This document shows positions 1 to 64,000 of a stretch of 64,000 nt of DNA, one piece after another (within the stretch, counting starts at the first letter, position 1; the number at the start of each line of letters is the position of its first letter). A program made the translations under genes and the position numbers. This DNA comes from Gammaproteobacteria bacterium (GTDB lineage Bacteria > Pseudomonadota > Gammaproteobacteria > Ga0077536): positions 1-64,000 of the forward strand of contig JACQWY010000016.1 in assembly GCA_016209015.1 (NCBI GenBank), given 5' to 3'. The notes beneath the pieces are model-generated. The model saw only the letters and a list, made by a program, of their open reading frames with translations. It did no database searches and was not told where the DNA came from.

Positions 1-1
1 G

Positions 2-261
2 TTCAGAGCTTCCGGCGGCACAGGGATGTGCCGCCGTGAACAGTGGCGTAAGCCATTGTTCACGTAAGGTTGGCAAGAACCACGCTTCTTGCCGACCGTG
101 CTCTGAAAAGTCCAGGATGGACTTATTCAGAGCTTCCGGCGGCACAGGGATGTGCCGCCGTGAACAGTGGCGTAAGCCATTGTTCACGTAAGGTCGGCAA
201 GAACCACGCTTCTTGCCGACCGTGCTCTGAAAAGTCCAGGATGGACTTATTCAGAGCTTCC
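2..261. repeat. Two tandem 124-bp multi-hairpin repeat units
   Basis: The unit starting TTCAGAGCTTCCGGCGGCAC at position 2 repeats at 126 and begins again at 250, giving an exact period of 124 bp with one visible substitution between units (GGTTGG versus GGTCGG). Each unit contains four successive self-complementary blocks: GGCGGCAC/GTGCCGCC, GTGAACA/TGTTCAC, GGCAAGAA/TTCTTGCC and GCTCTGAA/TTCAGAGC. An inverted copy lies at 56192-56328. The array sits just downstream of the carboxylase gene, and positions 262-318 hold nothing else I recognise. It may be a REP/MITE-like element. Confidence 0.9.
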
Positions 262-318
262 CTAAATAGGAGGCCACTAAAGGCAGACGATGTCTATCGA
301 GGCTCCGCTGCCGGTATA

Positions 319-3300
319 TCACCACACGTCGACATACGGCCTTCTCCCGCCGCGGCGCGGGCCGGTCGTGCGCAGCGCGCGCAGCAGCCAGGAACGCGTC
401 TCCGCCGGATCGATCACGGCATCGATCTCGAGCTGCGAGGCGACGTTCACGGCCTTGCCCGTCGTGTACATGCGCGCGAGCAGCTTCTCGTAGAGCGCCT
501 GGCGCGCGGTCGGGTCCGTCTCGGCCTCGAGCTCCTTCCTGAAGCCGAGCTGCACCGCGCCTTCGAGCCCCATCGGGCCGAACTCCGCGGTCGGCCAGGC
601 GATCGTCATGAACGGACGATGGAAGCTTCCTCCGGCCATCGCCTGCGCGCCGAGGCCATACCCTTTGCGCAGCACGACGGTGAAGAGCGGCACGCTGAGA
701 TTCGCGCTCGCGACGATGAGGCGCGAGCCGCGGCGCACGGCCGCGGTCTTCTCGCTGTCGGGACCGACCATGAAACCCGGCGTGTCGCACAACGAGACGA
801 CCGGCAGACCATAGGCGTCGCAGAGCTGCAGGAAGCGCCCGCCCTTCTCGCCGCCGGGGCCGTCGATGGCGCCGCCGAGATGGCGCGGATCGTTCGCGAT
901 GAGACCGAAGGGCACGCCTTCGATGCGGACGAGGGCCGTCACGATGCCGACGCCGTACGCGCGCCGGAGCTCGATCACCGAGCCCTCGTCTGCGAGCGTG
1001 TCGATGACGGCACGCACGTCGTACACGCGCAGACGGTTCTCCGGCACGAGATGGCGGAGCCTGCGTTGATCCGTGCAGCTCCATTCCGTCACCGGCCCCT
1101 GGAAACAGCCGAGGATCCGCCGCGCGACCGCCGCGCCCTCGACTTCGTCCGCGACCGCGAGATCGACCACACCGTTCGCGGTCTGCACGTCGATCGGTCC
1201 GATGTCCTCCGGCTTGAAGCGGCCGAGCCCCCCGCCTTCGATCATCGCCGGCCCCGCGAGGCCGATGTTCGAGTCGCGCGTGGCGATCGTGATGTCCGCG
1301 CAGCCGAAGATGATCGCGTTGCCGGCGAAGCAGCGCCCGGAGTTGATCGCGATGCGCGGGGCGACGCCGGAGAGCTGCGGCCAGGTCGTGAACGTCGCGA
1401 GATCGAGCCAGGAGCTGATGATGTCGTCGACGTCGACGTCGCCCGGGCGCCCGCCGCCGCCTTCCGTGAAGAACACGATCGGCAGCTTCCATTCCTGCGC
1501 GAGCTCGAAGAGGCGATCCTTTTTCTTGTGGTTCATCACGCCCTGCGTGCCGGCGAGCACGGTGTAGTCGTAGGCGAGCACCATGCAGCGCGCCGTCTCC
1601 GGCGCGTAGTCCGCGCCGTTCACCGTGCCGATGCCGCCGACCATGCCGTCGGCGGGCGTGTTCTTCCGCAAGTCCTCGAGCGAGCGCCGGCGGCGCTGCG
1701 CGGCGACGATGAGCGCGCCGTACTCGATGAAGCTGCCGGGATCGACGATCGCTTCCACGTTCTCGCGTGCCGTGCGTTGCCCGAGCTTGCGGCGCTTCGC
1801 GACGGCCTCGGGGCGTGCGGCGTCGAGCGTCATCGCATGCCGCGCGAGCACTTCGTCGAGATCGGCGCGCGAGGCCTCGAGATCGAGCGCGGCAGCGGCG
1901 GTTTCCGCTTCACCTTCCTCCGCCTCGGGCAGCACGAAGAGTATGGCTTCGCCCGCCGCGAGCGTAACTCCGGGATCCGTGACCACGGCCGCGACGAGGC
2001 CCGACTGTGGCGTCTCGACGTGGTGGTGCATCTTCATCGCCTCCAGCACCGCGACCGCCGCGCCGCGGCGGATGCGCGCGCCGACCTCGACGTCGATGCT
2101 CACGACGCTGCCGCGGATCGGGGCCACGATCGCGATCGCGCCGGCCGGCCCCGACACCGCGGTCTGCGCCTGCGTCTGCGCAGTGACGGCGGTTTCGGGC
2201 GCCGCCGCCGGCGTGAGCTCGCCGGCGGCGGCGACGAGGGCCGCGGCCTGGGTCTCGATGAAGCGCGTCGTGAAATGCACGGCCGCGATTTCCGGATGAC
2301 GCAGAATTGCGCGCAACAGCGGCAGGTTCGTCGCCGTGCCGTCGAGGCGGAACTCGGCGGCCGCGCGGTCCGCCCGGCGCAGCAGCGCGCCGAAGTCCGG
2401 CGACGACGAGCGCACGACGAGCTTCGCGATCAGGGAATCGAACGCGGGATTGACTGCGTAACCCGCATAGGCGGCGCCGTCGACGCGCACGCCCGGTCCG
2501 GCCGCGGGCTCGTAACGGTAGATGACACCGCCGGCCGGCCGCGCCACGCCATCCGCGCCGAGCGTCTCGGCGTTCACGCGCAATTGCACGGCGTAGCCCT
2601 GTGGCGCCGCCGGCGGAGTGGCCAGGCCGAGCTCGGCGAGCGTGCGGCCGCGGGCGACCTCGAACTGCAGCGCGACGAGATCGAGGCCGAGCACCTCTTC
2701 CGTCACCGTGTGCTCGACCTGCAGGCGCGGGTTCGCCTCGATGAACCACCAGCCGCCGGCCGCGACGTCGACGAGAAACTCGAACGTGCCGAGGCCGCGA
2801 TAGCCGACGGCGCGGGCGAGCGCGCACGCCGCGTCGAGCACGGCGCTGCGCAAGGCGTCCGGCAGCGCCGGGGCAGGCGCGATCTCGACCATCTTCTGAT
2901 GCCGGCGCTGCAGCGTGCAGTCGCGCTCCCAGAGGTGCACGACGCCGCCCCGGCCGTCACCGAGGATCTGCACTTCGACGTGACGCGCGTTCACGACGCA
3001 GCGTTCCGCGTAGAGCGTGCCGTCGCCGAACGCGGCCTCGGCTTCGCCCTTGCAGCGCGCGAGCGCGTCAGCGACGTCGATGCCGGGCCCGAGCACCTGC
3101 ATGCCGCGCCCGCCGCCGCCGGCCGCCGCTTTGATCACCGCGCCGGCGCCGTCAGCGAGCGCGGCGACGAACGCCGCGACGTCTGCCACGCCGGTCAGCG
3201 CGGTTGAACCCTCGAGCACGGACACGCCTTGTTCGCAGGCGAGCCGGCGCGCCGCGATCTTGTTGCCGAAGAGCTCGAGCTGCGCGGGCGTCGGACCGAC

Positions 3301-3606
3301 GAAGGCGAGGCCCGCGGTCTCGCAACGCGTCGCGAATTGCGCGCTCTCGGAGAGAAAGCCGTAGCCCGGATGAACTGCATCGCAGTGCGTGGCGCGGGCC
3401 GCCGCGACGAGCGCTTCGGCGTCGAGATAGGCGCGCGCGCCGCGGCCCGGCAGCGGCACCGATTCGTCGGCACGATGGGCGTGCAGGCCGTCGGCATCGT
3501 CGGCGCCGTGCACCGCGACGCTCGTGATGCCGAGGTCGGCAGCGGTGCGTGCGATGCGGATGGCGATCTCGCCGCGATTCGCGATCAGGACCCTCGTTAC
3601 GCTCAT
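319..3606 (-). CDS. Single-chain biotin-dependent acyl-CoA carboxylase
   Basis: Protein of 1095 aa combining all carboxylase functions in one chain. An N-terminal biotin carboxylase (about 1-450) starts with IANRGEIAIRIA and has the glycine-rich ATP loop KAAAGGGGRGM. A biotinyl domain follows with EAMKM, whose biotinylated lysine is K525. The C-terminal carboxyltransferase (about 600-1080) resembles fused beta and alpha subunits of acyl/propionyl-CoA carboxylases. Size and order match the single-chain long-chain acyl-CoA carboxylases described in some actinobacteria and proteobacteria. It would carboxylate an acyl-CoA to a 2-carboxyacyl-CoA in the cytoplasm. The ATG at 3606 has a strong upstream GGGGAGG. 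It is divergent from the HyuB-type gene. Substrate chain length cannot be read from the sequence. Confidence 0.9.
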   Translation of the reverse strand: MSVTRVLIANRGEIAIRIARTAADLGITSVAVHGADDADGLHAHRADESVPLPGRGARAYLDAEALVAAARATHCDAVHPGYGFLSESAQFATRCETAGLAFVGPTPAQLELFGNKIAARRLACEQGVSVLEGSTALTGVADVAAFVAALADGAGAVIKAAAGGGGRGMQVLGPGIDVADALARCKGEAEAAFGDGTLYAERCVVNARHVEVQILGDGRGGVVHLWERDCTLQRRHQKMVEIAPAPALPDALRSAVLDAACALARAVGYRGLGTFEFLVDVAAGGWWFIEANPRLQVEHTVTEEVLGLDLVALQFEVARGRTLAELGLATPPAAPQGYAVQLRVNAETLGADGVARPAGGVIYRYEPAAGPGVRVDGAAYAGYAVNPAFDSLIAKLVVRSSSPDFGALLRRADRAAAEFRLDGTATNLPLLRAILRHPEIAAVHFTTRFIETQAAALVAAAGELTPAAAPETAVTAQTQAQTAVSGPAGAIAIVAPIRGSVVSIDVEVGARIRRGAAVAVLEAMKMHHHVETPQSGLVAAVVTDPGVTLAAGEAILFVLPEAEEGEAETAAAALDLEASRADLDEVLARHAMTLDAARPEAVAKRRKLGQRTARENVEAIVDPGSFIEYGALIVAAQRRRRSLEDLRKNTPADGMVGGIGTVNGADYAPETARCMVLAYDYTVLAGTQGVMNHKKKDRLFELAQEWKLPIVFFTEGGGGRPGDVDVDDIISSWLDLATFTTWPQLSGVAPRIAINSGRCFAGNAIIFGCADITIATRDSNIGLAGPAMIEGGGLGRFKPEDIGPIDVQTANGVVDLAVADEVEGAAVARRILGCFQGPVTEWSCTDQRRLRHLVPENRLRVYDVRAVIDTLADEGSVIELRRAYGVGIVTALVRIEGVPFGLIANDPRHLGGAIDGPGGEKGGRFLQLCDAYGLPVVSLCDTPGFMVGPDSEKTAAVRRGSRLIVASANLSVPLFTVVLRKGYGLGAQAMAGGSFHRPFMTIAWPTAEFGPMGLEGAVQLGFRKELEAETDPTARQALYEKLLARMYTTGKAVNVASQLEIDAVIDPAETRSWLLRALRTTGPRRGGRRPYVDVW

Positions 3607-3820
3607 GCGGCAGACCTCCCCTCGCGACGCGCCCGCCGGCGCGCCGTCAGCATTCGTTCCGTGAGTGCGGCGGACGCGCGCCCGGCGTCCCCGATATGGC
3701 TTGTCGCCCCATGATACCCGTCAGTATGATTCCGGGACTACAGCGGGACAGAGGCGCAAACCGGAGGCGGTGAGCGCGGCCGGAGGTCACGATGACGATT
3801 CTTCGCAGCGGGCGGCGCGC

Positions 3821-6112
3821 ATGAGCGCCGAAGCTCACGACGCCGCCGGCGGCGCGCGACTCTCGGAGCACGAGCGCAGACTCCTCGACGAATTTCTGGC
3901 CGAGAACCGGCTCTTCTACGGCCCCGATCCCGAGATCATGCGCCACCACGCGCTCTCGCCGCGCACCGCCGCCGAGGAACGCGCGCTCGGCGCGGGCCTC
4001 GCGCCGAGCCGCATCAATCTCGTCCGCGAGCGCATCTCCGCGGCCTTGAACGAAGTGTTCTCGATGGTCGAGCAGACGGGCGTGGCGCCCGGCGCGAAAT
4101 GGGGCGATCTCGTCTCGGCGATCTTCACCGAGGCGGGCGATCTCTCGCAGATCGGCCCGCAGGGCATCGCGGGTTTCGCGGCCGTCTGCCATTACCCGAT
4201 CCGCTTCATCCGCAAATACTGGATGAACGATCCGTCGGTGGGCGTCCGCGAAGGCGATGCGTTCATCCACAACGACTCGCGCTACGGCAACATCCACAAC
4301 ACCGACCAGAGCATGATCATGCCGCTCTTCCACGACGGCGAGATCGTCTGCTGGCTCGCGGCGACGATCCACGAGGGCGAGTGCGGCGCCATCGAGCCGG
4401 GCGGCATGCCCTCGATCGCGGAATCGAAGTACGACGAGGGGCTCAAGATGTGCCCCTTCAAGTGCGCCGAGAATTTTCGACTCAAGCGCGACCTCGTGAA
4501 CTTCCTGCAGAACTCCGTGCGTGACCCGAAGCTCCAGCTCTTCGACATGAAGGTGAAGCTGCACGCCGTCATCCGCATGCGCGAACGCATGCTCGCCATC
4601 ATCGGGGAGTTCGGACACGACTGCGTCGTCGCGACCTTGAGAACGACGCTGGAGGACACCGAGGCCGAGGTGAAGCGCCGCATCGCGGAGCTGCCGGACG
4701 GCACGGTCCGGCTGAACACCTTCATCGACGGCGATCTGCGCGAGCACATCCTCGCGAAGTTCCCGCTCGAGATCACCGTCAAGGGCAATCGCATGACGTT
4801 CGACTTCCGCGGCGCCTGCCCCGAGCTCACGAACCGTTCGGTCAACACCGCGGTCGCCTCGCTGAAGAGCGCGCTGAGCTCCTGCATGCTGCTCTACGTC
4901 TGGCCGGATCTGCCGGTGAACCAGGCGGCGTTCAGCCCGATCGAGGTCGTCACGAACAGGAACTCGCTCGTCGACCCTTCGGACGAGGCGCCGAACGCGA
5001 TGAGCCTCATCCCGCTGTTCCGCGCGCTGAGCACGCCCTCGCAGGTGATGGCGAAGTTCAACTACTGCCTGCCGCGGCGCTACACCGCGATCAACGCCTC
5101 GCACTACAACCAGCCGGCGACGTTCGTCTACGGCGGTTTGACGCAGCACATCGAGATCACCGGCAACTTCTGCGCCGACATCAACGGCTGCGGCGCCGGC
5201 GGGCGCGAGGACAACGACGGCGAGCACGCCATGTCGCCGTCCTTCGGCGCGTTCGCGGATACGGGCGAGTTCGAGCTCGCCGAGGAGGAGCTGCCGTTCG
5301 TGCGCCTCGTCGCGCAGCAGTTGACGAAGGATCGCGTCGGCTTCGGCAAGCAGCGCGGCGGCATGGGCTACGAGCAGGTCGTCGCGGTCAAGGGCAGCGA
5401 CATGTTCGGTTTCATGACCGGCCAGTGCGGCGCGCTCCACCCTTCCGCTTACGGGCTCTTCGGCGGCTATGCCTGCCCGGCGTATCCGCTCGCGAAGATC
5501 AAGGACGTGAACGTCTTCGACGTGCTCGCGACGCATCCCGAGCGCGTGAAGTTCTCGATGATCGACCTCATGAACGAGCAGGCGATCCCCGGCGCGCGTT
5601 ACGTGATGCAGGACGCGGGACTGCCGTTCGAGCTCGCGGGCCAGGGCGAGGTCTACATGATCTGCCAGGGCTCGGGCGGCGGCTACGGCGACGTGCTCGA
5701 GCGCGATCCCGGGCTCGTGATGCAGGACGTCGAGGAAGGCCTGCTCTCGCCGCGGCTCGCGCGCGAAATCTATTTCGTCGCGTTCGACGAGCAGACGCTC
5801 GTCGCAGACAACGCCGCGACGAGCGCGGCGCGTGCCGTCGAGCGTGAAGCGCGCAAGCAGCGCGGCGTGCCGTTCGACGCGTTCTGCGCGGCGTGGGTGA
5901 AGCCCGGCCCCGATCCGGCGCTGCCTTATCTCGGTGCGTGGGGTCCGAACGACGGGCCCATCATCGCAACCCCACCGGGTGGTCCGCGCAGCGTCATGCC
6001 ACCGGACGACGTCAAGGGAATCTTCGTGTCCAATCCGAAGGATCGCCGCATCGCGGAGCTCGAAGCGCGGGTCGCAGCGCTCGAAAAGGAGATGGCGTCG
6101 CGCCGCGCGTAG
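3821..6112 (+). CDS. Acetone-carboxylase alpha-like HyuB-family protein
   Basis: Protein of 763 aa in the hydantoinase B/oxoprolinase family. It most resembles the alpha subunit of acetone carboxylase in length and in blocks such as GPDPEIMRHH, APGAKWGDLV, FIHNDSRYGNIHNTDQS and NSVRDPKLQL. In the known enzyme this subunit works with a HyuA-type beta subunit and a small gamma subunit in ATP-dependent ketone carboxylation. Neither partner is adjacent: the divergent neighbour is a biotin carboxylase and the next gene is an EAL protein. I chose ATG 3821 because family similarity starts there; an open frame extends upstream to 3665. The C-terminus ends in a short acidic/coiled segment. The TAG stop lies inside a palindromic repeat. 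The family call is firm; the substrate is inferred. Confidence 0.85.
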   Translation: MSAEAHDAAGGARLSEHERRLLDEFLAENRLFYGPDPEIMRHHALSPRTAAEERALGAGLAPSRINLVRERISAALNEVFSMVEQTGVAPGAKWGDLVSAIFTEAGDLSQIGPQGIAGFAAVCHYPIRFIRKYWMNDPSVGVREGDAFIHNDSRYGNIHNTDQSMIMPLFHDGEIVCWLAATIHEGECGAIEPGGMPSIAESKYDEGLKMCPFKCAENFRLKRDLVNFLQNSVRDPKLQLFDMKVKLHAVIRMRERMLAIIGEFGHDCVVATLRTTLEDTEAEVKRRIAELPDGTVRLNTFIDGDLREHILAKFPLEITVKGNRMTFDFRGACPELTNRSVNTAVASLKSALSSCMLLYVWPDLPVNQAAFSPIEVVTNRNSLVDPSDEAPNAMSLIPLFRALSTPSQVMAKFNYCLPRRYTAINASHYNQPATFVYGGLTQHIEITGNFCADINGCGAGGREDNDGEHAMSPSFGAFADTGEFELAEEELPFVRLVAQQLTKDRVGFGKQRGGMGYEQVVAVKGSDMFGFMTGQCGALHPSAYGLFGGYACPAYPLAKIKDVNVFDVLATHPERVKFSMIDLMNEQAIPGARYVMQDAGLPFELAGQGEVYMICQGSGGGYGDVLERDPGLVMQDVEEGLLSPRLAREIYFVAFDEQTLVADNAATSAARAVEREARKQRGVPFDAFCAAWVKPGPDPALPYLGAWGPNDGPIIATPPGGPRSVMPPDDVKGIFVSNPKDRRIAELEARVAALEKEMASRRA

Positions 6113-6252
6113 GTCCGAATAGCGCAGCGTATTCGGACGTTCCACCGCGCAACCCGCTTCCCCGACACCACGCGCCGCATACGCCGCGGAGCCCGGACGC
6201 ACCGGCGTCTACATTTCGAACGTCCGATTACGCTTTCGCCATCCGGACCTAC
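6109..6252. repeat. TAGGTCCG palindromic repeat pair (family A)
   Basis: Two hairpins in opposite orientation: GTCCGAATA...TATTCGGAC at 6113-6138 and GTCCGAT...ATCCGGAC at 6222-6248, with outer ends GTAGGTCC and GGACCTAC. The same paired layout occurs at 11682-11790, and single hairpins occur at 28633-28663 and 59782-59817. It follows the end of the HyuB-family gene and probably also acts as a transcription terminator. Confidence 0.8.
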
Positions 6253-6304
6253 GAAAGAGCGCGCAGTCCTCAAGCCCGCGCCGCCCCCCGACGATAAACT
6301 CCGC

Positions 6305-7576
6305 ATGCTCACCGATGCGCAGCCCAACGCGGGGGTCGAGACTCCCTCCGATTTCGAACGGATCGCCCGTGGCCTGCGCTACCGGCGCGGCCATCTCACG
6401 ACGCGCTGGCAGACGATGAATCTGCGCAGCGTGCTCCAGCCGGTCTTCAGCGTGCGCCATCAACGGCCCATCGGCTGCGAGGCGCTCATTCGCGGCAGCG
6501 GCGACGGCGACGAGGAGATCCCGCCGTGGCGAATATTCGCGACAGCCACGAGCGAGGACGCGTTGCATCTCGATCGGCGCTGCGCGGCGCTGCATTGTCA
6601 TAATTTTGCCGCAATCGCGGGCGCGAGCCAGTGGCTGTTCCTGAACCTGCACCCCGCGGAGTTCATCCAGCAGGCCTGGGACGACGGCTTCTTCCGCAGC
6701 CTGATCGACGAGACGAAGCTGAACCCGGGACAGATCGTCTTCGAAATCCTCGAGACGCCGATCCCCGAGCACGTCGAGCTCGCGGAAGCCATCGCGCATC
6801 TGCGCGGACTCGGCGCGCTCGTCGCGCTCGACGATTTCGGCGCGGGGCATTCGAACTTCGAGCGCATCTGGCGCCTGAAGCCCGACATCGTGAAGCTCGA
6901 TCGCGCCCTGCTGCTCTATGCGGAACAGGATCCGATCATGCGCCGCAGCTTCGGCAGCATCGTCGAGATCCTGCATCAGAACCGCTGCCTCGTCGTCGCC
7001 GAGGGCATCGAGACGGAAGCGCAGGCGCTGCTTGCGATCGACGCGAACGTCGATCTCGTGCAGGGCTACTATTTCTCGCGCCCCTTCGAGATCAGCGGCG
7101 CGCTCGGCGAGTCGGCTGTCGACTGGCGCGCGCTCGAGAGCACGCTCAAGGCGCGCGACGAAGGCTCGTTCGCGTTCAAGCGGCCCTTCCTCGCCCACAT
7201 CGCGAAGCTGCACGAGATCGCGGCGGCCGTCGCGCGCGGCGCGGACTTCGCGAACGCCGCGGGCGCGCTGTTCGAATTCGAGGACGTGCTGCGCTGTTAT
7301 GCGATCGACGGCGACGGCCGCCAGCGCCAGGCGAACCTGCCCTCGCCGCATGTCGCGCGCATCGCCGATCCGCGGCTCGCGCCGCTCGCCGGTGCCGAGG
7401 GCGCGTCGTGGTATCACCGCCCGTATTTCCGGCGCGCGAAGACCCAGCCCGGCGAAGTGCAGGTCTCGCGCGAGTATCTCTCCTGCACGGACGCACTGCT
7501 CTGCACGACGCTCTCGATCGCCGTCGACGCGCCCGAAGGCCAGAAGATCCTCTGCTGCGATCTGCAGGCCGAATGA
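6305..7576 (+). CDS. EAL-domain c-di-GMP phosphodiesterase with C-terminal sensor domain
   Basis: Cytosolic-looking protein of 423 aa. The EAL domain (about 40-260) retains the catalytic set: EALIR (E59), FLNLHP, a glutamate in FEILET, DDFGAG, the lysine in DIVKLD, VAEGIET and QGYYFSRP. It should therefore hydrolyse cyclic di-GMP to pGpG. The remaining ~160 residues contain SWYHRPYFRRA and resemble the PAS/Cache-like signalling domain found after EAL in YkuI-type proteins, so a small ligand may control it. There is no GGDEF partner domain and no membrane segment. The ATG at 6305 has no obvious strong ribosome-binding site. It is transcribed alone, before the PQQ dehydrogenase. Confidence 0.88.
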   Translation: MLTDAQPNAGVETPSDFERIARGLRYRRGHLTTRWQTMNLRSVLQPVFSVRHQRPIGCEALIRGSGDGDEEIPPWRIFATATSEDALHLDRRCAALHCHNFAAIAGASQWLFLNLHPAEFIQQAWDDGFFRSLIDETKLNPGQIVFEILETPIPEHVELAEAIAHLRGLGALVALDDFGAGHSNFERIWRLKPDIVKLDRALLLYAEQDPIMRRSFGSIVEILHQNRCLVVAEGIETEAQALLAIDANVDLVQGYYFSRPFEISGALGESAVDWRALESTLKARDEGSFAFKRPFLAHIAKLHEIAAAVARGADFANAAGALFEFEDVLRCYAIDGDGRQRQANLPSPHVARIADPRLAPLAGAEGASWYHRPYFRRAKTQPGEVQVSREYLSCTDALLCTTLSIAVDAPEGQKILCCDLQAE

Positions 7577-7694
7577 TGTGCTGCGGCGCGTGATACACAT
7601 TTCCGGAACACTGCGTTAGTCTCTGGCGCTCGCGGCCGCCCGTCCGGGCGCCGCGTCCGATGTTTTCCCACCGTCTCGAACAGGAGCAAGCCTG

Positions 7695-9374
7695 ATGCGC
7701 TATCCGGGTGTGTTGCGGTCGATTGGAATGATGTGTCTCGTGCTCGCGCCGCTCCTCGCGACCGCGGGCGGCGTGACGGGCGATCGGCTCGCGCGCGGCA
7801 CGGACGACGGCCGAAGCTGGCTCATGTACGGCGGCAATTATCACAACTGGCGCTACAGCCCGCTGAAGGACATCACCGCGGGCAACGTGAAGAAGCTCGC
7901 GGCGGCCTGGATGTTCCAGACCGGCATCCCCGGTCAGCTCGAGGCGGCACCGATCGTCGCTGACGGGGTGCTCTATCTCACGGCCTCGTACAACCACCTC
8001 TTCGCGATGGACGCCGTCACGGGCGCACCGCTCTGGAAATACGAATATCCGCTCCCCGGCGACATCCGCATCTGCTGCGGCCCGACGAACCGCGGCGTCG
8101 CCATCGCCGGCGATCGCGTCTACATGGCGACGCTCGACGCGCATCTCGTCGCGCTCGATCGCCACACCGGCAAGGAGCTCTGGAACATCGCGATGGACGA
8201 CTACAAGGCGGGCTACAGCGCGACCGCCGCGCCGCTCGTCGTGAAGGACATGGTGATCATCGGTGTGGCGTGCGGCGAATACGGCGCGCGCGGTTTCATC
8301 GACGCCTACGACGTCGCGACGGGCACGCGCAAATGGCGGCACTGGACCGTGCCGGCGGCGGGCGAGCCCGGGGTGGAGACCTGGGCCGGGGATTCGTGGA
8401 AGACGGGCGGCGGCCCGGCGTGGGCGACGGGCGCCTACGATCCGAAAGCCGACGTCATCTACTGGGCGGTCGGCAATCCCTCGCCCGACTGGAACGGCGA
8501 CACGCGCCTCGGCGACAATCTCTACACGAACTCGATCCTCGCGCTCGACCCCGCGACCGGCAATCGCAAGTGGCATTTCCAGGCGACGCCGCACGACGTG
8601 TGGGACTACGACGGCAACACCGGCTTCTTCCTCATCGATCAGAAGCGCGACGGCAAGCCGGTCGAGACGCTCGTGCAGCCGAACCGCAACGGCTGGCTCT
8701 ACGTGCTCGACCGCGCCGACGGCCGCTTCCTCCAGGGCACGCAGTACGTCGACAAGCTGAACTGGGCGACGGGCCTCGATCCGAAGGGCCGGCCGATCTT
8801 CGATCCGAAGTACGTGCCGCAGACCGGCGGCAATGCCGACTACATCTGCCCCGGCAACGTCGGCGGCACGAACGGCGCGTTCACCGCGGCCTACAGCCCG
8901 GACACGAAGCTGCTCTACGTGCCGGTCATCGAGAGCTGCGGCAGGATGGAGAAAGGCGACGTCGCGTATTCGAAGGGCGATCCGTTCTGGGCGGGCGGCC
9001 CCGGCAAGATGCACGCCGGCACGAAGGACGCGTACGGTCACCTCTCGGCGCTCGATCCCGCGACGGGCAAGGAGAAGTGGCGCTACCGCGACGAATATCC
9101 GTTCGCCGGCGGGACGCTCGCGACCGCGGGCGGTGTCGTCTTCACCGGCAATCAGCAGGGCTATGCGCTCGCGCTCGACGCGAAGAGCGGCAAGGTGCTG
9201 TGGCGCTTCCAGACCGGTGCGGCGGTGCGCGGCCAGCCGGTGACGTATCGCATCCAGGGCCGGCAGTACGTCGCGGTCGGCAGCGGCGGCGGCGGAATCG
9301 CGATCGCGCTCGTCGGCGAGCCGCCGCTCGCGAATCCCGGCAGCGCGCTCGTGGTGTTCGCGTTGCCGGAGTGA
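7695..9374 (+). CDS. PQQ-dependent alcohol dehydrogenase, lanthanide-type signature
   Basis: Periplasmic quinoprotein of 559 aa with a signal peptide (hydrophobic segment about 8-24, ending LLATAGG) and the eight-bladed propeller repeats of the methanol/ethanol dehydrogenase family. Visible features are the adjacent cysteines C127-C128 forming the ring disulfide over PQQ, metal ligands E195 and N261, and catalytic D304 in WDYDG. D306, two residues after the catalytic aspartate, is the extra ligand typical of lanthanide-dependent enzymes (XoxF, PedH); calcium enzymes have a small residue there. AGGAG lies 8 bp before ATG 7695. No cytochrome c or PQQ-synthesis gene is adjacent. A SoxYZ-like quinoprotein carrier is encoded at 40083. 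The alcohol substrate is unknown. Confidence 0.9.
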   Translation: MRYPGVLRSIGMMCLVLAPLLATAGGVTGDRLARGTDDGRSWLMYGGNYHNWRYSPLKDITAGNVKKLAAAWMFQTGIPGQLEAAPIVADGVLYLTASYNHLFAMDAVTGAPLWKYEYPLPGDIRICCGPTNRGVAIAGDRVYMATLDAHLVALDRHTGKELWNIAMDDYKAGYSATAAPLVVKDMVIIGVACGEYGARGFIDAYDVATGTRKWRHWTVPAAGEPGVETWAGDSWKTGGGPAWATGAYDPKADVIYWAVGNPSPDWNGDTRLGDNLYTNSILALDPATGNRKWHFQATPHDVWDYDGNTGFFLIDQKRDGKPVETLVQPNRNGWLYVLDRADGRFLQGTQYVDKLNWATGLDPKGRPIFDPKYVPQTGGNADYICPGNVGGTNGAFTAAYSPDTKLLYVPVIESCGRMEKGDVAYSKGDPFWAGGPGKMHAGTKDAYGHLSALDPATGKEKWRYRDEYPFAGGTLATAGGVVFTGNQQGYALALDAKSGKVLWRFQTGAAVRGQPVTYRIQGRQYVAVGSGGGGIAIALVGEPPLANPGSALVVFALPE

Positions 9375-9410
9375 GCGCGGCCTGATCGGGCACGTGCCGG
9401 CGTAGTCAGG

Positions 9411-9716
9411 ATGGCTCGCGTCACACCGCTTGCGACCTGCACACTCCTCGCGGTCGATCGCAGCGGCCGCGAGTTCCCCCTCACGCTGGTTGTCGGCGCA
9501 CCCTACGAGACGGGCCCGCAGGAATGGGCCTGTCCCGTCCGGCTCGACGGACTGCCTGCCGATCTCCGCGATCGACACGGCGTCGATTCGTGGCAGGCAC
9601 TGCAGCTCGCGATGCGGCTCCTCGCGCACCTGCTCGGCTGTTTCATCGAAGACGGCGGCAAGCTCCTGTGGCCCGATACGCGGGAGGAGATTGCCGTGGA
9701 GGAGTTGTTCCCGTAA
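9411..9716 (+). CDS. Small hypothetical protein
   Basis: Protein of 101 aa with an N-terminal beta-rich half and a predicted helix containing GVDSWQALQLAMRLL followed by the acidic tail EEIAVEELFP. There is no signal peptide or membrane segment. The WACPVRLDGL...GVDSWQAL pattern is reminiscent of small uncharacterised DUF6968-type proteins, but I cannot confirm this. Codon use matches the neighbours. It begins 36 bp after the PQQ dehydrogenase stop on the same strand and could be co-transcribed. No function is assigned. Confidence 0.6.
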   Translation: MARVTPLATCTLLAVDRSGREFPLTLVVGAPYETGPQEWACPVRLDGLPADLRDRHGVDSWQALQLAMRLLAHLLGCFIEDGGKLLWPDTREEIAVEELFP

Positions 9717-9739
9717 GCGAGAGTGGGCGGAGGTCTCAC

Positions 9740-9919
9740 GGCCGGGGTCTGACCCCTGTGGGTAACTCGCGCGTCGAACGATCCACCCCGGCGCGACGTC
9801 ACTGCGCGGGTTATCCATGCGGGTCTCGCGGCCGGGGTCTGACCCGTGTGGATAACTCGCGCGTCGAACGATCGACTCCGGCACGACGTCACTGCGCGGG
9901 TTATCCATGCGGGTCATAC
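9740..9919. repeat. Two tandem 90-bp imperfect repeat units
   Basis: GCCGGGGTCTGACCC starts at 9741 and again at 9831, and the rest of the 90-bp unit is conserved with about ten changes. Each unit has internal dyad symmetry (TGGATAACTCGCGC against GCGCGGGTTATCCA). A reverse-oriented GGGTCATACCCCGG closes the array. The unit resembles REP-type sequences. It lies in the 455-bp gap before the OmpA-like gene. Confidence 0.8.
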
Positions 9920-9986
9920 CCCGGCTTCCCGAGCGCGGAACGAAGGGAAGAGCAGCCACGGCCCCGGCAACCCCGGCGAACTCCGC

Positions 9987-10021
9987 GACCGATGCGCCTC
10001 CTTCGTCGGCACATCCTATGA
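9987..10021. repeat. Copy of dispersed GATGCGCCTCCT...CATCCTAT motif
   Basis: GATGCGCCTCCTTCGTCGGC followed by ACATCCTAT occurs here and again near 34379, 34513 and, degenerate, 34671. An inverted copy lies near 34237. The rest of 9922-10171 shows no gene and must contain the promoter of the downstream lipoprotein. Confidence 0.65.
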
Positions 10022-10171
10022 GACTGTCCGTCCCCTGCCGCGCCCGCCTCCGTCCTACACATCTCGTCCGGCGGCCGCTACACGCCACGCCCCCGTTGCG
10101 CTACTTCTGTCGTATCGAACAACGGCAAGGTCGGCGTCTCGTGATGGCCGACCGATAGCGAGGTGCACGCC

Positions 10172-10831
10172 ATGACGAAACCAGCCACCACGACAATCTT
10201 CGCCGCCGCCCTCCTGCTCGGCGGCTGCGCGAACATGACGGAAGGACAACGCCAGACCGCGCAGGGCGGCGGCATCGGTGCGGCGACGGGCGCGGTGCTC
10301 GGCGCAATCGCGGGCGGTGGTCAGGGCGCGGCGATCGGCGCGGGCGTGGGCGGCGCGCTCGGCGCGGGCGGCGGTTATCTGTGGAGCCGCCACATGCAGG
10401 AGCAGAAGCAGGCGATGCAGGCGGCGACGGCAGGCACGGGCGTCGCCGTCACGCAGACGACGAACAACGAGTTGAAGCTCGACATCCCGAGCGATCTCTC
10501 TTTCGACACGGGCAGGTCCGACGTGAAACCGGATCTCCGGCCCGTGCTCGACCGCCTCGCGCAGACCCTGCAGGCGAATCCCGTGACGAACGTGCGCATC
10601 GTCGGCCACACCGACAACACGGGTGGCGACGCGGTGAACGATCCGCTGTCCGTCGAGCGCGCGGCCGCCGTGCGCAGCTATCTCATCGAACGCGGCATCG
10701 CGGGCACGCGCCTCACGACGGTCGGCCGCGGCTCGCACGAACCCGCCGCGGACAATTCGACGGTGGAGGGCCGTGCGAAGAACCGGCGCGTCGAGGTGTT
10801 CGTCGCGGAGCAGGCGACCGCGGTGCGCTAG
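10172..10831 (+). CDS. OmpA-family lipoprotein with glycine zipper
   Basis: Protein of 219 aa. A lipoprotein signal peptide ends in the lipobox LLGGC. Next comes a long glycine-zipper segment (GGGIGAATGAVLGAIAGGG and similar), then an OmpA C-terminal domain with VGHTDNTGG and NRRVEVF, the peptidoglycan-binding fold of Pal/YiaD-type proteins. It is likely an outer-membrane-anchored protein tethering envelope to cell wall. A GTG nine bases upstream is also in frame; ATG 10172 is preferred because AGCGAGG lies at a suitable distance. It is monocistronic, followed by a long hairpin. Confidence 0.88.
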   Translation: MTKPATTTIFAAALLLGGCANMTEGQRQTAQGGGIGAATGAVLGAIAGGGQGAAIGAGVGGALGAGGGYLWSRHMQEQKQAMQAATAGTGVAVTQTTNNELKLDIPSDLSFDTGRSDVKPDLRPVLDRLAQTLQANPVTNVRIVGHTDNTGGDAVNDPLSVERAAAVRSYLIERGIAGTRLTTVGRGSHEPAADNSTVEGRAKNRRVEVFVAEQATAVR

Positions 10832-10842
10832 CCTGATGCGGA

Positions 10843-10895
10843 ACGGAGGCGGATGAATGCGCGCTGAATTCCGCGCGCATTCGTTCCGTCTCCGT
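10843..10895 (+). terminator. Long hairpin after OmpA-like gene
   Basis: ACGGAGGCGGATGAATGCGCG pairs with CGCGCATTCGTTCCGTCTCCGT around a 7-8-nt loop, with one bulge. There is no clear T tract, so it may terminate weakly or be a repeat remnant. Confidence 0.5.
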
Positions 10896-11021
10896 GACGG
10901 GTGCGGGAGATCCGCGATGAAAGTGCCGCGTAGTGCCGCCCGCGGGGAACTCGGGCGCCGGGTTCGTCTCAAACCGGACAGCCTGCACTGGTGCCCTCCC
11001 CACTCGAACGGAAGACTGACG

Positions 11022-11669
11022 ATGCACATCCCGACATTGTTTCGCACCGCGCTCGCGGCCGTCCTCGCCTGCCTGCTCGGCGCGAGCTCCGCCTACGCCA
11101 CGAACCAGCCCGACGCGGCAGGCGCCCAGACGATGCTCTCCGCGGTCCAGCGCGACATGGTCGCCGCGCTCCAGGATCCCGCGGCGCACGGCGACCAGAC
11201 GGCGATCGAGAAGCTAGTCAACCGTCTGCTCGTGCCGCATGTCGATCTCGATCGCGCCTCGATCCTCGTGCTCGGCGATCACTGGCGTAACGCGACGCCC
11301 GAACAGCGCGCACGCTTCGTGGACGAGTTCAGGAGCTTCCTCGTACGCTTCTATTCCGGAGCGCTCGCGAGCTACGTCAAATCGAACGCGGTACCGGCGG
11401 ACGTGATCAGATTCGACCGTCCGCCCGCGCTGCAGAGCGAGACGCAGGCGCTCGTGCATTCGGTCGTGCGCCAGGACGACGGCAAGACCGTGCCCGTCGA
11501 GTACCGCCTGTACTGGAGCGACGGCTGGAGAGTCATCGACGTCTCCGTCGGCGGCATCAGCATCGCACGCAACTACCGCAGCCAGTTCGCCTCGCGCGTC
11601 GCGCAGGTCGGCATGGACGGCCTGATCGCCGAGCTCGCGCAGCGCAACGGGGAGCAGGCGGCGCGGTGA
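11022..11669 (+). CDS. MlaC/Ttg2D-family phospholipid-binding protein
   Basis: Protein of 215 aa with a signal peptide (hydrophobic core LAAVLACLLGASSAYA), then the MlaC fold: AIEKLVNRLLVPHVDLDRAS, WRNATPEQRARFVDEFRSFLVRFYSGAL and a central beta-sheet region with WRVIDVSVGGISIARNYRSQF. MlaC proteins carry phospholipids across the periplasm between the MlaA-OmpC complex and the MlaFEDB transporter. Here no mlaE, mlaF or mlaD is adjacent, so it is a solitary paralogue. ATG 11022 has GGAAG upstream; an open frame extends further upstream but is non-secretory. It is convergent with the amidohydrolase gene. Confidence 0.87.
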   Translation: MHIPTLFRTALAAVLACLLGASSAYATNQPDAAGAQTMLSAVQRDMVAALQDPAAHGDQTAIEKLVNRLLVPHVDLDRASILVLGDHWRNATPEQRARFVDEFRSFLVRFYSGALASYVKSNAVPADVIRFDRPPALQSETQALVHSVVRQDDGKTVPVEYRLYWSDGWRVIDVSVGGISIARNYRSQFASRVAQVGMDGLIAELAQRNGEQAAR

Positions 11670-11681
11670 GGTTTGTTCGCA

Positions 11682-11790
11682 GGTCCGAGTAAGTCCGATT
11701 AGCCGCAGGCGTAATCGGACGCTCCTCCCGCGATGACACCCCGCCCGCCCGCCGAACGTCCGATTACGCCTGCGGCTAATCGGACCTCCG
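11682..11790. repeat. TAGGTCCG-type palindromic pair between convergent genes (family A)
   Basis: Two complementary hairpin segments, GTCCGATTA...TAATCGGAC at 11693-11720 and its inverted copy at 11757-11785, are separated by about 35 bp. The arrangement matches 6109-6252. It lies between the convergent mlaC and amidohydrolase genes, so it can serve as a bidirectional terminator. Positions 11791-11869 show nothing else. Confidence 0.8.
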
Positions 11791-11869
11791 GCGCGCCGAG
11801 ACCGTCGAAGCGAAGAAAGCCCGAGCGTGAATCCGAAGACCACGATCGATCCGTCGCCGGCCCCTCCCC

Positions 11870-13258
11870 TCACGCCGCCTTGTAACCCGGCGGCAGCGTA
11901 CTGCGATCGCGGGCGATCGCGGCGTTGACGTGCTCGTGTGATTCCATGATGAGCCGGCGCGCCCGTGCCATGTCCGCGACGAGCCGGCCGTGACGTTTCA
12001 GACAGCGCCCGGCGACGAACACGCTGTCGACGTTGCCCGGATGCGCGTGCAGGAGCAGCGTGGCGCCGGCATCGTGCAGCGGCATGGTGTTGATGTCGTC
12101 GAGACGGACGAGGATGAGGTCCGCGTCCTTGCCCTTCGTCAGCGTTCCGACGCGATCCGCGAGACCGAGCGCCGCTGCGGCGTTCACGGTCATCGCGCGC
12201 AGCATGTCCGCGGTGCGCAGCGTGAGATCCTCGTGACCGTGCTTGCGCCCGAGGCTCTGCGCACATTCGAGCATGCGCTCCGTCTGCAGGCCGAGGCGCG
12301 CCTGGGCGAGCAGATCGCCGCTGTTGTTCGAGATGATGTCGCAGCCGAACGTCGGCCGTCCGCCGAGGCGGCTGAAGCGGCCGATCACCGAAGGACCCAT
12401 CGACATCTGCATCTCGGTCTCCGGCGTCGAGGAGATCCAGCCGCCGGTGTCGGCGATGCGTTTGATCTCCTCGTCGCTCGAGAGGTTCGAGTGGACGAAC
12501 AGGAGATCCGGACCGAGCAGGCCATGACGATCCATGAGCGCGACTTCCGGATCGCGCTCCGGGAATTCCCAGGTGTTCGAGTGGACCGAGATCGGCAGGC
12601 CGAGCTCGCGCGCCGCGCGGATCTCCGCGGCCAGGCGCTCGATGCCGCAGATCGGCAGATCCGAGGTCGCGACGCCGAGTGTCACGAGCCCGCCCGTGAC
12701 GGGAAAGCGCGTGGCGGCGACACGCTGCAGATCGGCCAGGCGATCCTCGAAACGCTTGAACGGCGGGACGTCGAGCGGGACCTCGTTGAAGCCGTAGCCG
12801 AACACCGCGCGGGCGCCGGCGTCGATGAGCCCGTCGAGCGCGGCATCCGCGTGCGCCGGGGAGTTCACGCAATGCGAGAAGTCCCACACCGCCGTGATGC
12901 CGGCATTGATCGCTTCCAGCATGCCGACGTAGTTGCCGGTGCGGATGTCCTCCGGGCGGTAGACGCGCGCACGCAGGAAGCGGATCTCGCGCATGTAGCC
13001 CTTGAGCGTCTCGTCGTGGGTCACGCCGCGCAACGCGGTCTGCCAGACGTGGCGATGCGTGTCGATGAGGCCCGGCATGACGAGACAGTCGCTCGCCTCG
13101 ACGAGCTCGGCGTCCGGGGCGTTGATGCGCGCGGCGACGAGCGCAATCCTGCCGTTCTCGATCAGCACGTCGCCCGTGAACGTGCTGCCGAACGCGCCGT
13201 CGCGCTCGTCGAGCGTCATCACCGTGCCGCCTTTGATGAGAGTCTTGTGGTCAGCCAT
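11870..13258 (-). CDS. Amidohydrolase-superfamily metal hydrolase
   Basis: Cytosolic protein of 462 aa of the TRZ/ATZ/SsnA-like deaminase-chlorohydrolase group. Metal ligands are visible as H-x-H in DTHRHVW, histidines in ISVHSNTW and LFVHSN, and the aspartate of FGCDI. These enzymes hydrolyse C-N or C-Cl bonds on (often heterocyclic) substrates. ATG 13258 is preceded by GGAGG. It is the last gene of a minus-strand group (LysR, cyclase, HisD-like, SDR), with 47 bp between it and the SDR. This suggests a catabolic pathway in which it releases a substrate or ammonia. The substrate cannot be inferred. Confidence 0.87.
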   Translation of the reverse strand: MADHKTLIKGGTVMTLDERDGAFGSTFTGDVLIENGRIALVAARINAPDAELVEASDCLVMPGLIDTHRHVWQTALRGVTHDETLKGYMREIRFLRARVYRPEDIRTGNYVGMLEAINAGITAVWDFSHCVNSPAHADAALDGLIDAGARAVFGYGFNEVPLDVPPFKRFEDRLADLQRVAATRFPVTGGLVTLGVATSDLPICGIERLAAEIRAARELGLPISVHSNTWEFPERDPEVALMDRHGLLGPDLLFVHSNLSSDEEIKRIADTGGWISSTPETEMQMSMGPSVIGRFSRLGGRPTFGCDIISNNSGDLLAQARLGLQTERMLECAQSLGRKHGHEDLTLRTADMLRAMTVNAAAALGLADRVGTLTKGKDADLILVRLDDINTMPLHDAGATLLLHAHPGNVDSVFVAGRCLKRHGRLVADMARARRLIMESHEHVNAAIARDRSTLPPGYKAA

Positions 13259-13305
13259 GGTCACACCTCCGGATCGTCGTTGTATATTCGTGATCTTCGA
13301 TCGAT

Positions 13306-14067
13306 TCAGTTCAACGGTCGCCCGCCGTCCACCGGAATGATCACGCCCGTCGAATAGGGCAGACCCACGGCCGCGGAGAGCACCGCGAGCCCCACTTCCT
13401 CCGGCGTCGCGAGCCTGCCGAGCGCGGAGCGCGCGGCCTGCTCGTCGCGCCACCGGCGATCGAGCCCCTGCACGAAGGCCGTGTCGACGAGGCCCGGCGA
13501 CACGGAGACGACGCGGATGTGCGGCGCGAGCGCGCGGGCGAGCGACATCGTCAGGCTGTCGAGCGCGGCTTTCGACGCGCAGTACATGACGTTGCTGCCC
13601 ATCGCGGTCCGTCCGGCGATGGACGAGATGTTCACGACGAGTGCGCCCTCGTTGCGCATCAGCAGAGCTCTGAACGCGCGCACGGTCGCGAACGCGCCGC
13701 GCACGTTCGTCGTGAGGATCGTGTCGATGAGCGCGTCGTCGAGCTCGTCGAGATCTGCGTGCGGCACGAACTTCGTCGTGCCCGCGCAGTTCACGAGCAG
13801 ATCGCAGCGGCCATAGGCTTCGTCGACCGCGGCGGCGCACAGGCCGAGCGCCGCACTGTCCGTCACCGGCGCGCGGGCCGCGAGATGCGGACCGCCCGGG
13901 AGCTTCGCGGCGAGCTCGCGCGCCTCGCGCTCCGAGCTCCGATAGCCGACGATGACGCGCGCGCCGGCCTCGGCGAGCATGCGGCAGAGCGTGGCGCCGA
14001 TGCCGCCGGCGCCGCCGGTCACCAGCGCGACCCTGCCCTCGAGACTGCCGCGATAACTCCAGCTCAT
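13306..14067 (-). CDS. Short-chain dehydrogenase/reductase
   Basis: Protein of 253 aa with the classical SDR pattern: cofactor loop TGGAGGIGA near residue 18, NCAG, catalytic serine in NISSIAG, YCASK (Tyr and Lys of the active site) and SPGLVDT. The YRSS sequence after the second beta strand is compatible with NADP preference. Its ATG overlaps the stop of the upstream HisD-like gene by 4 bp (ATGA), so the two are translationally coupled and probably act in the same pathway on a hydroxylated intermediate. Confidence 0.92.
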
Positions 14068-15347
14068 GCCTCGCCTCCGAAGCGCCGGACGCGGATCGCC
14101 GCCTGCTCGCGATGGCCCGCGAAGTGCTCGAGCTCGCAGAGCCGCGCGCACACTTCGCCGATCTTGCGCGAGGCCTCTTCGGTGAGGATGCGCTGGTAGG
14201 TATGCGTCTTCAGGAACTTCCCGACCCACAGCCCGCCCGTGTAGCGGCCGGCGCGGCACGTCGGCAGCGTGTGGTTCGTGCCGATCACCTTGTCGCCGTA
14301 GGAGACGTTCGTGAGCGGGCCGAGGAAGAGCGCACCGTAGCCCGTCATGCGTTCCAGGAACCAGTCGGGATCGGCCGTCATCACCTGCACATGTTCCGAG
14401 CAGATGCGCTCGGCCTCGCCGAGCAGCTCCTCGCGCGTGTCGCAGAGGATGATCTCGCCGTAGTCGCGCCATGCGACGGAGGCGACGGGCGCGGTCTCGA
14501 GGCGCGCGAGCACGGTCTCGATCGCCCCCGGCAGCGCTTCGGCGATCGTACGGCTCGTGGTGAGGCAGATCGCCGGCGAGCTCGGGCCGTGCTCGGCCTG
14601 GCCGAGCAGATCGACCGCGACGAGCTCGGCGTCGACGGTGTCGTCGCAGACGACGAGCGTCTCCGTCGGACCCGCCGGCAGATCGATGCCGACGCGGCCG
14701 AAGAGCTGGCGCTTCGCTTCCGCCACATAGGCGTTGCCGGGGCCGACGAGCATGTCGACGGGTGCGATCGAGTCCGTGCCGATCGCCATCGCGGCGATCG
14801 CCTGCACGCCGCCGAGACAGTGGATCTCGTCCGCCCCGCCGAGTGCCATCGCCGCGATTACCGCTGCCGGCAGCCGCCCTTCGTACGGCGGCGTGCAGGC
14901 GATGATGCGCTTCACGCCCGCGACGCGTGCCGTCACGATGCTCATGTGCGCGGAGGCGAGCAGCGGATACTTGCCGCCCGGCACGTAGCAGCCGATGGCG
15001 TTCACTGGAATGTTGCGATGTCCGAGCACGACGCCCGGCAGCGTCTCGACCTCGACGTCGCGGAGGCTCAATTTCTGGATCTGCGCGAAGCGGCGGATCT
15101 GCGTCTGCGCGAACTCGATGTCGGCGCGCGCCTGCGGCGTGAGCCCGGCGATGCAGCCGTCGATCTCGGCCTGCGTCAGCCGGAATGTCTCCGGAGCCCA
15201 GCGATCGAACTGTCGGGAATAGCGGCGCACGGCCGCGTCGCCGTCCTTCTCGACGTCGGCGATGATGGTCTCGACGGCGGCCCGCACCTCGGCATCGGCG
15301 GCGCGGCGATCGGCGGCCGGTTTCGCGGTCTTGAGATTCCTGATCAT
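14064..15347 (-). CDS. HisD-family dehydrogenase, probably catabolic
   Basis: Protein of 427 aa with the histidinol dehydrogenase fold. Retained features include the zinc ligand pair in GQAEHG, catalytic Glu-His in SEHVQ, the aspartate in YGDKVIG and a C-terminal histidine in FAGHREQ, so an NAD-linked oxidation of an alcohol is likely. The GTNHTLPT...[11 protein letters not shown] segment differs from the biosynthetic HisD and is typical of catabolic homologues such as sulfopropanediol 3-dehydrogenase HpsN (recalled, not checked). No other his genes are nearby; it lies between a cyclase-family gene (22 bp) and an overlapping SDR. A role in histidine synthesis is therefore unlikely. Confidence 0.85.
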
Positions 15348-15369
15348 GGGATTCCTCGTTTGATGGGCC

Positions 15370-16338
15370 TTATTTGATGGCGATGGGGTTGATGGGCGAT
15401 CCGACGGCGCCCGTGATCGGCAGCGGCGGCGCGCAGAAGAAGAATTCGTAGACGCGATCCTCCGCACAGTCGGCCGCGAGCTCCTCGACGAAGAAAATCT
15501 CGCCCATGGAAATCCCGATCTTCGGGATCACCACCCAGTGCCAGGGTTGCGAGGCCTGCGTCGTTTCGTTCGGTCGCACTTCGCAGCCCCAGGTGTCGGT
15601 GCAGATCGCGGCGATCTCGTGGCGATGGATCCACTCCGCGGTCTCGAACGCGAGACCGGGCGCGTCGCCGCCGGCATAGCCGCCCCATTCGCCGCAGGCG
15701 AGACGGCTCGCCATCTGGCCGGTCCTCACGATCACGAAATCGCCGCGCCGGATGGCCGTACCCTGCGCCGCGGCGGTGGCATCGAGATCCGCGCTCGTGA
15801 TCGCCATGCCGTCCTCGAGATGCGGGAGGCCGAGATGACGGGCGACGTCGAGCAGCACACCGCGTCCGACCATCTTCGCCTTCACCTTCTCGATGCCGTT
15901 CTTCTGCGCGCCGTTCGTGTCGACGAGGCGCGCGTCGTAGCCGTTCCACATGCGATCGCCGTAGAAGATGTGACCGAGCGCGTCCCATTGCGTCCCGCAC
16001 TGGAGCGGCATGCTCACGGCGTCGTCCGCGTAACGCAGGCCGCCCGCGTCCTGGTTGCCGGCGACCGCGTCCGTGCCCGTCGCGAGCATGGTGTGGATCG
16101 GATTGTAGCGGTTGCCCCACAGCCCGCGCTGCGGGCCGTGGCGATTGAACTCGAGCGCGAGCGAGAATACGCGGCCCCGGCGGATGAGGCCGGCAGCGCC
16201 GATCACGTCTTCCGGCGCGATGAAGTTCAGCGTGCCGATTTCGTCGTCCTGCCCCCAGCGTCCCCAGTTGCTGCACCGTTCGGCGACGGCGTGCAGATGC
16301 TCGAGATCGAACGGGGCTTCGGCGTGGTGTCGCGGCAT
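15370..16338 (-). CDS. Cyclase-family metal hydrolase
   Basis: Protein of 322 aa of the cyclase/kynurenine-formamidase-like family. The metal motif appears as [10 protein letters not shown], the variant of HxGTHxDxPxH seen in the larger ~320-aa subfamily, with Asp and the final His kept. [11 protein letters not shown] and [21 protein letters not shown] are also family-typical. Members hydrolyse amides, lactones or cyclic ketones. ATG 16338 follows GGGAGGAG. It is the first structural gene after the LysR regulator (79 bp gap) and probably opens a ring or lactone for the downstream dehydrogenases. Confidence 0.85.
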
Positions 16339-16417
16339 CGTGGGCTCCTCCCGGCGTGGTGTGGAGAGGAGTCTAGGGCGCGGCCGCGGCGCGCGGCCAA
16401 TTCCGATTTTGGCTGGC

Positions 16418-17404
16418 TCAAATCTCGAACTGGGATGGCGGCTCGGCGTGGCACAGCGCGGCACCGAGCCACGACCGGCCCGCGATCCGCTCGCGCGCGA
16501 GCTCGTGGAAGCCGCGCAGATAAGCGAGCGCCGCGAGCGAGAGCGGCCGCGAGGCCGGATGCACGAACACCCACTCGACGCCGAGTCCCGCAATCGGCGC
16601 CGCGGTGAGCCGCCGCTCGCCGATCGCCTTCCAGGCCGCGCTGTAGGGCAGCACCGTCGAGGCGAGGCCGTCGGCGGCGAGCTCGACCATCACGGCCGTC
16701 GAATTCGATTCCGCGACGATGTTCGCCGGCAGGCGCGCCGCGGCGAGCGCGTTCTCGACGACGAGGCGCAGACTGTTCGGGCGGCGCGTGAGGATCAGCG
16801 GTCCCGCCGCGGCGCGTGCGAGCGACACGGGACGGCGCGGGCTCAAGCGGGCCTGGCGCGGCCCGATGAGGCAGAGCTGCTCGCGGACGAGCGGCGTCGC
16901 CGTGAGGCGCGGCACGGCCATGAGGTCGACGACGATCGCGCAATCGAGCTGACCGTCCTGTACGAGCTTCGTGAGCTCGATGCTGATCCCTTCCTGCACG
17001 TGGAGACTCACCTGCGGCCAGCTCCGGTAGTACTGCGCCATGAGCGGCACGGTCAGGATCTCGCGCAACGACGGCGGCATGCCGACCGCGAGCTCGCCGC
17101 GCGGCACGACCGTCGTGTCCGTCACTTCCGCGCGCATCGCGTCGAGGTCCTTCAACAGCGCGGTCACGCGATCGCGCAGGCGCTCGCCGGCCGCCGTCAG
17201 GGTCACACCGCGATCGAGACGGTTGAACAGCACGACGCCGAGCGCTTCCTCGAGCATGCGGATCTGGCGCGACAGGGCGGACTGCGCGACGTGCAGCACT
17301 TCCGCCGCGCGCGTAAAGCTGTGCAGCTCGGCGACCTCGCGGAAATAGCGGAGCTGGCGCAGGCTCAGGTTCTTCAGCAGCGACGCGGCGTTCTGGGCGG
17401 GCAT
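16418..17404 (-). CDS. LysR-family transcriptional regulator
   Basis: Protein of 328 aa. The N-terminal winged helix-turn-helix (about 14-73) carries LRQLRYFREVAELHSFTRAA and AQSALSRQIRMLEE; the rest is a two-lobed periplasmic-binding-protein-like effector domain. It is encoded upstream of, and on the same strand as, the cyclase/HisD/SDR/amidohydrolase group and divergent from the phosphotransferase gene, so it could regulate both. ATG 17404 is the first methionine that fits the family N-terminus. Confidence 0.9.
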   Translation of the reverse strand: MPAQNAASLLKNLSLRQLRYFREVAELHSFTRAAEVLHVAQSALSRQIRMLEEALGVVLFNRLDRGVTLTAAGERLRDRVTALLKDLDAMRAEVTDTTVVPRGELAVGMPPSLREILTVPLMAQYYRSWPQVSLHVQEGISIELTKLVQDGQLDCAIVVDLMAVPRLTATPLVREQLCLIGPRQARLSPRRPVSLARAAAGPLILTRRPNSLRLVVENALAAARLPANIVAESNSTAVMVELAADGLASTVLPYSAAWKAIGERRLTAAPIAGLGVEWVFVHPASRPLSLAALAYLRGFHELARERIAGRSWLGAALCHAEPPSQFEI

Positions 17405-17528
17405 GCGGACATCCTCGTGTCGGGCGCGGTGATTGTGGCATGTCGCGGACGTCGTGACGCGTGGCAAGCGGCAGCCGTGCACGTTAGTATCCGGCATCGC
17501 CTTTCCCATCGAGCAGCGAGTGCAGCCC

Positions 17529-18605
17529 ATGGCCCGACCGATCCCGATCGTGATGCCGGAAGACGTGACTCCGGCCTGGATGACCGACGTGCTCGCCCGC
17601 CGCGGCCTCGAGGCCGAGGTCGCGCGCATCGACACCGAGCCCGTCGGCACCGGCCAGCTCGGCGAGACCTGCCGCTTCACGCTCGGCTATCGCGGCACGC
17701 CGGATCCGCGCGCGCCGCACGCGCTCGTCGGCAAGTTCCCGTCCGCGAACGCGCTCGCCGCGGAGACCGGCAAGACCATGGGCTTCTATCGCTCCGAAGT
17801 CATGTTCTACCGCGAGCTCGCGCACCGCACCGAAATCCGCACGCCCGAGGTTTATCTCGCCGAGATCGACGAGGGCAACGACTTCGTGCTGATCTTCGAG
17901 GATCTCGCGCCCGCGCAGGCCGGCGACCAGATGCGCGGCTGCACGCCGGAGCAGGCCCGCGCCGCGCTGTCCGAAGCAGCGCTCCTGCACTCGGCGTTCT
18001 GGAACGACGCGGAGCTCATGCGCCAGCCCTGGCTCTACGTGCCCGAGGGCGCGCAGGGCTTCTACACGACGGAGATGATCGAGCGCTCCTGGGATCACGT
18101 GAAGAAGAACTACGGCGGCCGGCTCGCGCCCGAGGTCGTCGCGGTGTGCGAGAAGTATGTGCGCAATCATGCGTACTGGAACCGTCCGCGCCCGCTGCCG
18201 AAATGTTTTTCCCACAACGATTTCAGGCCCGACAACATGCTGTTCGGCAAGCCCGGCGAGCGCGTCGCGGTCGTCGACTGGCAGACCAGCAACTTCCTCG
18301 GCTCCGGCATGGACGTCGCGTACTTCCTCGCCGCGATCTTCGAGCCCGAGGTGCGCCGGGCGAACGAGCGCGCGCTGCTGCGCGGCTACTACGACGAGCT
18401 GGTCGGCCACGGCGTGAGGGACTATTCCTTCGACGCGCTGCTCCGCGACTACGCGCACTACAGCTTCGCGATGATCGCGGTGGCCGTCGCCGCGTTCCTC
18501 ATCGTCAAGCAGACCGACCGCGGCGATCGGCTGTTCCTGCACATGATCACGGGCGCCGCGCTGCAGGCGCTCGACAACGACGCCCTCGACGATCTCCCGG
18601 AGTGA
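17529..18605 (+). CDS. Aminoglycoside phosphotransferase/ecdysteroid-kinase-like enzyme
   Basis: Protein of 358 aa with a protein-kinase-like fold. The catalytic loop is SHNDFRPDNMLF (HxDxxxxN) and the metal-binding aspartate is in VVDWQ, followed by GSGMDVAYFL. Family members phosphorylate small molecules such as acyl substrates, choline or antibiotics; the actual substrate is unknown. ATG 17529 follows GAGCAGCGAG. The next gene, a VOC protein, begins 3 bp after the stop, so the two form an operon divergent from the LysR gene. Confidence 0.88.
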   Translation: MARPIPIVMPEDVTPAWMTDVLARRGLEAEVARIDTEPVGTGQLGETCRFTLGYRGTPDPRAPHALVGKFPSANALAAETGKTMGFYRSEVMFYRELAHRTEIRTPEVYLAEIDEGNDFVLIFEDLAPAQAGDQMRGCTPEQARAALSEAALLHSAFWNDAELMRQPWLYVPEGAQGFYTTEMIERSWDHVKKNYGGRLAPEVVAVCEKYVRNHAYWNRPRPLPKCFSHNDFRPDNMLFGKPGERVAVVDWQTSNFLGSGMDVAYFLAAIFEPEVRRANERALLRGYYDELVGHGVRDYSFDALLRDYAHYSFAMIAVAVAAFLIVKQTDRGDRLFLHMITGAALQALDNDALDDLPE

Positions 18606-18608
18606 GCC

Positions 18609-19298
18609 ATGCGCCTCGCGAAACCCCGTCTCGACATCGGTCTGTTCACGAACCACATCGCGCCGCAGAAAGCGTTCTGGGGCGGGACCGTCGGCCTGCG
18701 CTTCGATCACGAGCTCACGCTCCGCGAGGGCTGGGTGCAGCACCGCTACGACGCGCACGGCTCGGTGATGAAGGTGAACCACTACGTCGAACCGCTCGCG
18801 CCGCTGCCGGCGACCGGCTATCTCGAGGCCGTCGTCGCGAGCGAAGGCGCCGCCGAACGCGCGCTCGCCGATCCCGACGGCAATCGCGTGCGCGTGGTGC
18901 CGCCCGGCACGCGCGGCGTGACCCGTCTCGGCATCGTCGTCGGCACGCCGGATCCCGCGCGGCTCATGCGCTTCTACTGCGAGGCGATGGAGTTCGAACG
19001 CGTGGCCGAGCGGGTCGCGCGCTGCGGGGACACGCTGCTGTTCGTCGAGGACGGCACGGGCGGCAGCGAGACGGAGACGTTCATCGGCCCGGGCTGGCGG
19101 TATCTGACGGTCCAGATCTTCGACGCTGACGAGAGCTGCGCCGCGATCGTCGCGCGCGGCGGCCGGCTCGCGCAGGCGCCGGTGAATTTCCGCGACGTCG
19201 CGCGCTACGGTTTCGTGAAGGATCCGGACGGCAACTGGATCGAAATCTCCGCGCGCACCTCGCTCACGGGGATCCTGCCGGGCGCGAAGCCGGACTGA
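18609..19298 (+). CDS. Two-domain VOC-family (glyoxalase/dioxygenase-like) protein
   Basis: Protein of 229 aa built from two vicinal-oxygen-chelate modules. The first starts DIGLFTNHIAPQKAFWGGTVGL; the second starts RLGIVVGTPDPARLMRFYCEAM and ends DPDGNWIEIS, whose glutamate is the usual last metal ligand. Fold members act as glyoxalases, extradiol dioxygenases or isomerases; no specific reaction can be inferred. It starts 3 bp after the phosphotransferase and its 3' end overlaps the convergent small gene at 19264 by 35 bp. Confidence 0.87.
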   Translation: MRLAKPRLDIGLFTNHIAPQKAFWGGTVGLRFDHELTLREGWVQHRYDAHGSVMKVNHYVEPLAPLPATGYLEAVVASEGAAERALADPDGNRVRVVPPGTRGVTRLGIVVGTPDPARLMRFYCEAMEFERVAERVARCGDTLLFVEDGTGGSETETFIGPGWRYLTVQIFDADESCAAIVARGGRLAQAPVNFRDVARYGFVKDPDGNWIEISARTSLTGILPGAKPD

Positions 19299-19575
19299 GG
19301 CCGCGCAGCGACTCGACGGTGCCGACGGCGATCGCGATGTTGTGCCGGAAATCCGGATCCGTGAGCCAGAACGCGATTTGCGCCGGCGAGAACGAACGTT
19401 CGAACACCCGCTCGCGATCGCGCCAGACCTGCAGTCGCACACGCTCGCCGCGCTCGCCGGGCGGGCGCTCCACGGTCCACCGGATCCCGCGGCGCTCGAT
19501 CGCCCCGCCGTTCGCCTCGACGCCGGCGATGATCGCGTCCTGGAACTCCTGCAGGTTCTCGAGCAACCCGTTCAT
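19264..19575 (-). CDS. Small unknown protein, paralogue A
   Basis: Protein of 103 aa with no signal peptide. Recognisable blocks are LLENLQEFQDAIIAGVEANGG, RWTVERP, RVRLQVWRDRERVFE and a C-terminal helix containing AIAVGTVESLRGL. It aligns along its length with the neighbour at 19678-19995: RLQVWRDRERVFE against RLQVRRNGRRVFE, FWLTDP against SWLVNP. The two are tandem duplicates of one unrecognised family. The fold looks like helix, beta hairpin, helix. The function is unknown. The 3' end overlaps the convergent VOC gene. Confidence 0.7.
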   Translation of the reverse strand: MNGLLENLQEFQDAIIAGVEANGGAIERRGIRWTVERPPGERGERVRLQVWRDRERVFERSFSPAQIAFWLTDPDFRHNIAIAVGTVESLRGLSPASRPAGSP

Positions 19576-19677
19576 CGCGCACCTCCGGCGAGCGTAGGGT
19601 CTTTCCGTCGATTCTCACTGCGACCCGCGTAGGCGGCTGTCGGAGCGCGTGCGGTTCCGCTGTCGGCGGGCGCCGAC

Positions 19678-19995
19678 TCAGGCCGCCGAGCCGCCGGTCG
19701 GAAACGGCTGGCCGCCGCTCCGGCGCAGCGCCGCGATGAGACCGATCGCGGCGCGGATGCGTTCGACGCAGCGCGGGTTCACGAGCCAGGAATCGATCTC
19801 CTCGCGCGTGAAGGTATTCTCGAAGACGCGCCGGCCGTTGCGGCGCACCTGCAGACGAATGCGTTCGCGGCCGCCGAGCGGCGAGGCATCGACGATCCAG
19901 CGCAGCTCGCGCGGGTCGATTTCGCCGCCGTGGCGCCGCACGCCGCGTATCACCGCTTCCTGGATCGTCAGCAAGCTGCGCAGCAATTCCTGCAT
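19678..19995 (-). CDS. Small unknown protein, paralogue B
   Basis: Protein of 105 aa starting MQELLRSLLTIQEAVIRGVR at ATG 19995. It is homologous to the gene at 19264-19575 (roughly one third identical by eye) with the same helix-beta-helix layout, including GGEID, RIRLQVRRNGRRVFENTF, WLVNP and AIGLIAALRR. The gap between the paralogues is 102 bp and both are on the minus strand, so they may be co-transcribed. There are no cysteines, signal peptide or membrane segments. The function is unknown. Confidence 0.7.
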   Translation of the reverse strand: MQELLRSLLTIQEAVIRGVRRHGGEIDPRELRWIVDASPLGGRERIRLQVRRNGRRVFENTFTREEIDSWLVNPRCVERIRAAIGLIAALRRSGGQPFPTGGSAA

Positions 19996-20326
19996 GAGTC
20001 CTCCGCGCCTCCGCCCCGACACCGCGCCGGGCGTTGCGGAATTGTCCGGCGCCGCCGTCCTGTGCACGTATAGGCGCTGCGGTCCTCCCGGTGTCGGACG
20101 GGCGGACCGGGACGCCTCGGATACTGGAAGGACCATGACGCCGGATGGCAGGGCGGGCGCGGACGTTCGCTGACGCCGTGAGCTTCGCGAGCTCCGTCCC
20201 CGAGCGGAGCCGGTTCCAGCACGGCCATTACGCCATGCCGATCGTCCGCCGGGTCGCCGGCGCGCCGCGTTACGCGACGAGCTGCTGGAATTGAGCGGGA
20301 CGCGGACAAATTTCGGGGACACGACA

Positions 20327-20401
20327 CTCGATTTCGGGGACACGACACTTGATTCCGACGCACAGGTCTCGTGCCATACGAAATTAAGTGTCGTGTCCCC
20401 T
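20327..20401. repeat. Stem-loop with GGGGACACGACACTT arms
   Basis: GGGGACACGACACTT at 20336 pairs with AAGTGTCGTGTCCCC at 20386-20400 around a ~35-nt loop. A near-identical copy, differing at a few loop bases, is at 20833-20893. It lies in a 1073-bp stretch (19996-21068) in which I see no gene on either strand. Such TGTCGTGTCCCC sequences often accompany REP-associated tyrosine transposases, but none is present here. Confidence 0.85.
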
Positions 20402-20685
20402 TGATTTTCCCGATGCATTCCGCCGTGCTGCTTCCCTGTCGCCTTCGCGCAGGCGAGGGCCCAGTCGGTGACCCATGGCAGGCGCAGTGAACCTCGGGCT
20501 TTCGAGGACGCCGCGCCGCGCGGGTAATCTGCACTCGCCCCGCGGTTCGACCTCGGCGCCGGGGCTGAACGACTGGGCCCTCGCCTGCGCGAGGGCGACG
20601 TCTGAAGAAGGCCACTTCTGCCTGCCGGTGAATCGTGCCCCGCAGTTCGGAGGAGAACCAAAAAAAGCGAGCCGTCTGGGCCCGC

Positions 20686-20901
20686 TTCGAGGTCTTCCAC
20701 TGCAGCATCGGAAAATTTCGGGGACACATGACTTGATTTTGGAGACGCGTTGCCCTTGCGAGGCAATCAATCGCGACTCAAGTCATGTGCCCCCGAAATT
20801 CCAAATTTCAGTGTCGTGTCCCCGTAATTTTCACGACACTTGATTCCGACGCACCGGTCTCGTGCCACACGAAATCAAGTGTCGTGTCCCCGTAATTTTA
20901 A
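20686..20901. repeat. Second cluster of GTGTCCCC stem-loops
   Basis: One hairpin pairs TTCGGGGACACATGACTTGA (20718 onward) with CAAGTCATGTGCCCCCGAA near 20779-20797. It is followed by a copy of the 20336 stem-loop at 20833-20893. The flanking GGTCTTCC[A/C]CTGCAGCATCG occurs both at 20691 and at 20901, framing the cluster as a direct repeat. Positions 20402-20685 contain no recognisable gene. Confidence 0.8.
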
Positions 20902-21068
20902 GGTCTTCCCCTGCAGCATCGACCCGGCGCGTCACAGGGAGGGACCGGGCGCAGGGCCCCGGGTCGAGCGCAGTCCAGTCCGGTGCCGGAGCGCGGGCTG
21001 GACGGATTTGTGATCGTTTCGTCGCGGGAACGCGGGTCGACCGCGACATCCGCGTCCGGTTCCGCGGC

Positions 21069-21503
21069 TCAGCTCTCGAACGCGAGCACGAGCACGCCCG
21101 CCGCGACGAGCGCGATGCCGAGCCATTCGCGCGGCACGGGGCGCTCGCCGAGGAACGTGAAGGCGAACAGCGCGACGAGCACGAGGCTGAACTTGTCGAC
21201 GGGCGCGACCTTCGAGGCCGGCCCGAGCTGCAGCGCGCGGAAGTAGCAGACCCACGAGGCACCCGTCGCGAGCGCGGAGAGCGCGAGGAAGGCCCAGGTC
21301 TTCGCGGCGAGCGCGAACGGGTTGCTCCACTTGCCCGCGTACCACACGAAACCGCCGAGCACGAAGACGACGATGACGGTGCGGACCAGCGTCGCGAGAT
21401 CGGAATCGACGCCGCGGATGCCGACTTTCGCGAAGACAGCGGTCAAGGCCGCGAAGACCGCGGACAGCGCCGCCCACAGGAACCAGCCGTTCGTGCCCGT
21501 CAT
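21069..21503 (-). CDS. Single-domain EamA-family transporter
   Basis: Protein of 144 aa with about five transmembrane helices and one EamA domain: WFLWAALSAVFAALTAVFAKVG at the start, ALSALATGASWVCYFRALQLG centrally, and a last helix LGIALVAAGVLVLAF. Classical EamA exporters have two such repeats (~300 aa); these half-size members work as dimers, like small multidrug resistance proteins. Substrate unknown. ATG 21503 fits the family start. It is divergent from the transglutaminase/DUF2126 gene. Confidence 0.88.
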   Translation of the reverse strand: MTGTNGWFLWAALSAVFAALTAVFAKVGIRGVDSDLATLVRTVIVVFVLGGFVWYAGKWSNPFALAAKTWAFLALSALATGASWVCYFRALQLGPASKVAPVDKFSLVLVALFAFTFLGERPVPREWLGIALVAAGVLVLAFES

Positions 21504-21684
21504 GATGTGCTCCGCCCCGGATTGCGACCGGTGCCAGTATTCACGGGGCAGCGCCGCGAAGGAAGCGGGCGCGCCCCGCCGGCGAGGCGTGCGGGCCCGC
21601 CGCTCACATGGCATCCTTGTTGCTGTCTTTCCGGCGCGTGCCGGGGAGCGCACGCGCCGAGTCATCATCCCCTGGAGTATCCGA

Positions 21685-24600
21685 GTGGCCATTCACGTCG
21701 CGCTCAATCACCTCACGCGCTATCGCTACGATCGTCCCGTGTCCCTCTCGCCCCAGATCGTGCGGCTGCGGCCCGCGCCGCATTGCCGGGCGCGCATCCT
21801 CGCCTATTCGCAGCGCGTGACGCCGGCCGGGCACTTCATCAACTGGCAGCAGGATCCCTTCAGCAATTACGTCGCCCGGCTCGTGTTCCCGGAGCCGACG
21901 ACGGAGCTCGAGATCGTCGTCGATCTCGTCGCCGAGATGGCGGTGCTGAATCCCTTCGATTTCTTTCTCGAGCCGGCGGCCGAGCGCTTCCCGTTCGCCT
22001 ACGAGCCCACCCTGGCGCACGAGCTCGCACCGTATCTGGTCAAGGAGCGCCTGACGCCCCGATTTGCGGCACTGCTCGCGGGCATCGACACGCGCGAGCG
22101 CGGTACTTCGGACTTTCTCGTGGATCTCAACCAGCGCCTCGAGCGCGCGATCACCTACGTCATCCGCATGGAGCCCGGCGTGCAGACGCCCGAGGAGACG
22201 CTGACGCTGGAATCGGGCTCGTGCCGCGATTCGGCCTGGCTGCTCGTGCAGATCCTGCGGCATCTCGGCCTCGCCGCGCGCTTCGTCTCCGGTTATCTCA
22301 TCCAGCTCACGCCGGACGTCAAAGCGCTGGACGGTCCGTCGGGACCGAGCGAGGACTTCACGGATCTGCACGCCTGGTGCGAGGTCTACCTGCCGGGCGC
22401 GGGCTGGATCGGCCTCGATCCGACCTCGGGCCTGCTCGCGGGCGAAGGCCACATCCCGCTCGCCTGCACGCCGGACCCGACGGGCGCGGCGCCGATCACG
22501 GGTGCCGTCGACGAGTGCGAGACGACGTTCAGCCATCACATGGAAGTGCGGCGCGTCTACGAAGCGCCGCGCGTGACGAAGCCTTATCGCGACGATCAGT
22601 GGGCGGCGATCCTCGCGCTCGGCGCGCGCGTCGATCGCGCGCTCGAGGCGGGCGACGTGCGCCTCACCATGGGCGGCGAGCCGACGTTCGTCGCGGTCGA
22701 CGATCGCGACGGCGCGGAATGGAACACGGCGGCGTTCGGCCCGACGAAGCGCGAGTACGGCATCGAGCTCGTCGGCCGGCTGCGCGACCACTATGCCGAG
22801 GGCGGCTTCCTGCATTTCGGCCAGGGCAAGTGGTATCCGGGCGAGCAGCTCCCGCGCTGGGCGCTGTCCTGCTACTGGCGCGCCGACGGCGAACCCGCGT
22901 GGCAGGATCCGCAGCTCTTCGCCGACGAGCGCCTGCCGGGCCGTCACACGGCGGCCGAGGCCGAGCGCTTCATCACCACGCTCTCGAGGCGCCTCGGCCT
23001 CGATCCGAAATACGTGACGCCGGGCTTCGAGGACGTCTGGTATTACCTGTGGCGCGAGCGCCGCCTGCCGGGCAACGTCGATCCCTTCGACTCGCGGGTC
23101 GACGACGAGCTGGAGCGCGCGAGCCTGCGCCGCGTCTTCGCGCAGGGGCTGAAGACGACCGTCGGCTACCTGCTGCCGCTGCGCCGCGCGGAAGAAGCCG
23201 TGGCGGGCGCGCCGCGCTGGGCGACGGGTTCCTGGTTCCTGCGCGACGAGCGCCTGTATCTCATGCCGGGCGATTCGCCGATGGGTTATCGCCTGCCGCT
23301 CGATTCGCTGCCCTGGACCTCGGCGACGGACTATCCCTATCACCTCGATCGCGATCCCTTCGCGCCGCGGCCCGGGCTGCCGCTCTACGCGCGGCTCGCG
23401 CAGCAATATCAGGGCATGCCGCCCGAGGTGCCCGAGGCGGCGCCGCACGCGCGGCAGGGCTGGCCCGGCGGCCGCGATGCCGCGCACGCGCGGCGCGGTG
23501 AAGGCGCGGCGGACGAGGCGACGGATCGCGTACCCGGGCGCTTCGAATCCGCGGCCTGGGTCACGCGCACCGCGCTCTGCGTCGAACCGCGCAACGGCTA
23601 CCTGTACGTCTTCATGCCGCCGCTCACCGCGCTCGAGGACTATCTCGAGCTGCTGACGCAAGTCGAGGCGACGGCCGCCGCGCTCGGCCTGCCGATCGTG
23701 CTCGAAGGCTACCCGCCGCCGCGCGATCCGCGCCTGAAGGTTCTGCAGGTCACGCCCGATCCCGGCGTCATCGAGGTCAACATCCATCCGAGCGCGAATT
23801 TCGAGGAGCTCGTCGAGCACACCGAGTTCCTCTACGACGCGGCGCACCTCTCGCGCCTGTCGAGCGAGAAATTCATGCTCGACGGCCGCCACACCGGCAC
23901 GGGCGGCGGCAATCACTTCGTGCTCGGCGGCGCGACGCCCGCCGACAGTCCGTTCCTGCGCCGGCCCGATCTGCTCGCGAGCCTCATCGGCTACTGGCAC
24001 AACCATCCTTCGCTGTCGTATCTCTTCTCGGGGCTGTTCATCGGCCCGACGAGCCAGGCGCCGCGCCTCGACGAGGCGCGCAACGATCAGGTCTACGAGA
24101 TCGAGGTCGCGTTCGAGGAGCTGCGGCGCCAGTGCCGCAATTACGGCGGTGACGTGCCGCCCTGGCTCGTCGACCGCGTGCTGCGCAATCTGCTCGTCGA
24201 CGTCACCGGCAACACCCACCGCGCGGAGTTCTGCATCGACAAGCTCTATGCGCCGGAGACTGCGACGGGGCGCCTCGGCCTGCTCGAGCTCCGCGCCTTC
24301 GAGATGCCGCCGCACGCGCGCATGAGCCTCGTGCAGCAGCTCCTCCTGCGTTCGCTCGTCGCGCGCTTCTGGAACGATCCCTACACCGCGAAGCTCTCGC
24401 GCTGGGGCACGAGCCTGCACGATCGCTTCATGCTGCCGACGTTCGTGAAGCAGGATTTCGAGGACGTGATCGAGGAGCTCGAGCACGCGGGATACGGCTT
24501 CGATCCCGCCTGGTTCGCACCGCACTTCGAATTCCGCTTCCCGCTCTACGGCGAGGCCGAGGCGCGCGGCATCGGGCTCACGCTCCGCGGCGCGCTCGAG

Positions 24601-25086
24601 CCCTGGCACGTGCTCGGCGAGGAACCGTCGGCGGGCGGCATGGTGCGCTACGTCGATTCCTCGGTGGAGCGCCTGGAAGTGAAAGTGAGCGGGCTGAACG
24701 ACCGCCGCCACGTCGTGACCGTGAACGGCCGGCCGCTGCCGCTGCAACCGACCGGGACGGCGGGCGAATACGCCTGCGGCGTGCGCTACCGCGCCTGGCA
24801 GCCGCCGTCCTGCCTGCATCCGACGCTCGGCGTCGACGTGCCGCTCGTGTTCGACATCGTCGACACCTGGATGAGCCGCGCGCTCGGCGGCTGCCAGTAT
24901 CACGTCGCGCATCCCGGCGGGCGCAATTACGTGACGTTCCCGGTCAATGCCTACGAGGCGGAGAGCCGGCGCCTCGCGCGCTTCTTCGCGTTCGGGCATT
25001 CGCCGGGCACGCGCACCGCCGACGAGGCCGTGCCGAGCCGCGAGCTGCCGTTCACGCTCGATCTGCGCCACGCGACGGGCGGGTGA
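21685..25086 (+). CDS. Transglutaminase-like + DUF2126 protein
   Basis: Protein of 1133 aa. An N-terminal bacterial transglutaminase module (about 1-290) has an intact Cys-His-Asp triad: C180 in ESGSCRDS, H229 in DLHAWCEV and D245 in GLDPTSG. The large remainder matches DUF2126 (COG4196), with TMGGEPTFV, LHFGQGKWYPGEQLPRW and HTGTGGGNHF. In genomes this protein accompanies circularly permuted ATP-grasp and alpha-E proteins in a predicted peptide/amide-forming system. GTG 21685 is chosen because CTGGAGT lies at ribosome-binding distance and homology begins directly after it. It is the first gene of a three-gene operon. Confidence 0.9.
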   Translation: MAIHVALNHLTRYRYDRPVSLSPQIVRLRPAPHCRARILAYSQRVTPAGHFINWQQDPFSNYVARLVFPEPTTELEIVVDLVAEMAVLNPFDFFLEPAAERFPFAYEPTLAHELAPYLVKERLTPRFAALLAGIDTRERGTSDFLVDLNQRLERAITYVIRMEPGVQTPEETLTLESGSCRDSAWLLVQILRHLGLAARFVSGYLIQLTPDVKALDGPSGPSEDFTDLHAWCEVYLPGAGWIGLDPTSGLLAGEGHIPLACTPDPTGAAPITGAVDECETTFSHHMEVRRVYEAPRVTKPYRDDQWAAILALGARVDRALEAGDVRLTMGGEPTFVAVDDRDGAEWNTAAFGPTKREYGIELVGRLRDHYAEGGFLHFGQGKWYPGEQLPRWALSCYWRADGEPAWQDPQLFADERLPGRHTAAEAERFITTLSRRLGLDPKYVTPGFEDVWYYLWRERRLPGNVDPFDSRVDDELERASLRRVFAQGLKTTVGYLLPLRRAEEAVAGAPRWATGSWFLRDERLYLMPGDSPMGYRLPLDSLPWTSATDYPYHLDRDPFAPRPGLPLYARLAQQYQGMPPEVPEAAPHARQGWPGGRDAAHARRGEGAADEATDRVPGRFESAAWVTRTALCVEPRNGYLYVFMPPLTALEDYLELLTQVEATAAALGLPIVLEGYPPPRDPRLKVLQVTPDPGVIEVNIHPSANFEELVEHTEFLYDAAHLSRLSSEKFMLDGRHTGTGGGNHFVLGGATPADSPFLRRPDLLASLIGYWHNHPSLSYLFSGLFIGPTSQAPRLDEARNDQVYEIEVAFEELRRQCRNYGGDVPPWLVDRVLRNLLVDVTGNTHRAEFCIDKLYAPETATGRLGLLELRAFEMPPHARMSLVQQLLLRSLVARFWNDPYTAKLSRWGTSLHDRFMLPTFVKQDFEDVIEELEHAGYGFDPAWFAPHFEFRFPLYGEAEARGIGLTLRGALEPWHVLGEEPSAGGMVRYVDSSVERLEVKVSGLNDRRHVVTVNGRPLPLQPTGTAGEYACGVRYRAWQPPSCLHPTLGVDVPLVFDIVDTWMSRALGGCQYHVAHPGGRNYVTFPVNAYEAESRRLARFFAFGHSPGTRTADEAVPSRELPFTLDLRHATGG

Positions 25087-25202
25087 CCGTCGCCCCGGTT
25101 GTGGAATTTCGTGAGCGCGGCCGTCCCGCGCGGCGGCACGCGGTATCGTCCTGCTAACATGAGCGACCGGCACGCCCTCTCGCGCATGCCGAGGTGAGTC
25201 CG

Positions 25203-27743
25203 ATGCAGAACCCGCTGTTCGAAAGCCTGCACTCCGACGATCCCGCGCTACTTGCCGCGGCCGTTGCGCGTGCACCGCGGCCGGGTCACTACGACGAGCT
25301 GCGCGGCGGCGCGGGGCCCGGGCTCACGCCGCCGTGGCGGCGCTTCTTCGGCGTGCTCGGCGCCGAGGGACTCTCCGGCCTCGACGAGCGCGTCGAGGCC
25401 GTGACGCGCCAGGTCCGCGAGAACGGCATCACCTACAACGTCTACGCGGACGCGAACGGCCCGGCACGGCCGTGGTCGCTCGATCTCCTGCCGCTCATCC
25501 TCGAAGCCGAGGACTGGGCCCGGATCGAGGCGGGGATCGTCCAGCGCACGACGCTCCTGAACGCGCTGCTCGCCGATCTCTACGGCCCGCAGCAGATGCT
25601 GCACGCCGGCCTCCTGCCGCCCGCGCTCACGCTCGGTCATCCCGGCTACCTGCGTCCGCTGCACGGCTATGCGCCGCCCGGCGGCGTGCATCTCCACCTC
25701 GCGGCCTTCGATCTCGCGCGCGGCCCCGACGGGCGCTGGTGGGTCGTCTCGCAGCGCACGCAGGCGCCGTCCGGGCTCGGCTATCTGCTCGAGAACCGGC
25801 TCGCGATCTCGCGGCAGTTCCCGGAAGCGTTTCGCGAGCTGCGCGTGCAGCACCTCGCGTCGAGCTATCGCGCGCTGCTCGACAGCCTGTTCGCGCTCTC
25901 GCCGGGCAGCCGCGATTCGCGCGTCGTGCTGCTGACGCCCGGCCCCTACAACGAGACCTACTTCGAGCACGCCTATCTCGCGCGCTATCTCGGCCTCACG
26001 CTCGTCGAGGGCAGCGATCTCACCGTGCGCGGCGACCAGGTCTACATGAAAACGCTGCACGGCCTGGAGCGCGTGCACGTGATCCTGCGCCGCCTCGACG
26101 ACGACTACTGCGATCCGCTGGAACTGCGCGCGGACTCGACGCTCGGCGTGCCGGGCCTGCTCGGCGCGATGCGCGCGGGACAGGTGCTGATCGCGAACAG
26201 CCTCGGCTCGGCGTTCCTCGAATCGCCGGCCGTGCACGGCTTCCTGCCGGCGATCTGCGAGCGCCTGCTCGACGCCCCGCTCGCCCTGCCCTCGCTCGCG
26301 ACCTGGTGGTGCGGCGAGGAAGCGGCGGCGGCGCAGGCGCTCGACCGGCTCGACGGGCTCGTCGTGAAACCGACCTCGGGGCGGCGCAACTTCGAGCCCT
26401 GGCTCGGACCGGGCCGCGACGCGGCGGCCATCGCCGCGATGCGCGCGAAGATCGCCGCGGATCCGGATGCGTACACCGCGCAGAGCTATCTGCCGCTCGC
26501 CCAGACGCCGACGTGGCGGCGCGGCGAGCTGCGTCCGCGCCCCGGCATGCTGCGCGTCTTCGCGGTCGCCTGCCCGGGCGGCGGTTACCGCATCCTGCCC
26601 GGCGGGCTCACGCGCATCGCGATGAGCGACGAGCCTATTGTCTCCATGCAGCGCGGCGGGACGAGCGCGGACACCTGGGTCATCGCCGCGGGCGAGGTCG
26701 ATGCGTTCTCGCTGCTGCCCGAGCGCCTCAAGCCCGAGGATCTCGCGAACAAGCGCCGCACGGTGTCGAGCCGCGCCGCCGAGAACCTCTTCTGGCTCGG
26801 CCGTTATGCGGAGCGCGCCGAGAACACGGTACGCATCGCCAGGCTCGTGCTCGCGACGCTGAACGGGGACGTCGATCTCTCGACCCGCATCCGCGAAGCG
26901 ATCGGCCGGATCGCGGCCCAGAACAACCTCGTCCCCGCGACATCGCCCGCGGCCTCGAAAGTCGCGAGCCGCGCGTTCGAGCGCAATCTCATCGCCGGCC
27001 TCGTCGATGCCGAGCACGCGGCGAGCGTCGCCTTCACGCTGCACGCGCTGGAACGCACCGCCGGCCAGATCCGCGATCGCCTCGCGCCCGAGCACTGGAG
27101 CCTCGTCCTCGGCGCGATCGCCGAGCTGCGCACGCTCCGCCCCGGGCGGCGCGACGTGCAGGACGGCACGGCCGCGGACGCGCTGCCGATGCTCGATCGC
27201 CTGAGCACGCTGCTCGTCGCGATCACCGGCATGCAGGCGGATCGCATGACGCGCGACGACGGCTGGCGGCTGCTGACGGTCGGCCGGCAGCTCGAACGTC
27301 TCATCACGCTCGCCCGCGCGCTCGGCACGCTGTTCGAATCCGGCGCCGTGCAGCTCGACACGGGCTTCGGTCTCGCGCTGCACGCCTTCGACAGCACGAT
27401 CACGTATCGCGCGCTGTACCAGAACCATCGCGAGATCATCGCCCTCATCGATCTCCTCGTCGTCGACACCGAGAACCCGCGCTCGCTCGCCTGCACGGTC
27501 GGCACCCTGCGCGCGCTCCTGCCGAAGCTGCCGCCGGTCGCCGGCGCCGAGGACTGCGTGGCGCTGCTGCCGGGTCCGCGCCGCTTCGATCTCGCGGCGC
27601 TGAACGTGCGCGCGGGAGACGGACGATACGGCGCGCTCGAAGCGCTGCTCGGCGAAATCGGCGGCGCGGCCTTCCTGATTTCCGATGCCATCGAGCAGCG
27701 CTACTTCAGCCATGCGCTCGACATCCAGGCGATGCGCACGTGA
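25203..27743 (+). CDS. Circularly permuted ATP-grasp + alpha-E fusion protein
   Basis: Protein of 846 aa. Residues ~1-510 are a circularly permuted ATP-grasp domain (COG2308): YDELRG, TYNVYADANG, LLTPGPYNETYFEHAYLARYLG and VVKPTSG. Residues ~520-846 are an alpha-E helical domain (COG2307/DUF403) starting SRAAENLFWLGRYAERAENT. ATP-grasp enzymes of this type are predicted to form amide bonds. The usual glycine-rich loop KPxxESGGYG, present in the paralogue at 35754, is replaced by KPTSGRRNFEPW. ATG 25203 has GCCGAGG at good spacing. Its TGA overlaps the GTG start of the next transglutaminase gene. Confidence 0.9.
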   Translation: MQNPLFESLHSDDPALLAAAVARAPRPGHYDELRGGAGPGLTPPWRRFFGVLGAEGLSGLDERVEAVTRQVRENGITYNVYADANGPARPWSLDLLPLILEAEDWARIEAGIVQRTTLLNALLADLYGPQQMLHAGLLPPALTLGHPGYLRPLHGYAPPGGVHLHLAAFDLARGPDGRWWVVSQRTQAPSGLGYLLENRLAISRQFPEAFRELRVQHLASSYRALLDSLFALSPGSRDSRVVLLTPGPYNETYFEHAYLARYLGLTLVEGSDLTVRGDQVYMKTLHGLERVHVILRRLDDDYCDPLELRADSTLGVPGLLGAMRAGQVLIANSLGSAFLESPAVHGFLPAICERLLDAPLALPSLATWWCGEEAAAAQALDRLDGLVVKPTSGRRNFEPWLGPGRDAAAIAAMRAKIAADPDAYTAQSYLPLAQTPTWRRGELRPRPGMLRVFAVACPGGGYRILPGGLTRIAMSDEPIVSMQRGGTSADTWVIAAGEVDAFSLLPERLKPEDLANKRRTVSSRAAENLFWLGRYAERAENTVRIARLVLATLNGDVDLSTRIREAIGRIAAQNNLVPATSPAASKVASRAFERNLIAGLVDAEHAASVAFTLHALERTAGQIRDRLAPEHWSLVLGAIAELRTLRPGRRDVQDGTAADALPMLDRLSTLLVAITGMQADRMTRDDGWRLLTVGRQLERLITLARALGTLFESGAVQLDTGFGLALHAFDSTITYRALYQNHREIIALIDLLVVDTENPRSLACTVGTLRALLPKLPPVAGAEDCVALLPGPRRFDLAALNVRAGDGRYGALEALLGEIGGAAFLISDAIEQRYFSHALDIQAMRT

Positions 27744-28636
27744 GCGCCGCGGTCACGCTCGACATCGTCCACGACACGCAGTACCACTACGCCGGGCGGG
27801 TCGATCTCGCCTATCACCTCGCGATGCTGAAGCCGCAGGATTCGGGCCGGCAGCGCACGACGTCCTTCGCGCTCGACTGCGAGCCCCGGCCCTCGTACCG
27901 TCAGACGGGCACGGATGCGTTCGGCAACCATCGCGATCTGTTCTCCATCTACGCCCCGCACGACGAGCTGCACGTGCGCTCGACGAGCCGCGTCGTGCTC
28001 GTCGCCGCGCCCGCCTCGGAAGTCGCCGCTTCGCAGCCCTGGGAGCGCGTGCGCGTGGCGATGCGCTACCGTGCCGGCGCGCCCTATCTCCCGGCGACGG
28101 AGTTCGCGTTCGCCTCGCCCTACGTGCCGATCGTCCAGGAGCTCGCGGACTATGCGCGCCCCTGCTTCGCGGCCGGACGCCCCGTGCTCGCGGGCGCCGA
28201 GGCGCTCATGCAACGCATCCACGAGGATTTCGAATACGCGACCGCGAGCACGCAGGTCGACACGCCGCTGATGGCGGCCTTCGTCACGCGCCGCGGCGTC
28301 TGCCAGGATTTCGCGCACGTGATGATCGGCTGCCTGCGCGCGCTCGGTCTCGCCGCGCGCTACGTGAGCGGCTATCTGCTCACGCAACCGCCGCCGGGCC
28401 AGCCGCGGCTCGTCGGCGCGGACGCCTCGCACGCCTGGGTGTCGGTGTTCTGTCCCGATCTGGGCTGGCTGGATTTCGATCCGACGAATGCGGTGATCAC
28501 CGACGTCGATCACGTGGTCGTCGCGACGGGACGGGATTTCGCTGACGTGACGCCGCTGCGCGGCGTGATTCACGGCGGCGGCGAGCACACGCTCGACGTC
28601 GCCGTGACGGTCGCGCCATATTGCCCGGCGCCGTAG
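27740..28636 (+). CDS. Transglutaminase-like cysteine protease-fold protein
   Basis: Protein of 298 aa: an N-terminal beta-rich domain followed by a transglutaminase core with triad C188 (RRGVCQDFAHV), H231 (DASHAWVS) and D247 (WLDFDPTN). The GTG start overlaps the upstream stop by 4 bp (GTGA), showing translational coupling with the ATP-grasp/alpha-E gene. COG1305 proteins of this type are the standard partner of the system and could cleave or transfer the amide product. There is no signal peptide, so it is likely cytosolic. The TAG stop lies within a palindromic repeat. Confidence 0.92.
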   Translation: MSAAVTLDIVHDTQYHYAGRVDLAYHLAMLKPQDSGRQRTTSFALDCEPRPSYRQTGTDAFGNHRDLFSIYAPHDELHVRSTSRVVLVAAPASEVAASQPWERVRVAMRYRAGAPYLPATEFAFASPYVPIVQELADYARPCFAAGRPVLAGAEALMQRIHEDFEYATASTQVDTPLMAAFVTRRGVCQDFAHVMIGCLRALGLAARYVSGYLLTQPPPGQPRLVGADASHAWVSVFCPDLGWLDFDPTNAVITDVDHVVVATGRDFADVTPLRGVIHGGGEHTLDVAVTVAPYCPAP

Positions 28637-28663
28637 GTCCGATTCGCTAATCAACGGACCTAC
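28633..28663. repeat. TAGGTCCG hairpin (family A)
   Basis: GTAGGTCCG at 28633 pairs with CGGACCTAC ending at 28663. It contains the stop codon of the transglutaminase gene and lies between convergent genes, so it is a probable bidirectional terminator. Confidence 0.75.
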
Positions 28664-28682
28664 GACGATCGGAAGCCGGGTG

Positions 28683-29315
28683 TCACGGGATCCCCACGAC
28701 CTTGTGCATCTGCACGCTCATCCGCCAGCGCGGATGGGTGCGGCAGTATTCGACGACGCGCGCGGTATTGCGCTCGCGGTCGACGCCATCCATCGGCTGC
28801 AGGAAGAAGTGATCGAACGCGAGCCCCGAGAAGGATTCGGGATCGACGCCCGCCTGCGGATGGACGAGCTTCAACTCCTGCCCCGTGCGCTGCACGAGCG
28901 CTGCGCTGCCTTTCGGGCTGACGCAGATCCAGTCGATGCCGGCGGGGGCCGCACACGTGCCGTTCGTCTCGACGGCGATCTCGAAGCCCGCGGCGTGCAA
29001 GGCCGTGACGAGAGCTTCGTCGACCTGCAGCAAGGGCTCGCCGCCGGTCAGGACGACGTAGCGATGCGCCTCGCCCGCCCGCCACTGCGCGGAAATCGCC
29101 GCGGCGAGTGCCGCCGCATCCGCATAACGTCCGCCGTGCTCGCCGTCCGTGCCGACGAAATCCGTATCGCAGAACGTGCATGCCGCGGCCGCGCGATCGC
29201 GTTCGAGACCGCTCCACAGATTGCAGCCCGCGAAGCGGCAGAACACCGCCGCGCGCCCGGCCTGCGCGCCCTCGCCCTGCAGGGTGTGGAAGATCTCCTT
29301 GACCGCGTAGCTCAT
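28683..29315 (-). CDS. queE: 7-carboxy-7-deazaguanine synthase (radical SAM)
   Basis: Protein of 210 aa matching QueE: EIFHTLQGEGAQAGR, FCRFAGCNLW and the iron-sulfur/SAM cysteines ending in CTFCDTDF, then VLTGGEPLLQ and ETNGT. QueE converts 6-carboxy-tetrahydropterin to 7-carboxy-7-deazaguanine in preQ0/queuosine synthesis. The insertion between the first and last cysteines is typical of the gammaproteobacterial type. Its ATG overlaps the stop of the QueD-like gene by 4 bp, so the two steps are coupled. queC and queF are not in the window. Confidence 0.93.
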   Translation of the reverse strand: MSYAVKEIFHTLQGEGAQAGRAAVFCRFAGCNLWSGLERDRAAAACTFCDTDFVGTDGEHGGRYADAAALAAAISAQWRAGEAHRYVVLTGGEPLLQVDEALVTALHAAGFEIAVETNGTCAAPAGIDWICVSPKGSAALVQRTGQELKLVHPQAGVDPESFSGLAFDHFFLQPMDGVDRERNTARVVEYCRTHPRWRMSVQMHKVVGIP

Positions 29316-30364
29316 GGCATGAGGAGGGGCACGTCGTCGCCCCAGTCGAGGCGTGCGCCGCACCCCGGCGTCGCGTGGAGGACGAGGGCCGCGGTATGCG
29401 GCAGGCGCTGCGCGACCTCGCCGCGGATCCACGCGAGCACGCTGCCCGCGTCGCCGTCCGCGATGCCGGCGTGGGCCGCGAGGTCGACGTGATCGAGCTG
29501 CCTGTAGATCGGCTTGAACGCCGCTTTCACGTCGCCGTAGTCGAGTGTCCAGCCGAGCGCTGCGTCGAGCGGCACGGCGAGCTCGAGGCGGAGCAGATAG
29601 CTGTGGCCGTGCAGGCGGCTCGCGCGATGCGTCCCCGGCGCCTGCTTCAGACGTACCGCGCTCTCGAAGGACTGATCGATCCAGATGCGGTGCGCGCGAC
29701 CGTCGTAATGACAGCCGGCGGTCCGCGTCTCGTGGACGGTGACGCGCTCCAGGGCCGGCAACGCCGCGTGCAGCTCCTGCCACAGGTACACGGCGAGCAT
29801 TTCGCTCGTCGGATTCTCGAGCCCGGGCAGTTCGTTGAGGCACGCGCCGTCGAGCCGCGCGGCGAGCGGGGCCCAGGCCGTGGCGATGCGGCCGTGAGCG
29901 GCGGCGACGGGATCGCCGGTCCGGATCACGATCTCGAAACCGTGGCCGTGCATGCGGCCGCACTTGTGCGTGGCCGGCACTTTCGGCAGGCGGTGCGCGG
30001 CCTCGAAGCGGAAGCGGCACCATTGCGCGAGCGTGCCGCGCCCCGTGCAGATCGCGCCGTGCGACGGCGTCGACTGCAGCAGCACCTCGCTGCGGTCCGG
30101 GAGCTGCCCCGCGATCCAGGTCGCGAGCGCCGCGTCGTCGGGGAGGTCCAGGCGACGATTGAGATCCGTGTAATCGAGCGGCGCGACGGCGGCGGCGAGG
30201 GCGGCTTCGAGCGCGCCGAGCTCGCCGCCGGGAAAGCGCACTTCGGCGCGCGGCGGGATCGCGGCGGCCTGCACGCTGAAGCCGTGACCGTGCCGACCGA
30301 TGCCGGGCAGCGTACGTGCCGCTTCGAAACGCGCGGCGGCGAGGTGATGCAGACGTGAGCTCAT
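29312..30364 (-). CDS. Triple QueD/PTPS-like fusion protein
   Basis: Protein of 350 aa made of three tandem 6-pyruvoyl-tetrahydropterin-synthase-like modules; normal QueD is ~120 aa. Module 2 (about 117-235) is complete: first zinc ligand H124, catalytic C135 in KCGRMHGHGF, H139/H141, and NELPGLENPTSE. Module 1 has R17 in place of the first His and no cysteine, keeping H25-G-H27. Module 3 has V237 for the first His and A248 for the cysteine, keeping H252-G-H254. Only the middle unit should make 6-carboxy-tetrahydropterin; the others may be structural or bind substrate. It overlaps queE and the nitroreductase gene by 4 bp on either side. Confidence 0.85.
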   Translation of the reverse strand: MSSRLHHLAAARFEAARTLPGIGRHGHGFSVQAAAIPPRAEVRFPGGELGALEAALAAAVAPLDYTDLNRRLDLPDDAALATWIAGQLPDRSEVLLQSTPSHGAICTGRGTLAQWCRFRFEAAHRLPKVPATHKCGRMHGHGFEIVIRTGDPVAAAHGRIATAWAPLAARLDGACLNELPGLENPTSEMLAVYLWQELHAALPALERVTVHETRTAGCHYDGRAHRIWIDQSFESAVRLKQAPGTHRASRLHGHSYLLRLELAVPLDAALGWTLDYGDVKAAFKPIYRQLDHVDLAAHAGIADGDAGSVLAWIRGEVAQRLPHTAALVLHATPGCGARLDWGDDVPLLMP

Positions 30365-30885
30365 GAATTCTCGGCGGGTCTCAGGACCAGGATGGGAATG
30401 CGGCGCGGGCCGGCGCGCTCGCGGTAACGCGCGAAGTCGCGATACAGCGCGACCGCGCGCTGCCAGCGCCACGCATACTCCGCGTCGTCCGTCACTTCGC
30501 GCGCGACGTACTCGGCGCTCGCGCCGCTGGCGGCGATCCGGCAGCGCGGATTATGCCGCAGATTGAAGTACCAGGCAGGATACCGGCGCCGTCCCCAGTT
30601 CGAGGCGATGAGCCAGAGCTCGGCACCGTCCGGGATCGCGAGCGTCGGCACGCTGCGCGGCTCGCCCGAACGTGCGCCGGTCGTCGTCAGCATGACGACC
30701 GGCAGACCGGTGACGAGCCCGGCGACGCTGGTGCGGCCGCCCGAGAGGCGGAACGCGGCGCGATCGAACCAGTGCATCGTGCGCGCGAGCACGGCCGCAC
30801 CGGGACGCGAGGCCCACAGCCAGTCGAGCAGGCGGCGGACCTGCCGCGGTCCTCTCGTGAGTCTCACCGGTGGCGTCTGCGACAT
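30361..30885 (-). CDS. Deazaflavin-dependent nitroreductase-family protein
   Basis: Protein of 174 aa with the split-beta-barrel DDN/DUF385 pattern: VVMLTTTGARSGEPRSVPTLAI, WLIASNWGRRRYPAWYFNLRHNP and RRIPILVLRP. Characterised relatives use the deazaflavin cofactor F420 (actinobacterial Ddn), though some bind FMN or heme instead. It is the first gene of an overlapping trio with the QueD-like and QueE genes and is divergent from the F420-type Mtd gene, which supports F420 use. The physiological substrate is unknown. Confidence 0.82.
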   Translation of the reverse strand: MSQTPPVRLTRGPRQVRRLLDWLWASRPGAAVLARTMHWFDRAAFRLSGGRTSVAGLVTGLPVVMLTTTGARSGEPRSVPTLAIPDGAELWLIASNWGRRRYPAWYFNLRHNPRCRIAASGASAEYVAREVTDDAEYAWRWQRAVALYRDFARYRERAGPRRIPILVLRPAENS

Positions 30886-31033
30886 GCGATCGAGCCTACG
30901 CCGGGGCCGCCGGCGATGCCACCCTCCGCCGGCTTGACGCCGTCCGTGCCGGTTGCGATAAAGAGCGGCCGCCGGCCGGTACGCCGCGGCCCCATAAAGA
31001 GCACACGATGAAGAACACACGGAGCAACTCCTC

Positions 31034-31900
31034 ATGGCACAGAACACCTTCAAGCTCGGCGTGCTGAAGCTCGGCTGCATCGGCGCCGCGCCCCTGCTCG
31101 ACCTCCTGCTCGACGAGCGCGCGGATCGCGAGGACCTCGAAATCCGCGCGTTCACCTGCGGCGCGAAGCTCGACGCCGCATCGTGCGAGCCGCCGACCGC
31201 CGATGCCATCGCCTACAAGCCCGATCTCCTGCTGCTCGTCAGCCCGAACGCCGCGCTCGCCGGCCCGGCCGCGTCGCGCACGGCCATCGCCGCGGCGGGC
31301 ATTCCGCTGATCACGATTTCCGACGGTCCCTCGAAGAAGGCGTTCTTCAAGAAGAACGAGGAAGGCAAGCAGGTGAAGAACGTGCCGGCCGGTCAGGGTT
31401 TCTTCGTCCTGCCGGCAGACTCGATGATCGGCGCGCGGCGCGAGTTTCTCGACCCGAGCGAGATGGCGCTGTTCAATTCCGACGTCATCAAGGTGCTCGC
31501 CGCGACCGGCGTGCTGCGCCTCATCCAGCAGGAGCTCGACCGCGTGATCGGCGAGCTGAAGGCCGGCGCGACGCCGACGTATCCGACGATCACCGTCAAC
31601 CCCGACAAGGCGCTCGCCGCGGGCGCGTTCGGCAATCCCTATGCGGCGGCGAAAGCCTATGCCGCGCTCGCGCTCGCCGAGGCGACCTCGGGGGTGACGG
31701 CGGACGGCTGCTTCAAGGAGCAGGATCCCGCGCGCTACATCACGATGGTCGCCGCCGGCCACGAGATGATGCGCATGGCGGCGAGACTCGCCGACGAGGC
31801 GCGCGAGCTCGAGAAGGCCGGTGACACGCTCGTGCGCACGCCCCACGCCGCGAGCGGCGAACCCCGCCGCAAGACGGCGCTCGCCGCGAAACCGGAGTGA
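31034..31900 (+). CDS. mtd: F420-dependent methylene-tetrahydromethanopterin dehydrogenase (Mtd)
   Basis: Protein of 288 aa closely resembling archaeal Mtd over its full length: start KLGVLKLGCIG, DLLLDERADRED, the signature MIGARREFLDPSEMALFNSD, NPYAAAKAYAA and the C-terminal HEMMRMAA...ADEARELEKAGDT...RTPH. Mtd reversibly oxidises methylene-H4MPT to methenyl-H4MPT with coenzyme F420 and is classically an enzyme of methanogens and Archaeoglobus. Bacteria with H4MPT usually use NAD(P)-dependent MtdA/MtdB instead. GC content and codon use match the neighbours, so any transfer is old. GGAG precedes ATG 31034. It is followed after 46 bp by a HIT-family gene. No other H4MPT or F420 biosynthesis gene is in the window. 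Confidence 0.9.
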   Translation: MAQNTFKLGVLKLGCIGAAPLLDLLLDERADREDLEIRAFTCGAKLDAASCEPPTADAIAYKPDLLLLVSPNAALAGPAASRTAIAAAGIPLITISDGPSKKAFFKKNEEGKQVKNVPAGQGFFVLPADSMIGARREFLDPSEMALFNSDVIKVLAATGVLRLIQQELDRVIGELKAGATPTYPTITVNPDKALAAGAFGNPYAAAKAYAALALAEATSGVTADGCFKEQDPARYITMVAAGHEMMRMAARLADEARELEKAGDTLVRTPHAASGEPRRKTALAAKPE

Positions 31901-31946
31901 GCTTCAACGACGCGCGGTCGCGACGGCCGCGCGTCGGTTCCCCGCC

Positions 31947-32333
31947 ATGACCATCGACGCCGGACGTCCCTGCATCTTCTGCGTGCCCGACCGCGCGCTG
32001 CTCTGCGAGAACGAGCTCGCGCGCGCGTTCTACGACGTCAACCCGGTCTCGCCCGGTCATGCGCTCGTCGTGCCGAAGCGCCACTTCCGGACGATCTTCG
32101 ACATGGCGGCCGAGGACTATGCGGCCTGCTTCGCGCTCGTGCGCGAGCTGCGCGAGATCCTCGTGGAGAAGCACGCGCCGGACGGCTTCAACGTCGGTGT
32201 GAACTGCGAGCCGGCGGGCGGGCAGAGCGTCTGGCACGCGCACGTCCACGTCATTCCGCGCTATACGGGCGACGTCGAGCGGCCGCTCGGCGGCGTGCGC
32301 AACGTCATCCCCTGGAAGAAATCGCCGGCCTGA
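31947..32333 (+). CDS. HIT-family nucleotide hydrolase/transferase
   Basis: Protein of 128 aa with the histidine-triad motif HAHVHVIPR near residue 92, an N-terminal CIFC zinc pair and VSPGHALVVPKRH. HIT proteins hydrolyse nucleoside phosphoramidates, AMP-lysine or dinucleoside polyphosphates in the cytosol. It lies 46 bp downstream of mtd on the same strand and is convergent with the Mut7-C gene. Because adenylylated intermediates arise in ATP-dependent ligation, a link to the nearby ATP-grasp genes is possible but is only inference. Confidence 0.9.
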   Translation: MTIDAGRPCIFCVPDRALLCENELARAFYDVNPVSPGHALVVPKRHFRTIFDMAAEDYAACFALVRELREILVEKHAPDGFNVGVNCEPAGGQSVWHAHVHVIPRYTGDVERPLGGVRNVIPWKKSPA

Positions 32334-32346
32334 GCCGGCCGGCGGA

Positions 32347-33081
32347 TCAGGCGGACGCGGCCCGCGCGAGCACTTCGCGCATGCGCCGCCAGTGCGAGCC
32401 TTCCCAATAGACCCGTCCGCAACCGCCGCAGCGTGCGAAGCGCGCGTGCCGCGCGCGGACGGCGTCGGGCACGCGATCGGCGACGGCCGCGGCTTCGACG
32501 TCGTCGACCGCGCCGTTGCAGACCGTGCAGCGCGTGAACGGTCGCATGCTCGCCGCGAGATCGAGCCGGAGCAGGACTTCGCGGAACTGCTCGAGCGGTT
32601 TCAGGGCACGCACGTAGAGGCCGTGCGTGAGCTCGCGATGCTTGAGGAGCTCGAGATCGCGGGTCAGCAGGATGCGGCCCTCGGCGACCGCCCGGCGCAC
32701 GAGCGCCGCGTCGGCCTCGGCATCCGCGACCACGGTGTCGAAGCCCGCCATGCGCAGACGGCGGGCGAGCCCCGCGAGGTGCGCGTCGGCGAGGAAGCGC
32801 GTGTCGCGCAGCGGCGCATCGCGCACGAGCGAGCGCACGTCGAGCAACTCGAAGACGGGATAGACGGAAACGAAATCCCCGTCGCGAACGAGGTAGTCGA
32901 AACCGACGGACTCGCCGTTCGCCAGAATGATCTCGACCTCGGTGTGGGGCACGCCGACGGATTCGATCAGGTGCTTGACGCTCCGCGTCTCCTCGAAGAA
33001 CACGCGGAATTCCTGCCTGCGCCGGTCGACGGGCAGGAAATCGTTCAGCTCTTCGTAGAACCTGAAATGGGCTTCGGGCAT
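32347..33081 (-). CDS. Ubiquitin-fold + Mut7-C PIN-like RNase protein
   Basis: Protein of 244 aa. The N-terminal ~85 residues form the ubiquitin-like (beta-grasp) domain often attached to Mut7-C. It is followed by the PIN-like Mut7-C domain, DAHLAGLARRLRMAGFDT with aspartates in LLTRDLELL, and a zinc ribbon with CTVC and CGGC ending YWEGSHWRRM. Mut7-C proteins are predicted nucleases acting on RNA. The ubiquitin fold is N-terminal and embedded, so it is not a free conjugatable tag. The gene is divergent from the Anbu peptidase across 215 bp. Confidence 0.88.
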   Translation of the reverse strand: MPEAHFRFYEELNDFLPVDRRRQEFRVFFEETRSVKHLIESVGVPHTEVEIILANGESVGFDYLVRDGDFVSVYPVFELLDVRSLVRDAPLRDTRFLADAHLAGLARRLRMAGFDTVVADAEADAALVRRAVAEGRILLTRDLELLKHRELTHGLYVRALKPLEQFREVLLRLDLAASMRPFTRCTVCNGAVDDVEAAAVADRVPDAVRARHARFARCGGCGRVYWEGSHWRRMREVLARAASA

Positions 33082-33296
33082 GGCGCGATTATTACATCCG
33101 CGAGCCGCGTCCCCGATAGAAAAATGCGGGCGGATTACCGGACACGGCGCAAGGCGGCCACTAAATGGTGCGCGGGAGCGAGCTCGAAAACGCGGGCCTC
33201 GCGGCCGCTACCCGATCCGCGCGGCGGGGCGCCTTGACGCCCTCGCGGACGCGCCCCTAGAGTGAGCCACCGGACGACACGGACTGCAGCACGCCC

Positions 33297-34031
33297 ATGA
33301 CCTATTGCCTCGGCATCGCCCTCGAAAACGGCCTCGTGTTCTGCTCGGACTCGCGCACGAACGCGGGCGTCGATCAGGTCAGCACCTACAGCAAGATGCA
33401 TCTGTTCAAGACGGCGGAGGATCGTCAGTTCGTGCTGCTGAGCTCGGGCAATCTCGCGACGACCCAGGCCGTCGTCATGAAGCTGAAGCAGGATCTGCAG
33501 ATCGAAGCGCCGTTCAACCTCAATACGGCACGCACGGTCGACGAGGCCGCGGAATACATCGGCGAGGTGAGCCTGAAGCGGCAGGCGAAGCACACGGAGG
33601 CCGGCCAGTCGAGCTTCGATCCCAAGGTCACGTTCATCTTCGGCGGCCAGATCCGCGGCGCGGAGCCGATGCTCTTCCTCGTCTATCCCGAAGGCAACTA
33701 CATCACGACCTCGGTCGACACGCCTTATCTGCAGATCGGCGAGAGCAAATACGGCAAGCCCATACTCGACCGCGTGATCAAGCCGGGCACGAGCATCGAG
33801 GACGCCGCGAAATGCGCGATCGTCTCCATGGACTCGACGATCCGCTCGAACCTCTCGGTCGGCCCGCCGATCGAGTTGCGTGTCTACGAGAAGGATACGT
33901 TCGAGCCGGGCCGCTACCTGCGCTTCCTGGAGGACGATCCCTATCTGCGCCAGGTCTCGCGGACCTGGAACCAGAAGCTCATCGAAGCTTATCGCACGCT
34001 GCCGGAAATAAGCTGGGGCGATCAGGGCTGA
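33297..34031 (+). CDS. Anbu-type proteasome-like peptidase
   Basis: Protein of 244 aa of the Anbu (ancestral beta subunit, COG3484) group, related to HslV and proteasome beta subunits. It starts MTYCLGIALENGLVFCSDSR; removal of Met would expose Thr2, the expected nucleophile. Other family features are SKMHLF, LLSSGNLATTQ and VDTPYLQIGESKYGKPILDR. Anbu genes are typically linked to alpha-E, circularly permuted ATP-grasp and transglutaminase genes; here the alpha-E/ATP-grasp pair lies convergently downstream across a repeat-rich gap of 777 bp. It probably assembles into open-ring or helical oligomers. Substrate unknown. Confidence 0.9.
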   Translation: MTYCLGIALENGLVFCSDSRTNAGVDQVSTYSKMHLFKTAEDRQFVLLSSGNLATTQAVVMKLKQDLQIEAPFNLNTARTVDEAAEYIGEVSLKRQAKHTEAGQSSFDPKVTFIFGGQIRGAEPMLFLVYPEGNYITTSVDTPYLQIGESKYGKPILDRVIKPGTSIEDAAKCAIVSMDSTIRSNLSVGPPIELRVYEKDTFEPGRYLRFLEDDPYLRQVSRTWNQKLIEAYRTLPEISWGDQG

Positions 34032-34236
34032 ATTTCCTGCCGGCGTCGCGTGACCGGTTGGCAGGTATACGGCGGTGAACGGGCCGCATGGATGCTGGGG
34101 GGCCCCAACCCGCCCCCTGTCCGTGCATCGTCCGAATGGCGCCGACCGTCCGTCGAATAGCTGAGCTCGCGAGAGGATGGAATCACTGTCATCGGCCCGA
34201 CGTTCGCTCCGCGATTATCCGAACGCATCAGCGCCC

Positions 34237-34702
34237 GCCGTGCCGACGCAGGAGGCGCATCGATCGCGTCTTCCGTCACTCCACGAATGGAGCGGGTCGG
34301 CAATGCCGGTCGCTCGCCGAACGTTCCTGCGATCGTCATCGCGTCGAAGGAGGAAGGTGAGTCAGGTGAACCGCGATCGATGCGCCTCCTGCGTCGGCAC
34401 ATCCTATAAGGTCTCCACGGATGGAGCGGGTCGGCAATGCCGGACGCTCGCCGAACGTTCCTGCGATCGTCATCGCGTCGAGGGAGGAAGGTGAGTCAGG
34501 TGAACCGCGATCGATGCGCCTCCTTCGTCGGCACATCCTATAAGGTCGGTGCTTGGGCCGCAGCAAGCGTAGGTTGGCTCCTGGCCGCAAGCCGACTCAT
34601 CACCGTCCCGCGGATATGTCGCAATCCTCTCCAAAAACGGACTTTCGAACGTGAGGATCGCCGGGCCGCGATCGACGCGCCTCCTGCATCGGCACATCCC
34701 AT
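34237..34702. repeat. Tandem 134-bp repeats and related motifs
   Basis: A 134-bp unit starting CCACGAATGGAGCGGGTCGG occurs at 34281 and again at 34415, nearly identical, each ending in GATGCGCCTCCT...CATCCTATAAGG. An inverted fragment precedes them at 34237-34266 and a degenerate third fragment lies at 34667-34702. Related sequence occurs at 9987-10021. The whole gap 34032-34808 between anbu and the alpha-E gene contains no gene that I recognise. Confidence 0.85.
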
Positions 34703-34808
34703 GATGTTGGCACAGGTCCGGAAGCGGCCGATTACCGCGACGCCGCTGACGTGAACCAGCTCATTGGAAGCCACACGCCGGACACGCCCCGCCGGGCTCG
34801 CGAAATTC

Positions 34809-35741
34809 TCAGCCGCCGTTCGTGCCGAACCACGTCTTGCGCATCGCCGTGTCGCAGCGGCCGAGCGAGGTCTGGAAGGCATCGATGTATTCGTGGAGGC
34901 CGGCTTCGACGAGCCGATCGGGATCCGCGGCCGCGACGTGCTTCTGCACGCGCTTGACTTCGGCGAGCGGCGCGTCGTGGCGCGGCAGGCGTTGCACGCA
35001 TTCGCCGTATTCTTCGAGGCAGTATGCGATGGCGTGCGGGAACGCGGTGTCCTGCAGCAGGAAGGCCACGACGTCGCGCGGATTGATGCGCTCGCGCACG
35101 CTCTGGCGGTACATCTGATACGCGGACAGCGAGAGCAGCACGTTCGTCCACAGGATGTTCTCGTAGGGCGCGAGGCGCTCGCCGACGCGCAGCACGTAGG
35201 TGCAGCCGACGTCGAGGATGCGCGAGGTCATGTCCGCGCGTTCGAGCAGGCAGCCGCTGCGCACGAAGTGATAGGGCTCGCGGTGGCTCATGGTATTGCC
35301 CATGATGCCGGCGAGCTGGTGGCACTGCATGACGATCGAATCGAGATACTGCAGCCGCCCCTTGCGCGTCAGCGCCTCGCCGTGACGCTCCTTCGCCGAC
35401 CAGTAGAGATCGTTGATCACCTCCCAGGCCTCGGAAGGGACGATCTCGCGCACCGTTCGCGCATTCTCGCGGGCGAACGACAGCGAGGAGACGAGCGAGC
35501 CGGCGTTCTTCTCGCTCGCGACGAGGAAGCGCATGACGTTGCGCTCCGTCGCGTCCTCGTGCAGTTCGGCGAAGTCCGTCCCGACGGACAGGATCTCGAC
35601 GAGCGACTGCCACAGCACGCCGACCTCGCTCGGCATGTCGAGCAGCAGATTCGCGTTGACCGCCAGCAGGCGGGCGGTGTTCTCGGCGCGCTCGACGTAA
35701 CGGCCGAGCCAGTACATGCGTTCAGCGACCCGTGAGAGCAT
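34809..35741 (-). CDS. Alpha-E domain protein (DUF403, stand-alone)
   Basis: All-helical protein of 310 aa of COG2307: it begins SRVAERMYWLGRYVERAENTARLL, the same motif that opens the alpha-E half of the fusion at 25203, with LYWSAKERHGEALTR and LPRHDAPLAEVKRV further on. Alpha-E proteins always pair with circularly permuted ATP-grasp enzymes and are thought to assist the ligase or hold its product. The ATP-grasp gene ends 12 bp upstream, so the two form an operon. No transglutaminase follows downstream, unlike the usual arrangement. Confidence 0.92.
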   Translation of the reverse strand: MLSRVAERMYWLGRYVERAENTARLLAVNANLLLDMPSEVGVLWQSLVEILSVGTDFAELHEDATERNVMRFLVASEKNAGSLVSSLSFARENARTVREIVPSEAWEVINDLYWSAKERHGEALTRKGRLQYLDSIVMQCHQLAGIMGNTMSHREPYHFVRSGCLLERADMTSRILDVGCTYVLRVGERLAPYENILWTNVLLSLSAYQMYRQSVRERINPRDVVAFLLQDTAFPHAIAYCLEEYGECVQRLPRHDAPLAEVKRVQKHVAAADPDRLVEAGLHEYIDAFQTSLGRCDTAMRKTWFGTNGG

Positions 35742-35753
35742 CTCGGTCCTACT

Positions 35754-37193
35754 TCAATTCACGATCCAGGTGTCTTTACTGCCCCCGCCCTGCGAGGAGT
35801 TCACGACCAGCGAGCCGCGGCGCATTGCGACGCGGGTCAGGCCGCCGGCGGTGACGAAGTGCTTCGCGCCCTGCAGCGAGAACGGCCGGAGATCGACGTG
35901 GCAGGGCACGATTTCGCGGCCGAGTATCGTCGGCGCCGTCGAGATCGCGACGACCGGCTGCGCGACGTAATCGCGCGGGCTCGCCTTGATGCGCTCGGCG
36001 AACTCGGCGCGCATCGCCTTCGTCGCGACGGGTCCGATCATGATCCCGTAGCCGCCGGATTCGTTCGCGGGCTTCACGACGAGCTTGTCGAGATTCTTCA
36101 GCACGTATTCGCGCTGCTTGTCGACGAAGCAGAGATACGTCGGGACGTTCGGGATGATCGCGTCCTCGCCGAGGTAGTACTTGATGAGCTCGGGCACGTA
36201 GGCGCAGACGACCTTGTCGTCGGCGACGCCCGTGCCGGGCGCGTTCGCGAGCGCGACCTTGCCCTTGCGCCAGGCGCGCGTCAGGCCCTTCACGCCGAGC
36301 ATCGAATCCTTACGGAACGCTTCCGGGTCGAGGAACATGTCGTCTATGCGCCGGTAGATGACGTCGACGCGCGAGAGGCCCTCGATGTTGCGCATGTACA
36401 CGCAGTCGTCGTCGCCGACCACGAGATCGCCGCCCTCGACGAGCTCCGCGCCCATGTGCTGGGCGAGGAAGGCATGCTCGAAATACGCCGAGTTGTAGAT
36501 GCCCGGCGTGAGCAGCGCGATTTCGGGATCGTCCTTCGGCCGCGGCGAGAGCGAGGCGAGCGTGTCGAAGAGCTGCGCCGGATAGTCGCCGTTCGGCACG
36601 ATGTCGTTCGCTTCCAGCAGCTCCGGGAACACGCGCTTCGTGATGCGCCGGTTCTCGAGCATGTAGGAGACGCCGGAGGGGACGCGGAGATTGTCCTCGA
36701 GCACGTAGATGCGGCCGTCCGCGTCGCGCACGAGATCGCTGCCGCAGATGTGCGCCCACACGCCGTGCGCGGGCCGCATGCCGACGCACTGCTCGCGGAA
36801 GTTGCCGGATTCCATGATGACGTGGCGCGGCACCACACCATCCTTCAGGACTTTCTGCTCGTTGTAGAGATCGTCGATGAACATGTTGAGCGCGGTGAGC
36901 CGCTGCTTGAGGCCGGCGGCGGTGCGCTCCCATTCCTTGGCGCGGATGATGCGCGGGATGATGTCGAACGGCCATTCGCGATCGATGTTCGAGCCGTCGC
37001 TGTAGACCGTGAAGGTGATCCCCATCGCCTTGATGGCCTGCTCGGCGAGCTTCTTGCGCCTGAGGACTTCGTCCCCGCCGAGGTTCTTCAAATGGGCGAG
37101 CAGCGAAGTCGCGCCGGGGCGCGCGCGCCCCGCCGGAGTCACGAGCTCATCGTAGTGTCTTGCGTGGTCGTAGGTTTGCCAGTCGAGTTTCAT
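35754..37193 (-). CDS. Circularly permuted ATP-grasp ligase (stand-alone)
   Basis: Protein of 479 aa of COG2308 with an apparently intact ATP-binding core: YDELVTPAGR, ITFTVYSDG, LEDNLRVPSGVSYMLENR, LTPGIYNSAYFEHAFLAQ, and the glycine-rich loop VVKPANESGGYG. These enzymes are predicted to make amide/peptide bonds from ATP. The N-terminus is uncertain: ATG 37193 (MKLDWQTYDH) is preferred, but an in-frame ATG 48 bp upstream would add 16 residues; neither has a strong ribosome-binding site. It is co-transcribed with the alpha-E gene and paralogous to the fusion at 25203. Confidence 0.9.
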   Translation of the reverse strand: MKLDWQTYDHARHYDELVTPAGRARPGATSLLAHLKNLGGDEVLRRKKLAEQAIKAMGITFTVYSDGSNIDREWPFDIIPRIIRAKEWERTAAGLKQRLTALNMFIDDLYNEQKVLKDGVVPRHVIMESGNFREQCVGMRPAHGVWAHICGSDLVRDADGRIYVLEDNLRVPSGVSYMLENRRITKRVFPELLEANDIVPNGDYPAQLFDTLASLSPRPKDDPEIALLTPGIYNSAYFEHAFLAQHMGAELVEGGDLVVGDDDCVYMRNIEGLSRVDVIYRRIDDMFLDPEAFRKDSMLGVKGLTRAWRKGKVALANAPGTGVADDKVVCAYVPELIKYYLGEDAIIPNVPTYLCFVDKQREYVLKNLDKLVVKPANESGGYGIMIGPVATKAMRAEFAERIKASPRDYVAQPVVAISTAPTILGREIVPCHVDLRPFSLQGAKHFVTAGGLTRVAMRRGSLVVNSSQGGGSKDTWIVN

Positions 37194-37389
37194 GCTTGTC
37201 GTTGCTGGCGGCCCGGCTGGTTCCGCACTCAAAGCGGGCATGGGGTCTCTGCCCCCGCACCAAATCAGCCGTACCGCGTGTCGCGCCCCTGGTCTCTTGC
37301 GGCGTCATGCGTTCCCTGCGCGCCATTTTCGTCGCGCGACGGACACTATGCACGTTTCGGGCCCGATGCGCCGCTCCCTGACGCGGCGT

Positions 37390-38274
37390 TTACGAGCGTT
37401 CGCCGAGCGCCGCGCGGCGCGCCGCGACGGTCGCGAGCGCGGCCCAGTCCTTTTCGCCGTCGCCGTGGGCGATCGCATCGAGATAGCTGTCGCGCACGAG
37501 GCTCGCCGTCGGCATCGGCACGTCGACTTCCTCGCCTGCCGCGAGCGCGAGCTTGATGTCCTTGAGACCCAGCACGAGCTTGAAGCCCGGCGGCTCGTAG
37601 TTGCCCGCCGCGATGATCGTGCCGTAGTTGCGATACACGCGGCAGTCGAACAGCGTGTTCATCATGAGATCGAGGAATTCCGCGCCGGCGACGCCTTGCG
37701 CTTCCGTCATCGCGGCGGCTTCGCCGAGCGCCTCGATCGCCGCGGCGATGAGGAAGTTGCCGGCGACCTTCACCACGTTCGCGCGCTCGGGCTCGACGCC
37801 GAAAGACCAGGTGCGCTGGCCCATCGCGTCGAACAGCGGCTGCACCCTGGCGATGGCGGCAGGATCGCCCGCGGCGAGGATGTGGAGCTTCGCGGCGGCT
37901 GCCGCGTCCGGACGGCCGAACACCGGCGCGCCGACGTAGGCGCTGCCCGCGGCGCGATGGCGTGCCGCGAGCTCGCGGGCGAGCGCGACGGAGATCGTCG
38001 CCATGTTGACGTGCACGGTCTCGCGCGGCATGCGTTCGACGAGACCGGGCTCGAGCAGCGTTTCGCGGATCGCGCGATCGTCGGCGAACATGGAGATGAC
38101 CGCTTCGCCGCGGCATGCGGCTGCGGGGGCGGCGGCTGCCGTCGCGCCGAGCGCGACGAGCGCTTCGACCGGCGCCGGCGAGCGGTTCCAGACCGTGAGC
38201 CGGTGACCTGCCTGCAAGAGGTTCGCGGCCATGGCCTTGCCCATGGCGCCGAGTCCGATGAAACCGATGTCCAT
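37390..38274 (-). CDS. Beta-hydroxyacid dehydrogenase (3-hydroxyisobutyrate dehydrogenase family)
   Basis: Protein of 294 aa with an N-terminal Rossmann fold (GFIGLGAMGKAMAANLLQAGH) and the catalytic lysine in NVVKVAGNFL. WNRS after the second beta strand suggests NADP(H). Family members reduce or oxidise beta-hydroxyacids or small aldehydes such as tartronate and succinic semialdehyde. GGGAGG precedes ATG 38274. It stands alone between the ATP-grasp operon and a secreted protein gene, so the substrate is open. Confidence 0.9.
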   Translation of the reverse strand: MDIGFIGLGAMGKAMAANLLQAGHRLTVWNRSPAPVEALVALGATAAAAPAAACRGEAVISMFADDRAIRETLLEPGLVERMPRETVHVNMATISVALARELAARHRAAGSAYVGAPVFGRPDAAAAAKLHILAAGDPAAIARVQPLFDAMGQRTWSFGVEPERANVVKVAGNFLIAAAIEALGEAAAMTEAQGVAGAEFLDLMMNTLFDCRVYRNYGTIIAAGNYEPPGFKLVLGLKDIKLALAAGEEVDVPMPTASLVRDSYLDAIAHGDGEKDWAALATVAARRAALGERS

Positions 38275-38334
38275 GCCGCCTCCCGTCGTGTGGTGCTCGA
38301 GAGACGGGAGCGTGCCGCGTCGGGATCGGCCGCG

Positions 38335-38904
38335 TCAAGCCGGCGCGCGGCGCCTCGGCGTCACGAGGACGGCCAGTGCGGGTGCCGCGAGCAGGATTGC
38401 GGCGGGCAAGGGCGTCGGCAACGCGTGCACCTCGACGTCGTCGAGCAGCCAGAACGCAGGCATGTTGCGGAAGGAGAACGTGAGCGCCAGCGTATCGGCC
38501 GGGGCGCGCGTGTCGACGGTGAGAAGCTGATAGGGCGTCGCGGGCGGATCGGGCGGGAGACTCGTCCCGTCCGCGCCGAACGCGACCGCGAAATCGATCG
38601 GGCTGCCGTCGCTCAGGTTCATGAGCCAGAACGAAAGGCGATAGGCCGTGCCGGCCGAGACGTCGATCGTCTGACTGAGCGTGCCGAAGTCGCTCGGGCC
38701 GAATGCCGCCGCGAAGTCACCCCCGTGCACGGGAAGATCGGAGGACGCGACGACGGAGGAATAAGCCGTGTCGCCGCCCTGCACCCAGCCCGTGAAATCG
38801 CCGGTCTCGAAGTCCCCGTTGATGACGGCGGCGGCCTGCGCCCGGGGGGACAGCCCCATCGCCGTGATGAACAGGATCGCAAAGGCCCTGGACGTCGTCC
38901 TCAT
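38335..38904 (-). CDS. Secreted protein with PEP-CTERM/VPLPA-like anchor
   Basis: Protein of 189 aa. A signal peptide (FAILFITAMGLSPRAQA) precedes a beta-sandwich-like domain (NGDFETGDFTGWVQGG, LTFSFRNMPAFWLLDDVEVH) and a C-terminal sorting segment, PTPLPAAILLAAPALAVL, followed by Arg-rich TPRRRAPA. This layout matches exosortase-processed PEP-CTERM proteins, here the VPLPA-like variant, so it is likely exported and surface- or EPS-associated. GAGGAGGAG precedes ATG 38904. Function unknown. Confidence 0.8.
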   Translation of the reverse strand: MRTTSRAFAILFITAMGLSPRAQAAAVINGDFETGDFTGWVQGGDTAYSSVVASSDLPVHGGDFAAAFGPSDFGTLSQTIDVSAGTAYRLSFWLMNLSDGSPIDFAVAFGADGTSLPPDPPATPYQLLTVDTRAPADTLALTFSFRNMPAFWLLDDVEVHALPTPLPAAILLAAPALAVLVTPRRRAPA

Positions 38905-39101
38905 GACTCCTCCTCGAACCCGACGGTTTCAATTGCGGCTACTGGTCGTCACTCTCCGCTGGTGATACTGAAAACGCCGCCCGCAGCGTGGCGGGCGGCC
39001 TGCACGAAACCCTACATGAGGCCTATCCCCTGCGGCAAGTCAGCGCAATTCCCGTCTCGGGTAAGCTTCGTCTGACGCGACGGCCACCGCCCCGCCGAAA
39101 C

Positions 39102-39190
39102 TTACCCACAGGGGTCGGAGGGACTTTTCGAAAAGTCCCTCCGACCCCTGTGGGTAAATCGAAAAGTCCCTCCGACCCCGGTGGGTAAGT
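39102..39190. repeat. Perfect 56-bp palindrome plus half-copy
   Basis: Positions 39102-39157 are a perfect inverted repeat centred on TTCGAA, with arms carrying TTACCCACAGGGGTCGGAGG. A further half-copy (GAAAAGTCCCTCCGACCCCG and GTGGGTAAG) follows to 39190. It fills most of the 301-bp gap before the aldolase gene; positions 38905-39101 show nothing else recognisable. It is REP-like. Confidence 0.9.
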
Positions 39191-39205
39191 GGGCGGGCGC
39201 GGGGA

Positions 39206-39961
39206 CTAGCGGGCGGGCTTCAAGGCCTGGGCGACGGCGCGCGCGCCATTGCCGAGCAGCATCGTGTCGACGCCGCAGGCGACGAGCGTGTAGCCAGCCG
39301 CGATGCGCGGCGCGACGGACTCGGGCGAGACGCCGAAGATGCCGAGGCTGAGACTGCGCGCCTTGCCGGCGCGGCTGACGGTGTCGATCGCGGCCACGAC
39401 CTCGGGATCCGCGACCTGGCCGGTCTTGCCCATGCTCGCGGACAGGTCGTAGGGGCCGACGAAGAAACCGTCGATGCCGGGCACGGCCGCGATGGCTTCG
39501 ATGTTGCGCACGGCCTCGAGGTGCTCGGCCTGCACCATGACGACCGTCTCCGCGTTCGCGCGGCCGATGTAGTCCGCGACCTCGTAGCCGTAGCCGAGCG
39601 CGCGCGCGATGCCGATGCCGCGCGCGCCTTCCGGCGGATACTTCGCGTAACGGACGATGTTCGCGGCCTGGGCGGCGGTGTTGACCTGCGGCACGATGAT
39701 GCCGGCCGCGCCGCTGTCGAGCGCCCGCTTCACCCAGATTTCGTCCTGCGTCGGCAGACGCACGAGACAGGGCGTCGATCCCGCCGCGATGATCAGACGC
39801 TGCAGGTTCTGCGGGCTCGCCGGGGCATGCTCGGCGTCGAGGAACAGCCAGTCGAAGCCGGCGCCGACGAGGATCTCGATGACCTCCGGGGCATCGAGAC
39901 CGACGATGGTGCCGACGAGCAGGTCGCCGCGGCGCAGGCGGGTGCGGAACGAATCGGACAT
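39206..39961 (-). CDS. HpcH/HpaI-family aldolase
   Basis: Protein of 251 aa of the class II 2-keto-3-deoxy-sugar/hydroxyheptenedioate aldolase family. It has the arginine in CLVRLPT, a metal-binding glutamate in VMVQAEHLEA and the aspartate in GFFVGPYDLSASMG, followed by ACGVDTMLL. It would reversibly cleave a 4-hydroxy-2-oxoacid into pyruvate and an aldehyde using a divalent metal. CGAGGAG precedes ATG 39961. It is flanked by the palindrome and by the SoxYZ-like gene, with no pathway partners. Confidence 0.9.
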   Translation of the reverse strand: MSDSFRTRLRRGDLLVGTIVGLDAPEVIEILVGAGFDWLFLDAEHAPASPQNLQRLIIAAGSTPCLVRLPTQDEIWVKRALDSGAAGIIVPQVNTAAQAANIVRYAKYPPEGARGIGIARALGYGYEVADYIGRANAETVVMVQAEHLEAVRNIEAIAAVPGIDGFFVGPYDLSASMGKTGQVADPEVVAAIDTVSRAGKARSLSLGIFGVSPESVAPRIAAGYTLVACGVDTMLLGNGARAVAQALKPAR

Positions 39962-40082
39962 GGCTCACTCCTCGGGATCGGATCGGACGGGAACGAGCGA
40001 TTATACGGGCGGACGTCCGACCGTCCACGCCCCGCACCCGCGGGCCTTCGCCGCGGACCGAGGGCAGGCGGCGACGCGAGCT

Positions 40083-40892
40083 TCAGCCGTCGACCGTGAA
40101 CGTGTGCTCCCACTCGCGGCCCTTGGAGTCGATCATCTCGGCCTTGAGCTCGCCGCCCTTGCGCGGCCGGATGAAGAACCGGAAGCTCGGGTCCTGGCTG
40201 ATCGAAATGCCCGTCTCCGCCGTCATCACGGTCACGCCGTCGAGCGTGATCTTCACGGACTTCACGTAGTGCGCCGGCGCGATGAGCTGCGTGCGCTGAT
40301 CCTTCTGCATGCCGGTGATGTTCGGGTGGCTCATCATGAGCTGCCCGATCATGGAGTGATCCGGCTGTTCCTCGCCGAGCAGCTTGAATTGCATCTTGCC
40401 CATGTTGTCCATCGCCTGCTGCATGTCCGCGCCGAGCGGCGCCGAACAGCCGCCCTGCGCCTTCACGAAATTCGCGACCATGTAATGCGCGCCGTCGTTC
40501 GTCACCGCGATCGCGCGCACATTCGTATAGCTGTTCACGCGGATGCGCAGCGCGAGATCTGCGTGCCCCATCGCGGGCGTCAGATGGAAGATGCCGGCGA
40601 GCGGCTCGGGATTCTGATCGATGATGAGATAGAGCGTCTCGATGTAGCGGCTCTCGGTCTGCGGGATCTTCGCGGTGATCGACACCGGCGTGAACGCCGC
40701 GTCCTCCGCGCGGTACGGCGTCTTCAGCTCGATGATGCCGGCGCCATCGGCGATCTTCTGGTCGGGGAAGTAATGCGGTCTGAGCTGTGTTTCCCAGACA
40801 TCGACGGGCGACTGCTCGGCGCGCGCCGCGGAAATGCAGGCGAGTGCGACGAACGCCAGCCGGAGAAGAATGTGCGAGAACGATCGGTTCAT
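40083..40892 (-). CDS. Quinoprotein-dehydrogenase-associated SoxYZ-like carrier
   Basis: Periplasmic protein of 269 aa with a signal peptide (LLRLAFVALACISAARA). An N-terminal SoxY-like domain (ELKTPYRAEDAAFTPVSI) ends near QGGCSAPLG, whose cysteine corresponds to the SoxY swinging-arm cysteine. A SoxZ-like domain (FFIRPRKGGELKAEMIDSKG) follows. Such SoxYZ fusions usually sit beside PQQ-dependent dehydrogenases; here the only PQQ enzyme in the window is ~31 kb away. It lies 85 bp downstream of thiL on the same strand but is probably a separate unit. Biochemical role unknown. Confidence 0.82.
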   Translation of the reverse strand: MNRSFSHILLRLAFVALACISAARAEQSPVDVWETQLRPHYFPDQKIADGAGIIELKTPYRAEDAAFTPVSITAKIPQTESRYIETLYLIIDQNPEPLAGIFHLTPAMGHADLALRIRVNSYTNVRAIAVTNDGAHYMVANFVKAQGGCSAPLGADMQQAMDNMGKMQFKLLGEEQPDHSMIGQLMMSHPNITGMQKDQRTQLIAPAHYVKSVKITLDGVTVMTAETGISISQDPSFRFFIRPRKGGELKAEMIDSKGREWEHTFTVDG

Positions 40893-40977
40893 GCTGGACA
40901 CCTCGGGCGCGGCCGCGGACTTCGCGCGCGGCGCCGGTTGCTGCAACGGCCCGGCGGTCCCGGCCGGGGCCTGACCA

Positions 40978-41949
40978 TTATCCGCCCGCTGACCGGAAAT
41001 GCAGATAGCCGCGTGCCGCCGGCGCGCGCTCGCTGCCGTCCGCCTCTCGTATGAGCACTCCCTGCCCCGCCCTCAGCGTGCCGATGCGCGTGACCGGCAC
41101 GGCGCACGCCGCCGCCACGGCCGCCATGGCGCCCGCCCGCGCCGGCGGGCAGGTGAAGCAGAGCTCGTAGTCGTCCCCCCCCGCCGCGGCGAGCTCGCGA
41201 GCCCGGGCCTCACCCAGCGCGGCGACGAGCTCAGGCGAGACCGGCAGCGCCTGCCAGTCGAGGAGCGCGCCGCAGCCGCTTGCGGCGGCGATGTGGCCGA
41301 GATCCGCCACGAGTCCGTCGGAGACGTCGATGCAGCTCGTGGCGAGGCCGGCGAGCGCGCGGCCGAGCGCGAGCCGCGGCGTCGGCCGCGAAAAACGCGT
41401 GACGAGGTGGCGGAGCCCGGGATCGTCCTCGTCGCGCCGCGCCCAGCAGGCGAGCCCGCCCGCGGCGTCGCCCGGGGTACCCGAGACGAACACGGCATCG
41501 CCCGGCTGCGCGCGATCGCGACGCAGCGCGGTGCCGCTCGCGACCGTACCGAGCAGTTGCACGCTCACGGTCAGCGGACCGCGCGTCGTGTCGCCGCCGA
41601 CGAGCGCGACGCCCGCGGCGTTCAAAGCGTCGGCGAGGCCCGCGGCGAAAGCCGCGAGCCAGTCGCGTTCGGCATCGGGAAGCGTGAGGCCGAGCAGCGC
41701 CCAGCGCGGCTCCGCGCCCATCGCCGCGAAGTCGCTGAGATTGACGGCGGCGGCGCGATAGCCGATGTCGGCAGGCGGGAAGTCCAACGGGAAATGGCGG
41801 CCGGCGACGAGCGTGTCGAGCGCGGCGACGAGCTCGACGCCGGGCGGCACGCGCAGGAGCGCCGCGTCGTCGCCGATGCCGAGCGCGACGTCGTCGCGCG
41901 CGAGGGCGGCGGCCCTGAAGAATTCGTCGATGAGCGAGAACTCGTCCAC
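40978..41949 (-). CDS. thiL: Thiamine-monophosphate kinase
   Basis: Protein of 323 aa matching ThiL: DEFSLIDEFF at the start, GIGDDAALL, NLSDFAAMGAEPRWALLGL, GGDTTRGPL, CIDVSDGL and AAGGDDYELCF. It phosphorylates thiamine monophosphate to thiamine diphosphate. The start is GTG 41949, 14 bp after the nusB stop, as in the conserved nusB-thiL order. It is the last gene of the glyA/rib operon. All acidic metal-binding motifs appear intact. Confidence 0.94.
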   Translation of the reverse strand: MDEFSLIDEFFRAAALARDDVALGIGDDAALLRVPPGVELVAALDTLVAGRHFPLDFPPADIGYRAAAVNLSDFAAMGAEPRWALLGLTLPDAERDWLAAFAAGLADALNAAGVALVGGDTTRGPLTVSVQLLGTVASGTALRRDRAQPGDAVFVSGTPGDAAGGLACWARRDEDDPGLRHLVTRFSRPTPRLALGRALAGLATSCIDVSDGLVADLGHIAAASGCGALLDWQALPVSPELVAALGEARARELAAAGGDDYELCFTCPPARAGAMAAVAAACAVPVTRIGTLRAGQGVLIREADGSERAPAARGYLHFRSAGG

Positions 41950-41963
41950 GGCGCGTGGCCGCT

Positions 41964-42416
41964 TCAGCTCTGTCCTTCCGGCGCGCGGGTCTCGTGCGGG
42001 CGCAGCCGGCGCGCGACCTTGTCGAGCACGCCGTTCACGTAGCGATGCGCCTCGTCCGCGCCGAACATCTTGTTCAACTCGATCGCTTCGTTCAGCACGA
42101 CGCGCCAGGGGATGTGCGGACTGTAACGCAGCTCGTAGGCGCCGATGAGCAGCACGCTGCGCTCGACGGGGCCGATCTTCGTCCACTCGCGATCGAGCGC
42201 AGGGTCGAGCTCCGCGAGCAGCTCCGTGACGCGTGCCGGGATTTCCCGCGTGAGCGTCGCGAAGTAGCCCATGTCGACTTTCACGAGCTCGCGATCGGCG
42301 ACGAACTCCCTGTAGATGTCGTTCGGATCCTGGCCGGTGAGCTGCCACTGGTACAGAGCCTGCACGGCGCAGCGGCGCGCGCGCACGCGGCCCGAGTTCG
42401 AACCGGCGTCAGCCAC
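41964..42416 (-). CDS. nusB: Transcription antitermination factor NusB
   Basis: All-helical RNA-binding protein of 150 aa: RRCAVQALYQWQLTG, VERSVLLIGAYELRY, WRVVLNEAIELNKMFG and YVNGVLDKVA are standard NusB blocks. It joins the Nus complex during rRNA transcription by binding boxA RNA with S10. GTG 42416 starts 27 bp after ribH. The ribH-nusB-thiL order is widely conserved in gammaproteobacteria. Confidence 0.95.
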   Translation of the reverse strand: MADAGSNSGRVRARRCAVQALYQWQLTGQDPNDIYREFVADRELVKVDMGYFATLTREIPARVTELLAELDPALDREWTKIGPVERSVLLIGAYELRYSPHIPWRVVLNEAIELNKMFGADEAHRYVNGVLDKVARRLRPHETRAPEGQS

Positions 42417-42443
42417 GTCGCGCTCCCGGAGCCACCGCGGTCC

Positions 42444-42917
42444 TCAAATCTGCCGCAGCAGCGCGATCATCTCGATCGCGGTCAAGGCGGCGTCCGCGCC
42501 CTTGTTGCCGGCCTTCGTGCCGGCGCGCTCGACGGCCTGCTCGATGCTGTCGGTCGTCAGCACGCCGAAGACGACCGGCACGCCGGTGTCCGCGGCGGCG
42601 GCGGCGACGCCGCGCGAGCACGCGCCCGCGACGTGATCGAAGTGCGGCGTCGAACCGCGGATCACCGCGCCGAGCGTGATCACGGCGTCGTAGGTCCCGG
42701 TCGCCGCGAGCCTGCGCGCGACGAGCGGGATTTCGAACGCGCCCGGGCAGCGGACGATCGTCAAATCCTCCTCGGCGACACCGTGACGCTTCAGGGTGTC
42801 GATGCAGCCTGACTCCAGGTGATCGACGATGAAGCCGTTGAACCGCCCGCAGACGATGGCGATGCGGCTCTTCTCGCGCAGCACGAGGCTGCCTTCGATG
42901 ATCTTGATAGCGCTCAT
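42444..42917 (-). CDS. ribH: 6,7-dimethyl-8-ribityllumazine synthase
   Basis: Protein of 157 aa with IAIVCGRFN, the substrate-binding [31 protein letters not shown] and [20 protein letters not shown]. It condenses the RibD product with 3,4-dihydroxybutanone phosphate to form lumazine, usually as an icosahedral or pentameric assembly. ATG 42917 has GGGAGCGGAG upstream. It lies 13 bp after ribB in the riboflavin operon. Confidence 0.95.
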
Positions 42918-42930
42918 GTGCTCCGCTCCC

Positions 42931-44040
42931 TCAGGTCACGTATTCCACGACCTCGAGGCCGAAGCCCGAGATCGCGTGATATTTGCGCGGGTTGCTCATC
43001 ACCCGCATCTTGCGTACGCCGAGATCCGCGAGGATCTGCGCGCCGAGCCCGATCTGCCGCCAGTCCATCGGCCGTTGCGCGCGCGGCGGGCGCGGCGCGT
43101 TCGCATCGGTCTCCGCGTAGCGGAAGATCTGGCGGACGAGCTCGTCGTTCTCCACCTGGTTCGAGAGCATCACGATCACCCCCTCGCCGGCGTCCGCGAG
43201 CCGCTTCAGCACGTCGCGCAGCGGCCAGCCCGCGTCCTTGCGCACGTTCGCCGTGAGATCGGCGAGCGGATTGCAGATGTGCACGCGGACCAGCGTCGGC
43301 CGCTCCGGCGAGATGTGGCCCTTCACCATCGCGAGATGGAGGTCGCCGTGGATCGCGTCGCGGTAGCCGTAGAGCCGGAACTCGCCGAACTCGGTCGGCA
43401 GGACCGATTCCGCGGCCCGCTCGATCGTCTTCTCGTTCTCGATCCGGAATCGGATCAGATCCGCGATCGTGCCCATCTTCAGGCCGTGCTCGGCGGCGAT
43501 GACCTCGAGCTCGGGACGGCGTGCCATCGTGCCGTCGTCGTTCAGGATCTCGACGATCACGCCTGCGGGCTCGAGGCCGGCGAGACGCGCGAGATCGCAG
43601 GACGCCTCGGTGTGCCCCGCGCGCGTCAGCACGCCGCCGACCTGGGCGACGAGCGGGAAGATGTGGCCGGGCTGCGTGAGATCCGAAGCACGCGCATTCG
43701 GCGCGATGGCGGCCCGCACGGTACGCGCGCGGTCCGCGGCCGAGATGCCGGTCGTCACGCCTTCGGCCGCTTCGATCGAGACCGTGAAGTTCGTGCGATG
43801 CGTGTAGTGCGTGTCGCGCACCATCAACGGCAGGTTGAGCTGGCGGCAGCGCGCTTCCGTCATCGGCATGCAGATCAGACCGCGGCCGTACTTCGCCATG
43901 AAATTGATGTGGGCCGCCGTGCAATGGCTCGCGGCGATGACGAAATCGCCCTCGTTCTCGCGATCCTCGTCGTCGACGATGATCACCATCTTGCCGTCGC
44001 GGATGTCGGCGATGATTTCCTGGGTCGAATTGAAGGCCAT
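42931..44040 (-). CDS. ribB: 3,4-dihydroxybutanone-phosphate synthase with degenerate GCH2 domain
   Basis: Protein of 369 aa. The N-terminal half is an intact Rib[49 protein letters not shown]. The C-terminal half is homologous to GTP cyclohydrolase II but lacks the zinc cysteines: the expected HSECLTGDVFGSLRCDCG-like block reads [10 protein letters not shown]. So only the RibB reaction (ribulose-5-phosphate to DHBP plus formate) is expected, and a separate RibA should exist elsewhere. This RibB plus pseudo-RibA form is common in gammaproteobacteria. It sits between ribE and ribH. Confidence 0.93.
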
Positions 44041-44109
44041 AGTCCTGGTCTGTCCGTCAGTGTCGTGGTGATTGCGATCCGGCGGCGGCGCCGCCGTCGC
44101 GCCGGCCTC

Positions 44110-44766
44110 TCAGTGGCCGGCGAAACCCGCGCTACGCAGCAGCTCGAGGTTCAGATTACCGGCGGGCGCCCCGCCGTCGGCGGTCAGCAGCCGTTCGAGA
44201 TAGCGCGCGAGGAGATCGATTTCGAGGTTCACCGGCGCGCCCGCCTTGAGAGCGCCGAGCGTGGTGGCCTTCAGGGTGTGGGGGATGATCAGCAGTTCGA
44301 ATTCCGCGCCGGCGACCGCGTTCACGGTGAGGCTCACCCCCTCCACGCAGATCGAGCCCTTCGGCGCGATGTAGCGCGCGAGCCCGGCGGGCGCGCGCAA
44401 CCGGAACTGCACGCTGTTGTCGTGCTCGCGACGCCACAGCACTTCGCCCACACCGTCGACGTGTCCGCTCACGAGATGACCGCCGAGGCGATCGGAGAGC
44501 CGCAGCGCCTTCTCGAGATTGATCGGCGATCCCGCGGCGAGACGGCCGAGCGTCGTGCGTGCGAGCGTCTCGGGCGAAACGTCGACTTCGAATACGTCGC
44601 CGCCGAATTTGACGACGGTAAGGCAGGCCCCCGAGCAGGCGATGCTGTCGCCGAGCACGACGTCGTCGAGCCCGAGCGTGCCGGCCCCGACCGTCATGCG
44701 CACTGCGTCGCCCTGTTGCGCGAGGCTCGCAATCGTGCCCACTGCCTGGATGATGCCGGTAAACAT
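44110..44766 (-). CDS. ribE: Riboflavin synthase alpha chain
   Basis: Protein of 218 aa made of two homologous lumazine-binding barrels: MFTGIIQAVGTI at the start, IACSGACLTVV, GGHLVSGHVDGVG, then CVEGVSLTVN and FELLIIPHTLKATTLG in the second. It dismutates two lumazine molecules to riboflavin plus the pyrimidine precursor. ATG 44766. Same strand as and close to ribD (33 bp) and ribB (69 bp). No FMN riboswitch is evident in the short spacers. Confidence 0.95.
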   Translation of the reverse strand: MFTGIIQAVGTIASLAQQGDAVRMTVGAGTLGLDDVVLGDSIACSGACLTVVKFGGDVFEVDVSPETLARTTLGRLAAGSPINLEKALRLSDRLGGHLVSGHVDGVGEVLWRREHDNSVQFRLRAPAGLARYIAPKGSICVEGVSLTVNAVAGAEFELLIIPHTLKATTLGALKAGAPVNLEIDLLARYLERLLTADGGAPAGNLNLELLRSAGFAGH

Positions 44767-44799
44767 AAGCCGAAACTATCGAGTATGCGTGCGCATGCG

Positions 44800-45930
44800 T
44801 CAAGTCGGGGCGGACGGCCGCGGTCGGGCCACGATGCGCAGATCCGCGCCGATGCGATCGCAGCTCAGGATCTCCAGCGCAGGTGCCCGCGCAAGCGCGC
44901 CGGGATCCGCGAATTCGAACGCGCTTTGCGCCGTGTGACCGAGGAGTTTCGGGGCGAGGTAGAGCACGTATTCGTCGACGAGCCCGGCCGCGACGAATGC
45001 GCCGGCGAGCCGTGGACCGGCTTCGACGAGCACGTCGTTCACTTCGCGCGCGGCGAGGCGCGCGAGTGCTGCGGACAGCGCGACGCCGTCGGGGCCGCGC
45101 GCGATCACCTCGACCTCGGCGCCCGCCGCTTCGAGCGCCCGGATCGCATCGAGCTCGGCGACGCCCGAGAAGACGAGCGTGCGCCCGGGCCGGGTCAGGA
45201 TCTTCGCCTGCGGACTCATTGCGAGGCGGGTGTCGAGCACCGCGCGCAGTTGCCGGCGCGGGCCGAGATCGAAACGCGGATCGCGGACGTCGAGGCCCGG
45301 ATCGTCGGCACGCACGGTGCCGATGCCGGTCAACACGCAGTCGCTCGCCGCGCGCAGGCGCTGGACGTCGGCACGGGCTTCCGCGCCCGTCACCCATTGC
45401 GAGGCGCCGGAAGCGAGCGCGACCTTGCCGTCGAGGCTCATGCCGAGCTTGAGCGTCACGAACGGCCGGCCGCGTTCCATGCGGTTGAAGAAGCCGCGGT
45501 TGAGTGCGCGCGATTCCGCGGCGAGCACGCCGCCCGTCACGGCGATCCCGGCGGCTTCGAGCCGCGCCCGGCCGCCGCCCGCGACGCGCGGATTGCTGTC
45601 GCCCGCCGCGAACACGACACGCGCGACACCGGCCGCGACGAGCGCCTCGGCGCACGGCGGCGTGCGGCCGTGATGGCTGCAGGGTTCGAGCGTGACGTAG
45701 ACGGTCGCGCCGCGCGCGCGTTCGCCGGCCGCGGCGAGCGCGCCGACCTCGGCATGCGGACCGCCGGCGTGATGATGGAAGCCGGCGCCGACGACTTCGT
45801 CACCCTGGACGATCACGCAGCCGACGCGCGGATTCGGATGGGTCGAATAATAGCCGCGCCGCGCGAGCTCGAGCGCATGCGCCATGTGGCCGTGATCGGC
45901 GGCCGTCACCTCGGGCCCGGAATGCGGCAC
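44800..45930 (-). CDS. ribD: Bifunctional riboflavin deaminase/reductase RibD
   Basis: Protein of 376 aa. The N-terminal deaminase has HAEVGAL and the zinc motif EPCSHHGRTPPC. The C-terminal reductase starts near PFVTLKLGMSLDGKVAL and contains NDVLVEAGPRLAGAF. It performs the second and third steps of the pyrimidine branch of riboflavin synthesis. The GTG at 45930 gives a 15-residue leader before HMAHALELARRG; an internal ATG at that methionine is an alternative start. It begins 4 bp after nrdR. Confidence 0.94.
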   Translation of the reverse strand: MPHSGPEVTAADHGHMAHALELARRGYYSTHPNPRVGCVIVQGDEVVGAGFHHHAGGPHAEVGALAAAGERARGATVYVTLEPCSHHGRTPPCAEALVAAGVARVVFAAGDSNPRVAGGGRARLEAAGIAVTGGVLAAESRALNRGFFNRMERGRPFVTLKLGMSLDGKVALASGASQWVTGAEARADVQRLRAASDCVLTGIGTVRADDPGLDVRDPRFDLGPRRQLRAVLDTRLAMSPQAKILTRPGRTLVFSGVAELDAIRALEAAGAEVEVIARGPDGVALSAALARLAAREVNDVLVEAGPRLAGAFVAAGLVDEYVLYLAPKLLGHTAQSAFEFADPGALARAPALEILSCDRIGADLRIVARPRPSAPT

Positions 45931-45934
45931 GCGA

Positions 45935-46453
45935 TCAGCGCTTCGGGTCGTCGTTCGGATCGGGGATCAAGGCGAGCTGCTGCTCGCGCAGATCCGGCGG
46001 CAGATCGTTCTCGAGCCGCTCGATCTCCTCGAGGAAGGCCTTCACGTCCTCGAAGCTGCGGTAGACGGAGGCGAAGCGCACGTAGGCGACCTGGTCGAGG
46101 CCGCGCAGCGCGTCCATGACGAGCTCGCCGATGCGCCGCGAATCGATTTCGCGCTCGCCGCTCTCGCGGACGCGGCGCTTGAGATGGGCGAGCGCCGCTT
46201 CGATGCGCTCGCTCGAGACGGGGCGCTTCTCCAGCGCCTTCAGGATCCCGCCGCGCAGCTTGTCGTCGCTGAACGTTTCGCGGCGGCCGTCGCTCTTCAC
46301 CACGCGCGGCAGCGAGAGCTCCGCCGTCTCGTAGGTCGTGAAGCGCGCCTTGCATTGCACGCACTCGCGCCGGCGACGGATCTGATCGCCCTCGCCGAGC
46401 AGGCGGGAATCGATGACGCGGGTATCGGGATTGGCGCAGAACGGACAGTGCAT
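45935..46453 (-). CDS. nrdR: Transcriptional repressor NrdR
   Basis: Protein of 172 aa with an N-terminal zinc ribbon ([16 protein letters not shown] and [12 protein letters not shown]) followed by an ATP-cone domain ([20 protein letters not shown]). NrdR senses ATP/dATP and represses ribonucleotide reductase genes. The nrdR-ribD linkage is conserved in gammaproteobacteria. ATG 46453 is 95 bp downstream of glyA, and RibD starts 4 bp after its stop. No nrd genes are present here. Confidence 0.96.
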
Positions 46454-46548
46454 AGACCTGGACCTCGCGCTAGAGGATGGCGGCCGGGCACGCTCCTCGC
46501 GTCCCCGGCCTCGTTGCTACGTCCATCGGCTCACCGCCCCGCCTCCGC

Positions 46549-47805
46549 TCAGTGGGCGTAGACGGGAAAGCGGCCGCACAGCTCCACGACCTGGGCGCGG
46601 ACGCGCGCGTTCACCGCCTCGTCGTCGATCGCGTCGAGCACGTCGCACATCCAGCCGGCAACCGCCTTCGCCTCGTCGGCGCCGAAGCCGCGCGTCGTCA
46701 TCGCCGGCGTGCCGACGCGGATGCCGCTCGTCACGAACGGCGACTGCGGATCGTTCGGCACCGCGTTCTTGTTCACCGTGATGTGGGCGCGGCCGAGCGC
46801 GGCGTCCGCGGCCTTGCCGGTCAGACCGCGGCTCACGAGGTCGACGAGGAAGAGATGGTTGTCGGTGCCGCCCGACACGACGTTGTAGCCGCGCGAGAGG
46901 AACGTCCCGGCCATCGTCCGCGCATTCTTCACGACCTGCTCCTGGTAGCCCTTGAACGAAGGCTCCATCGCCTCCTTGAACGCGACCGCCTTCGCGGCGA
47001 TGACGTGCATCAGCGGACCGCCCTGGATGCCCGGGAAGACGGCGGAGTTCAGCTTCTTCTCGAGCTCCTCGTTCTTCTTCGCGAGGATGAGCCCGCTGCG
47101 CGGACCGCGCAGCGTCTTGTGGGTCGTCGTCGTCGTCACGTCGGCGAGCTGCACCGGGCTCGGATAGAGTCCGACCGCGACGAGACCCGCGACGTGCGCC
47201 ATGTCGGAGACGAGATACGCGCCGACTTCGTTCGCGATCTCGCGGAACTTCGCCCAGTCGACGATGCGCGAATAGGCCGAGAAGCCCGTCATTATCATCT
47301 TCGGCTTGTGCTCGCGGGCGAGCTTCGCGACCTGGTCGTAGTCGATGTAGCCGGTCTTCGGATCGAGACCGTACTGGACGGCGTGGTAGGTGCGTCCGGA
47401 GAAGTTCACGCCCGCGCCGTGCGTGAGATGCCCGCCGTGGGCGAGGCTCATGCCGAGCACGACGTCGCCGGCGGCGAGGAGCGCGAGATAGACCGCGCCG
47501 TTCGCCTGGGAGCCCGAATGCGGCTGCACGTTCGCGTAATCCGCCCCGAACAGCGCCTTCGCGCGATCGATCGCGAGCTGCTCCACGATGTCGACGTACT
47601 CGCAGCCGCCGTAGTAGCGCTTGCCGGGATAACCCTCCGCGTACTTGTTCGTGAGCACGGTGCTGGTCGCTTCCAGGACGCGCGGGCTGACGTGGTTCTC
47701 GGATGCGATGAGCTCGATATGATCCTCCTCGCGCAGCGTCTCGCCGCGGATCGCGGCCCAGAGATCGGGGTCGAAGTTCTCGATGCGCAGGTCTTTGCCA
47801 AACAC
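46549..47805 (-). CDS. glyA: Serine hydroxymethyltransferase
   Basis: Protein of 418 aa: [26 protein letters not shown], and the PLP lysine in [17 protein letters not shown]. It interconverts serine and glycine with formation of methylene-tetrahydrofolate, the main C1 entry point. The start is GTG 47805, supported by CGAGGAGGAAT just upstream. It heads the glyA-nrdR-rib-nusB-thiL block and is divergent from cyaA across a 468-bp gap containing a long hairpin. Confidence 0.96.
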
Positions 47806-47954
47806 GTTGATTCCTCCTCGAATGAGAGAGCAGATAGTCGATAGAGCTGCAGCGACCCCGCATTACGTCGCAGCAGGCGGAAGCCCGGAGGCGGCGCCCG
47901 TCAGGGAACCGGGAGCACCGCTCGGGTGGACTCTCCCCCGCCGCGTTGCCTTCT

Positions 47955-48120
47955 CACAGGACCCTGGTCAAACACGCTCGTCGACACCGAGGGTGTACGT
48001 GAGTGGTCGGGGCAAGGCGCGTGTCGCCGGCAATAGCGGGACTATTGCCAAGATACGCAACGCCGCCCCGGCCGCACACGGACACCCGAATGTAGAGCGT
48101 GTTGGACCAGGGTCCTCGTG
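47955..48120. repeat. 166-bp long imperfect hairpin between glyA and cyaA
   Basis: The left arm CACAGGACCCTGGTCAAACA and the right arm ending TTGGACCAGGGTCCTCGTG are complementary, and pairing continues inward with mismatches (GGTGTAC/GGACACC, TCGGGGC/CCCCGG, GGCAATAG/CTATTGCC) to a ~5-nt loop around 48038. Almost the whole segment folds as one stem. It may be a MITE-like element or a structured regulatory RNA. The remaining gap (47806-47954 and 48121-48273) shows no gene and must hold the divergent promoters. Confidence 0.75.
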
Positions 48121-48273
48121 CGCGAACGTGGAAAACTCGGTCCAAGGCCCGGCAATTATCCGCGAATGCGCCGGGCGACTCAATCGAAACCCCTGTTTTT
48201 TCACGGGTTCCGGACGGTGCCGAATGCTCGCTCAGCGCGTGAAGTTTGCCCCCTGTGCGCCGCTAAATGGCCC

Positions 48274-51123
48274 ATGAGCACGACCGTCGGCCGATGGACG
48301 CCACCGAATCCCCGCCAGCGCGATCTGGAGAGCCGTTTCCAGATGGTGACGCGGGAACGGCTGCGACGCGTCTTCGACAGTCTCACCCCCCGCCAGCAGG
48401 ATCTGCTCGAGCTCCTGCCGCTGCTCTTCCACATGAATCACCCGCTGCTGCCAGGCTACGTGTCCCACGACACGCCGGCCGGCCTCGCGGACTACACGCC
48501 CTCGAACGAGGCCGTGCACGCCGCGAAGCGCATCGCGAAGGCCTTCACGTTCGAGCGCCACATGTTGCGCAGCTTCGCAGTGCTCGGGGTCTACCTCATG
48601 GGCAGCCCGGGGACGATCGCCTACACGAAGCACAGCGATCTCGACATCTGGATCTGCCACGATGCCTCGCTGCCGGCCGAGGCCCTCGAGAAGCTCGAGC
48701 ACAAGGCGCGGCTCATCGAGCAGTACGCGATGAAGCTCGGCCTCGAAATGCACTTCTTCGTCTTCGATGCCGAGCGCTTCCGCCGCGGCGAGACGCTGAG
48801 CCTCTCCGCGGAATCGAGTGGCAGCTCGCAGCACTCGCTGCTCCTCGACGAGTTCTACCGTTCGGGCCTGCTCATCGCGGGCCTGCCGCCGCTGTGGTGG
48901 CACGTGCCGATCGAGGAGGATGCACGCTACGAGGAATACGTCGCCGAAGGTCTCCAGCAGCGCCGCTTCTCGCCGCGCAACTATGTCGACTTCGGAGGCC
49001 TCTCGCAGATCCCGCCCGAGGAATTCTTCGGCGCCGCGGTCTGGCAGCTCTACAAGAGCATCGAGTCGCCCTACAAGTCGATGATGAAGCTGCTGCTCAT
49101 GGAGACCTACGCCTCCGAGTATCCGAAGATCGCGCTCCTGAGCCATCGCTACAAGAAAGCCCTCGTGCAGGAGGGCCTCACGCTCAACGACCTCGACCCC
49201 TACATCTCGATGTATCGCAAGGTCGAGGAATACCTCATGGCGAACAACGATCCGGTGCGGCTCGCGCTGCTGCGCCGGGCGTTCTACATCAAGGCGAACG
49301 AGGATCTGAGCCAGGCCGTCGATCCGCGTCAATCGAAAAACTGGCGGCGCGAGACGCTCGAGCAGATGACGCTGTCCTGGGGCTGGACGAAGGCCGATCT
49401 CCTGCACCTCGACCGGCGCGGCGACTGGAAGCTCGACACCGCGATCGAGGAGCGCCGCGCGCTCATCAAGGCATTGCAGAAGAGCTACGCGGTGCTCTCC
49501 GATTTCGCGCGGCGCCACGGCAAGGACAAGAAGATCACCGAGAGCGATCTCAACGTCCTCGGCCGCAAGCTCTACGCGGCGTTCGAGAAGAAGCCCGGCA
49601 AGATCGAAATCGTCACCCGCGGCATCTGCAAGGATCCGGCGGAGGCCCATCTCTCGCTGCATCAGGTGGACTCGGACGGACGCGAGGCGTGGCTCGTCTA
49701 CGCCGACATCGTGCTGCCGGACGAAGTCGCGCAGCGCACGCCGTTGAAGCGCGCCGCCTCCGTGCTCGAGCTGCTCGCCTGGTGCCACTTCAACTGCCTC
49801 GCCGGGCCCGGCACGCAGTGGCATTTGTACACGCGGGACAGCCGGCTCAATTCCTTCGAGTTGAACAAGATTCTGGAAGCCGTCAACGAAGCCTTCCCGA
49901 ACGGCGAGCTCGACGCCCTGCCGATCGAGACGCTCGGCCGCGCGCCGCGCCTGCATCGCGCGCTCATGTTCGTGAACGTCGGCAAGGACGCGCTGCACGG
50001 CCGCTTCAACGAGGGCGACGTGCTGACGAGCAACCATACGGACGCCTTCCAGTTCGGCGGCCGGCGCATCAACCTCGTCCACAGCGCCTCGCTGCTCTTC
50101 GTCACGAGCTGGGAGGAAGTCTTCTGCCTGCATCACGAGGGGGTGCGCGGGCTGCTCGAGGCGGTGACCGAATACCTGCAATGGGCGACGCCGCTCGGCT
50201 CGACCGAGCTGCCGCTGCTCAAGGTGCAGTGCTTCTCGGCGGACTACGCGCAGGTCATCAGCCAGCGCGTCGAGCGCTACGTCGATGCCGCACGGCGGGT
50301 ATTCTCGACGACGTCCGCGCGCGGCGCGACGCATTTCATCGCCGAGATCGAGGGCGCGTTCCATCAGTTGAGCGCCGAGGGCGGCCGGCCGCACTATCGC
50401 ATCCACTCGAGCTTCCTCGCGCTCGTCAACGCGCTCGGCGAAGCGCGCGCGACGTTCGCGCGCGTGAGCTTCGACGAGAATTGCGCGCGGCTCTCCGCCT
50501 TGCCGACGATCTACACGCTGAACAAGCCGGGACGCATCCAGATCTTCGCCGCCGTGCGCAAGCAGAAGGCCGATGTCTACATCGTCGACGAGCACGGGGC
50601 GCTGTTCGTGCAACGCCAGGACGCCGTCGATCCGCGTGCCGTCTTCGATCACTTCCGCCGCTTCTTCGCGAGCCTCACTCGCGGCGACCGCGCCGGCACT
50701 GCCGTGGCCGCCGAGGACGTGCTCGAGTTCTACCAGATGCTGCCCGCGAGCGGCGGCCAGATGCGCGTGAAACGCGTCAACGTGCCGCCGGACGATCGCC
50801 TCGACTACCTGCCGCTGCGCGTATTCGTCGACGTCGACGACGCGGACCAGCCGCTGTTCACGATCTTCTGCGGTGAGCGGGAATTCACGGGCGCGGACGA
50901 CGACGGACGGCTGTTCGTCGCGATTGCGGATCACGTGCTCGGCATGCGGGCCGGGCGCGCGCCTTATCCGATCTACATTACCGATCTCACGCTCTCCACG
51001 CGCATCGAGGCCCGTCTCGGCGTGGTCGCCGTCAACACCATGCATCTCCTGAATTACAAGCGGCGCATCGAATATCAGCTCACGAAGGCGCTCCGCCGCG
51101 ACCTTGCCCCGAACAAGGCCTGA
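48274..51123 (+). CDS. cyaA: Class I adenylate cyclase
   Basis: Protein of 949 aa of the enterobacterial-type class I cyclase. The N-terminal nucleotidyltransferase-like catalytic region has GVYLMGSPGTIAYTKHSDLD with the metal-binding D-x-D (SDLDIWIC); blocks FFGAAVWQLYKSIESPYKS and KLLLMETYASEYP follow, then a long C-terminal regulatory part. It makes cAMP for CRP-type signalling. ATG 48274 fits the known short leader of the family; an open frame extends upstream without homology. Class I cyclases are largely gammaproteobacterial, which helps place the organism. Confidence 0.94.
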   Translation: MSTTVGRWTPPNPRQRDLESRFQMVTRERLRRVFDSLTPRQQDLLELLPLLFHMNHPLLPGYVSHDTPAGLADYTPSNEAVHAAKRIAKAFTFERHMLRSFAVLGVYLMGSPGTIAYTKHSDLDIWICHDASLPAEALEKLEHKARLIEQYAMKLGLEMHFFVFDAERFRRGETLSLSAESSGSSQHSLLLDEFYRSGLLIAGLPPLWWHVPIEEDARYEEYVAEGLQQRRFSPRNYVDFGGLSQIPPEEFFGAAVWQLYKSIESPYKSMMKLLLMETYASEYPKIALLSHRYKKALVQEGLTLNDLDPYISMYRKVEEYLMANNDPVRLALLRRAFYIKANEDLSQAVDPRQSKNWRRETLEQMTLSWGWTKADLLHLDRRGDWKLDTAIEERRALIKALQKSYAVLSDFARRHGKDKKITESDLNVLGRKLYAAFEKKPGKIEIVTRGICKDPAEAHLSLHQVDSDGREAWLVYADIVLPDEVAQRTPLKRAASVLELLAWCHFNCLAGPGTQWHLYTRDSRLNSFELNKILEAVNEAFPNGELDALPIETLGRAPRLHRALMFVNVGKDALHGRFNEGDVLTSNHTDAFQFGGRRINLVHSASLLFVTSWEEVFCLHHEGVRGLLEAVTEYLQWATPLGSTELPLLKVQCFSADYAQVISQRVERYVDAARRVFSTTSARGATHFIAEIEGAFHQLSAEGGRPHYRIHSSFLALVNALGEARATFARVSFDENCARLSALPTIYTLNKPGRIQIFAAVRKQKADVYIVDEHGALFVQRQDAVDPRAVFDHFRRFFASLTRGDRAGTAVAAEDVLEFYQMLPASGGQMRVKRVNVPPDDRLDYLPLRVFVDVDDADQPLFTIFCGEREFTGADDDGRLFVAIADHVLGMRAGRAPYPIYITDLTLSTRIEARLGVVAVNTMHLLNYKRRIEYQLTKALRRDLAPNKA

Positions 51124-51207
51124 GCGTCCCCCGCCCGGGTGCTTGCGCACCGATTCCGGCTTGCCGACACTAGCGGCTCGTTCGCTGCCGCATGCGGCGC
51201 CCGGACG

Positions 51208-51292
51208 AAGCTCCACACCGGGATTTGGGGTCAGAGTCCGATTCAATTGGACTCTGACCCCAATTCCCGGAAGCTCCACACCGGTTCCCGGG
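51208..51292. repeat. GGGGTCAGAGTCC palindrome flanked by direct repeats
   Basis: CCGGGATTTGGGGTCAGAGT pairs with ACTCTGACCCCAATTCCCGG (51218-51270). The sequence GAAGCTCCACACCGG occurs on both sides, at 51208 and 51270. The GGGGTCAGAGTCC palindrome is of the REP type known from many proteobacterial genomes. It lies just before the acyl-CoA ligase gene. Confidence 0.85.
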
Positions 51293-51304
51293 AAAGGTTC
51301 GACC

Positions 51305-52924
51305 ATGTACCCGTTCGCGCTGACCGCATCGTATTGCCCTGCCGTCGTCGACGGCCCGCTCGAGGACATGACCGTGGGCGAGGCCTTGCGCCGCGCCGCG
51401 GCGGACAGCCCCGCGCGGCCCGCGCTCACCGAGATCACGGCCGCCGGCGTCGCCGGCCGGCGCTGGACGTTCGGCGCGCTGCTCGCGGACGCCGAGGCGC
51501 TCGCCCGCGTGCTGCTCACGCGCCACGCGCCCGGGGCCCGGATTGCGATATGGGCGCCGAACGTTCCGGAATGGGTGCTGCTCGAGCTCGCGGCGGGACT
51601 CGCCGGGATCACGATCGTGACGATCAACCCCTCGTTCCAGCCGCGCGAAGTGCACTTCGTCCTCGCGCAATCGCAGGCCAGCGCGCTCTACCTCGTGCCG
51701 AGCCATCGCGGCAATCCGATGCGCCAGATCGCCGAATCGCTCGCGCCCGAGCTGCCGGGCCTCGAGACCATCGTCGACCTCGCGGATCGCGAGGCGCTGT
51801 ACCGGCCGGCCGGTCCCCTGCCGGGCGGCGCGCTGCCCGCGGTCGATCCGCTCGCCGTCGCGCAAATCCAGTACACCTCCGGCACTACCGGCTTTCCGAA
51901 GGGCGCGCTGCTCCACCATCGCGGCATCACGAACAACGCGCGGCTGCACGCCGCGCGCATCGGCGGCCGCGCCGGCGACACCTGGCTGAACTTCATGCCG
52001 CTCTTCCACACCGGCGGCTGCGCGGTGCAGGTGCTGGGCGCCCTGCAGACGCGCGGCCACCTGGTGCTCGCCGCGCAGTTCGATGCCGGCCTGATGATCG
52101 ACGCCATAGAACGCGAGCGCGTGAACCTCGTGCTCGGCGTGCCGACGATGATCCGCGGCATGCTGGAAATGAACGCGAGGCAACCGCGCGATCTGACGAG
52201 CGTGCACACGGTCATCGTCGGCGGCGCGATGGTGCCTCCCGAGCTCGTCACGAAGACCCGCGAAGTGTTCGGCTGCGATTTCCAGATCATCTACGGCCAG
52301 ACCGAGACTTCGCCCGTGCTGACCTGCGTGTGGAAAGACGATTCGCTGGATGACATCACCGGCACCGTCGGCCAGGCCATTCCACATACCGAGCTCTCGA
52401 TCCGCGATCCGAAGACGAACGAGACGGTGCCGATCGGCGGGATCGGCGAAATCTGTGCGCGCGGCTACTGCACGATGCACGGCTACAACGACAACCCCGC
52501 CGCGACGCGCGCCGCGCTCGACGAGCAGGGCTGGCTGCACACGGGCGATCTCGGGACGATGGATGCGCGCGGTTACGTCCGCGTCACCGGCCGGCTGAAG
52601 GAGATGATCATCCGCGGCGGCGAGAACCTCTTCCCGGCCGAAATCGAGAACGCGATGCTCGAACACCCGGCGATCGCGGATTGCGCGGTCGTGGGTCTGC
52701 CCGATCCGACGTGGGGGGAAGTCGTGGCCTGCTTCATCCGTCCCGCGGGGCACGAACGTCCCGGCATGCAGGAGCTCGCCGCGTTCTGCCGCGAGCGACT
52801 CTCGCCGCAGAAGACGCCGGCGCGCTGGATCTTCGTCGAGACCTGGCCGACGACGGCGTCGGGGAAGATCCAGAAGTTCGCGTTGCAGGAGGGTTTTGCG
52901 CGCGGGGAATACGAGGCGCTGTAG
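51305..52924 (+). CDS. AMP-dependent fatty acyl-CoA synthetase
   Basis: Protein of 539 aa of the ANL superfamily. The P-loop-like YTSGTTGFPKGALLHH, YGQTETSPV, the aspartate in WLHTGDLG, the hinge GRLKEMIIRGGENLFP and the catalytic lysine in TASGKIQKF are all present. It activates a carboxylic acid to acyl-AMP and then acyl-CoA. Sequence style is that of medium/long-chain fatty-acyl-CoA synthases. ATG 51305 follows GGGAAAGG. It could supply substrates for the single-chain carboxylase at the left end, but there is no physical linkage. Confidence 0.92.
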   Translation: MYPFALTASYCPAVVDGPLEDMTVGEALRRAAADSPARPALTEITAAGVAGRRWTFGALLADAEALARVLLTRHAPGARIAIWAPNVPEWVLLELAAGLAGITIVTINPSFQPREVHFVLAQSQASALYLVPSHRGNPMRQIAESLAPELPGLETIVDLADREALYRPAGPLPGGALPAVDPLAVAQIQYTSGTTGFPKGALLHHRGITNNARLHAARIGGRAGDTWLNFMPLFHTGGCAVQVLGALQTRGHLVLAAQFDAGLMIDAIERERVNLVLGVPTMIRGMLEMNARQPRDLTSVHTVIVGGAMVPPELVTKTREVFGCDFQIIYGQTETSPVLTCVWKDDSLDDITGTVGQAIPHTELSIRDPKTNETVPIGGIGEICARGYCTMHGYNDNPAATRAALDEQGWLHTGDLGTMDARGYVRVTGRLKEMIIRGGENLFPAEIENAMLEHPAIADCAVVGLPDPTWGEVVACFIRPAGHERPGMQELAAFCRERLSPQKTPARWIFVETWPTTASGKIQKFALQEGFARGEYEAL

Positions 52925-52971
52925 AACGAACCGGATCGCGTGTTTACACGTCCGTCCTTCACCCCGGCTCC

Positions 52972-53040
52972 GTCTTCGTGGTCTTCGTGGTCTTCGTGGT
53001 CTTCGTGGTCTTCGTGGTCTTCGTGGTCTTCATGGTCTTC
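52972..53040. repeat. 9-bp tandem repeat GTCTTCGTG
   Basis: Six perfect GTCTTCGTG units run from 52972 to 53025, followed by the variants GTCTTCATG and GTCTTCGCC. The array lies between convergent genes (acyl-CoA ligase and arfB). Copy number could vary by slippage. Confidence 0.95.
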
Positions 53041-53059
53041 GCCCGACCGTGCGCGACGA

Positions 53060-53476
53060 TTAGTCCGAATCGACCCGCCCCCGCATCTTCTTCACTGCAG
53101 CACGCTTCGACTTGCCCTCGAGCCGCTTCACCTTCGAGGAGGCCGTCGGCTTCGTCGGCCGGCGCTTCTTCTGCGTGACCGTCACGGCGCGCACGAGCTC
53201 GGCGAGGCGGGCGAGCGCATCCTCGCGGTTCTGCTCGAGCGTGCGGTGCTGCTGGGCCTTGATGACGACGACGCCGTCTCGCGTGATGCGGCTGTCGCTC
53301 AACGCGAGCAGGCGCTCGCGGTAGAGCTCCGGCAGCGAGGAGGCGCGGATGTCGAAGCGCAGATGCACGGCGCTCGAGACCTTGTTCACGTTCTGTCCGC
53401 CCGCGCCCTGCGCGCGGATGGCCTTGAGCTCTATCTCCTCGTCCGGGATCGCGAGCCGCGCGGTGATTTCGAGCAT
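53060..53476 (-). CDS. arfB: Alternative ribosome-rescue peptidyl-tRNA hydrolase ArfB
   Basis: Protein of 138 aa with the release-factor GGQ motif in RAQGAGGQNVNKVSSAVHLRF and a basic C-terminal tail (KKRRPTKPTASSKVKRL and further lysines) that inserts into the empty mRNA channel. It hydrolyses peptidyl-tRNA on stalled non-stop ribosomes. ATG 53476 lies 3 bp after the stop of the AI-2E transporter gene, suggesting co-transcription. Confidence 0.95.
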   Translation of the reverse strand: MLEITARLAIPDEEIELKAIRAQGAGGQNVNKVSSAVHLRFDIRASSLPELYRERLLALSDSRITRDGVVVIKAQQHRTLEQNREDALARLAELVRAVTVTQKKRRPTKPTASSKVKRLEGKSKRAAVKKMRGRVDSD

Positions 53477-53479
53477 GCT

Positions 53480-54691
53480 TCAGACTCCTTCCGCCGCTGC
53501 CGGCCGGGCCTCGCCCGCCGTGGGCACACCCAGTACGTCGTGGATGACGTAGCGCGCGACGGGGACGCCGAGCAGCAGCCCCCACACGCCGAACGCATGG
53601 TAGCCGATGTAGAGAATGAGGAGCGTGAGCACGGGATTGAGTCTGAGGTGCTGACTGTAGATCAGCGGATTCAGGAAATAGGCCTCGATGACGTGGATGA
53701 CGAGGATCATGCCGATCACGCCGAACGAGAGGCCGAGCCCGCCCGCGTTCAAGGCGACGAGTACCATGGGCGTCGTCGACAGGAACACGCCGAGCACGGG
53801 CACGAAGCTGCACACGAAGACGACGAGCGCGAGCATGCTGATCGAGGGCAGGCCGAGCAGCAGCATGCCGAAGACGGTGAGCAGCGTGTTCGCGCAGGCG
53901 ATGAGCGCCTGGGCCTGGATCGCGCGGCCGACGAGGTTCGTGAAGCCGACGACCGGCTGCGCAGCCTCCTCGTAGAAATCTTTCAGGCGCGACTCGCCGA
54001 GATCGCGGATCTGGGCGCGCAGCCGCGCGAGATCGACGAGGATGAGGAAGCTGAAGAGCAGCGCGAGCAGCATGGTCGCGGTGGCCTTGTACAAAGCCTT
54101 GATGAGCGCCGGCACCTCGGTGCGGACGCGCGCGAACTGCTTCGAGACGAGCGCGCCGAGCAGCAGGTGATCCTCGATCGCGTGATAACGGCCGAGCGGC
54201 GTCTCGGGCGCCGCCGGCGCGTCGAAATCGGCTGACGCGGGCACCCCGAGCGTCACGCGCTCCTCGGTGAGCGTCCGGTCGATGCGCGCCGTCGTCTCGT
54301 CGTCGAGCGCGCTGCGCGCGTATTCCTTGAGCGCGCCGCCGAGTTGCGGATAACCGTCGACGAGCACGCGTTTCGCGTCGACGATGCGCTCCTCCACCGC
54401 GCCGAGATTGTCGATGAGCTCCTTCGCTTCGCCCGCGACCTGCGGCGTGACGAAGCGCACGAAGGAGACGAGCGCGATGACGAGCAGACCGTAGACCGCG
54501 ACCAGCGAGGCGCGATACGGCAGGCGCAGACGGCGCTGCAGGAATTCCGCGCCCGGCGCCACCACGAACGCGAGCACGAACGTCAGGAACACGAGGCCGA
54601 AGAAATCGCGCAACATCCACAACGCGCCGAAGAACAGCGCCCAGATCACGACGCGACGGTTCAGGCGATAGAACTGTGAGAGGCTGAACAT
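53480..54691 (-). CDS. AI-2E/PerM-family membrane transporter
   Basis: Protein of 403 aa with about seven to eight transmembrane helices. The N-terminal pair (VVIWALFFGALWMLRDFFGLVFLTFVLAFVVAP), a soluble middle portion (~80-190), and C-terminal conserved segments including VFVCSFVPVLGVFLSTTP and FLNPLIYSQHLRLNPVLTLLILYIG identify the family (UPF0118). Members export autoinducer-2 or exchange ions; the exact substrate is unclear. It lies upstream of arfB in an apparent operon. Confidence 0.9.
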   Translation of the reverse strand: MFSLSQFYRLNRRVVIWALFFGALWMLRDFFGLVFLTFVLAFVVAPGAEFLQRRLRLPYRASLVAVYGLLVIALVSFVRFVTPQVAGEAKELIDNLGAVEERIVDAKRVLVDGYPQLGGALKEYARSALDDETTARIDRTLTEERVTLGVPASADFDAPAAPETPLGRYHAIEDHLLLGALVSKQFARVRTEVPALIKALYKATATMLLALLFSFLILVDLARLRAQIRDLGESRLKDFYEEAAQPVVGFTNLVGRAIQAQALIACANTLLTVFGMLLLGLPSISMLALVVFVCSFVPVLGVFLSTTPMVLVALNAGGLGLSFGVIGMILVIHVIEAYFLNPLIYSQHLRLNPVLTLLILYIGYHAFGVWGLLLGVPVARYVIHDVLGVPTAGEARPAAAEGV

Positions 54692-54820
54692 GCAGTCGCG
54701 GACCTCGCGGGCGGGGCGCCCGGGGCCATTATAGGAAACTCCGATTGCCGCAGCCCTCGGCTTTTCGGAACAGTTGGTCCGTCTCCGCCGCAGGGTCGGG
54801 GGACGATACCGCAGCAGCGA

Positions 54821-55375
54821 TCACGGCGCGAGCAGGCGCTCGACGTCGCGTTCGATCGCCGCGGCCTCGCTGTCGCGGAAGCCGGCGTGCACGGTTTGGA
54901 GACGGCCGTCGCGATCGACGAGATACGAGGACGGCATGACCTTCAGCCCGTAGCGCTGAGGGCACTCGCCGCGGGGATCGAACGAGGATTCGAAAGTGAC
55001 CGGATGGCGGGCCAGGAACGCGTGCGCCTCATCGGCATCCTCGTCGACGTTGATGGCGACGACCTCGAAGCCGCGCTCACGATAGCGGCGATAGAGCGCG
55101 TCGTAGAACGGCATGGCCTGCCGGCAGGGCGTGCACCACGACGTCCAGAAATCGACGAGCACGCTCTGGCCCCGATGCGCAGTCAGGCTGAGCGGCGTCG
55201 CGTGATCGGCGCGCACCGCAGCACATTCGGGGACGGGCTGCCCGGGATCGAGGGCGCCCGCGCCGGGCGGGAATGCCCAGGCGAGCGCGAGTGCGAGCCC
55301 GGCGGGCTCGGCGCTCAGGCACGGCGCCGACGCTGGCGCGCCACGAGCCCTGCGAGTCCCGAGCCGAACAACCAT
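54821..55375 (-). CDS. TlpA-like periplasmic thioredoxin
   Basis: Protein of 184 aa with a redox motif WCTPC in VLVDFWTSWCTPCRQAMPFYDAL, VVAINVDEDADEA and the cis-proline in VMPSSYLVDRDG. A hydrophobic stretch (LALALAWAFPPGAGA) is likely an export signal, though the start is uncertain: ATG 55375 overlaps the upstream gene by 61 bp and leaves a long Arg-rich leader. Such thioredoxins often sit with DUF4266 and DUF3570 genes, whose remnant lies 1-2 kb upstream on the same strand. Confidence 0.85.
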   Translation of the reverse strand: MVVRLGTRRARGAPASAPCLSAEPAGLALALAWAFPPGAGALDPGQPVPECAAVRADHATPLSLTAHRGQSVLVDFWTSWCTPCRQAMPFYDALYRRYRERGFEVVAINVDEDADEAHAFLARHPVTFESSFDPRGECPQRYGLKVMPSSYLVDRDGRLQTVHAGFRDSEAAAIERDVERLLAP

Positions 55376-56067
55376 GCCGCAGCCGGCACCGGCACGGGCG
55401 AAGGCGCACCGAGCGTGATGTTGTCGACGCGCAGATCGAAATCCGGCGGCGGCGTCGTGATGTAGTTCGTCGTCGGACTGTGCGGAAAGCCCTCGAGGTG
55501 GATCCAGAACGCGCTGATGTCGTTGAATGCCGCATTCTCCGCGGCGACGTTCAGCGTCCCCGAAGCGGCGGCCGCATTGTCGAAACGGAAGACCGCGACC
55601 GGCTGCACCGTGCCGTGATCGGGATCCGTGCCGACGTCAGAGGTGACGAGGTCCGGGTCGAAGGCGTTCGTGTAGCCGTAGACGACGAAGTTGCCGCCTT
55701 CCTCGCCGGGCATCGTCACGTCGATCGACGTCAGGCTGAACGCCGTACCGTCGACCTTGCGGACATAGACGCCCGTCGAGTCCGGATGGTACTGCGCCTC
55801 GCGATCGGTGCTCGTGCCGGCGCGATGGAAATGGGAGCCGACATCGGTCGGATCCTTCACGATGCCGACCGCGACGCCGTTCTCGACGAAGCACGAGGTG
55901 CCGCCCGAGGTCGGGCACGCGCCGAGGACCGTGTTCTCGTTCGCCTGTCCGTACACTGCGCTCGGCATGCCCTGGAAGTCGACCACCTCGGCGGCGGCCG
56001 TGCCGGCTGCGAGCGTGAGCGACGACAGGACGATGCCCTGCAAGATACTGCCGTTGGGTTTTCTCAT
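55315..56067 (-). CDS. Secreted VPxPA/PEP-CTERM-type anchored protein
   Basis: Protein of 250 aa with a signal peptide (ILQGIVLSSLTLAAGTAAA), a beta-rich body, and a C-terminal sorting signal VPVPAAAWLFGSGLAGLVARQ followed by RRRRA. This is the typical exosortase recognition tail: VPxPA motif, transmembrane helix, arginine cluster. It is probably secreted and processed at the cell surface. Its 3' end overlaps the TlpA-like gene. A multi-hairpin repeat lies ~125 bp upstream. Function unknown. Confidence 0.82.
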   Translation of the reverse strand: MRKPNGSILQGIVLSSLTLAAGTAAAEVVDFQGMPSAVYGQANENTVLGACPTSGGTSCFVENGVAVGIVKDPTDVGSHFHRAGTSTDREAQYHPDSTGVYVRKVDGTAFSLTSIDVTMPGEEGGNFVVYGYTNAFDPDLVTSDVGTDPDHGTVQPVAVFRFDNAAAASGTLNVAAENAAFNDISAFWIHLEGFPHSPTTNYITTPPPDFDLRVDNITLGAPSPVPVPAAAWLFGSGLAGLVARQRRRRA

Positions 56068-56191
56068 GGTTCTTTGTCTCCTGCTTAGAGCGCTGCTGCG
56101 TGGCGCGAACCGGCATGAGACGTGCCGGCCACGTTTTCAAAATCAGACGTCCCGATCCGGGAAGCCTGGAATTCAGGTCTCGAAGTGTTAG

Positions 56192-56328
56192 GGAAGCTCT
56201 GAATAAGTCCATCCTGGACTTTTCAGAGCACGGTCGGCAAGAAGCGTGGTTCTTGCCAACCTTACGTGAACAATGGCTTACGCCACTGTTCACGGCGGCA
56301 CATCCCTGTGCCGCCGGAAGCTCTGAAT
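56192..56328. repeat. Inverted copy of the multi-hairpin repeat
   Basis: This 137-bp segment is the reverse complement of one unit of the array at 2-261, with the same four hairpins and TTCAGAGCTTCC ends. It matches the first unit (GGTTGG version). It abuts the 3' remnant of a broken DUF3570 gene. Positions 56068-56191 show nothing recognisable besides upstream sequence of the VPxPA-type gene. Confidence 0.9.
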
Positions 56329-57207
56329 CCACCCACAGATGAGGCAGGCCGAGTGCGCCAGCCAGTACGCGAAATCGGCATAGTCCGTCGCGCCGCCGCC
56401 GCCGAGCTTCAGCGCGCCCTGATGCGTGTAGTACTCGAAGCCGGCATTGAAGCGGATGCCGCGGCTGAAGTTCTTCGAGAGCGTGAGCCCGCCAGACAGC
56501 GCCCCGTAGCCCGAGAGCCGGAAATCGCTCGGTTAATGGCCGTCGGTGCGCGGCGCGAGAAAATACGGCGCGGAGAAATCGGCCCGCGACTGCGAGTAGT
56601 AGCGCACGCCCGGCGTGAGCGTCACGGTGCGCGTGAGCACCTGGACCCACTGCAGCTCGACGGTATGCGAGGCGATGCCCCAATCGTCGCGGTAATAGCG
56701 GTAATCGAAGTGCGGGGCGGCCTTCAGGGCCGGCAGATACTGGTTGAGACGCATGGAGACCGAGAGCTGGTTGCGCACGTCGGGCCGGACTTCGCGAAAG
56801 AGCTCTACGCCCACGACCTCGAGCGTCGTGACCTTCGACCAGTCGAGCTCGCTCGCCTGCCAGAGATCGTAGTACTCCTCGGGCGTGATCTCGCCGCGCA
56901 CGTAGACGGTCTTGTACGGATTGCCGAGGGAGCCGCTCTGCCGCGTGTAGCCCGCCGTGAGCCCGGCGAGCGTATTGCGGCCGAGCACCTGCGTGATCCC
57001 GAACGTGAAGCCATGCGTGCGACTCGCGGCGTCGAGCTCGGGATAGATCGCGGGTTTGTGTGCCGGATCCCCGGAATGAGGATCCGGATCGAGCGCCATC
57101 TGCTCGCGGGCGAGATTGCCGCGCTGCCAGGGCTTCACGTCCGCGCAGCCCGCCAGCACGACGCACGCCGCGCCCAGAGTCACGAGCCCGATGATGGACA
57201 GCTTCAC
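56329..57207 (-). pseudogene. DUF4266-DUF3570 chimeric, truncated pseudogene
   Basis: From GTG 57207 the frame encodes a lipoprotein signal (VVLAGC) and the DUF4266 block CADVKPWQRGNLAREQM. It then jumps into the middle of a DUF3570 outer-membrane barrel (THGFTFGITQVLGRN, GNPYKTVYVRGEI, HFDYRYYRDDWGIASHTVEL, GVRYYSQSRADF). The ~200-residue N-terminal part of DUF3570 is missing. A TAA at 56533-56535 stops it after 224 aa, yet barrel sequence continues in the same frame (LSGYGALSGGLTLSKNFS, GFEYYTH, DYADFAYWLAH) until the multi-hairpin repeat cuts it. It is probably non-functional. DUF4266, DUF3570 and thioredoxin genes normally form one operon. Confidence 0.75.
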
Positions 57208-57447
57208 ATCGGGTGCCTCGATGCCGCATGCGGAACGTCTTCGACAGGGAGGAGGTCCGGCGCGTGACGGTCCGCAACGTCGGGCCCGCCCGATCACCGG
57301 GTTCGAGTGCTTCGTGGTTCCCGCGTGATCGCTTCGCGGCCGGTTCCGGGAAGCGCGGGGACACTGTACCCGCGGGGTGGCGCTTGGGAATGCGACCGAT
57401 GGTCGCGCGGCGTTTTGTCGCACCCGCGGGACGCGGATGCCGCGCCT

Positions 57448-58395
57448 TCAGCCGGCGGCGGCCTGTTTGCAGGGCTGCGCCGCCGAGCCCTTGCACTTGC
57501 AGATCACGTCTTCGAGCGCACGCCGGAACCAGAGATGCGCGGGGTGGGCAGCGAAGCGCTCGTGCCAGATGAGCTGGATCGCGCGGAAGACGAACGGGGC
57601 CGGTTGCGGGAAGGGCCGCACCGTGAGCTTGAAGAGCGGCGCGTAACGATCCGCGACGCGCTTCGGCAGCGCGGTCACGAGATCGCTCTCCGCAACGATG
57701 CCCGGTGCGACGGAGAACTGGTTGACCGTGAGCGCGACACGCCGCGACAAGCCCTGCTCGGCGAGGATGTCGTCGACGAAGCCGCGCGCGTCGCCGCGCA
57801 GCGTCACGAGCAGGTGCTTCGCCTGCGCATAGCGCTCGAGATTGAGCCGGCCTCGCGCGAGCGGATGATCAGGGCGCATCAACACCACGAATTCGTCCTC
57901 GTCGAGCACGACCGTGCCGAAGCGCTCCGGCACGTCGCCGTACGCGCCGATCCCGAAATCCACCTCGCGCGCGTCGAGCCGCTCGAAGATCTTGCCGCCC
58001 GCCGGCAGCAGGCGCAGATCGATGCCGGGTGCTTCGCGCGCGAGATGCGCCATGAGCGCGGAGAGACACGAGGTGACGACGTAGTCCGAGGTGTCGATCG
58101 TGAACGTCCGGCGCGCGGTCTTCGGATCGAAGGCGACGGGATCGAGCGCGGATTCGATCGTCGCGAGCGCCTCGTGGACCTCGCTCGCGAGCTCGACCGC
58201 GCGCGGCGTCGGCCGCATGCCCTGCGGACTGCGCACGAACAGCTCGTCTTTCAGCCGCTCGCGCAGCCGCGTGAGCGCATTGCTGAATGCCGGCTGCGAG
58301 AGGCCGACGCGGCGCGCCGCGCGCGTCACGTTCCGCTCCGTCATGAGGGCGTCGAAGATGACGAGGAGATTGAGGTCGATGCGTCGTAGATTCAT
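57448..58395 (-). CDS. LysR-family transcriptional regulator
   Basis: Protein of 315 aa. The N-terminal DNA-binding domain begins MNLRRIDLNLLVIFDALMTE with VTRAARRVGLSQPAFSNALTRLRE, close to the NodD/LeuO-like subgroup; the effector domain has DFGIGAYGDVPERF. The C-terminus ends with an unusual cysteine-bearing tail (CKCKGSAAQPCKQ). ATG 58395 fits family starts better than an upstream methionine 36 bp away. It is divergent from a small membrane-protein gene (58510), its most likely target. Confidence 0.9.
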   Translation of the reverse strand: MNLRRIDLNLLVIFDALMTERNVTRAARRVGLSQPAFSNALTRLRERLKDELFVRSPQGMRPTPRAVELASEVHEALATIESALDPVAFDPKTARRTFTIDTSDYVVTSCLSALMAHLAREAPGIDLRLLPAGGKIFERLDAREVDFGIGAYGDVPERFGTVVLDEDEFVVLMRPDHPLARGRLNLERYAQAKHLLVTLRGDARGFVDDILAEQGLSRRVALTVNQFSVAPGIVAESDLVTALPKRVADRYAPLFKLTVRPFPQPAPFVFRAIQLIWHERFAAHPAHLWFRRALEDVICKCKGSAAQPCKQAAAG

Positions 58396-58509
58396 ATCCT
58401 CAATAGTAGATGTTCGGCATATCGATTTCAAAAATTATCGAAGCGCGTCCAGACTTCGCTCCATCGGGTCGGGGCAGCCTGCTCCGGCCGCAAAATGAGG
58501 AGTCGAACC

Positions 58510-58755
58510 ATGAGTTGTGCAGCACCGAATCTCTGCCTCGAGAATACCCCGGCCCGCGCGGCCGCGGCCCCGTCGCGCCCGGCGTCCGTGGTCCGTCTCG
58601 CGGAGCGCAGCGCCGTGAACCCGCCGCGCGCGGTCTCTGGCTGGACGGGCAGCGAGCTCGCCGCGGTCGTGGGCTCGACCCTCGCCGCGGTCACGCTCTA
58701 CAGCCTGATCGCCTTCGAGCTCGTCACGAAGCTCGAGCCGCCGATCGTGTTCTGA
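58510..58755 (+). CDS. Small single-pass membrane protein
   Basis: Protein of 81 aa starting MSCAAPNLCLENTPARAA; ATG 58510 is supported by GAGGAG seven bases upstream. One predicted membrane helix lies near the C-terminus (ELAAVVGSTLAAVTLYSLIAFELV), with a soluble, alanine/arginine-rich N-terminus. No family recognised. It is divergent from the LysR gene, sharing a 114-bp intergenic region, so it may be LysR-controlled. Confidence 0.55.
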   Translation: MSCAAPNLCLENTPARAAAAPSRPASVVRLAERSAVNPPRAVSGWTGSELAAVVGSTLAAVTLYSLIAFELVTKLEPPIVF

Positions 58756-58967
58756 CGGCGCCACCGGATTCCGGGCCGCCGGTGGACACTGCCGCGCTAC
58801 GGCGCGCGGTCGGCGGTCCGGAAACGATCGACTTCCCGCCACAGCCCCGACCCCTCCTCCGCCCGCACGCGTCACGGAAGACGCGTCCCGGGCGGCCCTT
58901 TGGCCGCGGACTCTTGCCGCATTGCAGGATTGCCAGGCGGTCGATGTTTCGTCTGTAATCCGGAGCC

Positions 58968-59759
58968 ATGAGCGAGCCCACGCCCCAGTCTCCGGAGACG
59001 AGCACCGCCGAGCTGCCGTTCGTCGCCCCGTTCCGCACGCTGGCGCCCACCGAACCGCTCGGCTGGGTGCTGAAGGGCTGGGCCGATTTCAAGGCCGCGC
59101 CGGCCGTGAGCTTGGAGGCCGGCGGGCTGATCGTCCTGCTGAGTCTCGCGATCACCGCGCTCGGGTGGAATTACGGCAGTTACTGGATCGAAATCGCGCT
59201 GCTCTCGGGTTTCGTGTTCGTCGCGCCCGTGCTCGCGGTCGTCTACTACGCCGTCGCCTGGCAGCTCGAACAGGGCCGCGCGCCGAACATCGGCGTGTGC
59301 CTGCTCAAAGCCCGGAGCGCGTTCGGCAATCTGATGGTGCTCGCGCTCGTCCTGATGATCGTCTTCCTGCTGTGGGGACGCTCGGCGACGGTGCTCCACA
59401 TCTTCTTCCCGCTCGAAGGCCACCCGAGCCTCGAGGAACTGCTGCCGTTCCTCACCATCGGCTCGGTCATCGGCACCCTCTTCGTCATGATCACGTTCGC
59501 CTGCACGGCGTTCTCGATCCCGATGCTGATGGACCGGCGCATCGACGCGGTGACCGCGGTCGTGACGAGCATCAACGCGGTCCTCCGCAACAAGCCGGCG
59601 ATGGCGGTGTGGGCCGGACTGATCGTGGCCGCCGTCGCGATCGGCTTCCTGACCGCGATGATCGGCCTCGCCGTCACCATGCCGGTGATCGGCTATGCGA
59701 CCTGGCATGGCTATCGCGCGACGATCGACGCGAGCGCGTATCCGCCGAACGATGGTTGA
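58968..59759 (+). CDS. DUF2189-family integral membrane protein
   Basis: Protein of 263 aa with about six transmembrane helices. FRTLAPTEPLGWVLKGWADFKAAP near the start and FAPVLAVVYYAVAWQLE-like segments match DUF2189 (sometimes annotated cytochrome c oxidase subunit I-like, without evidence). The C-terminal helix pair ends PVIGYATWHGYRATID. There is no known function and no conserved catalytic residues. ATG 58968. It is followed by a family A hairpin and the convergent nitronate monooxygenase-like gene. Confidence 0.82.
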   Translation: MSEPTPQSPETSTAELPFVAPFRTLAPTEPLGWVLKGWADFKAAPAVSLEAGGLIVLLSLAITALGWNYGSYWIEIALLSGFVFVAPVLAVVYYAVAWQLEQGRAPNIGVCLLKARSAFGNLMVLALVLMIVFLLWGRSATVLHIFFPLEGHPSLEELLPFLTIGSVIGTLFVMITFACTAFSIPMLMDRRIDAVTAVVTSINAVLRNKPAMAVWAGLIVAAVAIGFLTAMIGLAVTMPVIGYATWHGYRATIDASAYPPNDG

Positions 59760-59781
59760 ATTGGAATTGGCGTAGGCCGGC

Positions 59782-59817
59782 GTAGGTCCGTATACGCCTG
59801 CGGCTGATCGGACCTAC
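59782..59817. repeat. TAGGTCCG hairpin (family A)
   Basis: GTAGGTCCG at 59782 pairs with CGGACCTAC near 59809-59817, with GCCTGCGGC in the loop. It lies between convergent genes and probably acts as a bidirectional terminator. Confidence 0.75.
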
Positions 59818-60797
59818 GGACGGACGTACGCGGCGAGGCGGCTCGCGATGAGGCTTTCCGCCTCGGCGACGATGCGCGTGACGAGCTCCTGCACACTGGG
59901 GATGTCGTGCACGAGCCCGGCCACCATGCCGCAGGACCACGCGCCCGCGTCCATCTGCCCTTCGCGCATGATTTTCGGATAGACGCCCGCGACTTCGGGC
60001 GCGATGTCCGCGAAGCTGATGTTCCCGCCGAGCTCCTTCTCCTTCGCGATCACGCGCTCCACCGCCGCGTTCTTCAGCACGCGCTCGGTATTGCGCAGCG
60101 GTCGCATCACGAGCCGCGTGTCGAGCTCGCTGGCCGCGAGGATCGCCTGCTTGACGTTCTCGTGCACGGGCGCCTCCTTCGTCGCGATGAAGCGCGTGCC
60201 CATGTTCATGCCGTCCGCGCCGAGCGCAAGCGCCGCGACGAGCGAGCGGCCGTCCGCCATGCCGCCCGAGGCGACGAACGGAATCTTCAATTCCTCGGCC
60301 GCGCGCGGCAGCAGGATGAAATTCGGCACGTCGTCCTCACCGGGATGACCGCCGCACTCGAAACCGTCGACGCTGATCGCATCGCAGCCGATCGATTCGG
60401 CCTTCAGCGCATGGCGCACCGACGTGCACTTGTGGATCACCTTGATGCCGGCCTCGTGCAGACCGGGCAGCCACTTCTGCGGATTGTTGCCCGCGGTCTC
60501 GACGATCTTCACCCCGCCCTCGACGATCGCGCGCACGTAGCCCGCGTAGTCCGGCGCCTCCACGACGGGCAGGAACGTGAGGTTCACGCCGAACGGCTTG
60601 TCGGTCATCTCGCGGCAGCGCGCGATTTCGCGCGCGAGATCGTCCGGCGTGCGCTGGGTCAGCGCGGTGATGATGCCGAGACCGCCGGCATTCGAGACGG
60701 CCGCCGCCATCTCGGCGTAGCCGACGAAATGCATGCCACCCTGGATGATGGGGTGCTCGATGCCGAACAGTTCCGTGATTTTCGTCTTGATCGTCAT
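59814..60797 (-). CDS. Nitronate monooxygenase-like FMN oxidoreductase
   Basis: TIM-barrel flavoprotein of 327 aa: HPIIQGGMHFVGYAEMAAAVSNAGGLG at the start, the catalytic histidine in FECGGHPGEDD, and the FMN-phosphate binding FVASGGMADGRSLVAALALGADG. These 2-nitropropane dioxygenase-type enzymes oxidise nitronates or act as NAD(P)H-quinone reductases or enoyl reductases. GGAAA precedes ATG 60797. It has no functional partner nearby. Confidence 0.92.
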   Translation of the reverse strand: MTIKTKITELFGIEHPIIQGGMHFVGYAEMAAAVSNAGGLGIITALTQRTPDDLAREIARCREMTDKPFGVNLTFLPVVEAPDYAGYVRAIVEGGVKIVETAGNNPQKWLPGLHEAGIKVIHKCTSVRHALKAESIGCDAISVDGFECGGHPGEDDVPNFILLPRAAEELKIPFVASGGMADGRSLVAALALGADGMNMGTRFIATKEAPVHENVKQAILAASELDTRLVMRPLRNTERVLKNAAVERVIAKEKELGGNISFADIAPEVAGVYPKIMREGQMDAGAWSCGMVAGLVHDIPSVQELVTRIVAEAESLIASRLAAYVRP

Positions 60798-60946
60798 GGT
60801 GGAGATTTCCTGCTTGGTGATTGGAGCGCATCGGACGCGCGGCGCGCGCCGCCGGTCGCGAGGGCGGCGCTGGCACGGTCGACGGGAATGCGAGCCGAAT
60901 TATGTCCGGCCGGCCGACGCGCGCCAAGCCGGCGGAAGCGCGGCGC

Positions 60947-62644
60947 TCAGGCCGCGCCGTGCGGCTGCCGGACCGGCAGCCAGACGCGGAACGTCGTGCC
61001 GGCGCCGGGTGTGCTCTCGACCTCGATGCGGCCGTGGTGCTTCTCGACGATGTTGTACGACACCGCGAGCCCGAGGCCCGTGCCCTTGCCGACGGGTTTC
61101 GTGGTGAAGAAGGGATCGAAGATGCGGCTGACGACCTCCGGGGTCATGCCCTTGCCCGTGTCCGTGATCTCGATCCAGATCTCCGCGTCGCGCACGCCGG
61201 AGCGCAGCGTGATCACGCCCCGCGTCTCGATGGCCTGCGCGGCGTTGACGAGCATGTTCATGAAGACCTGGTTGATCTGCGAGACGAGACATTCGACGCG
61301 CGGCAGCGGGGCGAACTCCTTGCGCACCTCGCACTTGTACTTGAGCTCGTTCCACACCACGTTCAGCGTCGATTCGATGGCGTGCCGCAGATCGGCGTCC
61401 GCCCAGGTTTCCCTGCTCTCGGCTCGCGAGAAATCCTTCAGGTCCTGGACTATCTTGCGCACGCGGTCGATGCCTTCCTGGGATTCGCCGATGAGCGCGA
61501 GGACGTCGCCCTTCATGTAGTCGAGCTCGACTTCCGCGACGAGCTTCGCGACGTCGTGGAACGGTGCAGGCACCGGTGCGGCGGCGCGCACCGCCTCGTA
61601 GGACTCGAGCACGCGCAGCAGATCGGTCACGTACTGTTTGAGCGTCGCGAGATTCGAGCTGACGTAGCCGACGGGATTGTTGATCTCGTGCGCGACGCCC
61701 GCGGCGAGCACGCCGAGCGAGGCCATCTTCTCGGACTGGACGAGCTTGCCCTGGGCGTCCGAAACCTTGTCGTTCAATTCCTTCAACTCGGCGTTCGCGC
61801 GCATGAGCTCGGCGAGCTGGGCCTGGATCTGCGCCTCGATCGCCTTGCGCTCGGAGATGTCGCGGAGGATGCCGACACCCCACCAGTCACCCCCGCGCCT
61901 GACTGCGGCGAGCGAGGCCTCGACGGGAAACGCGCTGCCGTCCTTGCGCAATGCCGTCAGCTCCACCGTCGTCCCCGGCATGCCGCCGCTCTGGCCGAAG
62001 GCGATGTGGCCGAGGCTCGAGGCCGCGGTGTCGTCCTCGCCCGGCGATGCGAGCAGCGCGCGCAGCGGGCGGCCGACGACCTCCTCGGTGCGGTAGTTGA
62101 AGATGCGCTCGGCGGCCGGGTTCCAGAACGAGATCCGTCCCCCGCCGTCGATCATGACGATGGCATCCTGGGCGGCGGAGGCGATCGTGTTCAACACGCT
62201 CTCACGCTGTGCGACGCGACCGGCGAGCCGGAGATTCTGATTGCGGAGCTGGTCCTGCGCGGCTTTCATGTTGAGCTGGGTGCGGATGCGCGCGAGGACG
62301 ACGGCCTGACGGATCGGCTTGGTCAGGAAATCGACCGCGCCGGAGTTCAGTCCGCGCTCTTCGTCCATGGGATCGGAGGCCGTGACGAGGACGACGGGGA
62401 TGTCGCGTGCCGCCGGGATCGCCCGCAGGCGATCGAGGACTTCGTAGCCGTCCATGTCGGGCATCATGACATCGAGCACGATCAGATCCGGGCACAGCCC
62501 GTCGGCGAGCAGCGCGAGTGCGGCGGGCCCCGAGCCCGCAGTCACGACACGATAGCTGTCCTCCAGCATCGCCTGCAGCAGGGCGAGATCGACCGCCGTG
62601 TCGTCGACGACGAGCAGGGTCGGTGTGGCGATCGGATCGGTCAT
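60947..62644 (-). CDS. Response-regulator/PAS/histidine-kinase hybrid
   Basis: Cytosolic protein of 565 aa. An N-terminal receiver domain (about 10-130) has the phospho-acceptor in VLDVMMPDMDG and the lysine in FLTKPI. A PAS domain (about 155-270; FWNPAAERIFNY) and a short coiled coil follow, then a HisKA domain with the phospho-histidine in AAGVAHEINNP, and an HATPase with NAAQAI, DTGKGM and GKGTGLGLAVSYNIV. There is no membrane segment, so it probably receives phosphate from another kinase, plausibly the hybrid kinase encoded just upstream on the same strand (147 bp gap). Confidence 0.93.
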   Translation of the reverse strand: MTDPIATPTLLVVDDTAVDLALLQAMLEDSYRVVTAGSGPAALALLADGLCPDLIVLDVMMPDMDGYEVLDRLRAIPAARDIPVVLVTASDPMDEERGLNSGAVDFLTKPIRQAVVLARIRTQLNMKAAQDQLRNQNLRLAGRVAQRESVLNTIASAAQDAIVMIDGGGRISFWNPAAERIFNYRTEEVVGRPLRALLASPGEDDTAASSLGHIAFGQSGGMPGTTVELTALRKDGSAFPVEASLAAVRRGGDWWGVGILRDISERKAIEAQIQAQLAELMRANAELKELNDKVSDAQGKLVQSEKMASLGVLAAGVAHEINNPVGYVSSNLATLKQYVTDLLRVLESYEAVRAAAPVPAPFHDVAKLVAEVELDYMKGDVLALIGESQEGIDRVRKIVQDLKDFSRAESRETWADADLRHAIESTLNVVWNELKYKCEVRKEFAPLPRVECLVSQINQVFMNMLVNAAQAIETRGVITLRSGVRDAEIWIEITDTGKGMTPEVVSRIFDPFFTTKPVGKGTGLGLAVSYNIVEKHHGRIEVESTPGAGTTFRVWLPVRQPHGAA

Positions 62645-62791
62645 GCAGGCGCGTGCTCCGGAGCCGGAACTAGCGCAGGGACGACATTCGCATAGTGAGA
62701 GCCTCGCGAGCGGATTCGAACTTCGCGTTCCTGTTGTCGGCCCGACCGGCGGGATCTGAACACGCCGCGCCGGCCGTGCGCAGCCGCTGTC

Positions 62792-64000
62792 TCACCCGCC
62801 CGCGGGTGCGCGGCAGAGCGCTTCGAGGTGCTCGAAACGGAAACTGTCGACGAGCCAGACGATGAGCGTCGCTTCCGCCGGATGCTCGTGGCGCAGGCGC
62901 TCCGCGATGTCGCGTGCCGCCTCCCCGTCGAGCGCCTCGGCCGCCATTGCGAGCGCATCACGCACGGTGTGCGGCAGTCCGGCGAGATCGCCGCCCGGTT
63001 CGCGTGCGACCGGGCTCCGTGCCAGCGGGACGCGCTCGTAGCGCAGGCCGAGCCGCGCGCCGATGACCGTCAGGAGGTGCTCGTAATCGACGGGCTTGCT
63101 CACGAGATCGTCGCAGCCCGCAGCCAGGATCTCGCGGCGGTCCTCCTCGAAGGCCGAAGCGGTCAGCGCGACGATGGGCAGCGTGCGGCCTTCGGGCAGC
63201 GCGCGGATGAGCCGGGTCGCCTGGAAGCCGTCCATTTCCGGCATGCGGATGTCCATCAGGATCAGATCGGGCCGCCACGCGCGGAAGCGGGCGAGCGCTT
63301 CATGCCCGTTGGGGGCGATCTCGACCTCGCAGCCGATGCCCTGCAGGAGCTGACGCACGACCTCCTGATTGTCCTCGAGATCCTCCGCGACGAGGATGCG
63401 CGGCGCGGCCTGGCCGGCGGCGAGCCGCGCGATGCGCGTACCGGCGCGCATCTCGGGCACGGTCGCCGCGAGCGGCAGCGGGATTGAGAACGCGAACACG
63501 CTGCCGGCACCCGGCGCACTCGTGAGCTCCAGCCCGCCGCCCATGAGGTGGACTATTTCGCGGCTGATGGCGAGCCCGAGGCCCGTCCCCTCGCCCTTCG
63601 CGACGCCGGCTTCCGTCTGATAAAAACCCTGGAAGATGTTCTCCTGTTCCTCTTGCGCGATACCGGGCCCGGTGTCGCAGACCTCGAAGCGCAGACGTTC
63701 GCCGCCCTCGTCGGCGACGCGCAACACGATGCCGCCCTGCTCCGTGAACTTCACGGCGTTGCCGAGCAGGTTCAGGAGGACCTGGCGCAGATACGTCGCA
63801 TCACCGACCACGAAGGACGGCAGACCGGACGGGCGTTCGACGACGAAGGACAAGGCCTTCGCCTCCGTCCTGATGCGGATGATCTCCTCGGCCGCGTCGA
63901 GCACCATGCCGAGATCGAAGGCGTCGTGGTGGAGCTCCATGCGCCCGGCCTCGATGCGCGAAATCTCGAGCACGTTGTTGATGAGCGCGAGCAGATGGCC
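62792..64000 (-). CDS. Hybrid sensor histidine kinase (5' end outside the window)
   Basis: The 3' 403 codons of a kinase whose start lies beyond 64000. They encode the end of the HisKA domain (NNVLEISRIEAGRMELH), HATPase boxes (LLNLLGNAVKFTE, DTGPGIAQEEQ, GEGTGLGLAISREIV) and a C-terminal receiver with phospho-aspartate in LILMDIRMPEMDG and lysine in VSKPVD. A ~70-residue helical tail follows. It probably forms a phosphorelay with the downstream receiver-PAS-kinase protein. Sensor domains cannot be seen. Confidence 0.92.
   Translation of the reverse strand, partial: GHLLALINNVLEISRIEAGRMELHHDAFDLGMVLDAAEEIIRIRTEAKALSFVVERPSGLPSFVVGDATYLRQVLLNLLGNAVKFTEQGGIVLRVADEGGERLRFEVCDTGPGIAQEEQENIFQGFYQTEAGVAKGEGTGLGLAISREIVHLMGGGLELTSAPGAGSVFAFSIPLPLAATVPEMRAGTRIARLAAGQAAPRILVAEDLEDNQEVVRQLLQGIGCEVEIAPNGHEALARFRAWRPDLILMDIRMPEMDGFQATRLIRALPEGRTLPIVALTASAFEEDRREILAAGCDDLVSKPVDYEHLLTVIGARLGLRYERVPLARSPVAREPGGDLAGLPHTVRDALAMAAEALDGEAARDIAERLRHEHPAEATLIVWLVDSFRFEHLEALCRAPAGG

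Follow-up and report, generated by a model that had tools for sequence, protein, structure and literature searches.

We found that the window (the whole stretch of 64,000 nucleotides analyzed here) contains mtd, a gene predicted to encode a full-length, archaeal-type F420-dependent methylene-tetrahydromethanopterin (H4MPT) dehydrogenase (Mtd; Table 1). The open reading frame starts with ATG and is open and complete. Its product covered positions 1-274 of the 274 in the Pfam model PF01993 (MTD; 336 bits, cut-off 25) and scored 329 bits, against a cut-off of 297, with the NCBIfam equivalog PRK00994, "F420-dependent methylenetetrahydromethanopterin dehydrogenase". PF01993 was the sole match at E <= 0.001; the N-terminal domain of MtdA and MtdB (PF09176) was absent. 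The best sequence match in the PDB was Mtd from M. kandleri (1qv9; E 1.9e-63). A fold search with an AlphaFold model of the protein (mean pLDDT 81.8, pTM 0.80) had the same structure as its top PDB match (E 4.7e-21, TM 0.81/0.82), followed by a runner-up at E 4.5e-4 and TM 0.31. The motif MIGARREFLDPSEMALFNSD was present. We also looked at 65 alignment columns that were at least 95% identical in 41 archaeal Mtds outside a Thorarchaeota/Lokiarchaeota group: the window protein had the same residue at 62 of them, and at 58 the residue was kept across all 19 bacterial Mtds. The initial annotation had described a full-length Mtd with this motif, and the Pfam, NCBIfam, PDB and fold results bear it out. 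The protein falls with Mtd by the family and equivalog cut-offs, the fold of the predicted model, the invariant residues and, at the level of genes, the F420 and H4MPT genes of its host. We consider the identification confirmed by sequence and predicted structure.

Table 1. Locations of mtd and of other features in the window and in related genomes
Feature	Location	Strand	Evidence
mtd, F420-dependent methylene-H4MPT dehydrogenase, 288 aa	window 31034..31900	+	Pfam, NCBIfam equivalog, PDB match, predicted fold, residue conservation
Deazaflavin-dependent nitroreductase / F420H2-dependent quinone reductase family	window 30361..30885	-	PF04075, 93 bits; TIGR00026, 97.5 bits, over cut-off
Second PQQ-dehydrogenase-like ORF	window 7695-9374	+	by eye
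Radical-SAM (QueE-like) gene	window 28683-29330	-	
Protein with QueD stretches	window 29312-30472	-	
ORFs sharing near-identical peptides	window 34022-34590		
ORFs resembling riboflavin biosynthesis genes	window 42931-45930	-	by eye
FrhB-family protein, N-terminal ferredoxin-like part	L142:9358-10848 (G016)		
FrhB-family protein, N-terminal ferredoxin-like part	L140:9300-11060 (G000)		
FrhB-family protein, N-terminal ferredoxin-like part	L145:9366-10787 (G001)		
mtdB remnant	L127:3169-3645 (G029)		
mtdB, near full length	L152:5132-6033 (G021)		

The nitroreductase-family gene is divergent from mtd, and its product is a possible user of F420H2. We chose the start given in Table 1; a longer frame, to 31209, overlaps mtd antisense. 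The functional tie between the two genes is weak: among the mtd loci compared, the nitroreductase gene adjoins mtd elsewhere only in G025. Nitroreductase-like matches at L130 and L035 were antisense shadows of mtd. The bacterial synteny around mtd is seen again in further assemblies from the order, and therefore mtd is not on a stray archaeal contig.

Other features of the window were noted in passing. The radical-SAM gene adjoins a gene whose product contains 6-pyruvoyl-tetrahydropterin synthase/QueD stretches, at least two of them and, judged by eye, perhaps three. The near-identical peptides, encoded between a proteasome-like gene and an Alpha-E gene, point to direct DNA repeats. The frames that resemble riboflavin biosynthesis genes would belong to a pathway that has a precursor in common with that of F420. 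Neighborhood open reading frames came from a simple gene caller, and some are in the wrong frame.

The genome that contains the window (G000; 5.7 Mb in 65 contigs, 100% complete, 0.11% contamination) has gene sets for both cofactors. One cluster encodes the F420 proteins CofE, CofD, CofC and a fused CofGH, all but CofD noted as over their model cut-offs; a genome search found one CofD and one Mch. A second cluster encodes Fae, Mch, an MtdB-type protein (PF09176), an RFAP synthase family protein, FhcB, FhcA and Ftr, with an FhcC-like frame seen by eye after Ftr. Fae, Mch and FhcA were over cut-off, the RFAP synthase family protein was over a subfamily cut-off and under a narrower equivalog model, and FhcB was under its equivalog cut-off. 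A PQQ dehydrogenase of the methanol/ethanol family is encoded ~4 kb beyond this cluster; by its sequence features, it may be the lanthanide-type enzyme XoxF. The window itself has a second PQQ-dehydrogenase-like frame (Table 1). The initial annotation had proposed that the host makes or imports F420 and runs part of an H4MPT pathway, and the presence of cofC, cofD, cofE and cofGH together with fae, mch and ftr agrees with this. Its further suggestion, that formaldehyde from a PQQ dehydrogenase is perhaps oxidized, has support at the gene level, where PQQ dehydrogenase, Fae and Fhc are all found.

MtdA and MtdB catalyze the same H4MPT step as Mtd. In G000, mtd lies outside both clusters, and the genome has a second MtdA/B-like gene in addition to the MtdB-type gene. 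Mtd is thus an added dehydrogenase there.

We compared 58 genomes: 36 from the order of the window (G000-G035), an uncultured gammaproteobacterial order with a single family, and 22 outgroups. Mtd was over cut-off in 22 of the 58, all of them among the 36 order members; in three genomes (G011, G024 and G035) it was split or was found only as fragments at the ends of contigs. Mtd was above cut-off in 1 of 398 genomes in a sample of the phylum (G000 itself, with two more weak matches) and in 3 of 369 in a sample of the class (all of the window's order, with one more weak match); none was above cut-off outside the order in either. The restriction of bacterial Mtd to this order holds for what was searched: the 58 genomes, the two samples from the order's own phylum and class, and the best 80 loci of a scan of genome contigs. 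Among 14 control genomes, Mtd was found in two, both methanogens, and there was no match in a plasmid collection. Some database records carried unexpected titles. Of those that hold loci L028, L029 and L099, two are titled Klebsiella pneumoniae and have contigs of this order, and one, titled Nitrosotalea, has an Mtd that groups with those of ANME and methanogens. These records are probably mislabeled or misbinned.

Within the order, the presence of Mtd follows that of Mch and not F420 alone. Mch was above cut-off in 22 of the 36 members and CofH in 32. Both Mtd and Mch were found in 20, Mtd only in two, Mch only in two, and neither in 12 (Fisher p 5.6e-6 for the 36 members, a value that ignores relatedness). 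The members with Mtd and no Mch were G026 (57% complete) and G034 (81%); those with Mch and no detected Mtd were G020 (92%) and G022 (82%). CofH was not above cut-off in G006, where it was in two contig-end pieces, or in G019, G026 and G030 (71, 57 and 87% complete). Two nearly complete genomes, G015 (99%, genus g9) and G009 (94%, genus g10), kept CofH; neither Mtd nor PF09176 was found in them, nor was any Mch above cut-off. In contrast, the congeners with which they were compared, G008 and G016, had both Mch and Mtd. There was no Mtd in the outgroups G037 and G046, which have Mch and no CofH above cut-off, or in G043, G045 and G052, which have CofH and no Mch. The evidence that H4MPT is the substrate is comparative, and this leaves some room for a protein that has drifted to another substrate, such as methylene-tetrahydrofolate, or to another deazaflavin reaction. 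We think such drift very improbable, given that Mtd tracks Mch and that 62 of the 65 near-invariant archaeal positions are kept.

The bacterial mtd appears to be of archaeal origin. In a tree of 66 Mtds, the 19 bacterial sequences formed one clade (support 97/98) inside a clade with six sequences from Thorarchaeota and Lokiarchaeota (support 100/99), apart from those of Archaeoglobi, methanogens and ANME, TACK and other Asgard archaea. The window protein is thus placed among archaeal Mtds and not in a clade with a different function. With long rows removed, the support was 100/97 for the bacterial clade and 100/99 for bacteria plus three Thorarchaeota sequences. A Thorarchaeota-only clade was not rejected (p-AU 0.43), and therefore the bacterial clade is either nested in or sister to the Thorarchaeota Mtds. 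Among the best 80 loci, the highest-ranking named matches from beyond the order were four Thorarchaeota loci at 59-64% identity. The other members of the Mtd family that we found all come from archaea, which makes acquisition by the bacterial order simpler than transfer the other way, and the tree is best read as an old transfer of mtd from Asgard-type archaea.

This gene has been kept under purifying selection. In nine chosen pairs of mtd, dN/dS was 0.04-0.21 (Nei-Gojobori, with some pairs near saturation). The composition is host-like: mtd in the window is 69.4% GC (91% at third positions), the window as a whole is 68.6%, and two Thorarchaeota mtd loci are 46-48%. The single clade across the order, the host-like composition and the purifying selection rule out a recent transfer, in agreement with the initial annotation, which had taken any transfer to be not recent. 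Because the relatives are mostly metagenome assemblies and the lineage is an unexpected one, we also considered that mtd comes from contamination or misassembly, or is a decaying, functionless transferred gene. That is hardly credible for a gene that is under such selection, unlike the two Thorarchaeota loci in composition, and found in 22 of 36 genomes as one clade with recurring bacterial synteny. Contamination itself is ruled out by the occurrence, the clade, the synteny and the composition.

Some members of the order appear to have lost mtdB. PF09176 matches were found in 24 of the 58 genomes, 21 of them order members. In G000, G008, G013 and G018, mtdB is between the genes for RFAP synthase and Mch. 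The same interval was contiguous and had no mtdB match in G006, G011 and G016, all of which have Mtd, and also in G022. Two sister genomes with Mtd have a damaged mtdB (Table 1): in G029 two internal segments are missing, including the nucleotide-binding glycine stretch, and in G021 there is one frame shift. Both are draft assemblies, and the damage may be decay or an error of assembly or sequencing. The contigs of G031 and G033 stop right behind mch, and these two do not count either way. G006 and G011 keep one PF09176 gene elsewhere in the genome that could do the step. Neither G016 (98% complete) nor G029 (90%) had a PF09176 match that passed the search threshold. By these searches, Mtd is therefore the only recognized methylene-H4MPT dehydrogenase in G016, and probably also in G029. 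Many genomes with Mtd, including G000, keep MtdB, and thus the order as a whole does not depend on Mtd for this step.

Members of this order have many candidate users of F420H2 and few recognized enzymes that would make it. Matches to luciferase-like proteins of the F420 type were very numerous in nearly all members (G001 and G026 are exceptions; matches were scored up to about 30 per genome), with few or none in outgroups. Fno passed its cut-off in three F420-producing outgroups and in none of the 36 members. Fgd was above cut-off in one member, G008; an Fgd-like protein of G000, 34% identical to it, fell below cut-off. An FrhB/FdhB-family protein was found in 29 of the 36 members and in none of the 22 outgroups. 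The one in G016 matched F420 enzymes with solved structures, among them the F420-reducing hydrogenase beta subunit, and was under the named NCBIfam cut-offs; in G001 the gene adjoins F420 biosynthesis genes. Since members that lack Mtd have the FrhB-like protein as well as members that possess it, we regard the protein not as an Mtd-specific partner but as a candidate for draining F420H2 or for reducing F420. Given the Fgd-like and FrhB-like proteins, we do not claim that Mtd is the only F420 reducer in G000.

It is possible that the bulk of the oxidation falls to MtdB, and that Mtd draws off a small share of methylene-H4MPT mainly to supply F420H2 to the many F420-type reductases. The presence of MtdB beside Mtd in G000, the scarcity of Fno and Fgd and the abundance of luciferase-like proteins would all fit, and we take this possibility seriously while tending to doubt it. 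In several genomes with Mtd, mtdB is absent or damaged and the rest of the pathway is kept, so Mtd must carry flux there. In addition, F420-producing members without Mtd exist, so there must be other F420 reducers; G000 has its Fgd-like and FrhB-like proteins.

Based on the gene content we infer the activity of Mtd, its oxidative direction and the fate of F420H2, the direction because Fae and Fhc accompany Mtd. Archaeal Mtd is bidirectional, according to the accessible part of a review (PMC8498797), and Mtd here could instead work reductively with F420H2, taking formate-level carbon to methylene-H4MPT for assimilation or other one-carbon use. The company of Fae and Fhc, a bacterial oxidative module, and of a PQQ dehydrogenase makes this unlikely.

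Our preferred reading is that mtd was acquired long ago from Asgard-type archaea by an ancestor within a single uncultured order of Gammaproteobacteria. A PQQ alcohol dehydrogenase would produce formaldehyde, which Fae would join to H4MPT to give methylene-H4MPT. Mtd would convert this to methenyl-H4MPT with transfer of a hydride to F420; MtdB would be an alternative for the same step with NAD(P). Mch and Fhc would carry the carbon on to formate. The F420H2 would feed the many F420-type enzymes of the order and perhaps, by way of the FrhB-like iron-sulfur protein, other electron carriers. In genomes that also have MtdB, NAD(P) and F420 would each receive part of the electrons; some members may have replaced MtdB with Mtd. 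We think it likely that this is a working Mtd from Asgard-type archaea that passes electrons from bacterial formaldehyde oxidation to F420. Somewhat less surely, we favor the broader idea of F420-based methylotrophy in the order, beside or instead of NAD(P), in which loss of MtdB has made F420 obligatory in some members and alcohol oxidation is perhaps lanthanide-dependent.

These results suggest that a proteobacterial order oxidizes one-carbon compounds partly through F420. In the portion of the 2021 F420 review available to us (PMC8498797), Mtd is tabulated under Archaea, the role of F420 in bacteria outside Actinobacteria has had no experimental study, and why Proteobacteria make F420 is a named open question. 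For one order, this locus offers a testable answer: electrons from one-carbon oxidation. If true, F420-based methylotrophy would give F420 a central catabolic role in a proteobacterium. We found no earlier report of a bacterial Mtd in the open-access literature, as far as its accessible text goes, and a mention elsewhere is possible. The available parts of PMC12542740 and PMC11264602 contain no such report (nor, in the latter, the word F420), and the methylotroph order of PMC12542740 is a different group, being alphaproteobacterial. Bacterial pathways that use H4MPT are as a rule linked to NAD(P), and this locus is an exception. It also exemplifies the movement of a central metabolic gene between Asgard-type archaea and bacteria. 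A metagenomic match to mtd need not come from a methanogen or a methane-oxidizing archaeon.

Mtd differs from the other enzymes to which it can be compared. MtdA and MtdB belong to an unrelated family (PF09176 versus PF01993) and use NAD(P) as acceptor; both kinds of enzyme co-occur in G000. Bacterial Fno and Fgd, like Mtd, would supply F420H2, with NADPH or glucose-6-phosphate as their substrates. Of the known reducers, F420 producers among the Betaproteobacteria have Fno alone (available part of PMC8498797), the enzyme that was below cut-off or absent throughout the window's order. Compared to archaeal Mtd (EC 1.5.98.1; M. kandleri 1qv9), the window protein has the same full-length family match, the same predicted fold and nearly all of the invariant residues. 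The setting of archaeal Mtd is methanogenesis, methane oxidation or an archaeal one-carbon pathway, whereas here Mtd is found in a proteobacterium alongside Fae and Fhc, in a putative oxidative formaldehyde pathway. Comparative genomics thus gives good support to a known enzyme, old and constrained, in a new pathway context.
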